Shown here: in pieces, positions 1-64,000 of the stretch
Position numbering within the stretch: the stretch's first letter is position 1
How the letters are laid out: each line of letters begins with the position of its first letter
Source of the DNA: Quercus robur
Lineage: Eukaryota; Streptophyta; Magnoliopsida; Fagales; Fagaceae
DNA length: 64,000 bases
Reading direction: 5' to 3'
Assembly: GCF_932294415.1 (NCBI RefSeq)
Contig: NC_065536.1
Coordinates: 31,329,354 to 31,393,353, forward strand
Translations under genes and position numbers: made by a program
The notes under the pieces: generated by a model
Databases searched by the model: none
Seen by the model: the letters and a program-made list of their open reading frames with translations, nothing else
Told to the model about the DNA's origin: nothing

Positions 1-443
1 TGGTATTCGAATCGAGTATTAGTAATTCAACACGTGTTGAAATGAAAGTATATATATATATATATACACGAGAAACACAAATAAAATTATATTATTGTGA
101 AGGATTCGGATTTTGGAATGAATAGAGTTAGGTTCATGAAAAATATTCATAACAATTTCACAATCATTTTTAATTTACGTACCTACTATCTCATATATGA
201 GTAATTAATCATTATTGTAAACTTGTAAAATTTTAGTCATGGTATTTTTTTTATATGAGGATAAAACAAGTTAACTAATGGCTCAACTTGTTCAACAATA
301 AAATTAACGAGGACTAGATATATAATTTAACTTGGCTATAAGTTTATTTTCAGTTCATACTCGTGCTTAAAATATAATTAAATGAATCAATCCTAATTTT
401 CAGTTCTCCCCTTAGTTCAACTCAACTCAATTATTTTAACAAG
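1..443. other. AT-rich intergenic sequence
   Basis: AT-rich sequence without a convincing ORF. It contains a short TA microsatellite near 50-65. I see nothing else I can name. Confidence 0.6.
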
Positions 444-453
444 TAAACTAACC

Positions 454-644
454 CTTCCTACACTAAAAACTATGGGTTTCAGTTAATTCAACTGGTAAAA
501 TCTCTGATGGTTAAATAAGAGATCTAGAGTTTAATCCCCGCCTACACCAAAAACTGATTGGTGTCTTGGTCTAATGATAAAAAAGTTATCATTAGGAGCA
601 GAAGCCATAAATTGAAACTCTCTCCAAAAAAAGAAAAAAAAAAT
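454..644 (+). mobile_element. Au-type tRNA-derived SINE
   Basis: From about position 473 the sequence has the layout of plant Au SINEs: a box-A-like stretch (cagttaattcaactggtaaa), a box-B-like stretch (gagtttaatcccc), a tRNA-unrelated body with 'ttggtgtcttggtctaatga', and an A-rich 3' tail. A 10-bp direct repeat TAAACTAACC at 444-453 and 645-654 is a plausible target-site duplication, which would put some 5' sequence before the SINE consensus. Family assignment is by recognition. Confidence 0.75.
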
Positions 645-654
645 TAAACTAACC

Positions 655-1785
655 TAGAAGTCATATTTTTATTCACTTTCACTTGTTTTACAACAATAAT
701 TGTTTACCCAAAAAAAAAAATCTACCAAAAAGTATATATATATATATATATATATATATGTAAGATAAATAATAAAAAGAAGAGTCTCCACTTCAAACGA
801 AAATCACATAAATATTATAATCTCCATGACCAATATTTTTGTTCTCTTGGCTTTTTGTTCCATTGAGGATCCAAAGTCCAACCTACGTACAAGAATGGCT
901 TTTTTTTCTCCATGACCAATAGGTTATTGTTCGTGTTGTTGTTATTATTATGATTGGTTTTTTTTTTTTTTTAATTTTATTTTATGAGTATTATTATGAT
1001 GAGTCATATTAACGAGTATTTTTAGGACCAAATTTTTTTTTTTTAAGGGAAAAAACTGATAGCAATAGCAATAGCAATAGTGCTAATAATGTATTTTTTT
1101 AGGACAATTGTTAATAAACTAAATTAGGAATGTTTTAACACTACTTTCATTATAAATATAAAAATTTGTCAGAAAAATTAATTGTTTTATCATTTCCCAA
1201 TAACAACTAACCACTTGTGATTTGTTGTAAAAATGTTGTAGAAATGTTGTAAACGTAGCATCTCTCTTCTAAAAATGGTTCATAAACCAATGCCTTTAGG
1301 ATTGTTGTTGATGATTGTTACTTTTTCCCAAAAAAAAAAACGAAAAGAAAAAAAGATGATTGTTAGTATAACTTACAATTATACGTTTCGACTTTCCTTT
1401 CATTGTATTAAGCAAAGAAAGCTCTAGCTTAATATATTATGAGAATCTTGTGAGTTATGACAAAAGGGTACGTTGGAGCTTCTCAAAAAAAAGAAAAAAA
1501 AGAAAAAAAAAAAAGAAAAAGGGTACGTTGGAGTTGTAAAGTTGTTGGCTTTCTCTGGATTCGGAAGGAAATGACTTTGAAACTGTCACCCTTTGGGTTA
1601 AAATATTTGTGTACTAAAATTCCCTAACTCAAAATCACACTCAAATTTCATAAAAAATAAAATCACACTCCAATTGCTTTCCTCCTTACAAACATCCTTT
1701 GTTCAAGTCAAACTTATACAGTCAATTCTCAAATACATCATCAAACGATTCTAAAATATAAAATATAAAATATTTTGGAAAAAAA
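655..1785. other. AT-rich intergenic with microsatellites
   Basis: No gene seen. It holds a (TA)n microsatellite near 733-758, several homopolymer A and T tracts, and a short tandem 'agcaat' run near 1060-1080. Confidence 0.6.
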
Positions 1786-1789
1786 CACT

Positions 1790-2160
1790 TTATTTTTTAT
1801 TTTTTATATTTGGAGTAATTCACAATTTTTCCTACTATTTTTGAAACAAATAAATTTTCGTTCTATATTTGGGAAATGAGCAAATACTCTGAATTTGTTA
1901 CTTTTTTAATTAAATTCAACAGAATCTTTTGAAGAAATTATTAGTCATAGATCACAAGAAAGAGAAAAAGTTGAGAATTACATTGTTATTTTCTTGGATT
2001 GTATTTGTAATTATTGTAATTCCATTTGATTTAATTGAAAAAGTAACGGATTTAAAGTATTTGACATTTTCCCAAACATAGAAGGGAAAATTGGTTAATT
2101 TCAAAAACAAGATGAGAAAATTGTAAACTACCCCAAACATAGAAAGAGAGAAAGTACTTT
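1790..2160. mobile_element. foldback MITE-like inverted repeat
   Basis: The left arm (about 1797-1921) and right arm (about 2025-2155) are imperfect inverted repeats. For example 'ctatatttgggaaatg' on the left pairs with 'cattttcccaaacatag' on the right, and 'gttacttttttaatt' pairs with 'aattgaaaaagtaac'. The short spacer has no coding potential. This is the structure of a foldback or MITE-type DNA transposon. I could not fix the exact ends or a target duplication. Confidence 0.6.
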
Positions 2161-2165
2161 TTACC

Positions 2166-3231
2166 GTTTTTAATAATTATTTTCATTTTAGCACAATAAT
2201 ATGTAAAATTTTCATTAACATTGCCATGCTTAGTTAATTCAAGAAAAAAAAAAAATCTATCATTGCTTAATTAATATATTAATCCAGCGCTTTATAGTTC
2301 ACACGGTTATATGCTAGGTAGAATCTAGCATGTAGTTGGATGATTGTTAAATAATTAGAGGATGAACATTAGCCACCTGATTGTTTCAAACGATATTCGT
2401 GAAAGAGGTAACGCAATGTCATTTTTTTTTTTTTTTTACTAATCTATCTAGTGCTTGGTATTAGCTAAAACCTTATAAATGTTTTTAACATTTTAGCCAT
2501 TTTTCTTATATAAAAGACGTCTTTTTTTTTTTAGAAGCATATAAAAGACGTCTTATTTGTAATATTATCATTAGTTTATGGGCGATCTCTAAGTAGACCT
2601 AACTGCATTACATCCCATACTAGATTTAGTAGTACAAAATGTGGATGCTAGGTGTATTCTTGCACCATGATGCTCTATTCTTTACCCATCCTCATCAAAA
2701 TATTTGTACACTCGTTGGCTTCACGAAAAAAGTGATGTGAATGTAGTGTTTAGTCCAATTTTAATTATTGGTTTTTGGTATCGCATCATCGCATGATGAT
2801 TAATGCCACCAGCTCTAGAAATAATATCGAATCACAAGGCTTGAACTTTACATTACCTAATAATTTTATGTTCGTTTAATATTTTGGAAATCTCATCGTA
2901 GAATTAGATTTTCTTTTTATTATTAACATGCATATTAAATTTTTTGAAAATCGAATGTTGTATGTCATCTATCAAATGTTTAAGTATTAAGTTTTTGTAC
3001 TTTTAAACTATGCATAAAATATGAGTTTATGGATCAAGTATTAACAACATCTGATTGACATGAAATTTGACATATATTTTAAAAATATAGAGATTATATA
3101 AAAATCATGGAATTTTCAAAATATTAATCCAATTAAAAATTACTCCATTAAGTGATGTAAGATTGCTTAAAATTATAAATGATGCAACTTAAACCTAGCT
3201 CATATGGTAGACTTAAACTCAACTCATGAGA
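2166..3231. other. AT-rich intergenic sequence
   Basis: No ORF, RNA gene or recognisable element. A small direct repeat containing 'tataaaagacgtctt' occurs twice near 2511-2555 around a poly-T tract. Confidence 0.55.
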
Positions 3232-3240
3232 AAAATTTTA

Positions 3241-4640
3241 TGTGAAACTATAATATTGGTCCCTCAAGTTTACATTGTGTGCACAATTGGTCCATCAAGT
3301 TTCAAGTGTGCACAATTGGTCCCTTGAGTTTTAAAACTGAGTTGTATTAGTCATTTTATTAACTGTCGTTATTGGTGTTACTTACGTGACTAATGAAACA
3401 ATGACATGGCATTTTTTTTAATGACATGGCATGTTTTTTAATTAAAAATTACAAAATAAATTTACACATAAGAAATTCACAAACCGGTAACAAATTAAAA
3501 CCAATATTTGCAATTAATTCACAAACCCATGCTTCTAAAAAAAAAATTCACAAACCCACCCATGAGAGAGAGAGAAGGGGAGATAGTGAAGAAACCCAAG
3601 CACTGACCCGTCGTCAATTCTAATTGCAAATTGGTTTGGAACTCTGTGTTTCACTTGAAATCATTCACCAGCAAAACCAATTTAGAAAGATTTTCAATTT
3701 TTTTCCCAAACTGGTTTTTTAATAAATCAATTTTCAGTTACACCATTAAAAAATTCAGTTGCAATAAATTTTCCAAAAATGAAAACACTAACCGATTTTC
3801 TTGGCATTGGAATTGGTGAAATGATGCATAAGAAGATGAATGGACCTCAAGCTGAAGCTCTAATCGTATAAAGACAACACGCATTGCAACTCCTTGTCTT
3901 TGATCAAGCCATTCCCATCCTAATTGGTGATCTTGAAGAAAGCGACGGCGTTTGGATCGGTTCCCGGTGGAAACACCGACGGTACTAAAGAAGCAAACGG
4001 GCTGGTGTAACTCGGAGTAGAGGGAGGGTAGCTAGAGCAAGAGGAGTGGTCTTTAGGTGGCTTGTTTTCCTTTGGTGGTTTGTGAGGGTCGTCGGGAGGA
4101 GCGGACGGTGGAGCTGAGCCGTAGGGGGTGGCGACGAAAGCATAAAGGGAGTGGGAGTGGGGTTGTTGGGGTGGGGCGCCGTAGGGAGCGGCATAGCCTT
4201 GGGGTTTTTGGGATGGCGGTGCACCGTATGGAGTGGAGGAGCCGTAGGGGTTTGGTGGCAATGGCTGGCTGCAGCCGTAGCCAGAGGGCTAGTATGGATA
4301 GCTTGACATGGATTTTTGGTTTCTTTGTTTTTGGATTGAAACTTTTGTGAGTGTGGAGTAGAAAATACTTTAAAAAAAAAAAATTTGGTATTGGGTTGTA
4401 AATATTGTTGATTAGGGTAAATTTATTTTGTAATTTTTTAATTAAAAACATGCCACATCATTAAAAAAATGTCAAGTCATTGTTCTGTTAGCCACATAAG
4501 TAACACTATTAACGACAGTTAGTAGAAGGACTAATACAACTCACTTTTAAAACTTAAGGGACCAATTGTACTCTCTTGAAACTTAAGGGACCAATTACGT
4601 ACACAGGGTAAACTTGAGGGACCAATATTGTAGTTTCACC
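3241..4640. mobile_element. gene-carrying non-autonomous MULE (Pack-MULE)
   Basis: About 230-bp terminal inverted repeats (TIRs) start TGTGAAACTA on the left and, reverse-complemented, GGTGAAACTA on the right. Both arms carry the 'ttggtccct' block followed by 'actgtcgtta' and 'aatgacatggcat'-like blocks in the same order. The element is bounded by a perfect 9-bp direct repeat AAAATTTTA at 3232-3240 and 4641-4649, the usual target-duplication length of Mutator-like elements. No transposase is encoded. The interior carries a piece of a host gene (see 3793-4309), which is the definition of a Pack-MULE. Confidence 0.85.
3793..4309 (-). pseudogene. captured 5' exon of a CML49/50-type EF-hand gene
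   Basis: Read from the ATG at 4309, this encodes a Pro/Gly/Tyr-rich N-terminus with repeated PYGAPP and PYGS motifs. It is followed by FASLVPSVFPPGTDPNAVAFF and then an EF-hand-like DGNGLIKDKELQ segment and SFSLRSIHLLM. This order is what I know from plant penta-EF-hand proteins of the CML49/CML50 (grancalcin-like) group. Codon 7 is a stop, and two more in-frame stops interrupt the EF-hand part, so it cannot make the protein. The homology ends at 3793, where an intron-like GTTAGT begins, so the capture was from genomic DNA and not mRNA. It lies between the MULE inverted repeats. Family assignment is by recognition of the motif order. Confidence 0.8.
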
Positions 4641-4836
4641 AAAATTTTAGGTTGAACTTGGCTCTTTGCTTCACTATTAGTATATACTCTATTTTTTGTC
4701 TAATTATTGGAAATAAAATTTTTTTTTTTTTGAGAAAATATTGGAAAGAAAGTAGGTTATTTTTTTATAATTAGTGTTTTTACACATTGATTGATTACGA
4801 TATGAAATTTTATTTAATAATAAGATTTGATGGCAC

Positions 4837-5855
4837 ATTATGGGTAATTATTGTTGTAAATTCTTGTTATCGTGGTTATTGTGCAGTAATGGCGGTAACT
4901 ATACATGAGATTCCAAGTCCAACTACACCCATCTTTAGGATGATTGGTCTTGAGGGCAAACTGAGGTTACTCAATTATTTCAAAATTTTCAACTATGCCT
5001 GAGTTGGGCATGTCCTAGTGTGACTTGATTGAATTGAGTAGATGACGGTAAATTTTGTGTTAATAATATCTATATCACACATATTTTAGATTATGTTGTG
5101 AGATGTGATTCTACAATCAAATTATGGGTTGTATTCAAGTTATATTTAGTATAACTCTAAGAATATTGTCATAAATTATGGGTAATTATTGCCGTAAATT
5201 CTTGCTATCGTGGCTATTGTGTAGTAATGGCTATAACTGCATGTGAGATTCCAAGTCCAACTGCACCTACACCCATCTTTAGGATGATTGGTCTTGAGGG
5301 CAAACTAAGGTCCTACTCAATTATTTCAAAATTTTCAACTATGCCTGAGTTGGGCATGTCCTAGTGTGACTTGATTGGATTGAGTAGATGACGGTAAACT
5401 TTGTGTTAATAATATCTATATCACACATATTTTAGATTATGTTGTGAGATGTGATTTTACAATCAAATTATGGATTGTATTCAAGTTATAATTAGTGTAA
5501 TTCTAAAAATATTGTCGTAAATTATAGGTAATTATTGTTGTAAATTCTTGCTATTGTGGTTATTGTGCATTAATGGCTGTAACTGTACGTGAGATTCCAA
5601 GTCCAACTACACCCATCTTTAGGATGATTGGTCTTGAGGTCAAACTGAGGTCCTACTCAATTATTTCAAAATTTTCAACCATGCCTGAGTTGGGCATATC
5701 CTAGTGTTACTTTATTGAATTGAGTAGATGACGGTAAACATTGTGTTAATAATATCTATATCACAAATATTTTAGATTATGTTGTGAGATGTGACTACAA
5801 TCAAAGGGTTGTATTCAAGTTATATTTAGTATAACTCTAAGAAATATTACATTAC
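4837..5855. repeat. three-copy ~340-bp tandem repeat
   Basis: Three head-to-tail copies start with 'attatgggtaattattg' or a close variant at 4837, 5175 and 5521, giving periods of 338 and 346 bp. Each copy contains 'gagattccaagtccaact', 'atctttaggatgattggtc', 'tgcctgagttgggcat' and 'gagtagatgacggtaaa' in order. Divergence between copies is low, with small indels and a few substitutions. I see no conserved reading frame. Confidence 0.9.
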
Positions 5856-5859
5856 GTAA

Positions 5860-6920
5860 TAGCTTTTTATAGGATTAATATTTCAAAATTTTCATTATTG
5901 GACTACAAATTCTCTATATTTTTAACAAAAATATCAAATTTTATGTCAATCAGATGTTATTTGCTATTAGATCTAGAAACTCATATTTTATGCATAATTT
6001 TAAATGCAAAAAATTTAAATTTAAATATTTGATTGACAACATAATTATTTACTTATTTATCTCAAATCATCTAAAAATTTTATAGACATGTAAAATATAA
6101 AAATAAGATCTAACCAAATAGTAAATTTGTTAAAATTCATATTTAATAAAAAAAAATTATTGAGCAATATAATATGATATAGGTTGGGGTTACCCACTAC
6201 CCAGACATAACTTCAACCAAAACCCTTATAATTTTTTTTCCCCACGAGGTCTTGATCTCAATTTACTTTTTTGTTCCTTAAATTTCATAAACACCAAGAA
6301 AGAAAGCACCCAAAAAGTTAATTTTTTTAGTTTTTGAAAAAAAGAAACAAAAAAACAAAATTCAACTACCCCGTCCTCGTTGTCGACTTGGCTGCTGCTG
6401 TCGCTTTTAATTGGATAAATCTGGCAAGGACAGGTTGTTTAATTTTTATCGATCCCCGAAGCCACAAGTCAATGAACGTGAACAAATTGTCACAAGCCTG
6501 TCTTTATAATCAAGACATACATGCTTTGTTTTGAATGGTCACTTTAAAATGTTCATCAAAAAAAGAATGGTCACCTTAAAAATCACGTTAAACATTATTC
6601 TGACCAAGTCAACATTTTACACGGCATGTAAAATGGCCTCGTTTTACAAACACGCTTTCATTTTTATTGTTTAAACTTTAAAAACGACATCTAACAAAAT
6701 TGTCGCCATTTTTGATCTCTTAGATTTTAAATATTTTTACCATCATTTTCAACTCCCAATGTTTCAACCCCTCTTGGCCTTAATGTTGACTATGATTACG
6801 AAGCAAAAAAATCCAATGAACTTGGCAGCTTATAATTGTCTTCACATCCATATCAATTAGTGCAAAATTCTTTGTCCAATACTCCATCTAAATTCATTAT
6901 CACAACAGATAGTATTGAAA
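5860..6920. other. AT-rich intergenic sequence
   Basis: No gene seen. A 66-codon open frame at 6334-6534 has no recognisable similarity and low-complexity flanks, so I do not call it. Confidence 0.5.
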
Positions 6921-6922
6921 TA

Positions 6923-7059
6923 GGATTTTACTAATTCCATTTTTGAAAAAAAATTTCTCGAGAATTGAAAAATTAATGACAGCTTTTTCAATTCCCAAGA
7001 AAATATTTCCAAAAAAAGAAAACTTAATATATGCCCTAAGGGCACACATTAACCGGACC
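6923..7059. mobile_element. MITE, same family as 56852-57010, partly deleted
   Basis: The right end (7023-7059) carries 'atgccctaagggcacacatt', and the internal part carries 'gaattgaaaaatta' and 'ctttttcaattccc'. These match the MITE at 56852-57010 in the same order. The left TIR begins GGATTTTACTAAT but lacks the 'ctaaggg' core, suggesting a small internal deletion. No clean target duplication is visible. Confidence 0.6.
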
Positions 7060-7069
7060 TATATAATAT

Positions 7070-8040
7070 TTACTTGGATTAATTGTACAATCAACCCTAA
7101 ATTATGGGGTGCTTGCAGCTTGCATTCCAAACTATAATAAAACTTGCAATTGCACCCCAGTTTAAATAAATTTAACAATTTACACCCCATTGTTCAATTG
7201 GCTGTGAACTTTAACTAGCCATGTGCAATGCATGTGATATTTAGAAACTTTTTGGTTTTGTTTTTTTATTGAGAAACCGGTCGAAGATGTCTTTATTAAA
7301 CAACTAGGAAATATCTTGAAGTACAAAGAATACAAATCATATGTCTTACTTTTTATATTTTAAATTATACTCTATCAATCATGGTATGCTATATAATATA
7401 TATATATATATTTCCATTTTAAACTTTGGTTATTTTATAAGGAATGTCAAATGAATATATGACAAATTATAATAGGTAGAACATAAAGTGGAATATAAAA
7501 AATAGGATATGAGCTCTATTGTATGATATTTTTTTTAATCAAAGGCGGCGTTAATAATGCTTCTAGGGGTTCAAATAAACCCCCTAACTTGATAAAAAAT
7601 ATATATTATATGTACACAATATTGTTTTATTATTTTAATTTATCTTTTTTTTTTTTGGCACGCCTTAACTTAAATCTTGCATACTCCAACATAGACCAAT
7701 TCAACCCAAAATTAAACAACACAAATTAGTCCATCTCAAAACCAACCAATAACATAAATCACAGACCTCTCACTCATGAATCTCTTTTCTCTATCTGACT
7801 ATTGGTATCTCCGACTTTAAGAGTAAATATTGAGTGTTTGTGAATTGTAGTGTATCTCATTTTATTATAAATTTATATATATTATTTGTGTGAGTGTGTG
7901 TCTGATATTGATAGTATGCGTTATTTATTTATTTTTGTTATAATATTATTTGTGTGAATGTATAGTATAGATATAATATAACTTTATATAATTTAATAAT
8001 TAGAAAATATAAAGGGTTTGTTACATGTGTGTGTATTATT
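7070..8040. other. intergenic sequence with low-complexity tracts
   Basis: No gene supported. Around 7085-7205 there is a stretch of the 'ttatggggtgc ... tgcaccccagttt' type common in plant MITE ends, but I cannot find its partner. The rest is AT-rich with TA and TG microsatellite-like runs (about 7400 and 7880-7910). Confidence 0.5.
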
Positions 8041-8045
8041 ATCAT

Positions 8046-8830
8046 TGTAAGGACTTGATTTGTAACAACCCAAAATGATATTGGGTTCGCACGTAAATAG
8101 GCCCAAACAATATAATTTGTAAAGCATGGGTGTTAAGAACTAGATTAACTTTTGTGGAATGAAAAGATTCACCCTCACGTATATTGAAGGCTCAGAGCTA
8201 GCACAACAATCGGTTTTTTTTCTGGTAATCAATACAGTTCTTTTTCTTTTCACGTTCTTCTTTCTCAGTCTATGCTTTTTTCTTTCTCTTATGTTCTGAT
8301 CCCCTCTTCTGCATGTCTTCTTTCAATTTATATACCACCCTCTGTGTTCCATCCTCACCACATACGTGTAGGTTGGGGTCGGAGGATTTCTTTCTGTCCC
8401 ATCTAGCGCCTCCTGGAACTTCCTATGGGCAGCTGTAAGGCTGCCTCCTTACTGTTCAGGTATCACCTCCACATTAATGCGGCCAGAGAGTTGGTTGAGA
8501 GACAATTAATGCGGAGGCAGTTGTAGTTATAGATATTTGTTTGCCTTTTCTCTCTTACCCTTGGTCTGTGATCCCATCTTTAATGGTGACATAATTCCGA
8601 GGTCCAGTTGTAACAAGACCGCGTCCTGATCGTCTTCGGACGCATACTGCCGAGGAGTATGGCGTCCTCGGACGAATACAGAACTCTACCCTCGTGGTAT
8701 TGACTACCACCCCCCCTCGGTAGTTACCCTTACGACCTGACATATGTCTCGGACGGATATGTATCCTCAGATGGGCCACAGGCCCAACGATCCTGACCTT
8801 AATGGGCCTGTCGATTGACTGGCCCCCACA
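8046..8830 (+). mobile_element. solo LTR (785 bp)
   Basis: The segment begins TGTAAGGACT and ends GGCCCCCACA, the TG...CA termini of an LTR. It is flanked by a perfect 5-bp direct repeat ATCAT (8041-8045 and 8831-8835). A TATA-like TTTATATACC near 8328 fits an LTR promoter in + orientation. The segment is much richer in GC than its surroundings. No second LTR, primer-binding site or gag/pol lies nearby, so it is most likely a solo LTR left by recombination. The superfamily cannot be told from this sequence. Confidence 0.85.
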
Positions 8831-8835
8831 ATCAT

Positions 8836-9360
8836 GTTATAATAACATTTTATTATAAAGTTAGCGATTAAACAAAAATAGTAAAGTTAGTAATTCTTTG
8901 AAAATTAGATTGGTTTTTTTTTTTTTTTTAAGCAAACATTTGATTGGTTTAGACACATAATGTATCATTTATATATGTATGGATGGGTGTAGCTCTTTGG
9001 GTCAATAATTAATACAATGCACATGGGTTGAGTTTTTTCATTTAGTTTAAAATATTTTTTATAAAAACAATGACAAATAGATAATGACAATTACAAAAAA
9101 TACAAAATGTTATACAAACTTTACAAAATAAAATGTTTATACCTACCCATATTGGCAATAGATAATGAAAACACATAATGATGTCATTTGAAAATTTGTA
9201 AAAGGAAATAGTAAAATATCATGTATTTGTGTGATTTATTTTTATCAATAACTCGATATATTTAAGTTTTTATTTTCATTAAATTTTGTTTAATATAAAT
9301 TTCTTAATTACCCCATGAAAAGAAATTTTGGAGCCACCACAGCCTCTAATCACACCTGAA
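8836..9360. other. AT-rich intergenic sequence
   Basis: No gene or clear element seen in this stretch. Confidence 0.5.
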
Positions 9361-9700
9361 CTGAACATCATCTAGAATTTTTGCTTCTCTCCGGCGCATA
9401 TGCAATGGCATTACCTTTACGTTTGACATGCTCAAAACTGGTCCATCTTAACCTAGTATCCTAGTAACAAGCATTGTAATATCATCTATTACAAGGCCAT
9501 AGTGAGCAACTGAATTTCTCTTCGGCAAGCTGAAGCTTCAAGCCTTCAACCTCCTCTATTGTCTGCGGCAAGGGGATTCTTTGGGAAAGAGCGCTAGTGA
9601 TGAAACCTGCGGAGTCCCTTATCATCATTCAATGCTTGCAGCTTTGACATCTTGGAAAAGCGCTCCATCAAAGTTGGCCTTGTACATTCTAAATGTGTGT
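9361..9700 (-). pseudogene. degenerate LINE RNase H fragment
   Basis: On the - strand, starting near 9695, the sequence reads MYKANFDGALFQDVKAASI. In other frames it continues with pieces resembling ITSALSQRIPLP. 'K.NFDGA.F' is the opening motif of the RNase H (RVT_3) domain that ends plant L1-type LINE polyproteins. Several stops and frameshifts break it. It is the remains of an old non-LTR retrotransposon in the opposite orientation to the LINE tail at 9904-10093. Confidence 0.6.
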
Positions 9701-9903
9701 AACATTTTTTCTAGATTCACTAGGTGTGAAACATTAAGCGAGAGTTATATCACTTGATATAACACATATATAGAGTTGGATTCAAATTACACATGATTTA
9801 ACCTTGAGTAATATTATACTACTAGATAATGAACATTGTTTTAGGCTTTACTTATCATATATAGTGTTTTAACTCTGCGGAATTTTCCCACATCAAAAAG
9901 TAA

Positions 9904-10093
9904 GGAAATATTCTTGCCCATGTATTAGCTCAATATGCAAAACACGTTGAGGATTTTGAGTAGGCTTGGCTGGAGGAAACTCCTAGCTCTATTGAGCACG
10001 TGTGTGCTCAGGATTTAGCTCATTTATCTTTGGTTTGAATAAAAATATTTTAAGTTTTCCATAAAAAAAAAAGAAAAAGAAAAAGAAAAATAC
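9904..10093 (+). mobile_element. 5'-truncated LINE 3' end with A-rich tail
   Basis: The + strand reads ILAHVLAQYAKHVEDFE, a stop, then WLEETPSSIEHVCAQDLA and a terminal stop, followed by a short 3' UTR and an A-rich tail (10062-10090). 'AH.LA.YA' is the last conserved motif of the plant LINE RNase H domain. A direct repeat AAAAGTAA at 9896-9903 and 10094-10101 is a plausible short target duplication. It is severely 5'-truncated and non-functional. Confidence 0.65.
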
Positions 10094-10101
10094 AAAAGTA
10101 A

Positions 10102-10545
10102 TGTTGTACTATTTAATATTTTTTTATTGGATACAAATTTTGAGAAATTTATCGTTGGATTACATTTTCTTCTTATACTCTTCATACTTGCAAAATTTTA
10201 AAACTATCTAAGATTAATAAATTTCTCATCTATAAAATTGTTTAAATTTTAAGTTTTTATATTTTAAAATTATTCATTGAAGATGAGTTTGTGAATCAAA
10301 TAGTAAACAATATGCAATTGACTTAAAATTTGGCATGTGTTTTAAGAAAATAGAAAGCATATAAATTATATAACCAAATATTAGGATTTCAAAATATCAT
10401 TTTATAAAAAGATATTATCCTCCTTTCACTAGAAAGATTCTGAAATTTATATATATATATATATATAGGAGAATAATTATTTTTATATTAGTATAATAGC
10501 ATTGTACTGATGAAGGGTTTTCAATTGAAATTAAAATTTAAAAGC
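10102..10545. other. AT-rich intergenic sequence
   Basis: No gene seen. A (TA)n microsatellite lies near 10448-10466. Confidence 0.5.
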
Positions 10546-10831
10546 TGTAAAATACTATTTGGTTGACTGCACACCACCTTCTTAATTATATCTTTTCTAA
10601 ACACCAATCTTCATTGCTTTCCTGCAAGAATATGAAAATGTTAGTATTAAAGTTTCTCAATCAAAAAGTCAAATTTAATACTAAAGTGTAAAATATGATT
10701 TGGTTGACTCTACACTACCTTCTTATTAGGTCTTTTTTAAACACTAATATTATTTCTTTCCAACAAGATTATGGAATATGTTATTAAAATTAGAAAATAA
10801 AATACAAAAATCTCTCAAGAAAAAAGTCAAC
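10546..10831. repeat. two-copy ~141-bp tandem duplication
   Basis: Two head-to-tail copies start with 'tgtaaaata' at 10546 and 10687. Each contains 'atttggttgact', 'accttctta' and an A-rich end with 'aaaaagtcaa'. They have diverged by substitutions and short indels. No coding content. Confidence 0.7.
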
Positions 10832-11512
10832 TTCCTTTTTTTCTTTTTCTTTTTTTAAAAAAATCAATAATTAGGGGTAGGATGATTGATTCCTTGGCAT
10901 CTCTATTGGAAATACCAAAAGGTGCTAATTGAAATACAAGATTCTTGTAAAAAAGTTGACTACTTTCAAACTTGAAATCCAAAACGACACAAGACAACAA
11001 AACTATAATCTTTGACTCATTGGCATTTTTATTTTGAATATTATTATTATTATTTGATAAATACAATAGATGAGAGGAGATCTGAACCCCAAACATCTTC
11101 GTTAGAAACACTAGGAAGTGCCAATTGATATTTTAAAAATATATAGGAGGTGCCAACAATCTTGTAACTCAAGTGGCGTGAATATTAAACTTAGTTAAGT
11201 TCTCTCGTGTCCTCATATGACCATTGAAAACCACTTATTTTATGAGAATCAAGTGGTTAATAATGTGTTTGATGAGTTTAATTCTTCAATTTATTTTGTT
11301 TATTGTATAAAATTATGACTCCACCTCATAAAAAGTATTATACTCAAAAAATATAAATTCTATTTTAAGATGTAATATTTAGTCAACCAATTAAACAATT
11401 CAATAAAAATTGCTATATGAATATCAAAAGTTAAAAATAAAAATTGCTATATACGTATGATGTGCTAGTTATTATTTTGAATAATATAGTTAGACTATGG
11501 AAAAAACAATAT
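10832..11512. other. AT-rich intergenic sequence
   Basis: A 94-codon open frame on the - strand (10827-11111) is low-complexity and starts inside repeat sequence, so I do not call it a gene. Nothing else is recognised. Confidence 0.5.
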
Positions 11513-11521
11513 AAAAGTTAA

Positions 11522-12706
11522 GGGTAAACTACATATTTAGTCCATAATCTTTAAGTCATATGTCAATTTAGTCTTTGACCTTTCAAATGTGTCAATTTGG
11601 TACCTAACCTTTTAGTATTGTGTTAAAATAGTTCTCGCCGTTAAATGATGGATGAAATATGTTGATGTGGCTAATGGCCCAAATAAAAAATCATTTTTAT
11701 GCCACATCAAATGACATGCATAATGCCACATGAAATAAAATAAAATAAAAAAATTTAAGAATTTGTTGAAATATCAATTATATTAAATTACAATGTGCTT
11801 TAAAAATATAAAATATAAAATAAAGTAAAATCATTCTAGAATATTCTCATCACTTTCTCAGCATCCAAACAGAAAATCATTTGAACCACAAACACTCTTC
11901 AAATCAAGACCCACGACAACCCATCTCCTGCACCACTTTTCAAAACCAAGAAAACATTCTTACTTGTTGATCTACTAGGAAAATGACTAAAATTTAAAAT
12001 ATGCAATTTCATGACCAATTTCATCCTTTGTTCTGTGCAACAAAGCAAGGGAACTACTAGCTAGCGTTGATGCTCAATCCAATTAGCATCCCAATAGATT
12101 AAACATATTAAGCCCAATGACGATGCAAGCTGTAAAGACAACGACAACGTGGTGTACACAACTGAAATATGGGAGTTAAAGTAAGGCGACGGTGTAAGTG
12201 GGTTTGGCAACAGAGGCATGGGTACCTTCAGCCTTCATCCTCATCTCCTCAAACAATTTTTTACTTTCTTGCACCATCGCCCATGCTATTTGTACAGCTT
12301 TATTTGATGCCAAAGTCTCAACTGCATGGTGATGGTTTTCTTGGGGTTTGAAAAGCGGCGGAGGAGAAGGGTTGTCATGGGTTTTGGTTTAAGGATAGGG
12401 TGTTTGGGATTCAAATGATTTATTATTATTATTTTTTAAAATTTTAACTTTTAAAGCAGATTCTTAAAACTAAATTTTTTTAGTTTTATTTTTTATTCCA
12501 CGTGGCATTATTCATGTCATGATGTGGCATAAAAATGGTTTTTTATTTGATTGTTAGCCATATTAGTATTTTTCATCCATCATTTAACGATAGAGACTAT
12601 TTCAACATAATACTAAAAGGTTAGGAACCAAATTGACACATTTAAAAGATCAAGAATCAAATTGACATATAACGTAAAGGTTAGAGACCAAATGCGTAAT
12701 TCACCC
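11522..12706. mobile_element. long-armed MULE foldback element
   Basis: TIRs begin GGGTAAACTACATATTTAG on the left and, reverse-complemented, GGGTGAATTACGCATTTGG on the right. A perfect 9-bp direct repeat AAAAGTTAA flanks it (11513-11521 and 12707-12715), typical of Mutator-like elements. The arms extend far inward. Sequence near 11875-11960 ('aaatcatttgaaccacaaacactc', then 'acgacaacccatctcctgc') matches the reverse complement of about 12320-12420, so each arm is about 400-450 bp. The interior carries short gene-like pieces, for example a - strand frame containing VQIAWAMVQESKKLFEEM, which I cannot identify. No transposase. Confidence 0.8.
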
Positions 12707-12715
12707 AAAAGTTAA

Positions 12716-13352
12716 ATGAAAATAAAGAAAAGGAAAAGCCTCTCTTATTTTGAACACGCGCAAGATAACAAAACATTTTGACTTGGTACAACAAGAAGAC
12801 ATGGGGAATACGGTCTAATAAATGAGCAAATTGCTGTCCAAAAACAAAAGGTGAGAAGATAGACTTGGTCTTACTTGAATATCTTTGGTTTGTCTTTTTT
12901 TCATTTTTTTTAATTATTATTATTATTATTTATTTTTTTTATTTATAAATTTGGAACTCTGTATCTAAAATTTTCGTGCTTATATTTTGGTCAACACTTA
13001 ATAATTGGTTGGAGTAGTAATTAGAAAGCGAAAACAATTATCAATTTAATGTCATATAATAAATAAATTATAAAATATTTTTTAATTGAAATTTGATACA
13101 GAATATTTATATTAATTAAATTTATAATATCCCTAAATTACTCCACAAATAATAATTCCAAAGGAAACTTTTCTATTACACAATGACTTTTCCAGCGAGG
13201 CATATTAGCTTGGACATTTGACTTGAAAATTGAAATTCAAAGATAGAAAGTACCTTTTAATTTGGGTAGAGTGAAACTGTCAATCAATTAGGCCTTGAGA
13301 AATAAAAGTTGGTTTTTAGTTACTCCTCTTCGAAACTTAGATCCCAATCACC
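12716..13352. other. AT-rich intergenic sequence
   Basis: No gene seen. It contains an ATT-rich microsatellite near 12915-12935. Confidence 0.5.
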
Positions 13353-13554
13353 GAGAAATTATACAGTGCTCATGATGGGTCGCGTTATTTATCCATCATT
13401 CCACTAAAAGACTTCTACCTGTTTAAAATTGTTGAGTCAATAGTTAGTTTCTATTTTAAATATTTTTTGACTCAGCAATTTTAAACAGGTGAGAGTCTTT
13501 TAGTGGAATGATGAACAAATAATATGGTCCACCATGAGGATATTATAATTTCTC
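13353..13554. mobile_element. palindromic MITE, copy 1
   Basis: A nearly complete palindrome. It begins GAGAAATTATA and ends with the inverted version. The arms share 'catcattccactaaaagac' and 'gtttaaaattgttgagtca' with their reverse complements at 13466-13545. A second copy of the family lies at 50105-50296. No coding capacity. The target duplication is unclear. Confidence 0.75.
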
Positions 13555-14380
13555 TTAGTCACCAGTGATCAAGACTTTTACTAGTCCTGTGAATACGTAT
13601 ATTTTGTTCTATTTTTAGTGTTTTACGAATATCACAACTTAACATGTATATGTTTGACTTTTCTTATAAAATAATCTAAGTTTAAAATGGAAAAGAAATC
13701 AAATAAAAGATATACCATAATTTGTGGAACATAAAGTGGAACACATAAAACAAATTGCCTCTCATATATTTCTTAGACAAGAATACTTTTCATGAGAAAT
13801 TACATTTTTTTATCATAAATTATACACAATTTTACACTTTGCCCTTGTGAACTATCGAAAGGTATAATTAACCTTCCAAAGTTATAACTTTTTTATAATG
13901 GGCCTTGTTGTCTTGTTGTCTGTTTTGGTATTAAAGTATGACAAAATTAAATATTAAAAAATCAAAAATTTCATCTACAAAATAGATGAGAGATGGGTAA
14001 ATTAGTATTTTAATGCTAAATTCGGGTAGATTTAATAGTAAAACAGATGATAAAGAGTTAAGTGTTACATAATTTTCTATTCAAAGAGTCGATCGTGTTT
14101 TTTTAATACTCCATAGGACAAAGTGTAAATTGAGGAACAATTTAAGGTAAAAAAGTGTGAAAAGAAACAAAGTATTAATTAAGGTATAATTTAGGATAAA
14201 AAGAGTGTGAACGAGTCAATCGTGATTTATGTTATCATAATTGAGTTCACACATTTTTATTTTGATTTACTACCACCAACACTTTTTTATTATTAATACT
14301 ATTACTAGAGTTCACACAAAAGGCGTGTCTTCAACAAGAGGAAGGGTCGAGGAAGAAACAGAGGAAAATTGCAGTAAAAC
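13555..14380. other. upstream region of the OBERON3-like gene
   Basis: AT-rich. At about 13800-13860 and 14095-14200 there are oppositely oriented stretches of the 'tcataaattatac ... cactttgcc' type, possibly the ends of another degraded MITE, which I could not delimit. The last few hundred bases precede the TATA box at 14381 and presumably include the promoter. I recognise no specific cis-element. Confidence 0.4.
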
Positions 14381-14390
14381 TTATAAATAA
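14381..14390 (+). promoter_or_regulatory. TATA box of the OBERON3-like gene
   Basis: The sequence ttataaataa lies 390 bases before the main ATG, in otherwise non-repetitive DNA. A transcription start about 30 bases downstream would give a leader of roughly 350 nt. That leader includes the pyrimidine-rich (CT) tract at 14670-14750, a common feature of plant 5' UTRs. Position inferred from sequence only. Confidence 0.5.
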
Positions 14391-14559
14391 GTCAGTACAG
14401 TGAAATGGACCAGAGGTCTGTAATTCTCCAATATTCGAAGGGTCAGAGTAGTAATTTGGGAGAGACAAAAAAGCAATCGCCGTTATAGTTATTCGTGTAA
14501 ACACTCAGAAAATCCAGCCGTTGCAGAGAGAGGAAAACAAAACAAAACAGAGCAAAGCA

Positions 14560-14577
14560 ATGGTCCTAGCCTCTTAG
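14560..14577 (+). promoter_or_regulatory. upstream ORF 1 in the OBERON3-like leader
   Basis: A minimal uORF of five sense codons (M-V-L-A-S) ends in TAG. The context before the ATG (agcaA) is fair. If transcription starts near 14415, scanning ribosomes meet this ATG before the main start at 14771. Confidence 0.45.
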
Positions 14578-14594
14578 GTGAAGAATCAAAGCCA

Positions 14595-14603
14595 ATGAAC
14601 TGA
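14595..14603 (+). promoter_or_regulatory. upstream ORF 2 in the OBERON3-like leader
   Basis: A two-codon uORF (ATG-AAC-TGA) lies 17 bases after the first uORF and 167 bases before the main start codon. Together the two give the leader two reinitiation points. Confidence 0.4.
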
Positions 14604-14770
14604 AAAGAAGAACCCTCAGGATTCTCCCTTATTTCCCAAACTGCCCCTCCCTGCTTTCTTTGACCATCATTTGCTTTTCTCTCTCTGGTACATATCTCTT
14701 TCTTTCTCTCTGTGTCTCTCTGTCTTTTTTTTTTTCTTCTTTCTTTGTTTGTCTGCTGTGAGTCTTTAAT

Positions 14771-17700
14771 ATGGTCATGTTGAGAGATAAAGATCTCTCT
14801 AATGGTCGGTTAGGTTGTGAGGGTGACAATTGCTCACAGACTAAGCTCTCTCAGCAGAAGAAGGAGAACCCAGATGAGAAAATGAGTTTTGCTGAAAAGG
14901 GTATGGATTTTCAGAGAGATTCAGGGATGGGTTCTGATGGGAATGGTTTCAGATCAAAGTTGCCAACAAAAACAGGGACTTCAGGGGCACAAGAGCTCAC
15001 ACTCAGCTACCTCTGTGACAATTCCAAACTGGGTCTTCCTGAGAAAGAGAAAAACTTGCTGTATTCCCGAGAAAGAGAAACGAACGCTTCTGTTGCTGAG
15101 AATTCAATTTCAAACCAAGGTGAGAAATGGGTGGAGAGGGATTTCCTCAATCTGAACGAAACAAGGGGGAATTCCTCGAAACGAGAGGTGGAGGAAGAGC
15201 TTGATAGAGAGAATATAGTACCAGAGAAAAAGCCAAAGCTTGAGACTTTGAACTTGTCTCTAGCTTTGCCTGATGTTTCTCTCTCTCTCACTGCTGCTCC
15301 AATTCCCAACCAGATTGCTGCTAAGAGTATGCAATCTTTAGCACCTTCTAACAATTGTTCCAATGATTTTACTGCCACTGCTACTTCCATGTCTTACTCT
15401 TATTCCCTTCCCTTTTCCCACAACCCCAGTTGCTCTTTGACTCGTAATTCCACTGAAAATTACGATGACCAGATTTGGAACTGTGGGGAAGGGACTAATG
15501 GTTCGGTTCATAGTCGATTTAAGCCGATCGGTGATGGGGCTGTGGGGCTTTCCAATCATGGTGCAGGAAGCCTTTTTTCAATGATGCAGGCAAATCAGGC
15601 TAGTACTCGTAAAAAGGACTTTTGTAGTAATGTTAATAACAATAATAGTAGTCATTATAGGACTACAACTGGCTCTGAGAACCATTCCTTTTTCCCGTCT
15701 GAGCTCCCTGCAAGGCCGCGGATTGATACGCTGTCTGGTGATTCCAGAGGGCGGGGTTCAGAGGGTTTGAGGAATTTGGAGGGTGTGGATGGTGGTGGTG
15801 GTGGTGGTGGTAGTGGTAGTGGGAGGGTTAGGAAGTTGTCCAGACAGGAGAGACTTGTTATAGAGATTGTATCTGAGTCTGTTCCTGATATGGCTCAGAT
15901 ATGTCAGGAACTTCCGGAGGAGACAGTTGCTATGGTTAAGGATTACTTGAATGGTATAATTATAATGCCTGAGAAGAAAGAGGAATTAGTGGGATTACAG
16001 TATTTGCTTGAACGCAGATCTGATCTTACTAGGGAGACTCTGTCTAAGTGCCACAAAAGGCAGTTGGAAGTTTTGGTTGCTGTGAAGATGGGGCTTGGAA
16101 GCTACTTATCTAGTGAAATTCGCCTCTCAACAAATGATCTGGTGGACATTTTCTTGTATGTGAAATGTAGAAATGTAAATTGCCGGAGCGTACTGCCGGT
16201 TGATGATTGTGACTGCAAGATTTGCTCAGGAAATAAGGGGTTTTGCAGCCAGTGTATGTGTCCCATCTGTTTGAAATTTGATTATGCCAACAATACCTGC
16301 AGTTGGGTTGGTTGTGATGTGTGCTCCCATTGGTGCCATGCTGCTTGTGGCATTCAGAAGAATCTGATTAAGCCAGGTCCTAGCTTGAAGGGACCTTCAG
16401 GGAGTACTGAGATGCAGTTACACTGCATTGGGTGTAGTCATGCTTCGGAAATGTTTGGTTTCGTTAAGGATGTGTTTATGCTTTGCGCAAAGAATTGGGC
16501 TTTGGAAACTCTTAAAAAGGAGCTTGATTGTGTCAGGAAAATTTTCAGGGGAAGTGAAGATTACAAAGGCAAAGAATTGCATCTTAAGGCTGATGATATG
16601 CTATCCAAGCTTGAGACCAAAATGGTCTCTCCTTCAGATGCGTGCAACAGCATGATTCAGTTTTTCAACTGTGAGTTTTTTGACTTTGTCTTATTGTTTC
16701 TTAAGACGATTTTGTTTTTTATCTGCTAGCCTCAATATGCACCGTGCTGTTAATAAGCTTTTAGGTTTGGTTGCAAAGTATGAGCTCTATTCTTCTATAC
16801 ATGTCAACTTCATGTTGGCTTCTCTAGAAAGAAGATATATTTAACAAGGATAAAAGGCTGATATGAGGCCCTTTTGAAGGATTTTAGCTTCATTCAATGA
16901 TGCTTCAATATTTGACAATCTTTAGCATCATGGAAACAGTTAATTATGTAACTAGTAATCTTAACAATTAGGTGATTAGACTTGGTGGTTTATTTGTGAC
17001 CTGAATATTGATTGGAGTTGGGATTTGCATTTGAGAAGATAATTTAGTTTAGAATATGCTAGGACCTGGAATGATAATCTTACTTTTATAGGAAAATTTT
17101 CTACAACCAGTGGTGCTTGTATTTGTCTGTATGGTCTATTGGTACTTGCAATACCATGAATTGTGTGGATTAGGATTGTGAGGTGTTATGTGGGCATGTG
17201 CTAAGTCTCACATTGGGCGAGTATTAAGTCGATATTGGGTATATGCTATTACAGGAAACTTTAATTGTGATTTGTCCTTTTGAGGTATAGTGAATGTGTG
17301 GCTAACATTATTTTTTGGATTGTGACCAACCATGTCAAAGCCAACTTGGTAATGGTTTATAGTTTAGGGGCATTCTAGTGTTATACGAGTCTTGTTAAGG
17401 AAGTCAGGGATTAAAAGAACCGCCCGCCCGGGGGGGGGGGGGGGGGGGCAACTTGGTAACGCCATATGGTTTTGGGCCATTGCATTTTAACACAAATCCA
17501 GAAGAGGATGACAAGGATTTAAGTGGGGAAGATTGTTGTGATCACAGTTAATACTTTTGGGGTATTAGTGCAAGTGGCTAGTGCTTCTTTGGATTGTGAT
17601 AGTACCTACCCTCATATTTAATTGTAAGAACATAGAAAAGTAAACTTGTATAAGTAATATTTAATTAGAAATTTCAAAAAATTGTGGAATTTTTATAAGA

Positions 17701-19236
17701 GGTATGAGTTCTTGTTTTATATATGATGAATTTGTGGTAAATTTTCTTCATGGATGTTAGAGAAATACTTCTTGATGTTTTTACAATGAAAGCACTATTG
17801 CCATGGCTATCTGAATGCTTGGACAGCTTTCCTTGTAAAGTTTCAACTTTGTTCTAGATTTTCATGGAAGCATTTAAAATAGCTATATTATAACTATTAG
17901 TCATTCCCTCACTCAAAGATTGGAGGAATTTTCTGTATGTGTGAACCTGAGTTTTGTAATGGGTTAATTGGAAGGAACTGCAACATGGATAGATATTGCA
18001 TTTGTTAGAAAGCACACAATTCACAACTGATTTATAATTCCTGAACAACTGAATCATGTTTCATAGCATTGTAATTCACATTGATGTTTTCATGGTAATT
18101 TCTAGTGTGTATCTGGAAAGTTCCTTTTAAAAAATATTTTGAGAGAAGTATAAAAGTTATATTTAGCTGAGCCAGAGTGCTAACTTGACCTCACAGAAAG
18201 CTTTGCCACATCACACATTTTAACTTTAAATTTGATAAGAAACTGACTGGGAAACTGCCATTTTGTTCCAGATGCTTCTTACTCATTAGAATGTTGATGG
18301 AACCTTCTGAGAGCTAGAAGTTTTCCCATTATAATATTTTACAGGAATGCCACATGCGAATTGAAGAAGTAAATTGTGTTTTACTCGGTAGTTGAGGGTT
18401 TAAAATCCTAAATTTTATACAGGACCACCATAGAAAATGGAAGCCATTACCATGAATGGTGTTTGAATTTTATGAAATGCCACCAATTCATATTTTCAAT
18501 CTTTCACTATCATCTATGATGATACTTTTCCATCTGAGACAGCCATGTACATAATGTATATTAGTTGAATATTTTTTTTAATATGCATAACATAAAGTCA
18601 CATTTTTTATGTGCATGCCTAACTCTGAAGGTTTTGTTTTTTGGACAAATGGACACAGATGGCATGTCTGCTCCTGTTGTGGCTTCAAATGAGTTGGTGG
18701 CAACTCAATCTATCCTTAAAAAAGAAGCAACCCCTCTTTCACAATCCATTTCTCTACCCCCAAAATATACAGCGTTCAACATGAGCTCTTCTAGCATACG
18801 CAACGATTTACTGTCAAATGATCTTCGTCAGAGTGACCTCAAACCTTCCATAATGAGTGAGTTGACAACAGATGATGATTTCCGGTTTGGGTCATTGTCA
18901 AAGAAAGATAGCTTTGACAGCTTGGAAAGCTTAGTGCGGATCAAGGAAGCAGAAGCGAGGATGTTCCAGAACAAGGCTGATGATGCGCGGAGAGAGGCTG
19001 AAGGTTTCCGGCGGATGATTAGGACTAAGAATGACAAGGTGGAAGAAGAGTATGCTGGAAAGCTTGCCAAACTATGTTTGCAAGAGACTGAGGAAAGGCG
19101 CAGGAAGAAACTGGAGGAACTAAAGGTTTTGGAAAATTCACATGGTGATTATTTCAACATGAAACGCAGAATGGAAGCTGAGATTACTGGCTTGTTAGAG
19201 AGAATGGAGGCAACAAAGCAGCAGTGGGCTTGTTAG
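14771..19236 (+). CDS. OBE3: OBERON3-type PHD-finger protein, 2 coding exons
   Basis: Coding exons are 14771-16670 and 18659-19236. The donor is ACT|GTGAGT, the acceptor is CACAG|AT, and the join restores FFNYGMS. This gives 825 aa. Features in order: an acidic, Ser-rich N-terminus; KKPKLETLNLSLAL near residue 160, an LxLxL run; DFTATATSMSYSYS; a poly-Gly run near 340; a helical region (LSRQERLVIEIVSES); a Cys/His-rich PHD finger of OBERON type at about 466-555 (CRNVNCRS ... CDVCSHWCHAAC ... HCIGC); and a C-terminal coiled coil (SLESLVRIKEAEARMFQNKADD onward). OBERON proteins are nuclear factors needed for embryonic root and shoot meristem formation, and the short N-terminus fits OBE3 rather than OBE4. 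The start could also be the ATG two codons later (MLRDKDL). A 38-bp duplication alters the final residues (see 19191-19266). The 1988-bp intron contains a poly-G tract. Confidence 0.93.
17430..17448 (+). repeat. 19-base poly-G tract in the OBERON3-like intron
   Basis: A run of 19 G follows cgcccgcccg inside the intron. Such long G homopolymers are rare in plant introns and easily mis-assembled, so its length should be treated as uncertain. Confidence 0.8.
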
Positions 19237-19266
19237 AGAGAATGGAGGCAACAAAGCAGCAGTGGG
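19191..19266 (+). repeat. 38-bp perfect tandem duplication across the OBERON3-like stop codon
   Basis: Two identical 38-bp units (19191-19228 and 19229-19266) start cttgttagagagaatggagg. In the first unit the reading frame runs GLLERMEATKQQW and then A-C-stop. In the second unit the same frame would have ended W-V-stop (tgggtttga). Since 38 is not a multiple of three, the duplicated copy is read in another frame, and its TTAG supplies the present stop. Confidence 0.9.
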
Positions 19267-21046
19267 TTTGATATCTTTTTTCTTTTTAACATTGATGCTA
19301 ATAGTGTGTAGTTTGTTGGTGTTATTATTTTGGATTATGCTTGTTAATTTAAATGCAAAATGAACAATCATTTTCAGTTGTGAAATTTCAGAACTAGCTT
19401 TTCTCCTCTTCATCCATTTTTCTAAGAAGCTTGACAGAGCATGAATGCCAACCAAAATTTATTCATTACCAGGACCATATAACAATTCTATCTGCAACTC
19501 TAGTTGTATTTAAGTTAGTCTTGTCTTGTTGAATTTGGTCTACATTTTATAAAAAATGATACGATTCTACTATAACTAGCATATACTCTTAGGTTCATTC
19601 TATAGCCTCAAGAAATTAATACTAATAGGCAATTCAGTTTGTTATTGAAAGCGAATCAAAATACACCCATTAATGTTTATTTGATGCCAATCATGCCACT
19701 GAATCTCCCCCTCATGTTAAAGTCAACCAGGCATCATTTTATTAGTCAAATTTAATTGGGATAGTGATGTGTGTGGTAGGTAGCCAGTGGCCAGTGCAGA
19801 GCAATGTTGGACCACAACTGTTTCTCAAGTTTGCTAGGATTATCAATTATCATCATGAGACAATATTTTCTCTTTTTTCGGCTAGATTATACACTACATA
19901 AACCAAAACAAATATAATACCATTTTGCGCCAAAACAAATATAAAAAAGGGAAGGGATTAACACCATTAGAAATTGTACCAAGAAATGCTGGTGGATGGA
20001 GAATAAACTATAAAGGAATAAGGTAATGCGCCACTAGTGATCTTACAAAGATAGTCCTTATCTTTGGAGCATTCAAGGGCCACTGACTTCGGGCTCTTAT
20101 GCAATTGGTGCTTAGGTATCGAATTTTTCTGACATTTATTCTCAGGTTGCCTACTCCACTATCACAAGATTCACAATAGAACATCAATAAAGTATGGAGC
20201 TTTTAACCCGACACAAGTTAAGAAATAATAAATATCCAGTACGTGACAATTAAGTCAACTAGTTCTTATTAAGTTGACTTTGCAGAATGCCCACTTTAGT
20301 TATGGTTATGAGTTTTTTTATTTTTTGATAATTCAATAATTACAATATTGCTGCTATTGCATTTGAACCATAAATATTTTCATTAAAATACTGTTTTAAC
20401 TACTCTGGCATTATGCTCTTTGTTTTTATGTTTGAACAATGATGTTCTTACTTATTATGCGTGCCAAAGGGTGATCATTATGTTTGTGATTGCAATAAAG
20501 TACACTATCTCTATTTGTCTATGTAGGACAGAGAGAGAATCATGATAATAATGATTATTGTAAAGCTTTTTTATATTTGACTTGAAAATAATAAGAATGG
20601 ACACGGCATCAAGATAAATTTTGAAAATAAATCCCACCAAGCAAAGTGCGAAGCGAAAGGTAGGAAAGATAGGGTAAATTTTATTTTTATTTTTTTCGTG
20701 CATGCTTGCAAATGATTGGTGACCAATTGACAAATAATTATTAATGACAAATAAAATAAGCTTTTAAGATTTAAAAGGAAAAAATTAAGAATGTGAGGAG
20801 TCCGCATCTTCTTCTTTTTTTTAAAATATATTTAAGAAGAAAGACCTTGAATTTGATTAATGGAGGCTAATAAAAGGAACAAATTAAGAATGTGAGGAGT
20901 CCGCATCTTGAAGGGCCATATAACATGAAATCCGGTTCATCAAAATCTAGATTCCAATTTTTTTTCCTCTCTCAAAGTGAATTTGTATGTTGAACATTTG
21001 GATTCCAAATTTCTTTTCCTCCAAAATAAATTGGGATGTTAAATAT

Positions 21047-21051
<5 letters not shown>
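19267..21051. other. 3' flank of the OBERON3-like gene and intergenic DNA
   Basis: The first several hundred bases probably include the 3' UTR, though no clear poly(A) signal decides its end. Later a roughly 40-bp stretch with 'aagaatgtgaggagtccgca' is repeated at 20785-20815 and 20885-20910. No further gene is seen. Confidence 0.5.

Positions 21052-21090
<39 letters not shown>
21052..21090. repeat. (CT)n microsatellite
   Basis: About 19 perfect CT units. Confidence 0.95.
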
Positions 21091-21091
<1 letters not shown>

Positions 21092-21232
21092 AAAACTAAA
21101 ACATTAAAACAATAGTTATGTTAGTTAATGATTTCTTAATTATGAAAACACAGAAAATTTAAGTGAAGATTGCATATCCTTTCATTTTCTTCACTTCAAA
21201 AAAAATTCTGGATATTTTTTATTTAAAAAAAA

Positions 21233-21567
21233 GAGTAAACTACTTATTTCGTTCCTAACTTTTCAATTATGTCAATTTGGTCCCTAACCTTTTAGTGTCA
21301 TGTTAATTTAGTCTATGTCGTTATCTCTTGGATAAAAATTACTGACATGGCTAACCGCTAAAATAAAAAATTAATTTCAGTTAATGTGGCAATAAACTTT
21401 TTTTTTTTTTTGTCTATTTGCTACGTCAACAATTTATATCCAAAAGATAATGATAATGACTAAATTGACATGACACTAAAAGTTTAGAGACCAAATGGAC
21501 AAGGTTGAAAGGTTAGGGTCTAAATTGAAATTTGGTAAAAAATAAAAATCAAATATGTAGTTTATCC
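21233..21567. mobile_element. MULE-type MITE
   Basis: The inverted ends are GAGTAAACTACTTATTTCG and, reverse-complemented from the right, GGATAAACTACATATTTGA. Both are followed by 'tttggtccctaacctttta'-like sequence. A 9-bp direct repeat TAAAAAAAA flanks it (21224-21232 and 21568-21576), although its low complexity weakens that evidence. The TIRs resemble those of the element at 11522-12706. No coding capacity. Confidence 0.7.
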
Positions 21568-22643
21568 TAAAAAAAAAATGGAATCTAGATGCTCAACATC
21601 TGGATTTGCTTTGGGAGAAGAAAAAAAAGAAAAGAAAAAGAAATATAGATGATAATCATTTGGAATCTGGATTTGCCTTGGGTGATTTTTTTTTTTTTTT
21701 AAATAATTTGAATTCGGTTCTTCAAGACGTGGATTCCTCACGTTCCTAATTTGTTTGCTTCAAACCCCAAAATTTTATTCATATATTTTGTCATAAACAA
21801 TTATTTTCCAATTACCTCTTTGTAGGGGGTTTCATTCAAGTCCAAGTTTTCCTATTTTTCTCTTTGAAAAATTAGATAATACAGTATTATTGAGTCACAT
21901 CAGTTTTGGATGGACAATTGGCAAATTAATGCTAATAACCAAATAATCTAAACTTTTGGGGTTGCAATGGATCAAACTATACAAGAAGATCTGAATTCAA
22001 ATTTTATTATCTTATCTTTTGTCCAAAAAGTGAACATCCAAAGTCCACTTTTTCTCTCCAAAAAAAGTGGAAAAAGATGTTGATCATTTGGATTCCATTT
22101 TTTTTTTTATATATAATTTTTGTTCTCTCTCCTCCAATTTCTTTCTCTCATGAAAAGAGATAGCAGGAATGAGAGGGAGATCAAATGAAATAGAAAGATT
22201 TTGGATTCCCTTCAGGAGGATAAAAAAATGTTATAAAATTTGAATATGTATGTTGATTCCACTTTTGTGGAGTGAAAAAAAAAAAAAAAAAAAAAAGTGG
22301 AATACAGATGTCGAGGGGTGTTTGGTTTGTGTTTTTAAACAATAATTTTCAATTTTTAAACAACATTACATGTATTTTCACAAACTTTTTCACCAACACG
22401 TATTTCCACAAATGGGACTTATATTATAATTTGTTTCATGCAACCCCCAAAGCTTAATTTATTAGGCAATTGACAAATTATTGTTAAGGGAAAATAAATT
22501 CAGGTTTTGGGTTTTGATAGAAGTTGAATAATATACGCTAGAATTTGAACTTGTGGCATTTGCTTCAAGAAAATTATTGCTCTTTACTCTTTACTATTGG
22601 ACTGAGATACTACTTTGATTTTTGTGTAAGCGAGATTTGAATT
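21568..22643. other. AT-rich intergenic with scattered short repeats
   Basis: Short related blocks such as 'atctggatttgc', 'gatgttgatcatttggattcca' and 'gtggaatacagatgt' recur between about 20985 and 22310, separated by poly-A or poly-T. They look like a decayed local repeat. No gene is supported. Confidence 0.45.
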
Positions 22644-23121
22644 TAAATTCTTGGCGAAATTACACTATTGGTCTTGAAAATTTGCCCATTAAGTGCTAAT
22701 GGTCCTTCAAGTTTAAAATGAGCACAATTAATCCTTCTATTAATAGTGGTTAGTTTTAATGCTTACATGTCTAACAGAATTATGATATGACAAATTTTAG
22801 GTGACATGACATTAAATTTTATATTAAAAAATAAAAACACAAAATTTGACTCACTAAAAAATCAATCTAACCATTAGAATCTAACCCATTTCAGGTGGAT
22901 CCATTTCAAATCGGGTATTCCCAATTTGAAATCACATTGTACTAATCTAGAGAGGGAGAGATACAGAGAGATAAATAACGGCGCTATTGTTCACCTCTGG
23001 CATCACCATTCTTCTCCCTCGTGATCCATTCCTCTCATTACTAGAATATTGGAACTTGATGACATTACAAGTTAATTTTCAATTAAAAAATTCAAGAGTT
23101 TTAAGTGGATCTTTTACACTT

Positions 23122-23224
23122 TTTTATTTCGTTGGGTAATTGTTTATTGCGGGGGATAGAACCCTTGCGCTAAGGGTTACAAGGAGAACCGGGTAACACT
23201 AGGCTACAAGGCCCGATGATAAGA
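23122..23224 (-). mobile_element. short tRNA-derived SINE nested in the MULE
   Basis: The insert is flanked by a perfect 14-bp direct repeat GATCTTTTACACTT (23108-23121 and 23225-23238). On the - strand it carries a box-A-like 'tagcctagtgttacc' and a box-B-like 'gggttctatccc', the layout of a tRNA-derived SINE. At about 103 bp it is short. Without it, the MULE interior reads continuously through one copy of the 14-mer. Confidence 0.75.
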
Positions 23225-23372
23225 GATCTTTTACACTTGATGCCAATTATGGAATGAGACCTAGTTAGCCATACAAACTTAACTTTACTATACTCTCCCT
23301 AACCAATGTAGTTCATTTTCCATCGTCTCTTCTCAGAAACCCCACAACATCGTCAAAACCAAAGCAAAAGTT

Positions 23373-23516
23373 ATGGCTCAGTCAACCTTGATTTGGGTTG
23401 CTTTGACTCTATTGCTGGTGTCTTCGACTCTGGGCAACTCAAACGTGCCATTCATCATGGCCCACAAAAATTTAAAAGGCACAAATCACAACACCACAAT
23501 TTGGCGGTGCTGCTAG
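23373..23516 (+). pseudogene. captured first exon of a TRAP-beta (SSR2-like) gene
   Basis: The frame starts with a clear signal peptide (MAQSTLIWVALTLLLVSSTL) followed by NVPFIMAHK, then diverges into KGTNHNTTIWRCC and a stop. A signal peptide followed by 'DVPF.VAHKK' is the N-terminus of plant translocon-associated protein beta, an ER membrane subunit near the Sec61 channel. The match stops after the lysine, consistent with an exon end. About 60 bases of leader-like sequence precede the ATG. The frame is open for 47 codons but lacks the lumenal domain and the membrane anchor. Identification rests on a short motif. Confidence 0.65.
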
Positions 23517-23792
23517 GGTGGATGGGTTTTCGGGTCACCTAAAATGGGTTAGGCTCACCGTTAATGATTGGATAGGTTTTTTAATGAGTTAGATTTGCTA
23601 ATTTCTTTTAATATTAAATTTAATGTCATGTCACTAAAAATTTGCCCCATCATAATTATGTTAGACACATAAGCATTAAAATTAAGTTATTAATAGAATG
23701 ACTAATTGCACTCATTTTTTTAAACTTGAGGGACCAATAACACTTAGTGGGCAAATTTGAGGAGTCAATAGTGTAGTTTCGTCTAAATTCTT

Positions 23793-24040
23793 TATTCAAC
23801 AACAAAAAATTTACCAAATTTACCAAATAAATTAACTAAAACCCACCCATCTCACAAGGGATTAAACTAATTTTATACTTTTATTTTGTCTACAAAAATA
23901 AAAAAAGAAATCCAATTGACTGTAACTGCTACCTTTACAAATCAATTAATAATGGGTGGTAACATATATCTGACAATATTTTATATATGTATGGGATATA
24001 TAGTCCTGCATGAATGTCATCAAGATCTCAATGTTCTTCA
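23793..24040. other. short spacer before the first b561 gene
   Basis: AT-rich. It probably includes the 3' UTR of the b561 gene on the - strand. Confidence 0.4.
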
Positions 24041-27000
24041 TTAATAACGTCCAGGAAGGATGACTACGAAGGTAACACTGATTGCATAGAGAAGAATCAA
24101 CAGCCCAGTGAAGTTCACTATGTATCTTTCAGAAAAGGAACTGACTGTCTGAGAAAACCCAGACAACCCTATTTCAGCATTTACCATTGCAAAGAAGAAG
24201 ATCACCATTCCAACAAATATATGCCATGGAAGAAGTGTTGCTCTTGCTGTCCATTCTGCACCCGGGAAGAAATAGGCAAGGAAACCTAACACAAACTGAA
24301 GAACAAGAGTAGCAGCTAGTAGGTTATTTGGTTAAATCCCGAACATAAATAATTCCAATATATGTAGAAATGAAATGACCAATAAGTTTCTTTTTTTTTT
24401 ACTAATTGTGTAACTTATTTTGTTGCCAAGTATTGAAATGTATGACCAAAAAAATAAAAGAATAAAAAGTTTTTTCCCCCCCAGATTACTGACATTAATT
24501 TGTACAAATTTGATTGATTTTCTATTATTCACAAGTCACAATTTTAAAGATAGAAAGGTGTCTATAGCCGTCAACGTGGGAGGGAGATCACTCCAACACA
24601 TTCCAGTGTTAGTTAACGGCCCATCATTGGCAGTACTTACTTCTAGTTCTAGCGATAGTTTGGTTTCACTCTCTAAAGCTCAAAATACAATTTTGTAAAT
24701 GTATTCGTTTCACGTTTGGTAGGTCTTACGAAATCGCATTTCTTGGCCATTATTGTATTTTGTACAATAACGCGTTGCACCCTTTTGTAAAATGCAACTA
24801 TAAAAGCAAGTTTTCATAACACACAAAAACATAAAGCTGAACCAAACTTAACTCTTAATCCAATCGAAAACATCACACCCGCATAAAATGTCTAGAAATC
24901 TATTGGATGAAACTAGGGGTTTTTATATGTGTTGTGTTATAGGATTGTTTTTCAACCCGTACCGACTCTGCCGGGCTAAGATATTCTCAATCTAAAACTA
25001 ATCCAACCTCACATAGTCGGTGGATTGTGCATGCATGTTTTATGCCTTGACAAAAATTGGGCTTTCATAAATTATGTAAACACGTTTTTCAATAAATTAT
25101 TATGAAGTGTTACGTTCACAATATTTTCATAATAAATCATAAGTGGTAAGTTTTATTGGTTATAAATTTCAACTCAACCTCACATGGTCAGTGGGTTGTG
25201 CACGTATGTTTTATGCTTTGAAAAAATTTGGGCTTTCATAAATTATGTAAACACTTTATTCAATAAAGTATTGAGAAGTGTTACGTTCATAACATTTTTA
25301 CAACAAATCATAGGTGATAAATTATCATTAGTTCTAAATTTCAACCCAACCCGCATGGTTGGTGGGTTGTTTTTGCATGTTTTATGCCTTTAAAAAAAAA
25401 AAATAGACTTTCATAAATTATGTAAACACTTTTTTCAATAAATTATTGAAAAATGTTACGTCCACAATAATTTCACAACAATCATAAGCGGTAAGTTATA
25501 ATTATTTATAAATTTCAACCCAACCCATCAATCCATGAAAATGAACCCGAAGCGTCAGGTTGGGTTGATTTCGTTAGGTTTGATGCTCACCCTGAGATGA
25601 AACAAAATATTGACAGCTCTTGAAACCTCCACTAAAAACATAATAGGGAATGTTCCTCACTAGAACAGTGTGGAATGTGGACCAACCGCTAATCATGGTA
25701 CACATATTTTAAGTAGAAGTGTTACCTGCAAGCCATACAAAGATACGGTGGTAATGCCCAGCCAGGAATGCAAGGTTAGAAAATTCTGGGCTCCTTCCTC
25801 TTTTTTATATTTGAAAATCACATAAATTCCCAAAATTCCAGAGAGAAAAGCCGTCAGGTGTAAAACCAAATGAACCCCTTTACGCGTCTTTCTTTTCGCA
25901 GGGATTGACTTGTATGCCATGATAGCTGTTTAATCAATCAATATATTTGATTAGTGAAAATATACATAGTGATTTCTTAAATAAAAATAAATAAATAAAT
26001 AAAACAAAACAAACACTTTTTTTCTTTTTTTTAATGTTGAAGTGACATGTCTAAAAGGGCTGCTTTTTTCTTCCTCATTATCTTGCAAAAGTCTGCATTT
26101 GGGGTTTCTTTTAAGATACAACTATACAATTTTCTACTTTCAACAAAAAAGCAGATCAAAAAATAGGTCAATCCAAATACATGTACTTACTTGGAGAGGA
26201 AGCTCTATTATCACTCAATAAAAGAGAATGGAGATGTGGGTGATAGTTTATTTAATTGGTAAAGTATTTTAATATCATTATACCAAAAATTTAGAATTGA
26301 ATTCCACTCACTCTATACATTGAGGAATTTAAGAATTAAGCTATACTCATTTTGTAGTCTACCAATTGGATAATAAAAAAAATAAAAAATAAAAAATAAA
26401 AAACCAAGAGGCTTATAGTTCAATGGCAATGCCTAGCATTCTTATGAGGAACTAGAATTTAAATTCCATTTTCCAATTGTTGTAACAATTTTCCAGTAAA
26501 AAAAATTCCAAAAAAAAAAAAAGGTATCACTTCTCTTTCCATCTATTTCTCTTGAGAAAAGCTCTATAATCATATTCGTACCTCAATGATCAAGTAAAGC
26601 TCACAAACCACTTTACGGAAAGTAGCTTTATACAAACTTCCATGGTACATTTCATTCAAAAAAAAAAAAAAAAAACTTCCACAGTACATCATACTGATTG
26701 AGAAGATTGGCTCATTAATATTTAGATTGGAGTACAAATTTCTACAATAATTGATATACTTCAACAAAAGGAAAAGGGGTTTGAGAAAATATCACACAAG
26801 AATAAGCTTTTGAATTCACGGGCTTCCTTAATAGATGTCAAAATAACTTTTCCCTACTTTTTCTAGATAAAAAAAATAAAATAAAAATTACTTTTCTTAC
26901 CTTGTCCTCCAATTACAATAAGCCCTATCACCATTAGGAAAGGATGTAGCTGTATATAAGGAGAGGAAAACAAAACCTTTAGATCAAATATTGAGAACAC

Positions 27001-27350
27001 ATCCTAAAGGGTATGTAACATAATTCATTAAATGCCATGTCTCATGAAAAAGAGATCATATATAAGTCCTCAATCCTAGTATCTCTCTCCTCTTTCTTTT
27101 GGATTGCTCATTCACTTATTTTAAAAAGAAAAATCAAATCAAATATAAGAGAGAGACGAGAATCAAGATATATATGTGGTGCATTTTAAGAACTTACGTT
27201 GAAAAGCTTTGATCTCTCATCGGATTTGAAAGAAAATCCTTTCTGAAAATGAAGGAGCCAAACAAGCACTAGAGTTATCACTGCTATGGTTATCAATTGT
27301 GCAAATATCACAAACGGGGTTGCCGAGACTCTGTAGCTACGAGGTGCCAT
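24041..27350 (-). CDS. cytochrome b561, probable transmembrane ascorbate ferrireductase (copy A)
   Basis: Four exons on the - strand: 27350-27198, 26949-26901, 25925-25726 and 24295-24041, all with GT-AG introns, giving 218 aa. The start MAPRSYRVSATPF leads into a first membrane helix. The four expected heme histidines are H53 (LHPFLM), H86 (KGVHLVLH), H120 (TLHSWLG) and H159 (LPWHIF). About six hydrophobic helices fit the family. Cytochrome b561 proteins carry two b hemes and pass electrons from cytosolic ascorbate across a membrane (tonoplast or plasma membrane) to monodehydroascorbate or ferric iron. Exon 3 is 200 bp, as in copies B and C. Intron 3 contains a 172-bp tandem array. A TATA-like ctatattataaa lies about 100 bp upstream of the ATG. 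It is more diverged than copy C from the CYB561C type as I know it. Confidence 0.9.
25004..25522. repeat. three-copy ~172-bp tandem repeat in b561-A intron 3
   Basis: Copies start near 25004, 25174 and 25347. Each contains 'gggctttcataaattatgt' or a close variant, a 'gttacgttcacaat'-type block and 'tataaatttcaacccaacc'. The 'acattttcataataaatc' part resembles the arm of the MITE at 32361-32532, suggesting that the unit includes a mobile-element fragment. Confidence 0.8.
26409..26522 (+). mobile_element. possible tRNA-derived SINE in b561-A intron 2
   Basis: A box-A-like 'cttatagttcaatggcaa' is followed about 35 bases later by a degenerate box-B-like 'gaatttaaattcc' and ends in a poly-A run. 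This is a weak but typical SINE layout. A second, weaker candidate of the same kind lies at about 26245-26380. Confidence 0.4.
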
Positions 27351-28107
27351 TGCTAATTGCACCAATCTCTTGTGTATGAGTGTCTAATTGTAGTAATAGA
27401 CAGAAAGGGAGAGAGAGGGAGGAGGAGAGATCTATCTCAGTTCCATTTTTTTTATAATATAGGTAGCTAAGTCTTAGGATTCATAAGTAGACCCAATTGT
27501 TTACATTAAAAGGATGTAATTATATTCTATGATCCATGCCTCGAAATATTTTATCAAGCACAAAGAAAGCATTTTGTTGGGTTGAGAGAGATACCAAGAA
27601 GTATGAAATTTGAAGAACCGTCTAGCCGGCAATTCCAAGGGAGGAAATTCCTATGACATAGAAGAACTTTGGGATTTTTTAATTTTTATTATTATTAGAA
27701 GGTTCGCAAGTTTGTTGAGGAGTCGCTTTCTCTTCACAGCCAAAACCAAGTAATTTGTCACAAGAAATTCCTAATAGGTTAGATTTTGGTTAAACGTGTA
27801 CGTTAATTACTAGCGAAATTTGAGGGTGGGCAAAATTCCTAATATCTTAGTTTTTTGAAATGTAAAATATCTTAGTTAAGTATGTATAAATAGCAATAAA
27901 ATAAACTTAAGTATTTGTGCTTATACATATAAAAGGGTAAAGTAGCTAATTAAGTTTTGACACCCTAAATCTTAATAAAAATTTATTTATCTATAAATAA
28001 AATTATTTTTATAGTATATAATTTTTACATGAAAACAAGATTATTTATATATTTTTTAAATTATATATCTAAAAACAAAATTACTTTTACAATACATGAA
28101 TTTTACA
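27351..28107. other. b561-A promoter region and AT-rich spacer
   Basis: The part next to the gene holds a CT-rich leader on the - strand and the TATA-like element near 27450. Beyond about 27600 it is featureless AT-rich sequence. Confidence 0.45.
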
Positions 28108-28272
28108 TTTTTTTTTAAGAGAAAGAGTTTCAACTTATGATGTCCGCTCTTGATGGTAGCTCTTTATTATCAAATCAAGATACCAATTGATTTTTGGTAT
28201 AAACGGGGATTGAATTTCAGATCTTTTATTCAACCATCAAAGATTTTAGCAGTTGAACTAACTGAAACCCAC
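28108..28272 (-). mobile_element. Au-type SINE, minus orientation
   Basis: The same family as 454-644 in reverse. On the + strand it shows 'agagtttcaacttatgatg', 'gataccaattgatttttggt', 'cggggattgaatttcagatc' and 'agttgaactaactgaaaccc', the reverse complement of the SINE body and its box B and box A. ACATGAA occurs on both sides (near 28095 and 28273), a possible target duplication. Confidence 0.75.
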
Positions 28273-29820
28273 ACATGAAAGTATAACATTATTTATATTC
28301 ATTTTAATAGAGTTATAATCCCATTAGTGATAAATTGTATGTAAAAACTACTTATATTAATTTTATATTTATAAAATTATAATGAACATGTGGTTTTCTC
28401 TCAAATAATAATGGGAAAAAAGTGTTTTCGTTCTTACCCTTTATAATTTGTATTTTAAATAAAAATGCTTAAATTTTTTCTTATAATTTATTTTTGTACT
28501 TGTTTTGTACCTAAATACCTAGATAATTGTTGATTAAAAATAGTTTAAAAATGTAAAATGTTTTTATGAATATTGGAACAATATGTCAAATTTAATAAAT
28601 ATGTTTTTACAGTACAATATGTCAAACTTAATAAATATATTTTTATATTATACAAATTGAGTTATAAAGTATTTTGATTCAAATTTTAAATTATTTTATA
28701 TAGTACTCTTTAGACTTTAATTCTATTATACTTACAAGGAATATAAGATATAGTAATGTTACTAGAAAAAAAAATATATACTTTAAGATTGTCCAAGCCA
28801 CCCACCCACCCACCCACTTGCCTAGACATGTTTTCCCCACCCCCCCGATTTGATGACTTTAGTGATCAATGGCGGATCTTTGCCTTCAAAGATCGCCTCT
28901 AGCAAGTCTCTTCCTCTAAGACTCATCTTGACCTAATTAGAATGTGAAAACTCTTAAATCTGATGAGTTCTACTAAGTCTAGTGACGTTTCCAATGAAAT
29001 CCGACAAAGATCTACCAATTGCAGCAACAAACCCAATCAACTTTGGTAGAAATTCCACCATATCTAACAAGATCTCCGCTCCATCACTAGATTTGGTGAG
29101 ATCTCACCAGATCTGGTGAGATTTCTGTTGTTGCTCTGCTTCTCTCTGCCATTACCGGTTTCACACAAATCCGATTGCAACCAACGAGAATTCAATCCGA
29201 CCTCCCTTACTAGTCAATGGTGGGTCTAGTTCTCTGCTGGCTAAATGGGATCATATTGGGTGTGGGTTGAGCATAAACCTAATTCGAACCAATCCATGGA
29301 AACCCATACTTTGAACTAATGGAATTGATTTTAAGAAAATCTATAGACACAAATAATTTCACACTCGACTAATGTAGTAGATTGTTAGTGATAGATAAAA
29401 ATATGATGTTAGTTGTGGGTCTAAAAATAAGAAATAATAAAATTTTGTTAACACAACTATTGCGGAAAATAATGAAATATAGTAATTTTTTTTCTCTTTT
29501 CTCTGTGTAACATTACTCATTGATTTTTCCTAGGACTTGTGTCTCTAAAACCAAAATTCTCTTAGGACTTTGGTAATTCTTTTAAAACTTCCTAAATATT
29601 ATTTAGAAATTGATATTTACAGTTGCTTATTAATGTTAATTACTTGGGTTCTCAGTTTTCTTGCCTACTTTCAAGCTTGCCTCTTCGGTTTTTCACCTGC
29701 TAAGGATCGAAGGTTTTGGCGTGGAGAGTTAAGAGAGTTACGAGGGAAAGTTGGTTCTTGATACTATGAAATATTATATTCATTAAATAAGAATATAAAC
29801 TTCCATTCAATTACCAACTA
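28273..29820. other. intergenic sequence with low-complexity and palindromic blocks
   Basis: 28273-28790 is very AT-rich. A (CCCA)n microsatellite lies near 28799-28817. From 28840 to 29290 the sequence is less AT-rich and contains a cluster of agatctggtgagat and inverted ggtgagatctcacc motifs at 29090-29130. It could be a decayed repeat; I found no open frame. A 63-codon frame at 29570-29761 is not convincing. Confidence 0.5.
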
Positions 29821-29892
29821 ATCAGAGTGGCGCAGCGGAAGCGTGGTGGGCCCATAACCCACAGGTCCCAGGATCGAAACCTGGCTCTGATA
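29821..29892 (+). tRNA. initiator tRNA-Met (CAT)
   Basis: A 72-base cloverleaf. The acceptor stem is atcagag/ctctgat with an A1:U72 pair, an initiator hallmark. The anticodon stem gtggg/cccac encloses the loop cccataa with CAT at 29853-29855. The T stem ccagg/cctgg has the loop atcgaaa instead of the elongator TTCRA. There is no intron and no encoded CCA. It matches the conserved plant initiator tRNA as I know it and should be functional, being transcribed by RNA polymerase III from the internal A and B boxes. Confidence 0.97.
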
Positions 29893-29924
29893 TTTCCAGA
29901 GAAAAAAGCTTCCCCACACCCCTC

Positions 29925-29931
29925 TTTTTTT
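29925..29931 (+). terminator. Pol III T-run terminator of the tRNA
   Basis: A run of seven T begins 33 bases after the tRNA end, the first T-run of four or more downstream. Confidence 0.7.
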
Positions 29932-30370
29932 CCATTTCCAAACTCCAAAAGACCAAATCCAAATCCGAAATTGATTCAAAATTAAAGCCAGCCATCAAAC
30001 GGTGGATTAAAGCTATCTAACCCCTCTTTGGTTTTTTGAGGGGTTAGTTTGCTGGATTTTACTATTTTTACATCCTATTTTTCAGCTTTAGGAAGTCTTA
30101 TAAGAAAAATAAAAATGTCATGTTTAAGGAAGGCTAGCTAGCACCATTGACATATATTCAACCAATATGTTGGATCAATATTGACATATAACATATTCTT
30201 CTTCTGTTCAACAGACCAGAGTATCAATGTTTTTGAATGTTGCATCAAACCTCAAACATAATTTATTTCCTAATGGGAGGATGTGTTCAACAAGACAAAA
30301 GTTTTTCATGGAATTAAAGCACTAAACCAACAATAGATGGTAACATATTCACCGTAATTATTCAATATAA
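29932..30370. other. spacer between tRNA gene and b561-B
   Basis: Includes a small inverted repeat around 30018-30045 ('aacccctctttgg' / 'gaggggtta'). Otherwise AT-rich, probably the former 3' flank of b561-B. Confidence 0.4.
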
Positions 30371-30881
30371 TTAATCAGATCGTGGAAGGATCACACTGAG
30401 GGTAACGCTGACTGCAAATAGGAAGATTAGAGGCCCGGTAAAGTTCCGAACAAGTGCTTCTTGGTTGCGCTCTAGAGCTAAGGAAATGAATATTTCAACA
30501 AATACTGTTTCAGCAGGGCATATTGCCAAGAGGAAGATGACCATGCTGACAAATCCGTGCCATGGAAGGAGCATTGCTCTTGCAAAATTTTCTGCTTTTG
30601 GGAAGCGATACTTCAAGAAAGCAAACACCCACTATCAATGAAAGAAAGAAAGAACAAGGATCAGAAAAAGAAACCTAATGAACAATATGTTTGGTTAATC
30701 TGGAACAAATATTATTTCGGTAGGAAAAGGTAGTTCAAAATTTTGAAATGTGCACAACTTTTATCATATCAAATGAAGTTGGTAAAATCATAAAATTCTA
30801 AACAATGCCTAAAACCAAACACATTAATAGGTTTGTCAAGGAAGCTTTGGTGTACAAGTAAATGAAAAGGGATATACCTGC

Positions 30882-31914
30882 TGTTAATGGTCATTTTCGC
30901 GACAAATTTTATAGTTCGACGGAATTACTAAGCTCAATTGCTTAGCGGGTCCGACTAATGTATTTTATCAGTGTATTCTGCTCTGTTGCGTGGCCCAAGC
31001 CCATGCGAATAGTTGGAGAATTGAATAGGAATGGTTTTGGTGGGTGTGGGTTAGTTCCCATTGGATATTTTACATAGGCCCAGCCTGTGTGTGCCACGAA
31101 ATGGGCTAGGGACACTGGGGGCATCTAGGGCCCATCAAGGAGGTCCAATGTCAGAAATTTCCACCCCAAATTTGACTCCATGCTCTGTGTGACTGTGCCC
31201 CTGATTTTCAGCCCAGCTCCATTTTCCCACACCAAGGCAGCTGACTCTAAGAAAAAGACTGAGCAGCCTAGCCCACTCAGCCACCTAAATGTAGTCTCCC
31301 AAGGCCTACAAAGACCAGAGGCAGCAGCTATAAAGATGAAACAACTTTGTTTTCCAAAATCATGCAAAAAGCAACCAAACCTTTCCCTAAGCATAAAACA
31401 TAACACACCAAGTCATAAAGATAGCATCTGAAAGGTCCAAGGCCTTCCTCCCACCTAAGAACTGGTCACAAGCATCCCCTAAAGCTTGGTATAAATATCC
31501 ATCACCAGCCCACAAGAAAGGGGGAGGTTTTTCACACAAAAAACCCAAAAACTTTGACACAAAAAGCCCAGTCAGCTACCTAGTGTAGGGACGATTTTGA
31601 AGGGTTGGGGGTGAAAATATTGAGATAGAGGAACTCTCCTTCTCTTGCTCGGGACCTCCTTCAATTTCTTCCTCTGTGTGACTGCGGGCTGAAATTTCTG
31701 ACTCATGAATATACAGTTTCTGCGTTTTCTTATGTTTTCATTTTTGTGTTGGTTTCTTTTTCCATAAAGCACCATTAGCCTTTGTATACCCCACATTGTG
31801 AATTTTGGGCTTGGCTCTCCAAATAACTAACGAATTTGACGAACCCAAGGGGAGTTTTGGGCTCATCTCTGCAATCTTGGCCCTTGTTGCACACAAAAAA
31901 AAACGTCCCCGACA
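30882..31914 (+). mobile_element. solo LTR (1033 bp) inserted at a splice donor
   Basis: Begins TGTTAATGGT and ends CCCCGACA (TG...CA), flanked by a perfect 5-bp duplication CCTGC (30877-30881 and 31915-31919). A TATA-like tataaatat at 31490-31498 fits LTR promoter architecture in + orientation. The segment is distinctly more GC-rich than the b561 introns and has no gag/pol. It is inserted at the end of b561-B exon 3, so that the donor G comes from the duplicated target and the T from the LTR's terminal base. Confidence 0.8.
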
Positions 31915-32360
31915 CCTGCAAACCAAATGAGCAGATGGTAATGATGCCCAGCCAGGAATGTAAGGTGAGCATTTCCTCAACATTAAAGGCATGGTTAAAC
32001 ATGAAAGCCGCATAAACTCCCAAAATTTCAAGCAGAAGAGCTATTAGATGTAGTGTGAGGTGTACAAGTTCCCGTGACGTTCTTCCTGCCTGGACAGTCT
32101 TGTTTGCCATAACAGCTGCTTCATATGATTTTAGATTAGTGTGTATTTACTGTTTACATTTTTTCAAAATATAGATTTCCCATGGAAATGAACAGTAGCG
32201 GCTTAACATGCAAGTCAGACCACCTGACTTGCAAAGAAATGTACATATACATTTGCCAAAAAAATATTATATGCTAAATTAACCTATTATAACTACCCTA
32301 ATAAAAATTTTGAACACTCTGACTTGAGAATTACAAAAATTTAGGTTCAACAAAAATAAG

Positions 32361-32532
32361 AGTAGTGCTATTACATTCACAACATTTTCATAATAATTTC
32401 ACCACAAATTTAATATGGTAAGCTATTATTGATTCTAATTTGGGCCAAATACTAATATTATTTTCTTACACACTAATAACAGTTTTTTGCATAAGATTTA
32501 TTATAAAAATGTTGTGGATGTAGTATTACTCC
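32361..32532. mobile_element. small MITE in b561-B intron 2
   Basis: The left end, agtagtgctattacattcac then aacattttcataataa, is mirrored by the right end, whose reverse complement is ggagtaatactacatccac then aacatttttataataa. About 170 bp, no coding capacity. Similar sequence recurs in the tandem array at 25004-25522. Confidence 0.65.
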
Positions 32533-32914
32533 AAAATTAATTATGCCCCCAAACATAATTCTTAATCCTTTTTTTTTAAACTTAAATAACAACAATAAAT
32601 ATTAGCCCAAATAACAACAAACACAAACCAAACAAAAACAATACAAGACCAAACAACATCAAGTGAAAAAATTATTCAACAAAAAACATATTATAAAACA
32701 AAAAGATAAAATTTGTAACTTGTTCAACTTATTCAATAAAAAAAATTTCTAATTTCATTTTTCCTTAAAAAATGGTATCAAGAAAAACATTGTGGTAATT
32801 TAAATTTCTTAGTGACCACCCTAAATAAAATTCCTACAGCTGCCACTGGAAATGAACCATTTTTTATTAGAGTAAAATTGCATTTGGAGCCATAAAGCTA
32901 TTCTCAAGATTAAG

Positions 32915-33617
32915 GGTGTGTTTGGTAAAGTGGATTTTAGGGAGAATGAAAAAATAAAATAAAATAAAATAAAATAAAATAAAATAAAAAATGAGGAAGG
33001 AAAACTTTTTGGAGGATGTTTGGTTGGGAGGGGGAGAGGGGAAAAAGATGGTGGAGCTCGGGTGTTTTTTTCTCGGACCCACTAAAAAGTTTTCTCCCCA
33101 AAATGGGGAGAAAACTGGGTAGGGGGAAATTTGAGGGATAAATGACAAAATTGCCTATGTGCATCGCACATGGGTTTTATCCAATTGCCCCCACCCCTCC
33201 CCTCTTCACCTTTTATTTTAAGCTTTTGCTCTACTAAGCGTTTGCCTCTTCTTTTCTATTATTATTATTTTTATTATTATTATTATTACTTTCTTGGGAT
33301 GTTGCCTCTTTTCTTTCCCCCTTTTTTCTTTTGATTTTTTGGGGCCTTGGTGTGGTGCTTTTTTTTTTTTTTTCTTTTTTGTTTAACTAGACATGATTTT
33401 TTTAATAATAAATTTGGGTGTTTGCTTTTTTCTTTTTTTTTTTCTTGTCACTTTTTTATTTTAATTGAGCATCATTTTTTGACAAGGGTATATGAGTAAA
33501 TTCATATAAACTAACTTTTTCCAACCCTCCACTTTTTCATTCCCAACCAAACAAAAAAATAGAAAATTAAATCTTTTTTATCCTTTCACTTTTTTATCCC
33601 GACCTACTTTCCCAATG
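32915..33617 (+). mobile_element. non-autonomous DNA transposon, copy 1 (GGTGTGTTTGG end)
   Basis: Starts GGTGTGTTTGGTAAA. It contains 'ggatgtttggttggga', 'ttttctccccaaaatgggg', 'gtgcatcgcacatggg' and, towards the right, 'attcccaaccaaacaaa', ending near ttcccaatg. A second copy in opposite orientation lies at 51833-52507 with the same blocks in the same relative order. The internal (aaaat)n run at 32950-32988 is a microsatellite. No coding capacity. Superfamily not assigned. Confidence 0.65.
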
Positions 33618-34359
33618 AACTAGATAGAAATAGACATGATGCAATCTTACAAATAATAGTAGGAAAACACACTTCATGTGAGGATTTAGGTCCTTGTTGG
33701 CAAATTCCCACATTAAAATTTGCTTTAGCAAGGGTTATATTTGTTAATGTATATATTAGTATTATTCCTATGCAATGCACGGCTTGATGAAGATTCATAT
33801 ATAAGCTCAAAATTTTTTAAATAATTAAAACTAAATTATTAAATAAATAGTAATAATAAATTATAAAATAAGTAAATAATTTTAATAAAATAATTACTTT
33901 AAGCTTTGATTGTTTAGAATTTAGACTTTGTCATTGTTTGTCTATTTTTATATGTTAAAATTCTCTTTATACTTTGTGTTAATTTCTTAATATGAGATAT
34001 GGAATAGGTAAAATCATTCCTATTTGGGTTATGTTTAATCTATGCCCTAGCTAGCACAAATAATAATAAACAAAATAGTTCCTCGATACCCATTTTTCCT
34101 AGTGATAGTCTGATTGAAAAAATCAACACAATCACAAATTAAATACAATAACCAAAAACTGAAAATCAAAACGTACACAAAAGATTCAAAAATTGAGAAT
34201 ATAAATTAAAAATTAAAAAAAAAAAAAAAAAAAACCTTACATAAAAGAACCAAGAATTAAAATGGGTGTCCATTGTTTTGCTTTTTTAATTATAGAGATG
34301 GTTCTTGGTTAAGAGGGCTTGTATAAAAAAAGTCATAACTATATATATATATATATATA
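33618..34359. other. AT-rich part of b561-B intron 2
   Basis: No element recognised. Contains poly-A near 34216 and a (TA)n run near 34340-34360. Confidence 0.45.
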
Positions 34360-34824
34360 TAAATATAAAAGTTCTGAAATTTTTTATAATAGATTTTTAG
34401 TTAGAGTAGAACTTAAATTTCTAAAACTTAGATGACAAAGCTTTATATAAATTAAATTAATGTTAAATCTTATCCCTTAATCAAGAGCTTTGTAACTTAG
34501 TATCCTAATAAAATATTAATTTAATAAGATGCAACTTAAGGGAAAAAATAAAAACAAAAACTTGGGTTGTGTGAGATTTAAGTTTAGAAATTTTTCATAA
34601 TAGACTTTTAGTTTGAATAGAATTTAAATATGTTTTAAATTATTGTAAAATCGTGCAATTTGAGGGAAAGCCAAAAAAAAAAAAAAAAATACACAAAACA
34701 AAACAAAAAAAGTGAGTTGTGCAGGATTTAAATTTAGAAATTTTTGATAATAAACTTCTAGTTTAAGTAGAATTTAAATTTGTTTTAAAATTATTGTTAA
34801 ATCTTATCACTTAGTCAAAATGTG

Positions 34825-34861
<37 letters not shown>

Positions 34862-34985
34862 TAGAAAGAAAACGTGGGTTGTTGTGTGTGATTTAAGTTT
34901 AGTAATTTTTTTATAATAAACTTTTAGTTTGAATAAAATTTAAATGATAAAGTTTTATCTAAATTAAAACTATTGTTAAATATTA
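34360..34985. repeat. irregular four-copy tandem array
   Basis: A core of the form 'ttagaaatttttcataatag' followed by 'acttttagtttgaatagaa' recurs near 34366, 34584, 34732 and 34898, each followed by 'tttaaat...' and an A- or T-rich spacer. Copies are diverged and spaced 148-218 bp apart. No frame is conserved. Confidence 0.65.
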
Positions 34986-36045
34986 TTCCTGAATTGAGAA
35001 AATATCAAAACAAAAAATATATAATTAATTTACTAATGAATGAGAGTAACCACTTAACACAACCACAGTTTCTAAGTCTGACTTTTATTACATAGCATAC
35101 CAGTCGCTAATCCATGTGATGCACGGGATAGTTAAAACCAAAAACCCCCGTAGATGATAGGAATAAAGTTGAGAATAATAATGTGTTAACAGAGTAATAA
35201 ATTGGATTACTTGAGAAAAAAAAATTCCAAAATGAAAATCTAAAAAAGAAAAAGAGAGGTACATATATATCAAAATTAATGCAGGGAGGACTCCCTGTTG
35301 CTTTTACGAGAAGACACCTATGTTTCCTGAAAACCAAAAAAGAAAGAAATTTTTAAAATAAAGAAAGCACGGTAAACAAATTGGAAGCAAAAATTTTTAA
35401 AAAGAAAATGTTGAATTTGGTTTAGGGATGGTTCTAGGGTTTTTATTGTGTTTGGTTTTGGAGACATAAAGGAAACCAAAGTGAATCTGCATATGAAGTG
35501 GCACATAACTATGACCCATGAAATCCGAAGGCAACACTCTGCATAGTAGCACAGGCCTTAATGGAACATTATCCCCTCTGTAATAGCTCTAATATCTTGG
35601 TTTTGAAAACTAACCAAATAAACAAAGTATATATATTAAACCACATATATGTTAATGATAGATTAGTGGTGAAGTATGTTTGGTATTTCATAGCAAAAGT
35701 GACTATCAACAGGATTTCAAATCTTCAAATACAAATAAACTAACAAAAGAAATCCAAAAGATTTTCTTTCCTTCTCTTTCTCTCATTTTGTTATCCACCA
35801 ATAAGAAGGGAAAAATCATTTTTAATCTATATATGTGTACCAGTACCACTTCTTCATTGAAGAATTTTATCAGTCATGTTATAAACTTATAGACAAACCT
35901 ACCCCCAATAAAATTCATGAACATTGCTAAAATCAAGGCAATAAACTCTAATATGAAAGAGCTGAAAAACCCATAAAAAAAAAAAAAAAAAAAAAAAAAA
36001 ACTACCCATCCTCCTTTCACACCCTTCAAAAGGTGGGAATTTTTT

Positions 36046-36084
<39 letters not shown>

Positions 36085-37921
36085 CTATCAAAATTCATAT
36101 TTACCACTACAATTCAAATACAACCTAAAAAGAGAAAGAAGTTGCCCATATAGACTAACAGCATGAGAGTCTACTTACACACATTTTATCAAACACTTGG
36201 TGCATATGTTTGTTGGAATCCCAAATGATAACATAATAGCAATGAAAAGAGCATGCTTTTGAAGAGAGACCAATCCCAATTTGCCAAAACATTTATTTTG
36301 ACAACAGAAAAAAGAAAACAGAACTACAGAAAGATTGAAACCTAGTGAAAATTAGCAGACAAACTGAGAAGGTTGAAGAAAGACAAAAACAAAAACTTAA
36401 ATTTAGAGAAAAGATAGAGGAAAACCAAGAGTATCTCAAAAAACAGAACCAAGATCATTGAGAAACATGGAAGACCGAATGGTGGGAGCTATGGCTTGTG
36501 AGAAAGGTCCAATTCGCAAGGGTGACCAAGTATTCAATTTTTATGCGTGTGGTCGTGCGGATCTCAAGTTTTTAGTTTGGGGTTTTTTCAGAAATAAAGT
36601 ATCAAAACATGTAGTCAGGTTTTCTTTTCTTTTTTGGTCAAAAGGAAATTATGTAGTCAGGTTTTCAAAGGTGAACCTTGTTGTTTTTATTCAACAAATT
36701 AAATAATTTTAAAAAATTAAAATAAGGTGTAAATTTGTGTAGGCTGCAAAGCTGAGATGACACACTCTTAAAAAGTCAACAAATAGTTGAAGGCTTTGAT
36801 TTATAGTATATATAGATATATAGATGATTTACTATACACGTACATGCCTAGCGCATTAGACTCTCAGTGGGCTACGCATGTACATGTATGGTAAATATAT
36901 ATTAACAATATTAATTGCAAATTAGTTAAAATAGGTTATGAGATTATTGTTTGAAGGCTACGGGATTGTGATTCTGTGAAGACTTGCTTGACCAACTTCA
37001 AGCCCTGCTCAAGCGATCATTAAAATTAGGAAAAGATTAATTACCATAAATCGAATGAAGTTATGAAATTTTCAATCCTAATTCTTCTTCAACGCCTATT
37101 AAAAGTAAACCTATACCTATCTATAAATACCCTTCCATGCACAATTTTCAGGGTGAGAGGCACTTCTTGTACTATTGTTGAGAGAGCCTTAATCGAAAAA
37201 TCCTCTCTTTCGTGTTTCATTTTGTGAGTTGTTACTAAGTGAGTGTCATGTTTTTCATTTTAAAGTACAAAACTTCTTAACCTCTACTAATGAGTCCATT
37301 GGTGTATCAAGTTTTGGGTTGATGTAAACAATTTCGTTCTTGTTCGAAATTGAGACAACCCAAATTCAATGTGAGATCTGTCTAACCAGTTATGTCAGCC
37401 ATGTCATTGCTGACAATTAATATGTTGTGTTGTTTATATTATTTTAATAAGTTGCATGTAAAAAATAGAATATTTAATGTAGAGTATATTATAAAATGAA
37501 CTATTAAAATAAATAAATTAGCATTTCCCTCTCCCGTGTGTATGTGTGTGTGTGTTTGTTTCTCAAAATAATAAAATAAAATAAATTAGCTTTTTGAAGT
37601 GCTAAAAATTAAATTTGTTAGCATATTTGATGTGAATAATGTATAAAATCTAAGTGACTGTATCTAAATTTTATTATTTGAAAATTAAAGTAGATTCAAT
37701 TGAAAATGGGTTAAGAAAGCTTGAAACTTCCCAGAAAGCTCACTAAAGTCTTTGTGACAATTTTAACTTCATAGAAGGTATACAAATTTTATCATACTTT
37801 CAAAACTCATAGTTTGGGCTTATTTTGACAGATTTTCAGGTTGTAGAAGAAAAATAATTTTCTAAAATATTATTCTAAAAAAGGAAAGAAAAGAAATTAA
37901 AAATTTTGTTGATAATTTTTT
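34986..37921. other. AT-rich part of b561-B intron 2
   Basis: Contains a long poly-A tract (35976-36000) and a (TA)n run (36053-36078). An 82-codon frame at 36458-36706 has no recognisable motif and I do not call it. The stretch around 36955-37400 is less AT-rich and may be a decayed insertion, but I cannot identify it. Confidence 0.4.
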
Positions 37922-38291
37922 GGCTAAAATGCAAAACTTATCCTTTTTATTTCACCAAATTTACTTTAGTCATCTAACTTTGCTTTCATACATTTTAGTC
38001 TTCTAAGTTTCAAATTTATTCAATTAAAACTTTTCCATCAAATTTTGTTATATGTTGTGGTTAATTTTATAATTTTTTTTTTATTTTTCTTCAAATTTTT
38101 TAAATTAAAAAAATTCAATTAATGATTGAAAAGTATTTTCCAATTTTTTTTTCAAAAAATTTTAACAAAAATTGACGGAAATGTCTTAATTGAATAAATC
38201 TGAAATTTAAAGGATTGAAATGAATAAAAGCAAAATTAAAAAACTAAATGAATTCTGAAGAAACTGAGAAGGTGGGTTTTGCATTTTATCC
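37922..38291. mobile_element. MULE-type MITE in b561-B intron 2
   Basis: The inverted ends are GGCTAAAATGCAAAACTTATC on the left and, reverse-complemented from the right, GGATAAAATGCAAAACCCACC. A perfect 9-bp duplication TAATTTTTT flanks it (37913-37921 and 38292-38300). The arms run inward with 'ttaattgaataaa'-type partners. No coding capacity. Confidence 0.75.
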
Positions 38292-38695
38292 TAATTTTTT
38301 TTTTATTGAGATGTCAAAATCTTTTTCCTCCCATCTTTTTTTGCACAATAATTAAAAAAAAAAAAAAAAATTGATTACCTTCTCCAATTAAAACAAGGCC
38401 AATTATAGTTAGAAGTACATGCACCTGCAGTAAATGGAAGGAAAAGGAAAATGAAGTCTAGCAAATTTTCAGCAAGATATTAATAATTTCATCGAATATA
38501 TATACGTGCATACAAGAATTGTTTACGAACTGACATTGAGTATCATCCACTTGCTGTCGGATTTGAAATCGATGCTTTGTCGTCGAAAGTGTAGGATCCA
38601 AACAAGAGCTAGGATTGTCACTGCTTGGCTAGCACATGAGCAAATATTGTGACTGGGTTTGCTGAGACTTGGTAGCTACGACTTGTAGTTGCCAT

Positions 38696-41356
38696 TGCAC
38701 CTATCTGAATCTCTAAGTTTGTGTCTTGATGGAGAGAAGTGAGACACTTGTAAATTTAGTCTCAACAAGAGACCTCATTGCTTTCATAAATGGGTGTAAT
38801 ATTGTATGATTCAATGCCACGAATAGGTGTTAGCTCCAACTGAAAATCGATCTTACACTAATGTTGTCTTGCAGTGTTTTCGAAAGTACATTATACAAAG
38901 CAAATGTGCCTTTTCGTTTTACCAGATCTTTCAAAACCAATTGTATATTCATTGATTGCACCGCGTGGAATAGGTGTTCCAATGTCCAATCCAATATAAA
39001 ATTTGACTATTAAAACATATATTTCCATTGATTCGTTTTCAATATCAATACACCACTTCCTCACCAACCAATACAAGGCACCAACTTTGCCAAATGCCAC
39101 AACTTTTAGCCATAGGGTGACCATACTCTTGGCCAAAAAATTGTTTAGCAAAGCCAAGTTTTTGTATAAGTCTAACGAAATACAACTTTTTATTTTTATT
39201 TTTATGTCAAGTAAATCCCAGATGCACAAACCACCTGCTTAGACCCGTGTATTGGATGAGTTTGAATGAATTCAGAGTTAGGGTTTTTTTTTTTGAATCT
39301 GGAACGTTTGGATTTATAACTCATAATGCGCCCATGACCACCGAATCAATTTCTTCTCTTTTCTTTTCTTTTTTAATTTTAATTTTATTTTTATTTTTAT
39401 ATATAGAAATTTTAAGAATAAAGCAATTTGGAAATTAAATTATTGCATTTTTTTGAAACTTTCTAACATTTAATAATAATGAGAAGAATGAGTGATTGAT
39501 ATAATATAATTAAGCACATACCCATTAGATTTAGGTCTTTTGAGTTAAAGTGTGTCTCTATATGTTTTATTAATTATTTAAGAAAATTCTTCAAGGTGTT
39601 TATCTCCAGAACATATATATTATATGTGAGATTATTGTCAATAGGTATCTATATATAATGGTTTCTTGTAACTTTTAAAATTTTATTAAGCTCTTAATTA
39701 AAACATTCTTTCACGATTATAAGAATCTTATAATTTTACATTTTTAAGATAGTGAGAATCTTTAATTTTTTTTTTTTTTTTGGTTGAAAATATATAAGTG
39801 AATAAACAAAATCTTCTAAAATAATTATTTAATCCAAATTATAAATAACAACCAGAACACAATATTAGGAACGATTTCACAAAGTTATAGAATTATGTGA
39901 ATGCATTATTCTTATAGGTTGATTTATGCTACCTAGAGTAAAACACGACATGAACGGTTCTCAAGTCAAACAACTCCCCAAGATCAAACTATTGTGTTTG
40001 ACTCACTTCCTTACACAAAAATCAAGAACAACCTTCTAACAAATGCCTTTCCTTTTAATTGATCAAGAAAATATTTTGAGGTAGAGAGAAATATGTGGGA
40101 GAGAGCAAGAACACTTGAGGAAGATAAACCATACTCGGGTCATTTGATCGAGAAAGCAATAATAGAAATAATGGAAAAAAATGTTATGATGGTGTGTTAA
40201 ATAAACCTCTAACTTGTCAGAAAATAATAGAATAGTATACTAGCTTAGAAGAGAACCTAAGGACCAATGAGCAAAAATAAACGATCACAAACGGATATAA
40301 AAGCCCACAAACTGGTGGATTGCACATTTGTGATATAGATAATGACCATGCCTACATTGGCCCCATATCCTAAGATATCAAAGGGAGTCCACAATAGTTT
40401 ATAAACACAAATAAGAACACGATTATCAAAAGAAAAAAACACTAATAAGAACACACTCATAACCAATGTGGGACTCACAACAAGGTTCAAGTGTTTGAAA
40501 CCCAACCACATCAACAATGTCCACATTTTATAAACACCAATTAGGAAAGGAAAGTAACTTAAGAAAGCATGCATCACTTTGGTACCAAAAGTTTTAATCA
40601 TAGCTAGGATAAATACGTAGATTAAAATAAACAAGTGAGTCCTCATTTATCCAATTAATGCCCACAAAAATTTTGGAGATTTAAAGGATGTTGATGGAAT
40701 TCATGATCTTGTAGCCTAAAAGACCCTAATAGTTTGCCAAATAGCTTAAAATTGGACATATTTTGTTTAAATACCAATTAAATAATATTTTTTTAATTGA
40801 ATTATATTCTTCTTGCTTTGTAAGATGCAAAATTAAAAATTAAAAGAAATTCTATCTATAAATTATAATAACTAGATTTAAAAAAATAATATATAGAGCA
40901 ATAGCAATTGATTTATAAAATGTACTATTATAACCTCACAAAATCATAAATTTATTTAATAGTCTCAACTTGTATAAATAAAGATGGATTTATTAAATTC
41001 CTCAATGAGTTAGATAAAAGAACACAATATGACTAAAAGAAACGCTATTTGGTTAAGCAATCAAATAATACAGCAAAAGAAAATTAGTTAAATATTTTTT
41101 GATGTTTTCTTTTTCACAAAACTTAATTTTGTTGTTAATCAAATAAACCAATAAATTCAAACAATAAAATTTTATTTTAAAAAATAAAAATGGAGTGGAT
41201 GGTGGGCCACCTATAGCCTCTTCTTTTTAATTAATTAATTTATATATAAACATGTACTACAGTACTATATAGTATATGTTTCCAAGTACTACAACTTTTC
41301 GTTTATATTTGTTGGAGAAAACAATCCATGAGCACAACCCAAGAAGAGAAATTTTT

Positions 41357-41363
<7 letters not shown>
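38696..41363. other. intergenic sequence upstream of b561-B
   Basis: The first 150 bases are the former leader and promoter of copy B. The 129-codon frame on the - strand at 40257-40646 is hydrophobic but AT-driven and lacks any family motif, so I do not call it. Otherwise AT-rich with homopolymer runs. Confidence 0.5.
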
Positions 41364-41388
<25 letters not shown>

Positions 41389-41945
41389 GTGAGAAAGAAG
41401 ACGTTCATTAAATAAAATCAAAGCGCGTCCAAATCAGCCCGAACAAAAGGTAAGTTGCGAGATGGGACATCCTCCATCCACATGGTACAATTTGGTGTGT
41501 TCAAAGCTAGCCTAACTAAATTATGAGCAATTTTGTTGCCATCTCTCCTAATGTGAGAGTATAACAATTCTGAAAACAAACCCGAACATAAAGAGACATC
41601 ATTTATCAGTGGTGCAAAGGGAATTAATCCATTGCCGTTGTTCCTCAAAGCCTACTATCACTTTTGAATCACCCTCCACAATAGCACAATCCACTCCAAT
41701 CTCACTGCCAAACTCCACTGTTCTGCACGCAACAATTGCTTCCACTTCCACGGGCTGGTATGCCTGCTCCAATTGCTGAATTAAGGATGTCATTACCTCA
41801 CCATTGCAGTCATGAACAACCACTCCAACCCCTACTTTGTTGTCTGCATTTGAGATCGCTCCATCATAATTTATCTTGTATTTGTTCAGTGGTGTTGTTG
41901 TCCATTTTGGCTTGGGCTGTGGTGTGATCGGGTTGTGTTATGAAT
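41364..41945 (-). mobile_element. 5'-truncated LINE with RNase H domain and poly-A tail
   Basis: On the - strand: KYKINYDGAISNADNKVGVG, VVHDCNGEV, VEVEAIVACRTVEF, AIVEGDSKVIV, a one-base frameshift near 41652, LRNNGNGLIPFAPLI, SHIRRDGNKIAHNLVRLAL and a terminal stop. A poly-A tail follows, seen as poly-T at 41365-41389. 'D.DGA', 'E..A' and 'R..N..AH.L...A' are the RNase H (RVT_3) signatures at the end of plant L1-type LINEs. Reverse transcriptase is absent. It is inactive, though much less decayed than the fragment at 9361. Confidence 0.82.
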
Positions 41946-42919
41946 AATACAAATTTTATTATATAAAACTTATAAATCAGTGTGTTACTAATAACAATAA
42001 AATAACTTAAATATGAATTTATTAGATGATTGAAGTTCATCAATCCCATTCATTGCCATGTCAATTTTTATGTTTAAGTGTTTCATACAGTAAAATTTGT
42101 AATAAATTTATTTTCTTCTTTCTTCTTTCTGTTTTCTTTTTTCTTTTTCTTTTTTTAAATAAAAAAATATTTTTAATCTATAGACTAATATTTGGAGTTC
42201 AATTGGTTAAAATTTGAAGGTATTTTTTTTACTTGGGGTCTTATGCAATTACCTAATTGGCCTAATGGGTGGGCCAACTCTGATCCCATCCAAAGTTTAT
42301 TTTGTGTAAATATGGGAATTATTGGGGAAGCATCCGACGAAGAGAGGAAAAGGAATATGTGTCATGAACCCTAATCTGTGAAGTACAGAAAAACATGAGC
42401 CGCAAATTAAGCCCACCTCATGAAGTGAGATCCTTGGGGCACAAGTCCCATATGGGTAGAAAAAATTAAAGTTGCAAGGCGCAATACATGAAGTGAAGTA
42501 ACTTGGACTCCATGACCATGAGAGGTCCCTACGTAGGGAAAAGCAGGTTCTAGCCAACAGGACAGAGCCACTCATTGGAAAAGTAAGTACTAGCCAACAA
42601 GGATAGAGCCACTCATTCGCTAGTCCTAATTTTAGTAATTTTTGTTCTATAAAATTACACTTTGTCCCCCATAACAATACCATTGATTTCTTTAAGAGTA
42701 ATCAAAAAAAAAAAAAAAAAAAAATACTATAACCACAAACTTTTCTACAAAATTTTTAAAAAACTATTGAGGTAGCAAATTCTTATTGGTTCACATCTGT
42801 GCCTACTATTTACATTATTTTTTTACTTATCAATAACCACTCACCACATTAGCTATTTATAAATAATAATAAAATTTGTAACTCTAGCATATTTCTTGTT
42901 TTAAAGGCCATAAAAAATT
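41946..42919. other. intergenic sequence
   Basis: A roughly 50-bp direct repeat at about 42540-42625 shares 'tagccaaca' and 'gagccactcatt' blocks in two copies. The less AT-rich stretch 42370-42680 may be part of an unidentified retroelement. No gene is supported. Confidence 0.4.
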
Positions 42920-43452
42920 AAGGTAATTACACTCTCCTTTCTTGAAATTTGAGGAAATTACACTCAACTCTAAACCTAAATGGAAAGACATTCTCCTCCC
43001 TTGAGGTTTAAAAAAAATTAATACTCTCCCCCTTTTGTTTGTATAAGTAACGAAATATTCTAAGTTTCTATAAGAATTTCTTTACAAAAGTTTAACGTGG
43101 TTAATAAAAAATAACTGATAAATTTAGAATAAAAATGCAAAATTTATCAAAGAATAAAACATTTGCAATGGCAAATCTCTCCATAACTCATTAAAAAAAG
43201 AAAAAAAATCATATTTAATATTTTAAAATACACTTTAGTTAATAATTAAATACAATGAATTTTAATTTTGAAACTGAGGATAATTCTTGAAACTTGCCTT
43301 TAAGCTAAGGACAGTTTAGTAAATAACATTTTTAATATTAATTTAACAAAATTTGGTCAATCAGATGTCAATGGGGGAAAGTGTTTTTCCTTTCAAGTTT
43401 GGGGTGAAGTGTAATTTCTTCAAACCTTAAGGAAGGTGAGTGTTATTATCCC
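42920..43452. mobile_element. MULE-type element (533 bp)
   Basis: The left end AAGGTAATTACACTCTCCTT is mirrored by the right end, whose reverse complement is GGGATAATAACACTCACCTT. Both are followed by 'cttgaaatttgaggaaatt' or a related block. A perfect 9-bp duplication TAAAAAATT flanks it (42911-42919 and 43453-43461). The interior is AT-rich and non-coding. Confidence 0.75.
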
Positions 43453-43770
43453 TAAAAAATTTATAGATCTAAAATTTAAAACAAAATATACAAACTCCAA
43501 AAAATTAGCCTGACAACAAAAATTATCAATAGCAAAGATAAAATAATAAAAATTAAAAATTAAGCCCAATAAATCAATTTCACCCAAAATAAACAACCCA
43601 ACTCTTTAAAAAAGTTTAAACTAAATAATTTTGTCATTATCCAGTAGTAGGCACAAATATAAACAACTCAGCTCTTTAAAAAAGTTTAGACATAATAATT
43701 TTGAAATTATCCAATAGTAGACACAAGCATTAAAAATAAATAAATAATGGGCTAAGCAGCAACAGAGCTG

Positions 43771-44530
43771 TCACACACAACTAGGAGCAGAGCCATCCCC
43801 CAATCTCCAAATCCTGGCTCCGTCCTTAATAGCCAATGCCATGAAGTTGGAGTTTTTGACTTTAGCTTAATTTGCGCATGTTTTATTATAATTTCTTGCA
43901 TTATGATGATGTAATTTTCCGTTGGAATTAAGCAAGGCCGGCTCTATTAGGGGCCTAAAGGCAATAATGTCTAATGTGGTATGTATTTAAATTTTAATTA
44001 AATAAATTTATTTAATACTAACAAAACTAAGGTCAATTTGATTAATTAAAAAAATAATTTTTTTTTTAGAAATAATTACAACATGCTGCTAACCCCGCAG
44101 CTCGAACCCTTTCCCCCCAAACCCCCAAGCACTTTGTGCATGGAAATGTGTCACACACAACTAGGAGCAGAGCCATCCCCCAATCTCCAAATCCTGGCTC
44201 CGTCCTTAATAGCCAATGCCATGAAGTTGGAGTTTTTGACTTTAGCTTAATTTGCGCATGTTTTATTATAATTTCTTGCATTATGATGATGTAATTTTCC
44301 GTTGGAATTAAGCAAGGCCGGCTCTATTAGGGGCCTAAAGGCAATAATGTCTAATGTGGTATGTATTTAAATTTTAATTAAATAAATTTATTTAATACTA
44401 ACAAAACTAAGGTCAATTTGATTAATTAAAAAAATAATTTTTTTTTTAGAAATAATTACAACATGCTGCTAACCCCGCAGCTCGAACCCTTTCCCCCCAA
44501 ACCCCCAAGCACTTTGTGCATGGAAATGTG
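43771..44530. repeat. 380-bp tandem duplication, identical by eye
   Basis: Two head-to-tail units, 43771-44150 and 44151-44530, both start tcacacacaactaggagcag and end tggaaatgtg. I compared them line by line and found no difference, including in homopolymer tracts. Each unit contains 'caaggccggctctattaggg', which looks like part of a mobile element. No coding content. Confidence 0.9.
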
Positions 44531-45302
44531 CCAATTCAACTACAAGGCCTTTGGCATTAAAAAAATAATTTTTGAATCAATACTAACCAAACTAAAGTTA
44601 ATTTCATATAGAGAATTAAATATCATTGTTCAATAATAAAAATTTAACAAAAAACTGAAAATTAATCATCAAATTTAAGCAAAAATCACTAGATCTTCGT
44701 TGAATCTAAGCTAAAACCACCATGTCGTCGTTGGATTTTAGTGGATCTGAGATCCAATTTTCTTTCAGGGGTTTGTCGGTTGGATTAAGTGGCTTGGGTT
44801 TTGAAGATGGAGACTCGCCATTTTTTTAGCAGTTTGTCAGTCGAATCAAGTGGCTCAGGTTTTGGAGATGGAAACCTGCCACTTGACCCGTCAACATCAG
44901 TAATTGAAGCCAAAGGCCCGTTGTCGACCACCTGTGTTTGCTTGAAATGAGTCAGTTCCAATTTGGATGGCTCCAAGTCGAACGATTCCATTAGATGTCA
45001 GTTGGGTTTGGATAGCCCTAACCAAATTTGAGCCATATATCAATAATTGGCTAAAAGAAAATTTTCAATTAATGCTTCGTACTATACTTTGGTGAAGGTT
45101 CACTCTACACCACTTATAAGAGGCTATTATTGGATCCTAAAGAAAAATGTCCCTTAAGCATCAAAACGAATTTTCTCAACAAAAAAATAAAGCATCAAAA
45201 TGATGTAGCCATTTTTTAGTTCATATTAAATATTATAAATTTAAATGTGTATCTATTGAGTATTGACACATCATTTTAATTTTTAAATAATGTTTTGGTT
45301 TG
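44531..45302. other. spacer with a two-copy ~62-bp repeat
   Basis: Between 44770 and 44890 the blocks 'gtttgtcggttggattaagt' and 'gtttgtcagtcgaatcaagt' start two adjacent copies, each with 'ggttttg(a/g)agatgga'. The 68-codon - strand frame over it (44785-44991) is not recognisable. The rest is AT-rich. Confidence 0.5.
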
Positions 45303-47231
45303 TGTAGGGGCCTTTTTTGTGTATGGTGTATTAGGCTTGGGCTGCCTTCTGCGGTAATGGGTTGGGCTGCCTCTTGCGGTAATGGGCCCGAATATTTCTG
45401 AGTAAGGGAGTTAGAGCCGGTCCAATTGTAACTCAACTTGGGCCGGTTTGTGCACAAACTTATACCTTGTCTGCCAAAAGTAAACTTACGGTAAGCAGAA
45501 CTGTTGCAGACGAGTTACGACAGACAGATATAATAATAATAATAAAAAAGAATATTCTTGACTATTTAAACAAATGGCTATGTAATCCCTACTTATAAAA
45601 CATGATTACAGTCATGATAATGTCAATCACAGAAAAAATGAAGAAAATAATACGAGCTAATCAAATGGGCATAAATCAAGTTTTAAACTTAGTCTGTCGA
45701 AGCAAAGCCAAAGAGGGGAAAACGCCTCTTCTCAATGCAAATAATCTCCCAGAAAAGGATCCTGCCGTGGGGATTAATGGCTTTGAGGGAGTCGGACCTG
45801 AATGGTTATTGCCCAAAAAAGGAGTCCTTGTTTACGTTTTGGAAGAGAGGAGGATTTGAAGGGGGAGAGAGGGAAACCGATCTACTGGTGCATGCCCATT
45901 GAACTATCTCTCTTTTTTCTTTAGTTTCCTCTCTTTTCTTCTCTGTTTTTTTTTCTTATCTTTTTTCTTTTCTTCTTACTCTGTTTTTTTCTTTTCACTC
46001 CGTAAAAATGCTCTATTTTTCGACCCCTTTTTCAGGGCACGGCAAGGGCCTCTTTATAGTGCTTGCCGTGACCAAGGTTTTATCATTTTGCCCCTTAACC
46101 GCTTTTGTCTGGTCTGGGCGTACTTGCCGACCACCAGAGGTGTGTGCCACTCACTCTTGCCAGATAGAGGCAGGTTTCATTTCTCCGTCTACCGTAGCAC
46201 CTCTTTCTTGCCACGGTATAAATGTTTTCTCTCTCTACTCTTAAGGCATGCACCCAACGGCTCCCCCTCAAACTTGCCTCTTTTGGGTGGTCTGTCATCC
46301 CAGCAAGACGTACCTCCCAAAAGGGCTTGAGCAGGAGGCGCAAAATAGATCTTTTCCCCTCTCCCCACCACCAAACCATACCCCGCTTACCTCTTACCTC
46401 TGGCCCATGGCCCCACCATGTCCTATATATGCTGGGTACAGGCTGGTGGTGCCTAGATCTTGCGCGTGCTTCCCTTTCAGATATGTCCAAGAGTCTGCCT
46501 GCTGCTCATGTGTCTGCCGTGATCTAGAGACTCTCCGTCTGTGTTTTCTGACCTTTCATGTGGACCTTTCTTTGGTTTCCCGCTCCATTTAAGAGCTGGG
46601 CTTTGTATGATGATGGGCTTTACATTTCTTTGACCCACTCTTGATTTTCTTTATTTCCTGCAACGTTGAACTATTATTCCTGCCGTAATAATTTAATCCT
46701 GCTGTATCTCTTTTGTGCCAGCCGTTCATCCCTTTTTTCAGTGGCCTGTTATGGGCACTGTTTTACTTTTACTCATGGGCTCCCATGTCCCTTTGGACTT
46801 TCCTTTGGGCATCCACGGCCCGATTACTTTCTTTGGGTTTCCTCGACCCGTTTGCTAATTCCACACTCCTATGGGCTTTTTACTAACTTCATTGGGCTTT
46901 CTCGGCCCAATAACCTTATTCTTATCTTTGGGGTTCATGGGCCTGCCATAAACCCCTTACTCTCTTAGTTTGCATTGCCTTGGGCCTGCGGTGGCCCTTT
47001 CTCACTTTTCTACCTCATACACTGCCCATGGGATGCTATTTCTTTCTCTTTTCTGGCTTCTTTGAGCTCGCTTGCCTCTTCAAGACCCATTTATTTATTT
47101 GTTGGGCCTGTGATCTATTATTCCTGCTGCTTGGGCCTAATGGGTTTTTTGCTATTTATCTTGTCAATTCTTTGTAGCCCTCATTATTGGGCTTTTCTGC
47201 CTGCCTGGGCTTCCACAAATGGCCCTCAACA
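45303..47231 (+). mobile_element. solo LTR (1929 bp)
   Basis: Begins TGTAGGGGCC and ends GGCCCTCAACA, so the termini are TG...CA with imperfect inverted ends. It is flanked by the perfect 5-bp repeat GTTTG (45298-45302 and 47232-47236). Compared with its surroundings it is strikingly pyrimidine- and GC-rich on the + strand. A TATA-like cctatatatgc lies near 46420. The last 450 bases carry many TGGGCY/GGCCCA motifs. Several overlapping open frames (for example 45899-46330 and 46222-46592) are by-products of the base composition. No gag/pol, so probably a solo LTR. Confidence 0.8.
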
Positions 47232-47236
47232 GTTTG

Positions 47237-47529
47237 TATATCATTAGATTCAAAAAATATAGTCTTAACAATAAGAATGGGCCAACCAAAAATCTTAATT
47301 ATGAAATAAACTCTTTGAATTCAAGTGAAACAGAGTTGAATCATTAAGCCATGAGAATTTTTGTGAATCCAAAAATATTTAATAGGGGTAAATGGCAAGC
47401 CATTCAAACAATCAACACACACCGGTCCTCGTGGGACAACTTAATTACAAAACTAATAATAATATAGGTATTATGACAGCAATCAAATTAACTTGAGACG
47501 ATTGAAAGAAAGAAAACATAGAAATCACG
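47237..47529. other. probable 3' UTR of b561-C
   Basis: AT-rich sequence just downstream, in the sense of the - strand, of the b561-C stop codon. Confidence 0.4.
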
Positions 47530-48810
47530 CTAATATACAGTATAAAGAGTATAATAACCAAGAGCAACCGAGAGATCAACAAAGATGCCAAAGAATAGAA
47601 TGGCCAGTCCAGTAAAGTTGAGCAAACGCGATTCATGTTGATGCGGCGAGAGCTGCAGGAAAGTAGACTTCTCCAACAGCCCTGTGAGAGCTGCGCATAT
47701 TGCCATGTATAAGAGTGCCCTTCCCCCACACAAATGCCATGGCAAAAATTTATTTCTTGTTGGCCCTGAAGCTCTTGGAAACATGAATGTAAAGAAACCA
47801 AACACCCACTGCAAAACAAAGATCATCGACAAATGTGTGAGACTTCTTTTGTTTTTTTGATATACAAATGAAAGTTTGGAAACTTGGGATGATTCTTTTT
47901 TGTTCTTTGGATGATTTTGTCCCAAGTTTTTCATGTTTAAACACAGTTATAGGTAAAACTTGGGTTGTTACCTGCAAACAATACATGCAGATAGTTGTTA
48001 TGCCAATCCATGAATGCAAGCTATACACATCTTCCTTGTATATCATGTCATGGTACTTGAAAGCAGCGCATATCCCAACAATGGCAAGAACTATAGCAAG
48101 CAGGTGAACTAGCATGTGAACTGATTTCTTAACCGGATGAGTTGCACGTACTGTTTTGTATGCCATCATTGCTGCTCAGAACACCAAACTCAAGTTAGTG
48201 TTAACAGAATATAGTGTAAATTATATATTGATTGTTCCGAAAGTTTGAACTGTTAGAAAATTATGAATTTAATTATTTATTCATAATTCTAACATGAACC
48301 AATGATAAAAATTAGCAAGTTCAATTAAATCAATAGAGTTTTTCTGATCTCCAAAGGCTCCAAACTAAATAAAAAGAAATTTATATTTTACAAAAACTAG
48401 CAATTTCTATTTCAGATAACGCTAGATTCTAAGTTTGCAATTTTAAGCATTTTCTATGATTTTTTTTTTCTCAAATAAAAAACATTGAGAAAGCTAAAAT
48501 ATATACCTTCGCCACCAAGAAAAATCAAACTAAAGAACATAAGAAATGGGTGAACCTGCCAAAAAAGAAAAAGATTTCAAGATTTCCCTCATAATTATAC
48601 CATGAACCAGAATGAACATTGTTAAAATAAGCAAATTGTAAGTAATTGTTTTACATTGAATACTAGGTCTGGATTGTTAGATTCATAATTCAGGCCCCCC
48701 CGATAATGCAACAACCAAATAAGAATGAGAATTAAAGCCGTAAGGCCAAAAAAGTGTGCCACATAAGTTAAACGAGAGGCTGCGCTATAGTATTCTGATC
48801 TGCTGTCCAT
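47530..48810 (-). CDS. CYB561C: cytochrome b561, probable transmembrane ascorbate ferrireductase (copy C)
   Basis: Four compact exons on the - strand: 48810-48655, 48555-48507, 48171-47972 and 47808-47530, with GT-AG introns of 99, 335 and 163 bp, giving 227 aa. Heme histidines are H54 (VHPFLM), H87 (KKSVHMLVH), H121 (LHSWIG) and H160 (LPWHLCGG). [10 protein letters not shown] before the second histidine is the basic cytosolic stretch expected near the ascorbate site. The C-terminus ([17 protein letters not shown]) is the last helix. The expected role is electron transfer from ascorbate across a membrane, reducing monodehydroascorbate or Fe(III). Of the three copies this most resembles the Arabidopsis CYB561C (At1g14730) type as I recall it, and it has the least disturbed introns, so it may be closest to the ancestral gene. 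Confidence 0.93.
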
Positions 48811-50104
48811 GGCAGGAGGGAGCTAGATGGGTGTCAAGCAAAAGAAGATTTTTGTTTCTTAAAAATGAAATTGTGTTTAAATTTGAATGCCTATGGTTCT
48901 GACAGTATTTGTTGAGTGAGTTCTTATAGAAATCTCTTCCCTAAAGCTTAAAGAGTAAATGGTAAATACATTGTTCTTGGGATTACTTGTTGGGTTTGGT
49001 ATCTTGAATATTGAGGAAACTTTGTGCTTTAGCAAAGCACCAACAAAATGAAACAGCCCCAGTTGTACCAAAGGACTTATTCTCTTTTACTTGCATAACG
49101 AACGTTAATTCTACAAGAAAGAATCAGAGACCTCCAATCATTAGTTCTTGATGGCCTACACTAAAGTGATTCACCTTACATAAAAGTTAAAGTGTGCACG
49201 CGAAAGCTCAGATAGTAGTTAAGATCAATTTTGATTTGTTTATGCCATTCAGAGCATAGCAATTCAAGAGGTGGGAGAATTTATTTGATTGTAAGAATGA
49301 ACAAAAATGTTAATTAGTACTTAATTGTAAGGCATGTATTTGTTGTTATGAAAGACTTTAGAAGACAACATGTCCCAACAGATTGCAAAAAGTATGAATA
49401 TTTTTTTTTAAAACAAAAGGAATCAGGGGAAAAGAAAAAGATAGGAAAAAAGGAATTATAATTGGATTAAGAGCAGGTTAAAGTATCACCTATTCACGCT
49501 GATAACCAAAGAATCCTAGGCAAACAAATTAATACTTCACACCATGTTAAAATACAAGTATCACTGCTTTACGTTTCATTTTTTTTTTTTTTTTTATGGG
49601 AATAAGAGGCTTTGTTGAAAATGACTTGTTTGCTAGAAAACTTACTTATTTTCTTATGTTTTCTTATATTTGGTTGCAACCTTAAAATAAGCAAATAAAT
49701 AAATAAATAAATACTATTATTGATTGTTTAGCTCATATGGAAGATCATTAATATTTTTTGTAATTCCATTACATTAACAAAAATATTCATTTATGAAAGC
49801 ATATCCCAAAGGGAAAAAAAAAATTTCTATGACAAAACTCAAATTTTGAATCTATGCAAAAAGCCAAAAATGTAAGTGTCTATTTAATGGACAAAACTTA
49901 AGTACAATACCTTAAGTGCTATTCCTTAGGTTCCATTCTTAAGATTCAGCCATATGGTTACTTAATTAAAAAATACACTTCCACTTTATAAGAAAAAATC
50001 TACATAACAAAATTTTAAGAAAGAAACCTAAAAAACAGTATTTAAATATTGTAACTAAATCTTGCTCCTATTTAATTATGTGTTACTTTTGGACACAAAT
50101 CTAA
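48811..50104. other. b561-C upstream region and AT-rich spacer
   Basis: The promoter of copy C presumably lies in the first several hundred bases. No decisive TATA box is seen. An (AAAT)n microsatellite lies near 49694-49712. Confidence 0.45.
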
Positions 50105-50296
50105 GAGAAATTATATAGTCCTTATGGTGGACCACGTCATCTATCCATCATTCCAGTAAAAGATTCTCATCTATTTAAAATTGTTGAGTCAGTATTTAAT
50201 TTTTATTTAAAACTCCACAATTTTAAACAAATGGGAGTCTTTTACTAGAATAGTAGACCACATCACTTTTCCACCATAAGAACTTTATAATTTCTC
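50105..50296. mobile_element. palindromic MITE, copy 2
   Basis: The same family as 13353-13554: GAGAAATTATA end, 'tatggtggaccacgtcatc', 'catcattccagtaaaagatt', a central 'tttaaaattgttgagtcag', then the inverted arm ending ataatttctc. The arms are slightly more diverged than in copy 1. Confidence 0.75.
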
Positions 50297-51832
50297 CAAG
50301 TCTAGCTAGGAACAACATCCTTTGGAGTTCTTAAGATGCTTTACCATGTAAAATTCTTTAATCTTCACATTCCTTTTACAATAAAAGGCTAAGATTTTGC
50401 CACCTTATCACAATCCACTAAAACAATCACTTTCAAAAGTCAAAGTCAAGTCTTTCACACATTAGTCTCCTCAATTCCCTAGAATCTCTAGAAACTCTAG
50501 AGGATTAGTTTCAAAAAAAAAAAAAAACTTGGCCCATATTAAATTCAAAATCCAATTCATTGGTTTAATTTCTATTATAAAGTAACAAAAGTTCTTTTAA
50601 AAAAAAAAAAAAAAAATAGACATTTGCCGGCATACTAAAGGTTTTTTTTATGGACTTGGCATACTAAAGTTGATAAATATAAAGTGGAACACTTCCACGT
50701 ATGATCTTTATTCCTTATTAGTATTAGCAGTAATTAGTAATTACGGTCATAGCAAGGATCAAGAAAGCAAAATTTTGGAAATAATGTTGACAGCAATTCA
50801 GCAATGACATGAACAAGAATCATGCAAATCCTACTCAACCATCATTACGTGAGAATTGTAATAAGATGACAGTCACATGGTATACACAATTGTACAATTT
50901 GAATTTGAATATTTATCGTAGCTAACTCCCTAAATAGATATGTTGTACTTTTTTATGACAAATAAATTAGAGAAGTCAATATCCTATCGGTACCAGCTAT
51001 ACCAAGAAAATATATCATACTAATCATCAAATGGGTACCGGTATTCCTCTAAAATGTACTAGATGAAATACCGGATTGTACCGACCTATATTGACTATAT
51101 CAGGATGTTTCAGTTGCTTTGGAAGGTATTGGCATTTCGGTCAGTACAATAAAAAATATTTGTAAAAAACGCATATTATTTAAGTTAATATATTTAATTA
51201 ATGAACTTAAGCTATATTTAGGCTTATAAAATATGTGCAATTTAAATTTTATGTTGATAAGCATAAAAATTAATAAATTCATACTTACATAAATAAATAC
51301 AAATATATATAAATGTATAGAAATATATAAATAGTGGTAATCCTGAAATGGTACACCAATACCGAAATATTTTGTTTCCCTAATTAAACCGAAATGGCTT
51401 CCAATACAAAATTGACTCCCTTGAAATAAACACATATATGTACAAGTTATTAAATTGTTTGAAAACTCACTTCACACTTAGCCAAAAAGCAAAAAACAAA
51501 AAAAAAAAACTTTTATTATTAGGCTAAATTACAAATTGCACTCTTTAACTTTGCTTAAAATTCAATTTTTTCATTTAATTTCACTTTCGTCAAATTAAAG
51601 TTTTTTGACTTTCAAGTTTATTTAATTAGGCATTCCATCCAATTATGTTGGATTGATTGTTGTTAAGTGTCTTTATTATATTAAAAAATTCATAAAATTA
51701 ATAAAGAATATTTTTGAAAAACTAAAATTTTTTAAAATAGAATTATTATTTGGAATTGGGGAGAAAAACCAAAAATACAATCAACCCCTCTTTCTTCATC
51801 ATCATATTAACCCCCCTTCCCATTATTGAAAT
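50297..51832. other. AT-rich intergenic sequence
   Basis: No gene seen. About 51525-51740 has the 'ggctaaattacaaattgcac' start of a MULE MITE but no matching right end, so it may be a half element. The 111-codon - strand frame at 51100-51435 is AT-driven. Confidence 0.45.
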
Positions 51833-52190
51833 CTCTCTCAATAATGGGAAAGGTGAAAAGGTGGGAGGATAGAAAATGATGGGAGGATAAAAAAGTGGAA
51901 GGATAGAAAAGATTTTAATTTCTTTCCTCTTTGTTTGGTTGGGAGTGAAAAAGTGAAGGGATGAAAAAAGTGAGTTTATATAGACCTTTGTTAAAAAAAT
52001 AATGACCAATTAAAACAAAAAAGTGACAAACAACCCAAAAAAAAAAAAAAGCAATCACCCAATTTATTAAAAAATAAAAATCATGTCCCAAAAAAAAAAG
52101 TCATGTCTAGTTAAACAAAACAAAACAAAAAAAAAAGAAAAAAAAAAAGAATAAAAACAAAACAACTATCACACCCACAACCTAGGAAAT

Positions 52191-52229
<39 letters not shown>

Positions 52230-52507
52230 TGACTAGGACAAGAAAAAAAAAAAAAAAAGAACTAGACGAATTGTCCATGTGCAAGTGCACATGGGCATTT
52301 TGTCCATTAAGCAGCCTTATTTTCTTCATTTAGTTTTCTCTTCATTTTGGAGAGAAAATTTTTTGGTAGGCCCGGGAAGAAAATACCTAGACCCCTCATT
52401 TATTTTCCTTCCTCCCCACCCAACCAAATACACTCCAAAAAAGTTTTTTTCCCTTTTTCTTTCTAAAATTTTTCGTTCACCTAATTTTACCACCAAACAA
52501 GCACACC
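51833..52507 (-). mobile_element. non-autonomous DNA transposon, copy 2 (opposite to 32915-33617)
   Basis: Reverse-orientation copy of the element at 32915-33617. On the + strand it shows 'atgggaaagg', 'tgtttggttgggagtga', several poly-A runs, 'gtgcaagtgcacatggg', 'tctcttcattttggagag' and the terminal 'accaccaaacaagcacacc'. The long A-rich interior (52120-52256) is low complexity. No coding capacity. Confidence 0.65.
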
Positions 52508-54948
52508 TATAGAATAACCACATTCTGTTCTTCCCAAGTGCATTGTTGAAATTTTAGGCCCACATCACAATAACCGTGCAATGTACTTTCTGTCTGTAAC
52601 TGGAACTGGTATCAAAGCCTCCTACCCTACCTACTTTTGTACACAATAATACTCTCCTACCTTTATGAGTTATGTAAATAAGTGCAAAGTATAGGTTGTC
52701 TTCTTATACTCTTCTTTCTACATAATAAAGAAAGATTAGGTTATTATTTCGTAACAAAAAATCACCATACTTTTTTGGAAAACATAAGGTAACGTTTTGG
52801 ACCTTTTGGTAACTTTTTTTTTTTCTCTCCATTTTTTGCTTTCAACGACCATTTTTCTGTATCCAATAACTAAAAATTTTTTTGGTTAGCTGAAACCAAT
52901 GAAAAATAGAAAATAGTTTTCCTTTCTAATTTATAAAGAAAAATTAGCTATTTTCAGTTTTGTTTTTTCAGGCTTATATATGAGAACCTAGTAAGGCCCA
53001 TTCCCCCCCTCTCTCTCTCTCCCCTCCTAATTTCAGATTTCTTCTTGTTCTACGACTTTCTTTGTGGTTGATAAATTCGTCAGACTGTTATTCATCTTCT
53101 TCACTCCAAGACCCATCTCCCTAATTTCAGATTTCAATTTCTGCTAGCAAATTTGAACTGTGTTTCACAGTTTTTGGCAAGCCCCCTTCTTCTTCTCCTT
53201 CGTCTCGTCTTCTATTCCTTCAGTTCAATTTGTTTTCTTTGCATTGTTATATGTTCCTTTTTGGTTTTGTGAGCCCACGTGCCTCAGCATAAAGCTCCAA
53301 ACTATATTGCTTTCAACTAGTTCCCCTCCCCCAACGTTGATAATATTTTCATATCTTTATTTATTTATTTATTTATTTTTAACTTGTGTTTTTTTTTTTT
53401 TTTTTACTATCTGAATTACATATTATTGTTTTATATTCTGACAAAAGTAATTGTTGTTATTATTATTATAATTGTTGGGTAAATATTTGGACTTAAGATT
53501 TATATATTAGTTGAAATATGAACTTACAGTGATCAAATTAGAAAGTTAGTGTCGACAAATAACAAGCATCATTGATGTATTTGAAGTTGGAGAATAATTG
53601 GCATCATTGATGCCTTCGTATATAAACTTTAGTCACTTAATTGTCACATTTAAAGCCTATTTTCCTTATGGTAGTTTGAAAATTTTCAATTATAAGTTTC
53701 ATTTCTAGCATCTCAAAAAAAAAAAAAATTATAAGTTTCATGCTTTGAGTTGAAGACTATATACAAATCATTTAAATTTAAAAATTGGAGTGAATATACA
53801 AAATATTGTGAATACTTCAGGAAAAAAAAAAAAGGGGTGGGGGGAAGAATTTTCTGTTTTTTATTCTTGAAAAATTAATTTTTGTTTTCAACTAACCAAA
53901 CGCGTTTTCCACTTTGAAAATACAAGAAAAAAAATTTTTCCTTAAAAACAAGAAATTGGAAACGAAAAACAAAAGCAAATTACAAAGCATAGCCTAATAT
54001 TTTTGGTATAATAAATTTGTTTTTGTTCAACCAAACTGGACCCCCCGAGGCCCAACTCTGGTTTTGGCCCAATCTCTACAGATGTAGATCTGCATTCACC
54101 TCACTTTAGACGTGTAGTTAAGCTGGTTCCAACGCGCGATGTGCATATATATAAAGACCAATACTAGATTTTGACAACTCTTTTTCTACTAAATATTATA
54201 CGTAGTTATATACTTTGCAACAAATGCTAAACATAACGCTTTGGACATGCTTTCTTTCATCTCGCTTTCTTTTTCTTCCTCTGTGTTTATATATATTTAT
54301 ATATATATATATATATATATAGGACATGTATAAACACCTATAGTCTATAGAACATGTCCATTATTTTTTTCCCCACGAATGAGGCCCACCGAGTTTTGGA
54401 CATGAGAGACCAACTACTGGGCCGAGTTAAATTCAAAAAATCTCCTTTAAGTGTGTTTGCATTCAAATAGTGTCTTTTCTGTCCAGCCCAAACAAGATAG
54501 GGCTCAAGTTATTCCATACTTTATGCTGCAACTTAGTGTGTGGAGTGGACTCTGGATAATTGACTTTGGCAAATGATGTGTAGCAAATATCTATTCTATA
54601 TTCCACCAATATTTTTGTTATGAGGTTCAACATTATTTTTTTTTTTTTTTTTATGTGGGGCCTCTCATTCCTTCAAAATCTAAAGGATCAAAGGGTTGAG
54701 GAATGTGAGCAAGGGTAAGGATTCAACACTTGTTGGGACTTTTAGGGACTCATTTTAGGGGTTAAGGGATTCATCACTTGTTGACTCAATCTCGTAAGTC
54801 TCACCAATTCTAGTCATGACTCTACCCTTAGTTTCTTTCTTTTATTTGGCTGGTGTGATTATAAGGAGGGACAGAACCCAACTCTATATCCCCCCACACA
54901 AAAAAAAAGGTATATACAAAATTTGCCTTTATTAATAATTGGGGCTGA
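52508..54948. other. intergenic sequence
   Basis: No gene supported. 52980-53320 is CT-rich with leader-like composition but leads into no open frame. An (ATTT)n run near 53360-53378 and a (TA)n run near 54292-54320 are microsatellites. Confidence 0.45.
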
Positions 54949-54956
54949 TCCATACG

Positions 54957-55769
54957 CAGTGGCGGAGCTAGGATTTTAGTTTAGGGGGGGCAAGATTAAA
55001 AAGAACAGCAATAGTTACATAGCATGTGTACAAAACACATAGCTGAAATTGTGTTCATGATTTTGAATTATAAATGCAAAAACGTCAAAATGAACCTTGG
55101 CTATAGATGACTTTGGTTAGAACAAACAAAAGTTACAAAACACCTTTGGAAATGATGTGACTTTAAACACATCTTAAAAACTAGTAAGGACTTCCTCTAG
55201 ACACTTTAAATTCAAAACTTTAGAGAGCCAAGGGAGCTAGAGTGAAACTCCCCTGTTTCATGACTTTAAAACAGAGTGTGTTTCCCACCTTTTGAAACTT
55301 TGCAGCAATAGCAACTTGTTGACCCATAAAACCCATGGATTAGCTCATGGATATTCCCTTAAAAATATTGATTTTCAATTATTGTAAAACACCAAAAGTG
55401 CCGTAAGACTTCTAATAAATATCAAGAAAAAAAAAAAAAAAAAACTATCGTGAGTCTATAATTAAGTTACGAGTTTGCTTTTTTTTTTTTTTTTTTTCAA
55501 ATAAAATGTAAAACTTATCTTTTCTTAGCAAAATAAATTGTAATACTTATCTCTTGACTCTTGGTTAAAAAGAGCAAACTAATCTAAAAATCTGGCAGGG
55601 GGGGGGGGGGGAGGAAAATAAGCGTTAGACTGTTTGGGGGAAGGTCAGGGGGGGCAATCTGGTAGGGGTAGGGGTGGGGGGGGGGGGGAGGAAAATAAGT
55701 GTTAGACTGTTTGGGGGAAGGTCAAGGGGGGCAATTGCCCCCCCTCGACCCCCCCTGGCTCCGCCCCTG
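54957..55769. mobile_element. hAT-type non-autonomous transposon (813 bp)
   Basis: The ends are CAGTGGCGGAGCTAGG on the left and, reverse-complemented from the right, CAGGGGCGGAGCCAGG. A perfect 8-bp duplication TCCATACG flanks it (54949-54956 and 55770-55777), which is the hAT target length. The right part holds a roughly 77-bp direct repeat (starting 55611 and 55688) that includes a poly-G tract and 'gttagactgtttgggggaag'. No transposase frame. Confidence 0.85.
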
Positions 55770-55777
55770 TCCATACG

Positions 55778-56768
55778 TCTATTTTTATTTCATTATAAAG
55801 TATTCAAAGTGTAAAATTGAGAAAAAAAAGAAAAAAAAAAATCAAACATGTAGCATGCAAATTAAAGTTGATGGAGTATGAAATGGAATACTAATGAGAA
55901 TGAGGATTTTTGTTATGATGTAACTACTAGCTAGTTTGCGTTCATTACTTTTGTACGTGTGCAAAGTATGGTTCCTGCTGGGAACAGAAAATTCACTTCC
56001 AATTCTATTTGTTTGCTGCGGTTCAGATCAATCAAAAGCATTCAAACTAAATATTCAATAATAGTATGCAAATTAAACTTGGATCTTGGTTGGGAGTCAA
56101 TTTTAGTGGATTTCTCAATCTGTCACAAAGAGCTCGTGGTTTTGTGGTTCGGTGATGGTACGGTTTGGAAAATGGTGGGGCTATGTTTTAATTAAAAATA
56201 GGTAGCAAAATGGTGGGTATGGTGTGGACTGGTCGTGGTGGTTCTGCCAAGCCAGGCCATTAGATTTGTAGCAATATATGAATCAACCAACTAGGCCTAT
56301 TTTACAATCTAAAAGTAAAATCTGCATGCAATAGATTAGGGGTTCAGCCTAGGCCTTATGTATAATGATTAGTGATTATTAAGGCGACTTATGCACCATT
56401 TCAATTATTGTGCCGTCATCATCTCAACACTCAAACCAACTACTGAGACTGCATGTGTATCTATTTGAAGAATGCCAATATTAATAATGTTGAGAAATTT
56501 AGACTCCGATTGTGCTGTTGAACCATTTTTAAGCCATGTGAATTAATAAATTCAATTATGTTCACGGCCACGGTTAAAGAAATCACGCAAAATATTGTAC
56601 AGAACAAATAAATGCAGAATTAAAAGAGACACCCAATATGGTTTGGTTACATAGAACCAATGGAATAACTATTCCAAAGTGAAAATCATTTTGAGGGCTT
56701 AACTACCAACCCTAAGGAAAACAATATCCATTATATAGAATTGATGTTTACAAAATACAAATAGAATT
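55778..56768. other. AT-rich intergenic sequence
   Basis: A 78-codon + frame at 55959-56195 has no recognisable motif. Nothing else is recognised. Confidence 0.45.
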
Positions 56769-57055
56769 TTTTTTTTTTTTTTTTTTTAAGAAATAGTTTC
56801 AACCTATGGCGTCTATTTTTAATAATAGCCCAAATCTCTTATTTAAAAATAGGGTTCAGTTAATATATGCTCTAAGGGCACACATTAAGACATCTATTTT
56901 TTTAGAAACATTTTCTCGAAAATTGAAAAATAACTTTTTCAATTCCCAAAAAAAAAAATTCCAAAAATGATTAATTATGTGTACCCTTAGGACATACATT
57001 AGCAAAATCCTTAAAAGTAAGATACTTTACTAATTAAGTTAACTGACACCCACTG
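56769..57055 (-). mobile_element. Au-type SINE, minus orientation, split by a MITE
   Basis: The + strand starts with poly-T, then 'tagtttcaacctatggcg' and 'caaatctcttattta'. It is interrupted by the MITE at 56852-57010 and resumes with 'ttaaaagtaagatacttta' and 'aagttaactgacaccc', the reverse complement of the SINE head. The segment that should contain box B is damaged. Confidence 0.7.
56852..57010. mobile_element. MULE-type MITE nested in a SINE
   Basis: The left end GGGTTCAGTTAATATATG, followed by 'ctctaagggcacacatta', is mirrored by the right end, whose reverse complement starts GGATTTTGCTAATGTATG and continues 'tcctaagggtacacataa'. The flanking 9-mers TTAAAAATA and TTAAAAGTA match at eight of nine positions, a probable target duplication. 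Another copy is at 6923-7059. Confidence 0.75.
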
Positions 57056-60000
57056 GAAAAAAAAATTAATTTTCTACCTGTAAAACTTACTAACATTAAC
57101 CAATGCAGTTTTGAATCCACGAACTTTCCTATAAGAATCTTTGTGGAACTTAAAACTATTACTCACGACTTCAAATACCCACTTGAAGATTTAAACTCCA
57201 CAACAAACCCCAAGATGGCTTTAAACTTGTGCACTATGACAACATAAACACTATGAAAGATGAGTCTCTATTCACTTCTAAACTCATGAGTTGAATAAGT
57301 GGAGATTACGGTTTTCTCTTTGAATGACACAAGCTTTTTTTGCCTCTACATCCTCCCCAAAAGTCATACTTAATGGGCCTTTATATATGCACTCCAATTA
57401 GGGTTACCCACATGTATAACTAACTTGATTAAAAATGCATCAAATCAAATTCTGAAATTGTGATTCTTGATCGATCTATTAGGTGTTAATGGTGTGTCAA
57501 AATTCTTGGGTCTCCGTCTTGGAGTTAGAAATAACATCAAAGTCTCAACAAGGCTTTAACATTTTTTGTCATGGGTTGCTAAGTGCTAACACCCCAATTA
57601 GGGTTACATTATATAAATAGAACCTCATTAATTGTCATACAGTAGGAACAAATTAATTGCAATCCTTCTTTTTTCTTTTTGTAATTTTTTTAAAAACATT
57701 TATTTGGCCATTCTCAACCAGTTCTGCTCGTTTGGCCATACAAAAAGTCACAAGGGAAAGTCCTCTTTTATATCTTGGGACTCCTAGAAAAGATAGAGTA
57801 GTGATTATGTCAATGAGCTTGCATGCACTTGGCTAGACAACGAGGACCACACTGCAGAGAACATGGCTCTTATAAAAATCATAATTTTCGAAGTTCCACA
57901 TTTATTGCATATTATGATTGGAGAGAAGATTTGAGGGAAGAGAAGATAAACGCTAGTTTGATTGATGTATATATGCATTAGCCATTAGGCTCTCTCTTTT
58001 GAAATCATTACTAGATTTTTTATTTGTGGGATTAGCATAAAAAAAATAAATCATGGCAGCATATAGTGGTTGTCAGATAAGCATTCTTTTCCGAGCTTTC
58101 TTGGGCCATATCATAACTACTTGATGGGAGACATTTGCATCCATTTCCTTTCATTCTATCTTTTTTTCAAGTTTTGTATACCTTGAAATCTGCCTAATTT
58201 TATTAAGCATAGGTAATAGCTTGAAATCTGCACGTAAAAATATTAATATTTAATTCGACATTCATCATTTCTAAGATTTTACCTTATAAAATGGGGTGGA
58301 AGCTGTTTTTAATATTTTTGTAAAATGTGAAGCATAGGTTATAGGAAACTCAAACTGTATCCATGGAGCTATATATGCAGTTAGCACAGAGATAAACTCA
58401 CTGTATCCAATCTCACTATATATTATCATTTCATTTAAAAGTTTGCAAACTTCAATCTAACTGTATGAATAGTTTTAACTTGAGGCTAATTTGTCAAATC
58501 TCAATATGCATAGGCCATAGCATTAGGTTGAATCATAATGATTTTCTGTTTTTTCTTTTTCTCCCCCTAGTGTAAATAAGGGAATTCCACCCTCGTAATT
58601 AAAACCCACATAAAAGAATGGATGCCACTTGATCATATTCATTGCCAAAATATTAATTTCTTCACTTCATATTAAACCAAATTGGATTTTTCTAAACTAA
58701 CACATTTCTCAATAATTGTAAGTTGGCAATACATGCCATGCCGACCTTGATAATTTTGTTTGATTCGGTTGGTTAGGAAGTAATTAATCATGGATAGTGA
58801 TTTATTTTTTCAACCATTCCACATCCTATAGTACACGTAGTAACACATTATTGGACATTGTTGGTTGGCACACAATTCATAGGCAATGTAAGGACTCGGT
58901 CCAATTAATACAAAAATGAACATGACAATACGTAAACATCTAATTTAATATGTATCTACATCTTGTTGGTGTCTCTTACAGAAAGTAAACATCAATCAAG
59001 GAATAGTCACCATGCATGAAATATCGGTGGTAAGAGAATGGTGATTGATTTGCAGACATAGTATATGACACAAACAAACATCGGTGTCCATGCTATTCTT
59101 ATGGCTGTTGTCATGTACGTATTTGTAATTATATTAGACTTTTTGGTATCTTCTGTACACACAATATATTCTCTAAGCTTGGATTTACTCCATGCCAAAA
59201 TGGAGAAGCGATCATGACAATGATCTTACTTGTGATCTTTTTCCTACAGCTATACTTGAAAAAGACTAGCAATTAATTCTGATTAAATCCAATAATAACT
59301 AGTATTTCTTAAGCAATTCCCTTTGATTAAGTATTCAATAGTAAGTAACTTTTGAAAATTGAATAGTTTAAAATTGACTTTGTTTATTCCTATTTACTAT
59401 TACAATCTTTTATGTCAATATCAGAAATTTTCGTACAGGTTTTAATGCAATTGAAAACATGAAAGGAAATTTCTTGGAAATTTTCAGGCAATTAGAATAA
59501 CAAGTTTAAAAGTTGTCACTTGGCTATTTGGGGTCATCTTGGAAGGAGTATGGTACTGTTAGTAACATCCTATAGAATGAGCATGCACCAGATGCAAAGA
59601 AGAAGAGGCATTCTTAGGGATACAATTTTTGTAATTCACAAAATGAAAAGAAAAAAAAATGAAGGATAAAGTGGAATTTACAAATTTAGAGAATTCAACT
59701 AAGTTTCTAGTTTCTGCTACTCAAAACAATAGTAATGAAATTATTTGTAGGTCAAAAAAAAAAAAAAAAAAGAAGAGAGTAAGAATTCAAAATGATGAAA
59801 AGTTTTATCCTTCCCTTTTATTAGGGTGGGGATGATAGAAAAGTTGGTGGCCAAGTGTCAAACGAGGCTAAGCTGCGTTATCATGATGGGAGGAGACCCT
59901 AGGACCTAATCCCAGAAACATATTTGGATCTTAATTTTTTTTCACTCATGCCAAAGTCTCCATCATCACCCCACCGTTTTTACGTGTGGGACCATTTATA

Positions 60001-61704
60001 AGCTGGATCCCACTTCATAACCTTTTGATTCGACTTTCTTTTTTTCTCATTTCTTGATGTTTGGTACTTTGGTATAATTAATTGAAAATTGAGACATAGC
60101 GTACATAGAGCATGATTAATTTTACAAACTTATTTTACTATTCAATTTATTTTTGTTATTATCTATAGGTTTTATTGTACTTTTTTATACCATTTACGAG
60201 TCTTACTATACTCTTTTAACCAACTTTTACCTTTATTTATAATACTTTCAGTAAAAATAATACTTTCAGTAAAAAATTTTCAGTTTCAGCAAAATAAGCG
60301 GATCTCAAACAGACTCGTAGACCTAATAAAATTGGACTTGGACAAAGCTACAAAAAGCTGAGCTTTATTAAGTAGAGCATGTTCAAGCTTGATTTGTTAG
60401 GAAAAGTCAAAAACTCAAGTTTGGTTCAAGCTCATGACAAATCTAAAAATAAGGTTTGAACTTGAGCTCAGAAAAAAGTCAAAAAGCTTGAGTTTAGCTT
60501 GATTAATTAATAAAGTCAAGTTCAAGCTTAATATCAAGCTCGTACTCAAGCTCAGGTCAAGTTTTTGAGTTTAAGATCTAAGAAAATTACATTATCAAAT
60601 GCTTAAGAAAAATTAATAATATACTCATTTTATCATGCGTCTAATCCTACTTATGATTAGACATTATTCAAATTAAAATTTTACGTAATTAAATTCATGC
60701 ATTCATCTTTCCTTATCAACAACTTCAGCAAAATATAACTTTACATTCATCCTAGATGGTAAAGAACTAGAAAAATATTTATTTGTAACTATTAAGCCAC
60801 TGTTATTGTTACCATCATGCCACCAACCATCGTCTCCTCACAGCTAATTCGACCATCGCCAAGGTAGAACCTTCGCATCATCATTTCCGTTAACCACAAA
60901 CCCTCTCTTCCACTTTTAAACGAAATAGAAAATTAGGTTGATAATAAATGGGAATGGTGTGGTATTGGTATTTGATAGCAATGGGACATGCATGAAGTGC
61001 TACATTTCAATTGCTCTATAATTCTTGTATGAGTTTTTCCAAAATTATTCAGCAAATATTGGTTATTCTTGTATAACCAATATTTTATTAGAGTTAAGTG
61101 CCATTGTTAATCTCGAGTAACTTGGTATCAACAATTGAGCCATTGTTAATAATAGTGCCATTGTTAAGCTCATGCTTTCTGGTATTCATAACATACTTAA
61201 GTCTTAATGTTACTAGGATATCAACAACAACCAAAACAAAAAGTCTTATGTTACTGGTGCGTTCTTGTGTCCAATATGCTTGGTGATGATAATTACTCCT
61301 AAATTAAACTACAGGAATAACATTGACTCCTGGAATAAGTTGATTTCTGTAAATTAGTTAGGTTAACTTAACCCTAAAATAACCTATTTATTAAATGGAT
61401 TGTGTCAGCCCAACATGTCCCATTTATTTAAAAGGTTATGCGAGTTTCGTGTTGTGTCAACTCATTTAATAAACATTTCATGTTACAGTTGGGGGATCCT
61501 AACACAATTAATAATTGTGTTATATTCATGTCAATCTATTTAATCGAATACTCATAAATCAACACTATAGAAACAACTCATGAGCACTAATGGGCACCCT
61601 AGACAATGCATTAGAATATTGTCAACATGATTACCTACAAAATTTTAAAACACTATGGCACTACATCCAATACATCATGTCCGGAAGTTCATAGTATAAT
61701 GGTT
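57056..61704. other. long gene-poor AT-rich region
   Basis: I see no gene, RNA gene or well-delimited element in this 4.6-kb stretch. Around 60300-60560 the motifs 'caagctt', 'gagctc' and 'aagctcaag' recur densely, a common type of degenerate plant repeat. Confidence 0.45.
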
Positions 61705-61720
61705 GAGTAGAACCAAAATT

Positions 61721-61857
61721 CCCCCTAATGATAGTTTTTATGTAATGCTTAATTCAGATGCTTCTGGTCTATATTCTCTAAGGCTTTTAGCCAATACTTC
61801 ACCTTTTTTGGCTAGTAAATGTTTTAATATATTCCCCTTTTAACCAAAAAAAAAAAA
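61721..61857 (+). mobile_element. 5'-truncated LINE 3' tail
   Basis: A 137-bp insert ending in poly-A, flanked by a perfect 16-bp duplication GAGTAGAACCAAAATT (61705-61720 and 61858-61873). Its text ('aaggcttttagccaatactt', 'tttttggctagtaaatgttt') is the 3' UTR type I associate with plant L1-like LINEs. The long duplication and tail show target-primed reverse transcription. Confidence 0.8.
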
Positions 61858-61873
61858 GAGTAGAACCAAAATT

Positions 61874-64000
61874 TAGACATATCTTGGACACAATTCAATT
61901 AAGCTCTCACCACCGCTACTTCTAGTCTTCTACCCATGCCCATTCTGAAGCAATTCTGCACTTATGGGTAGTACACACACAACTGCACACCATCAACAGA
62001 TGCACCTCACCTCTACTACATGATCTTGTACCTTTATGAACATTTGTTAGGGACACCTCATAATTATAGTCAATTGAAAGTTTTTGTATATGCATGCTTT
62101 ATTCATCTTTAACCCAATAAGTGCACTAATAAGCTCTAGCCACACTCTGAGTTGTCGTAGTACTTGACAATGGCTCAATCGATTTCACAAATCTAGTTAT
62201 AGGTTAAACCCTCTTGAATCCAACACTTCTTTTCTAAATCCAACCAAACTTTTTTCTTCACCTTATCAAAGAACTCAACACCTTTTCCCAACGATCATCA
62301 ATGCCTATTTTACACTATTTAAATCATACACTCCGATGAATAAAATTGAAATTTTAAGAGACATACTATTCATTCCTTTTTGGTGCTCTTGTGGCCCGGG
62401 AAATTGAGTTCACATTTACTTTTAGTAGAACTACAAGAAATTACCATGAAAAAGTAAAACAATTAAAAAGAATTTTACAATACAATTTAAGGTTCAATGA
62501 TAATCTATGATAAGATACATATCTTGTGGAACAACCAAATCACATTTATAAAATAATCTCTGCATGTGTAACTGTCATTTGAGAGAGAGGGGAGGCATAT
62601 GACTTAGGATTGTCTTATGTGTTTGATATGTCGGGAATAAATGATGTACAATGGGCCTACAAAAAAAGAAGAAGACCCAAAATTTCTGATGAAAAATCAA
62701 ATTAGAAACCAAAGAAGTCGAATTCAGGTGGTGGAACCCCACTGCGTTCGGTTGCATATAGATTATAAATGTTTTCTTTTTAAAGTTTTTGGCGTGTCAT
62801 TGTTTGTGTTCGGTGGAATCTCATCATTTTATAATACAGCCATTTAGATGAGAATATTTTCCTACCATCATGCATGGCTTTTATAATTTATATTATCACG
62901 AGTTTGCGGTTATATTCACAATATCAGCCAAGTGCAAATACGCCAAAGGAATAACTATATAACGGCTATATCCCATTTCCTAATTATTATTTTTTTCTTT
63001 TTTCTTTTTTTTAGATATTTTATACGCATATATTTAATTAATTAGTCTTATATTATCCAATCCTTAATTTAGGAAGAAGAATGAGAAAAGTAACGTCTTG
63101 ATTATATTATTATCATAATTATGAATAACTCTTTTAATTTTCTTGCCAAACAAATATTATAGTTCCCATGCTAGCCCAATTTTAAACGTATTTCAAAATT
63201 TGTTTTTATGATGTCTTTGGGTAAATTTGAAGCCATTTTTGGCATTGGGACCATAAGTAAGCTGTATAGAATACTTTGCTTCTTCTTCTCTCTCTTTTTT
63301 TTTTTTTTTTTTTTTTTTCGACTAACCTACTTGAACCACAAATTAATCCTTGTGATATGAGAAATTCTCCCACATGTGCCACCAATAATTCTCTTCTTCT
63401 TTTTTTTCGATTCAAACTAGCTATAAATCTATTAGAGGTGAGTAGTGACCAACTCTATACAAATTAAAGTAAGGCTCAGGTCAAATGATCCCTTGTGCAC
63501 TTATTCCAACTCGAATAGCCCACCAAGCTAGGGGAACATATTTTGTTCTTTTATTATATGTGATATTCTCCCAATTAAATGTTAATCTACTGATTATAAA
63601 TAAATAAAAGATTATCATAAAGTTTAATGTTAATGTACTTGTGCCTTTGGATGCATGTTTCAACCTTAACTAGCTATAGCTAGAAAGACAGGAATAAAAA
63701 TTTCTCTCTACATTTGATAGGCTACTAATGTAATTAAGCTCAAAAGTTTCATGGTCGTCACATTCTTATTTTTTTTAATGTTATTTTTCGTTCCTATGTT
63801 AACATTCAATGAACAGCTAGCTAAAAAAAAGTTGTTTATTGCTAACAATAATTTTACATGATCGTGTCTGTTGTAAAAGTTTTTTTTAAATGAAAATAAC
63901 TTGGTATAGTGGACAATGCTTGACTTATAAGCAGTTTGGTCACACCGAAAGGTATGTATGTCACTAAAAAAATTCGTAGAAAACATTATTTTTGTACCCT
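61874..64000. other. AT-rich sequence to the window end
   Basis: No gene supported. Long T and A homopolymers occur near 63296-63318. The short open frames here have no recognisable motif. Confidence 0.45.

Follow-up and report, generated by a model that had tools for sequence, protein, structure and literature searches.

The exon 3/intron 3 junction of a cytochrome b561 gene on the minus strand (hereafter b561-B) carries a 1,033-bp solo LTR of the Tat clade of Ty3/gypsy elements, which lies antisense to the gene and whose outermost base completes a GT splice donor together with a G of the target site. An original-looking donor is kept on the far side of the LTR, 1,038 bp away. The mechanism of the insertion is ordinary. 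The chimeric GT follows from the TG end of the LTR and one insertion phase. The account that we favour, with a probability of roughly 0.7 as a whole, is that a Tat element inserted antisense to the gene, collapsed to a solo LTR and created the near donor by chance, and that both donors are used, with the far one favoured. The window, i.e., the whole stretch of DNA analysed, covers 64 kb (C3:31329354-31393353) of a 785.7-Mb assembly, in which the LTR was searched genome-wide. The coordinates of the features are collected in Table 1.

Table 1. Features of the b561-B locus and of one full-length copy of the LTR family (positions refer to the window, except in the last row).
Feature	Position	Strand	Remarks
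Solo LTR, TG...CA	30882..31914	+ (own sense strand)	1,033 bp, 44.5% GC, Tat-clade Ty3/gypsy
CCTGC target site duplication, far side (GCAGG on the gene strand)	30877..30881		sequence
CCTGC target site duplication, near side (GCAGG on the gene strand, containing the end of exon 3)	31915..31919		sequence
Near donor GT, CAG|GTGTCGG	31914..31915	-	G = target (31915), T = LTR complement base 1 (31914)
Far (ancestral) donor GT, CAG|GTATATC	30876..30877	-	sequence
Formal acceptors in tandem where LTR and duplication meet: ACAG (last base 30881), GCAG (last base 30878)	30878..30882	-	pyrimidine low
b561-B exon 1	38535..38695	-	1-bp deletion vs paralogue A, in-frame TGA 38618-38620
b561-B exon 2	38379..38424	-	
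b561-B exon 3	31916..32115	-	
b561-B exon 4 with stop	30371..30631	-	
Tandem paralogue b561-A	24041..27350	-	intron 3 donor CAG|GTAACAC
Tandem paralogue b561-D	47560..48810	-	intron 3 donor CAG|GTAACAA; 3' end approximate
L032 ORF domains	RT_RNaseH 89-190; RVT_3 253-362; rve 643-739		Pfam, one ORF

On the plus strand, the locus reads ...GGATATA|CCTGC|TGTTAATG...CCCCGACA|CCTGC|AAACCAAA..., with the LTR starting at TGTTAATG and ending at CCCCGACA. On the minus strand, exon 3 runs ...TGCAG|GTGTCGGGGA on the near side, and the far side reads ...CCATTAACA|GCAG|GTATATCCCT. In the GCAGG duplication, taken on the gene strand, the fourth base is the end of exon 3, while the near donor consists of the fifth and of base 1 of the LTR complement. 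The sequence-only reading had described a solo LTR between perfect 5-bp CCTGC duplications and a near donor, CAG|GTGTCG, that is half target and half LTR; the sequence and a blastn search within the window show that both descriptions are correct to the base. Indeed, blastn retrieved no second LTR copy within the 64-kb window (the best other match scoring 28.3 bits), so that the insertion is solo: one TG...CA LTR flanked by its target duplication and devoid of internal sequence. The far copy of the duplication is followed on the gene strand by TATATCC, and the junction before the insertion would thus have been TTTGCAG|GTATATCC. The proposal that the far copy keeps an original-looking donor (CAG|GTATAT) agrees with the paralogues, since exon 3 ends with CAG and intron 3 starts with GT at the same codon in all six that were read. 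These comprise A and D in the window, one on C2, one on C38 and two on C1, a seventh exon 3 match (C1:1511745) being left out. No empty allele was seen in the assembly, which the exon 3 flank matches once, at its own locus.

b561-B is one of three tandem b561 copies found on the minus strand of the window. Its exons 3 and 4 encode a cytochrome b561 domain (PF03188, 90.1 bits for a Pfam cut-off of 23), and the nearest solved relative is the 4o6y chain, a probable transmembrane ascorbate ferrireductase 2, which we take to be from Arabidopsis. The protein encoded by exons 3 and 4 is continuous with this chain across the junction. Intron 2 of b561-B (32116-38378) is about 6.3 kb long, compared with about 1 kb in A, and a tRNA-Met (CAT) gene is located at 29821-29892, just downstream of b561-B.

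The genome search returned at least 52 matches to the LTR (40 of 411 candidates scored), and among the matches listed 11 others are almost full length at 93-99% identity. Positions 30882-31914 are thus part of a repeated LTR family, as had been supposed, and this family includes full-length members, such as the pair C5:14093515/14106498, which is flanked by the same ACAGG duplication on its two outer sides and has PBS/PPT-like sequence internally. Among the best 12 places, seven LTRs stand alone (the window copy, L002, L003, L004, L008, L010 and L011), all with a perfect 5-bp duplication, and four form two element pairs with matching outer flanks (ACAGG for L006/L005 and ACCGG for L012/L009). 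Another place, L007 (1501-2532), presents a 5' LTR followed by PBS-like sequence, and no 3' partner was found among the matches listed. L013 and L014 (C35 and C4; about 1501-2515) have identical printed flanks on both sides although they are located on different contigs; judging from these flanks, their LTR seems to lie within some larger unit that is itself duplicated or repeated.

The orientation of the LTR was read from the full copies. A primer-binding-site-like sequence, TTTTGGCGACTCCGCTGGGGAGTC, directly follows the 5' LTR L006, differs by one base at L007 and is TTTTGGCAACTCCACTGGGGAGTC at L012, and a purine-rich tract precedes the 3' LTRs (GAGGAGGGCTAA in L005, GAGGGGGGCTA in L009). 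These flanks give the LTR a plus direction, antisense to b561-B, and a sense orientation was rejected on the same adjoining sequences. Regarding the clade, the full copy L032 has six ORFs of at least 150 aa, four of which were searched against Pfam, two of these four being without a Pfam match. The reverse transcriptase is in one ORF, and the next ORF contains, in this order, RNase H, RVT_3, H2C2 (zinc-binding) and the integrase core. According to PMC6317226, the presence of two RNase H domains is peculiar to the Tat lineage, and in Ogre and Retand the extra one is located between RH and INT. In L032, the one full copy examined, a second RNase H-type domain occupies this same place, and its RVT_3 domain may correspond to the aRH. 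The window LTR has a K2P distance of 0.0078 to each of its two nearest copies and three bases that are distinct from all six nearest copies, and the insertion is therefore recent.

From these observations, we propose that a young Tat-clade Ty3/gypsy element would have integrated antisense to b561-B, with a 5-bp stagger, GCAGG, across the exon 3/intron 3 border, and that recombination between its two LTRs would later have left the solo LTR. As an LTR of this type starts with TG on either strand, a duplication ending in G always produces G|TG and with it a GT. The near donor is then a by-product of the LTR ends and the insertion phase, rather than a repair. The claim that insertion in a single phase leaves two competing donors holds for the two GTs, which are 1,038 bp apart, but not for the uniqueness of the phase: two GTs remain in five of the 13 phases tried (target site duplication ending at +1 to +5), and the +1 phase is the only one of the 13 in which the near GT is built from a target G and an LTR T. 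A rough estimate with assumed inputs (about 1e5 donors, 1e4-1e5 LTR insertions and 7.9e8 bases) yields approximately 1-13 exact-phase events per genome before selection and, therefore, one such insertion is unsurprising.

How the transcript is spliced is the part of the account where alternatives have to be weighed. We suggest that both donors would be used in any pre-mRNA, with a preference for the ancestral one on the far side, and that the near one would yield a minority of normal-length mRNA. Alternatively, the near, LTR-completed donor could be the one in use, in which case the LTR would simply lengthen intron 3 and leave the mRNA unchanged, which we consider a possible but less probable outcome. 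The U1 pairing energy, a crude proxy and not a species donor weight matrix, is compatible with such use, as the near donor (CAG|GTGTCGG) has -6.7 kcal/mol and the far one -7.2 kcal/mol, both within the range of the six paralogue intron 3 donors (-5.6 to -8.3 kcal/mol; A -8.0, D -8.0, C2 -5.6, C38 -8.3, C1 -6.9 and -8.3), and two of these six are also non-A at +3. Exons 3 and 4, moreover, are open and have changed no more than in the paralogues. Against near-donor use, the far donor is slightly stronger in U1 pairing, although the gap of 0.5 kcal/mol is too small for ranking the two. Among the 70 GTs in 31960-30632 (exon 3 end, LTR and intron 3), the far donor comes second and the near donor third. 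The top-ranked GT lies inside the LTR at 31454 (TAG|GTGGGAG on the gene strand, -8.7) and is a possible third donor, as predicted from pairing. The base composition also argues against the near donor: the sequence downstream of it is exon-like, with a GC content of 0.445 in the LTR, 0.441 in exon 3 and 0.293 in the remaining intron 3 (A+T of 0.555 in the LTR vs 0.71 in the remaining intron). Plant intron definition depends on A/U-rich introns. It is this contrast between an exon-like LTR and an A/U-rich remaining intron 3 that leads us to favour the far donor. By the far donor alone, the mRNA would gain 1,038 nt with the LTR, and translation would proceed 46 codons into the LTR before a premature stop.

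The splice outcome may, however, be without consequence, since exon 1 of b561-B is frameshifted. Compared with paralogue A, it has a 1-bp deletion (window 38618-38626), frame 0 stops after 25 codons, and the assembly contains no open frame from the ATG of b561-B. The gene is probably a recent pseudogene, unless the exon 1 base is an assembly error, and selection would then be blind to the way in which the copy is spliced. That b561-B is expressed and functional, with the frameshift being an assembly base error, appears unlikely to us. It would fit a frameshift that is a single-base difference, exons 2-4 that are open and exons 3-4 that show no acceleration; nevertheless, the deletion site is not a homopolymer (GCCAAGCAG), and the intron 1 donor, AAT|GTCAGT, has a weak U1 pairing of -1.3 (that of D is also low, -1.6). 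In exons 3-4, private changes, counted in columns identical in the other three sequences, are 7/34 in B, 9/36 in A and 10/37 in D. The absence of excess substitutions in exons 3-4 of B shows that either the decay is recent or the exon 1 deletion is an assembly error. The NG86 dN/dS values (0.45/0.87 for A-B, 0.60/1.05 for A-D and 0.51/2.31 for B-D) are too near saturation to date the decay, and YN00 yielded values for one of the three paralogue pairs.

Splicing from the far donor need not be a dead end, because the LTR plus one duplication (31915-30878) is a formal GT...AG intron. Its removal would take out 1,038 nt and rebuild CAG|GTATAT exactly and, in this formal reading, would give the normal exon 3-exon 4 junction if it followed that of the outer intron. 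A duplication that starts and ends in G would turn a TG...CA LTR into GTG...CAG, and every order of removal would lead to the normal mRNA, or to one lengthened by a single Gln codon were splicing to take the first of the two acceptors in ACAGCAG. Yet we consider it very improbable that this stretch is spliced out separately, whether ahead of the ancestral intron or following it. The zero-length exon, the formal GT...AG and the exact reconstruction of the donor are in its favour, and precedents come from introners, which draw their splice sites wholly or partly from duplications (PMC9860276), and from the Ty1/copia insertion in pepper CCS, which is largely spliced out (PMC7475241). In the latter, however, 1 kb of the gene was removed too and the product is truncated (PMC7475241). 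The acceptor is pyrimidine-poor (T 0.18 and Y 0.41 in -25..-4, compared with T 0.41-0.64 in eight other b561 acceptors); the own acceptor of b561-B exon 3 is also low (T 0.27 and Y 0.41 in -25..-4). In addition, the mature mRNA would be the same as that from one-step splicing, and no plant LTR example of exactly the same kind was found in the literature searched. There is a very small chance that the LTR and one duplication constitute a ready-made nested intron, whose placement at the old donor would let the gene tolerate the insertion. If this held generally, LTRs at exon-intron borders would be preferentially kept when they had inserted in these phases, and plants would gain nested introns from them. 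Returning to the favoured account, with two competing donors, the locus is one chance insertion, probably in a decaying gene copy. It shows cleanly, in a natural setting, that splice signals can arise from the TG...CA ends of an LTR combined with a short target duplication, and it yields a testable rule for the insertion phases in which a gene stays spliceable. In the literature, judged mostly by titles and the openings of abstracts, we found no plant LTR insertion that completes a donor with its own T.

Several known systems resemble this locus in part. The family shares with the Tat clade (Ogre/Retand type) the order of reverse transcriptase, RNase H, second RNase H-type domain and integrase in the full copy, and its LTRs have 5-bp target duplications; the window locus differs in being a solo LTR alone, and the assignment is at the Ogre/Retand-type level, without a split between both. 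In pepper CCS (PMC7475241), a plant LTR-retrotransposon insertion likewise supplies GT/AG sites to the host transcript, but it is almost 7 kb long, lies in an intronless gene and has 1 kb of host sequence removed with it. The [D1,2] stwintrons of fungi (PMC12403724) also have an intron nested at the donor of another one, which is placed between the first and second donor bases without sign of duplications. In contrast, the formal inner intron here begins at the same G as the outer donor, and membership of this class was rejected, as the sequence separating G(+1) from T(+2) starts with TG and the GT...AG begins at +1. A likeness in sequence form also exists with introners (Gozashti et al., 2022, PMC9860276), in which the GT is part duplication and part element, the AG comes from the duplication and excision would leave the length unchanged. 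The splice sites of our locus also derive from the element and its duplication, as a formal sequence match only. Nevertheless, most introner families described there carry DNA-transposon signatures, whereas the element here is an LTR, and what we observe is a single insertion at the edge of an intron already in place instead of a family of new introns.
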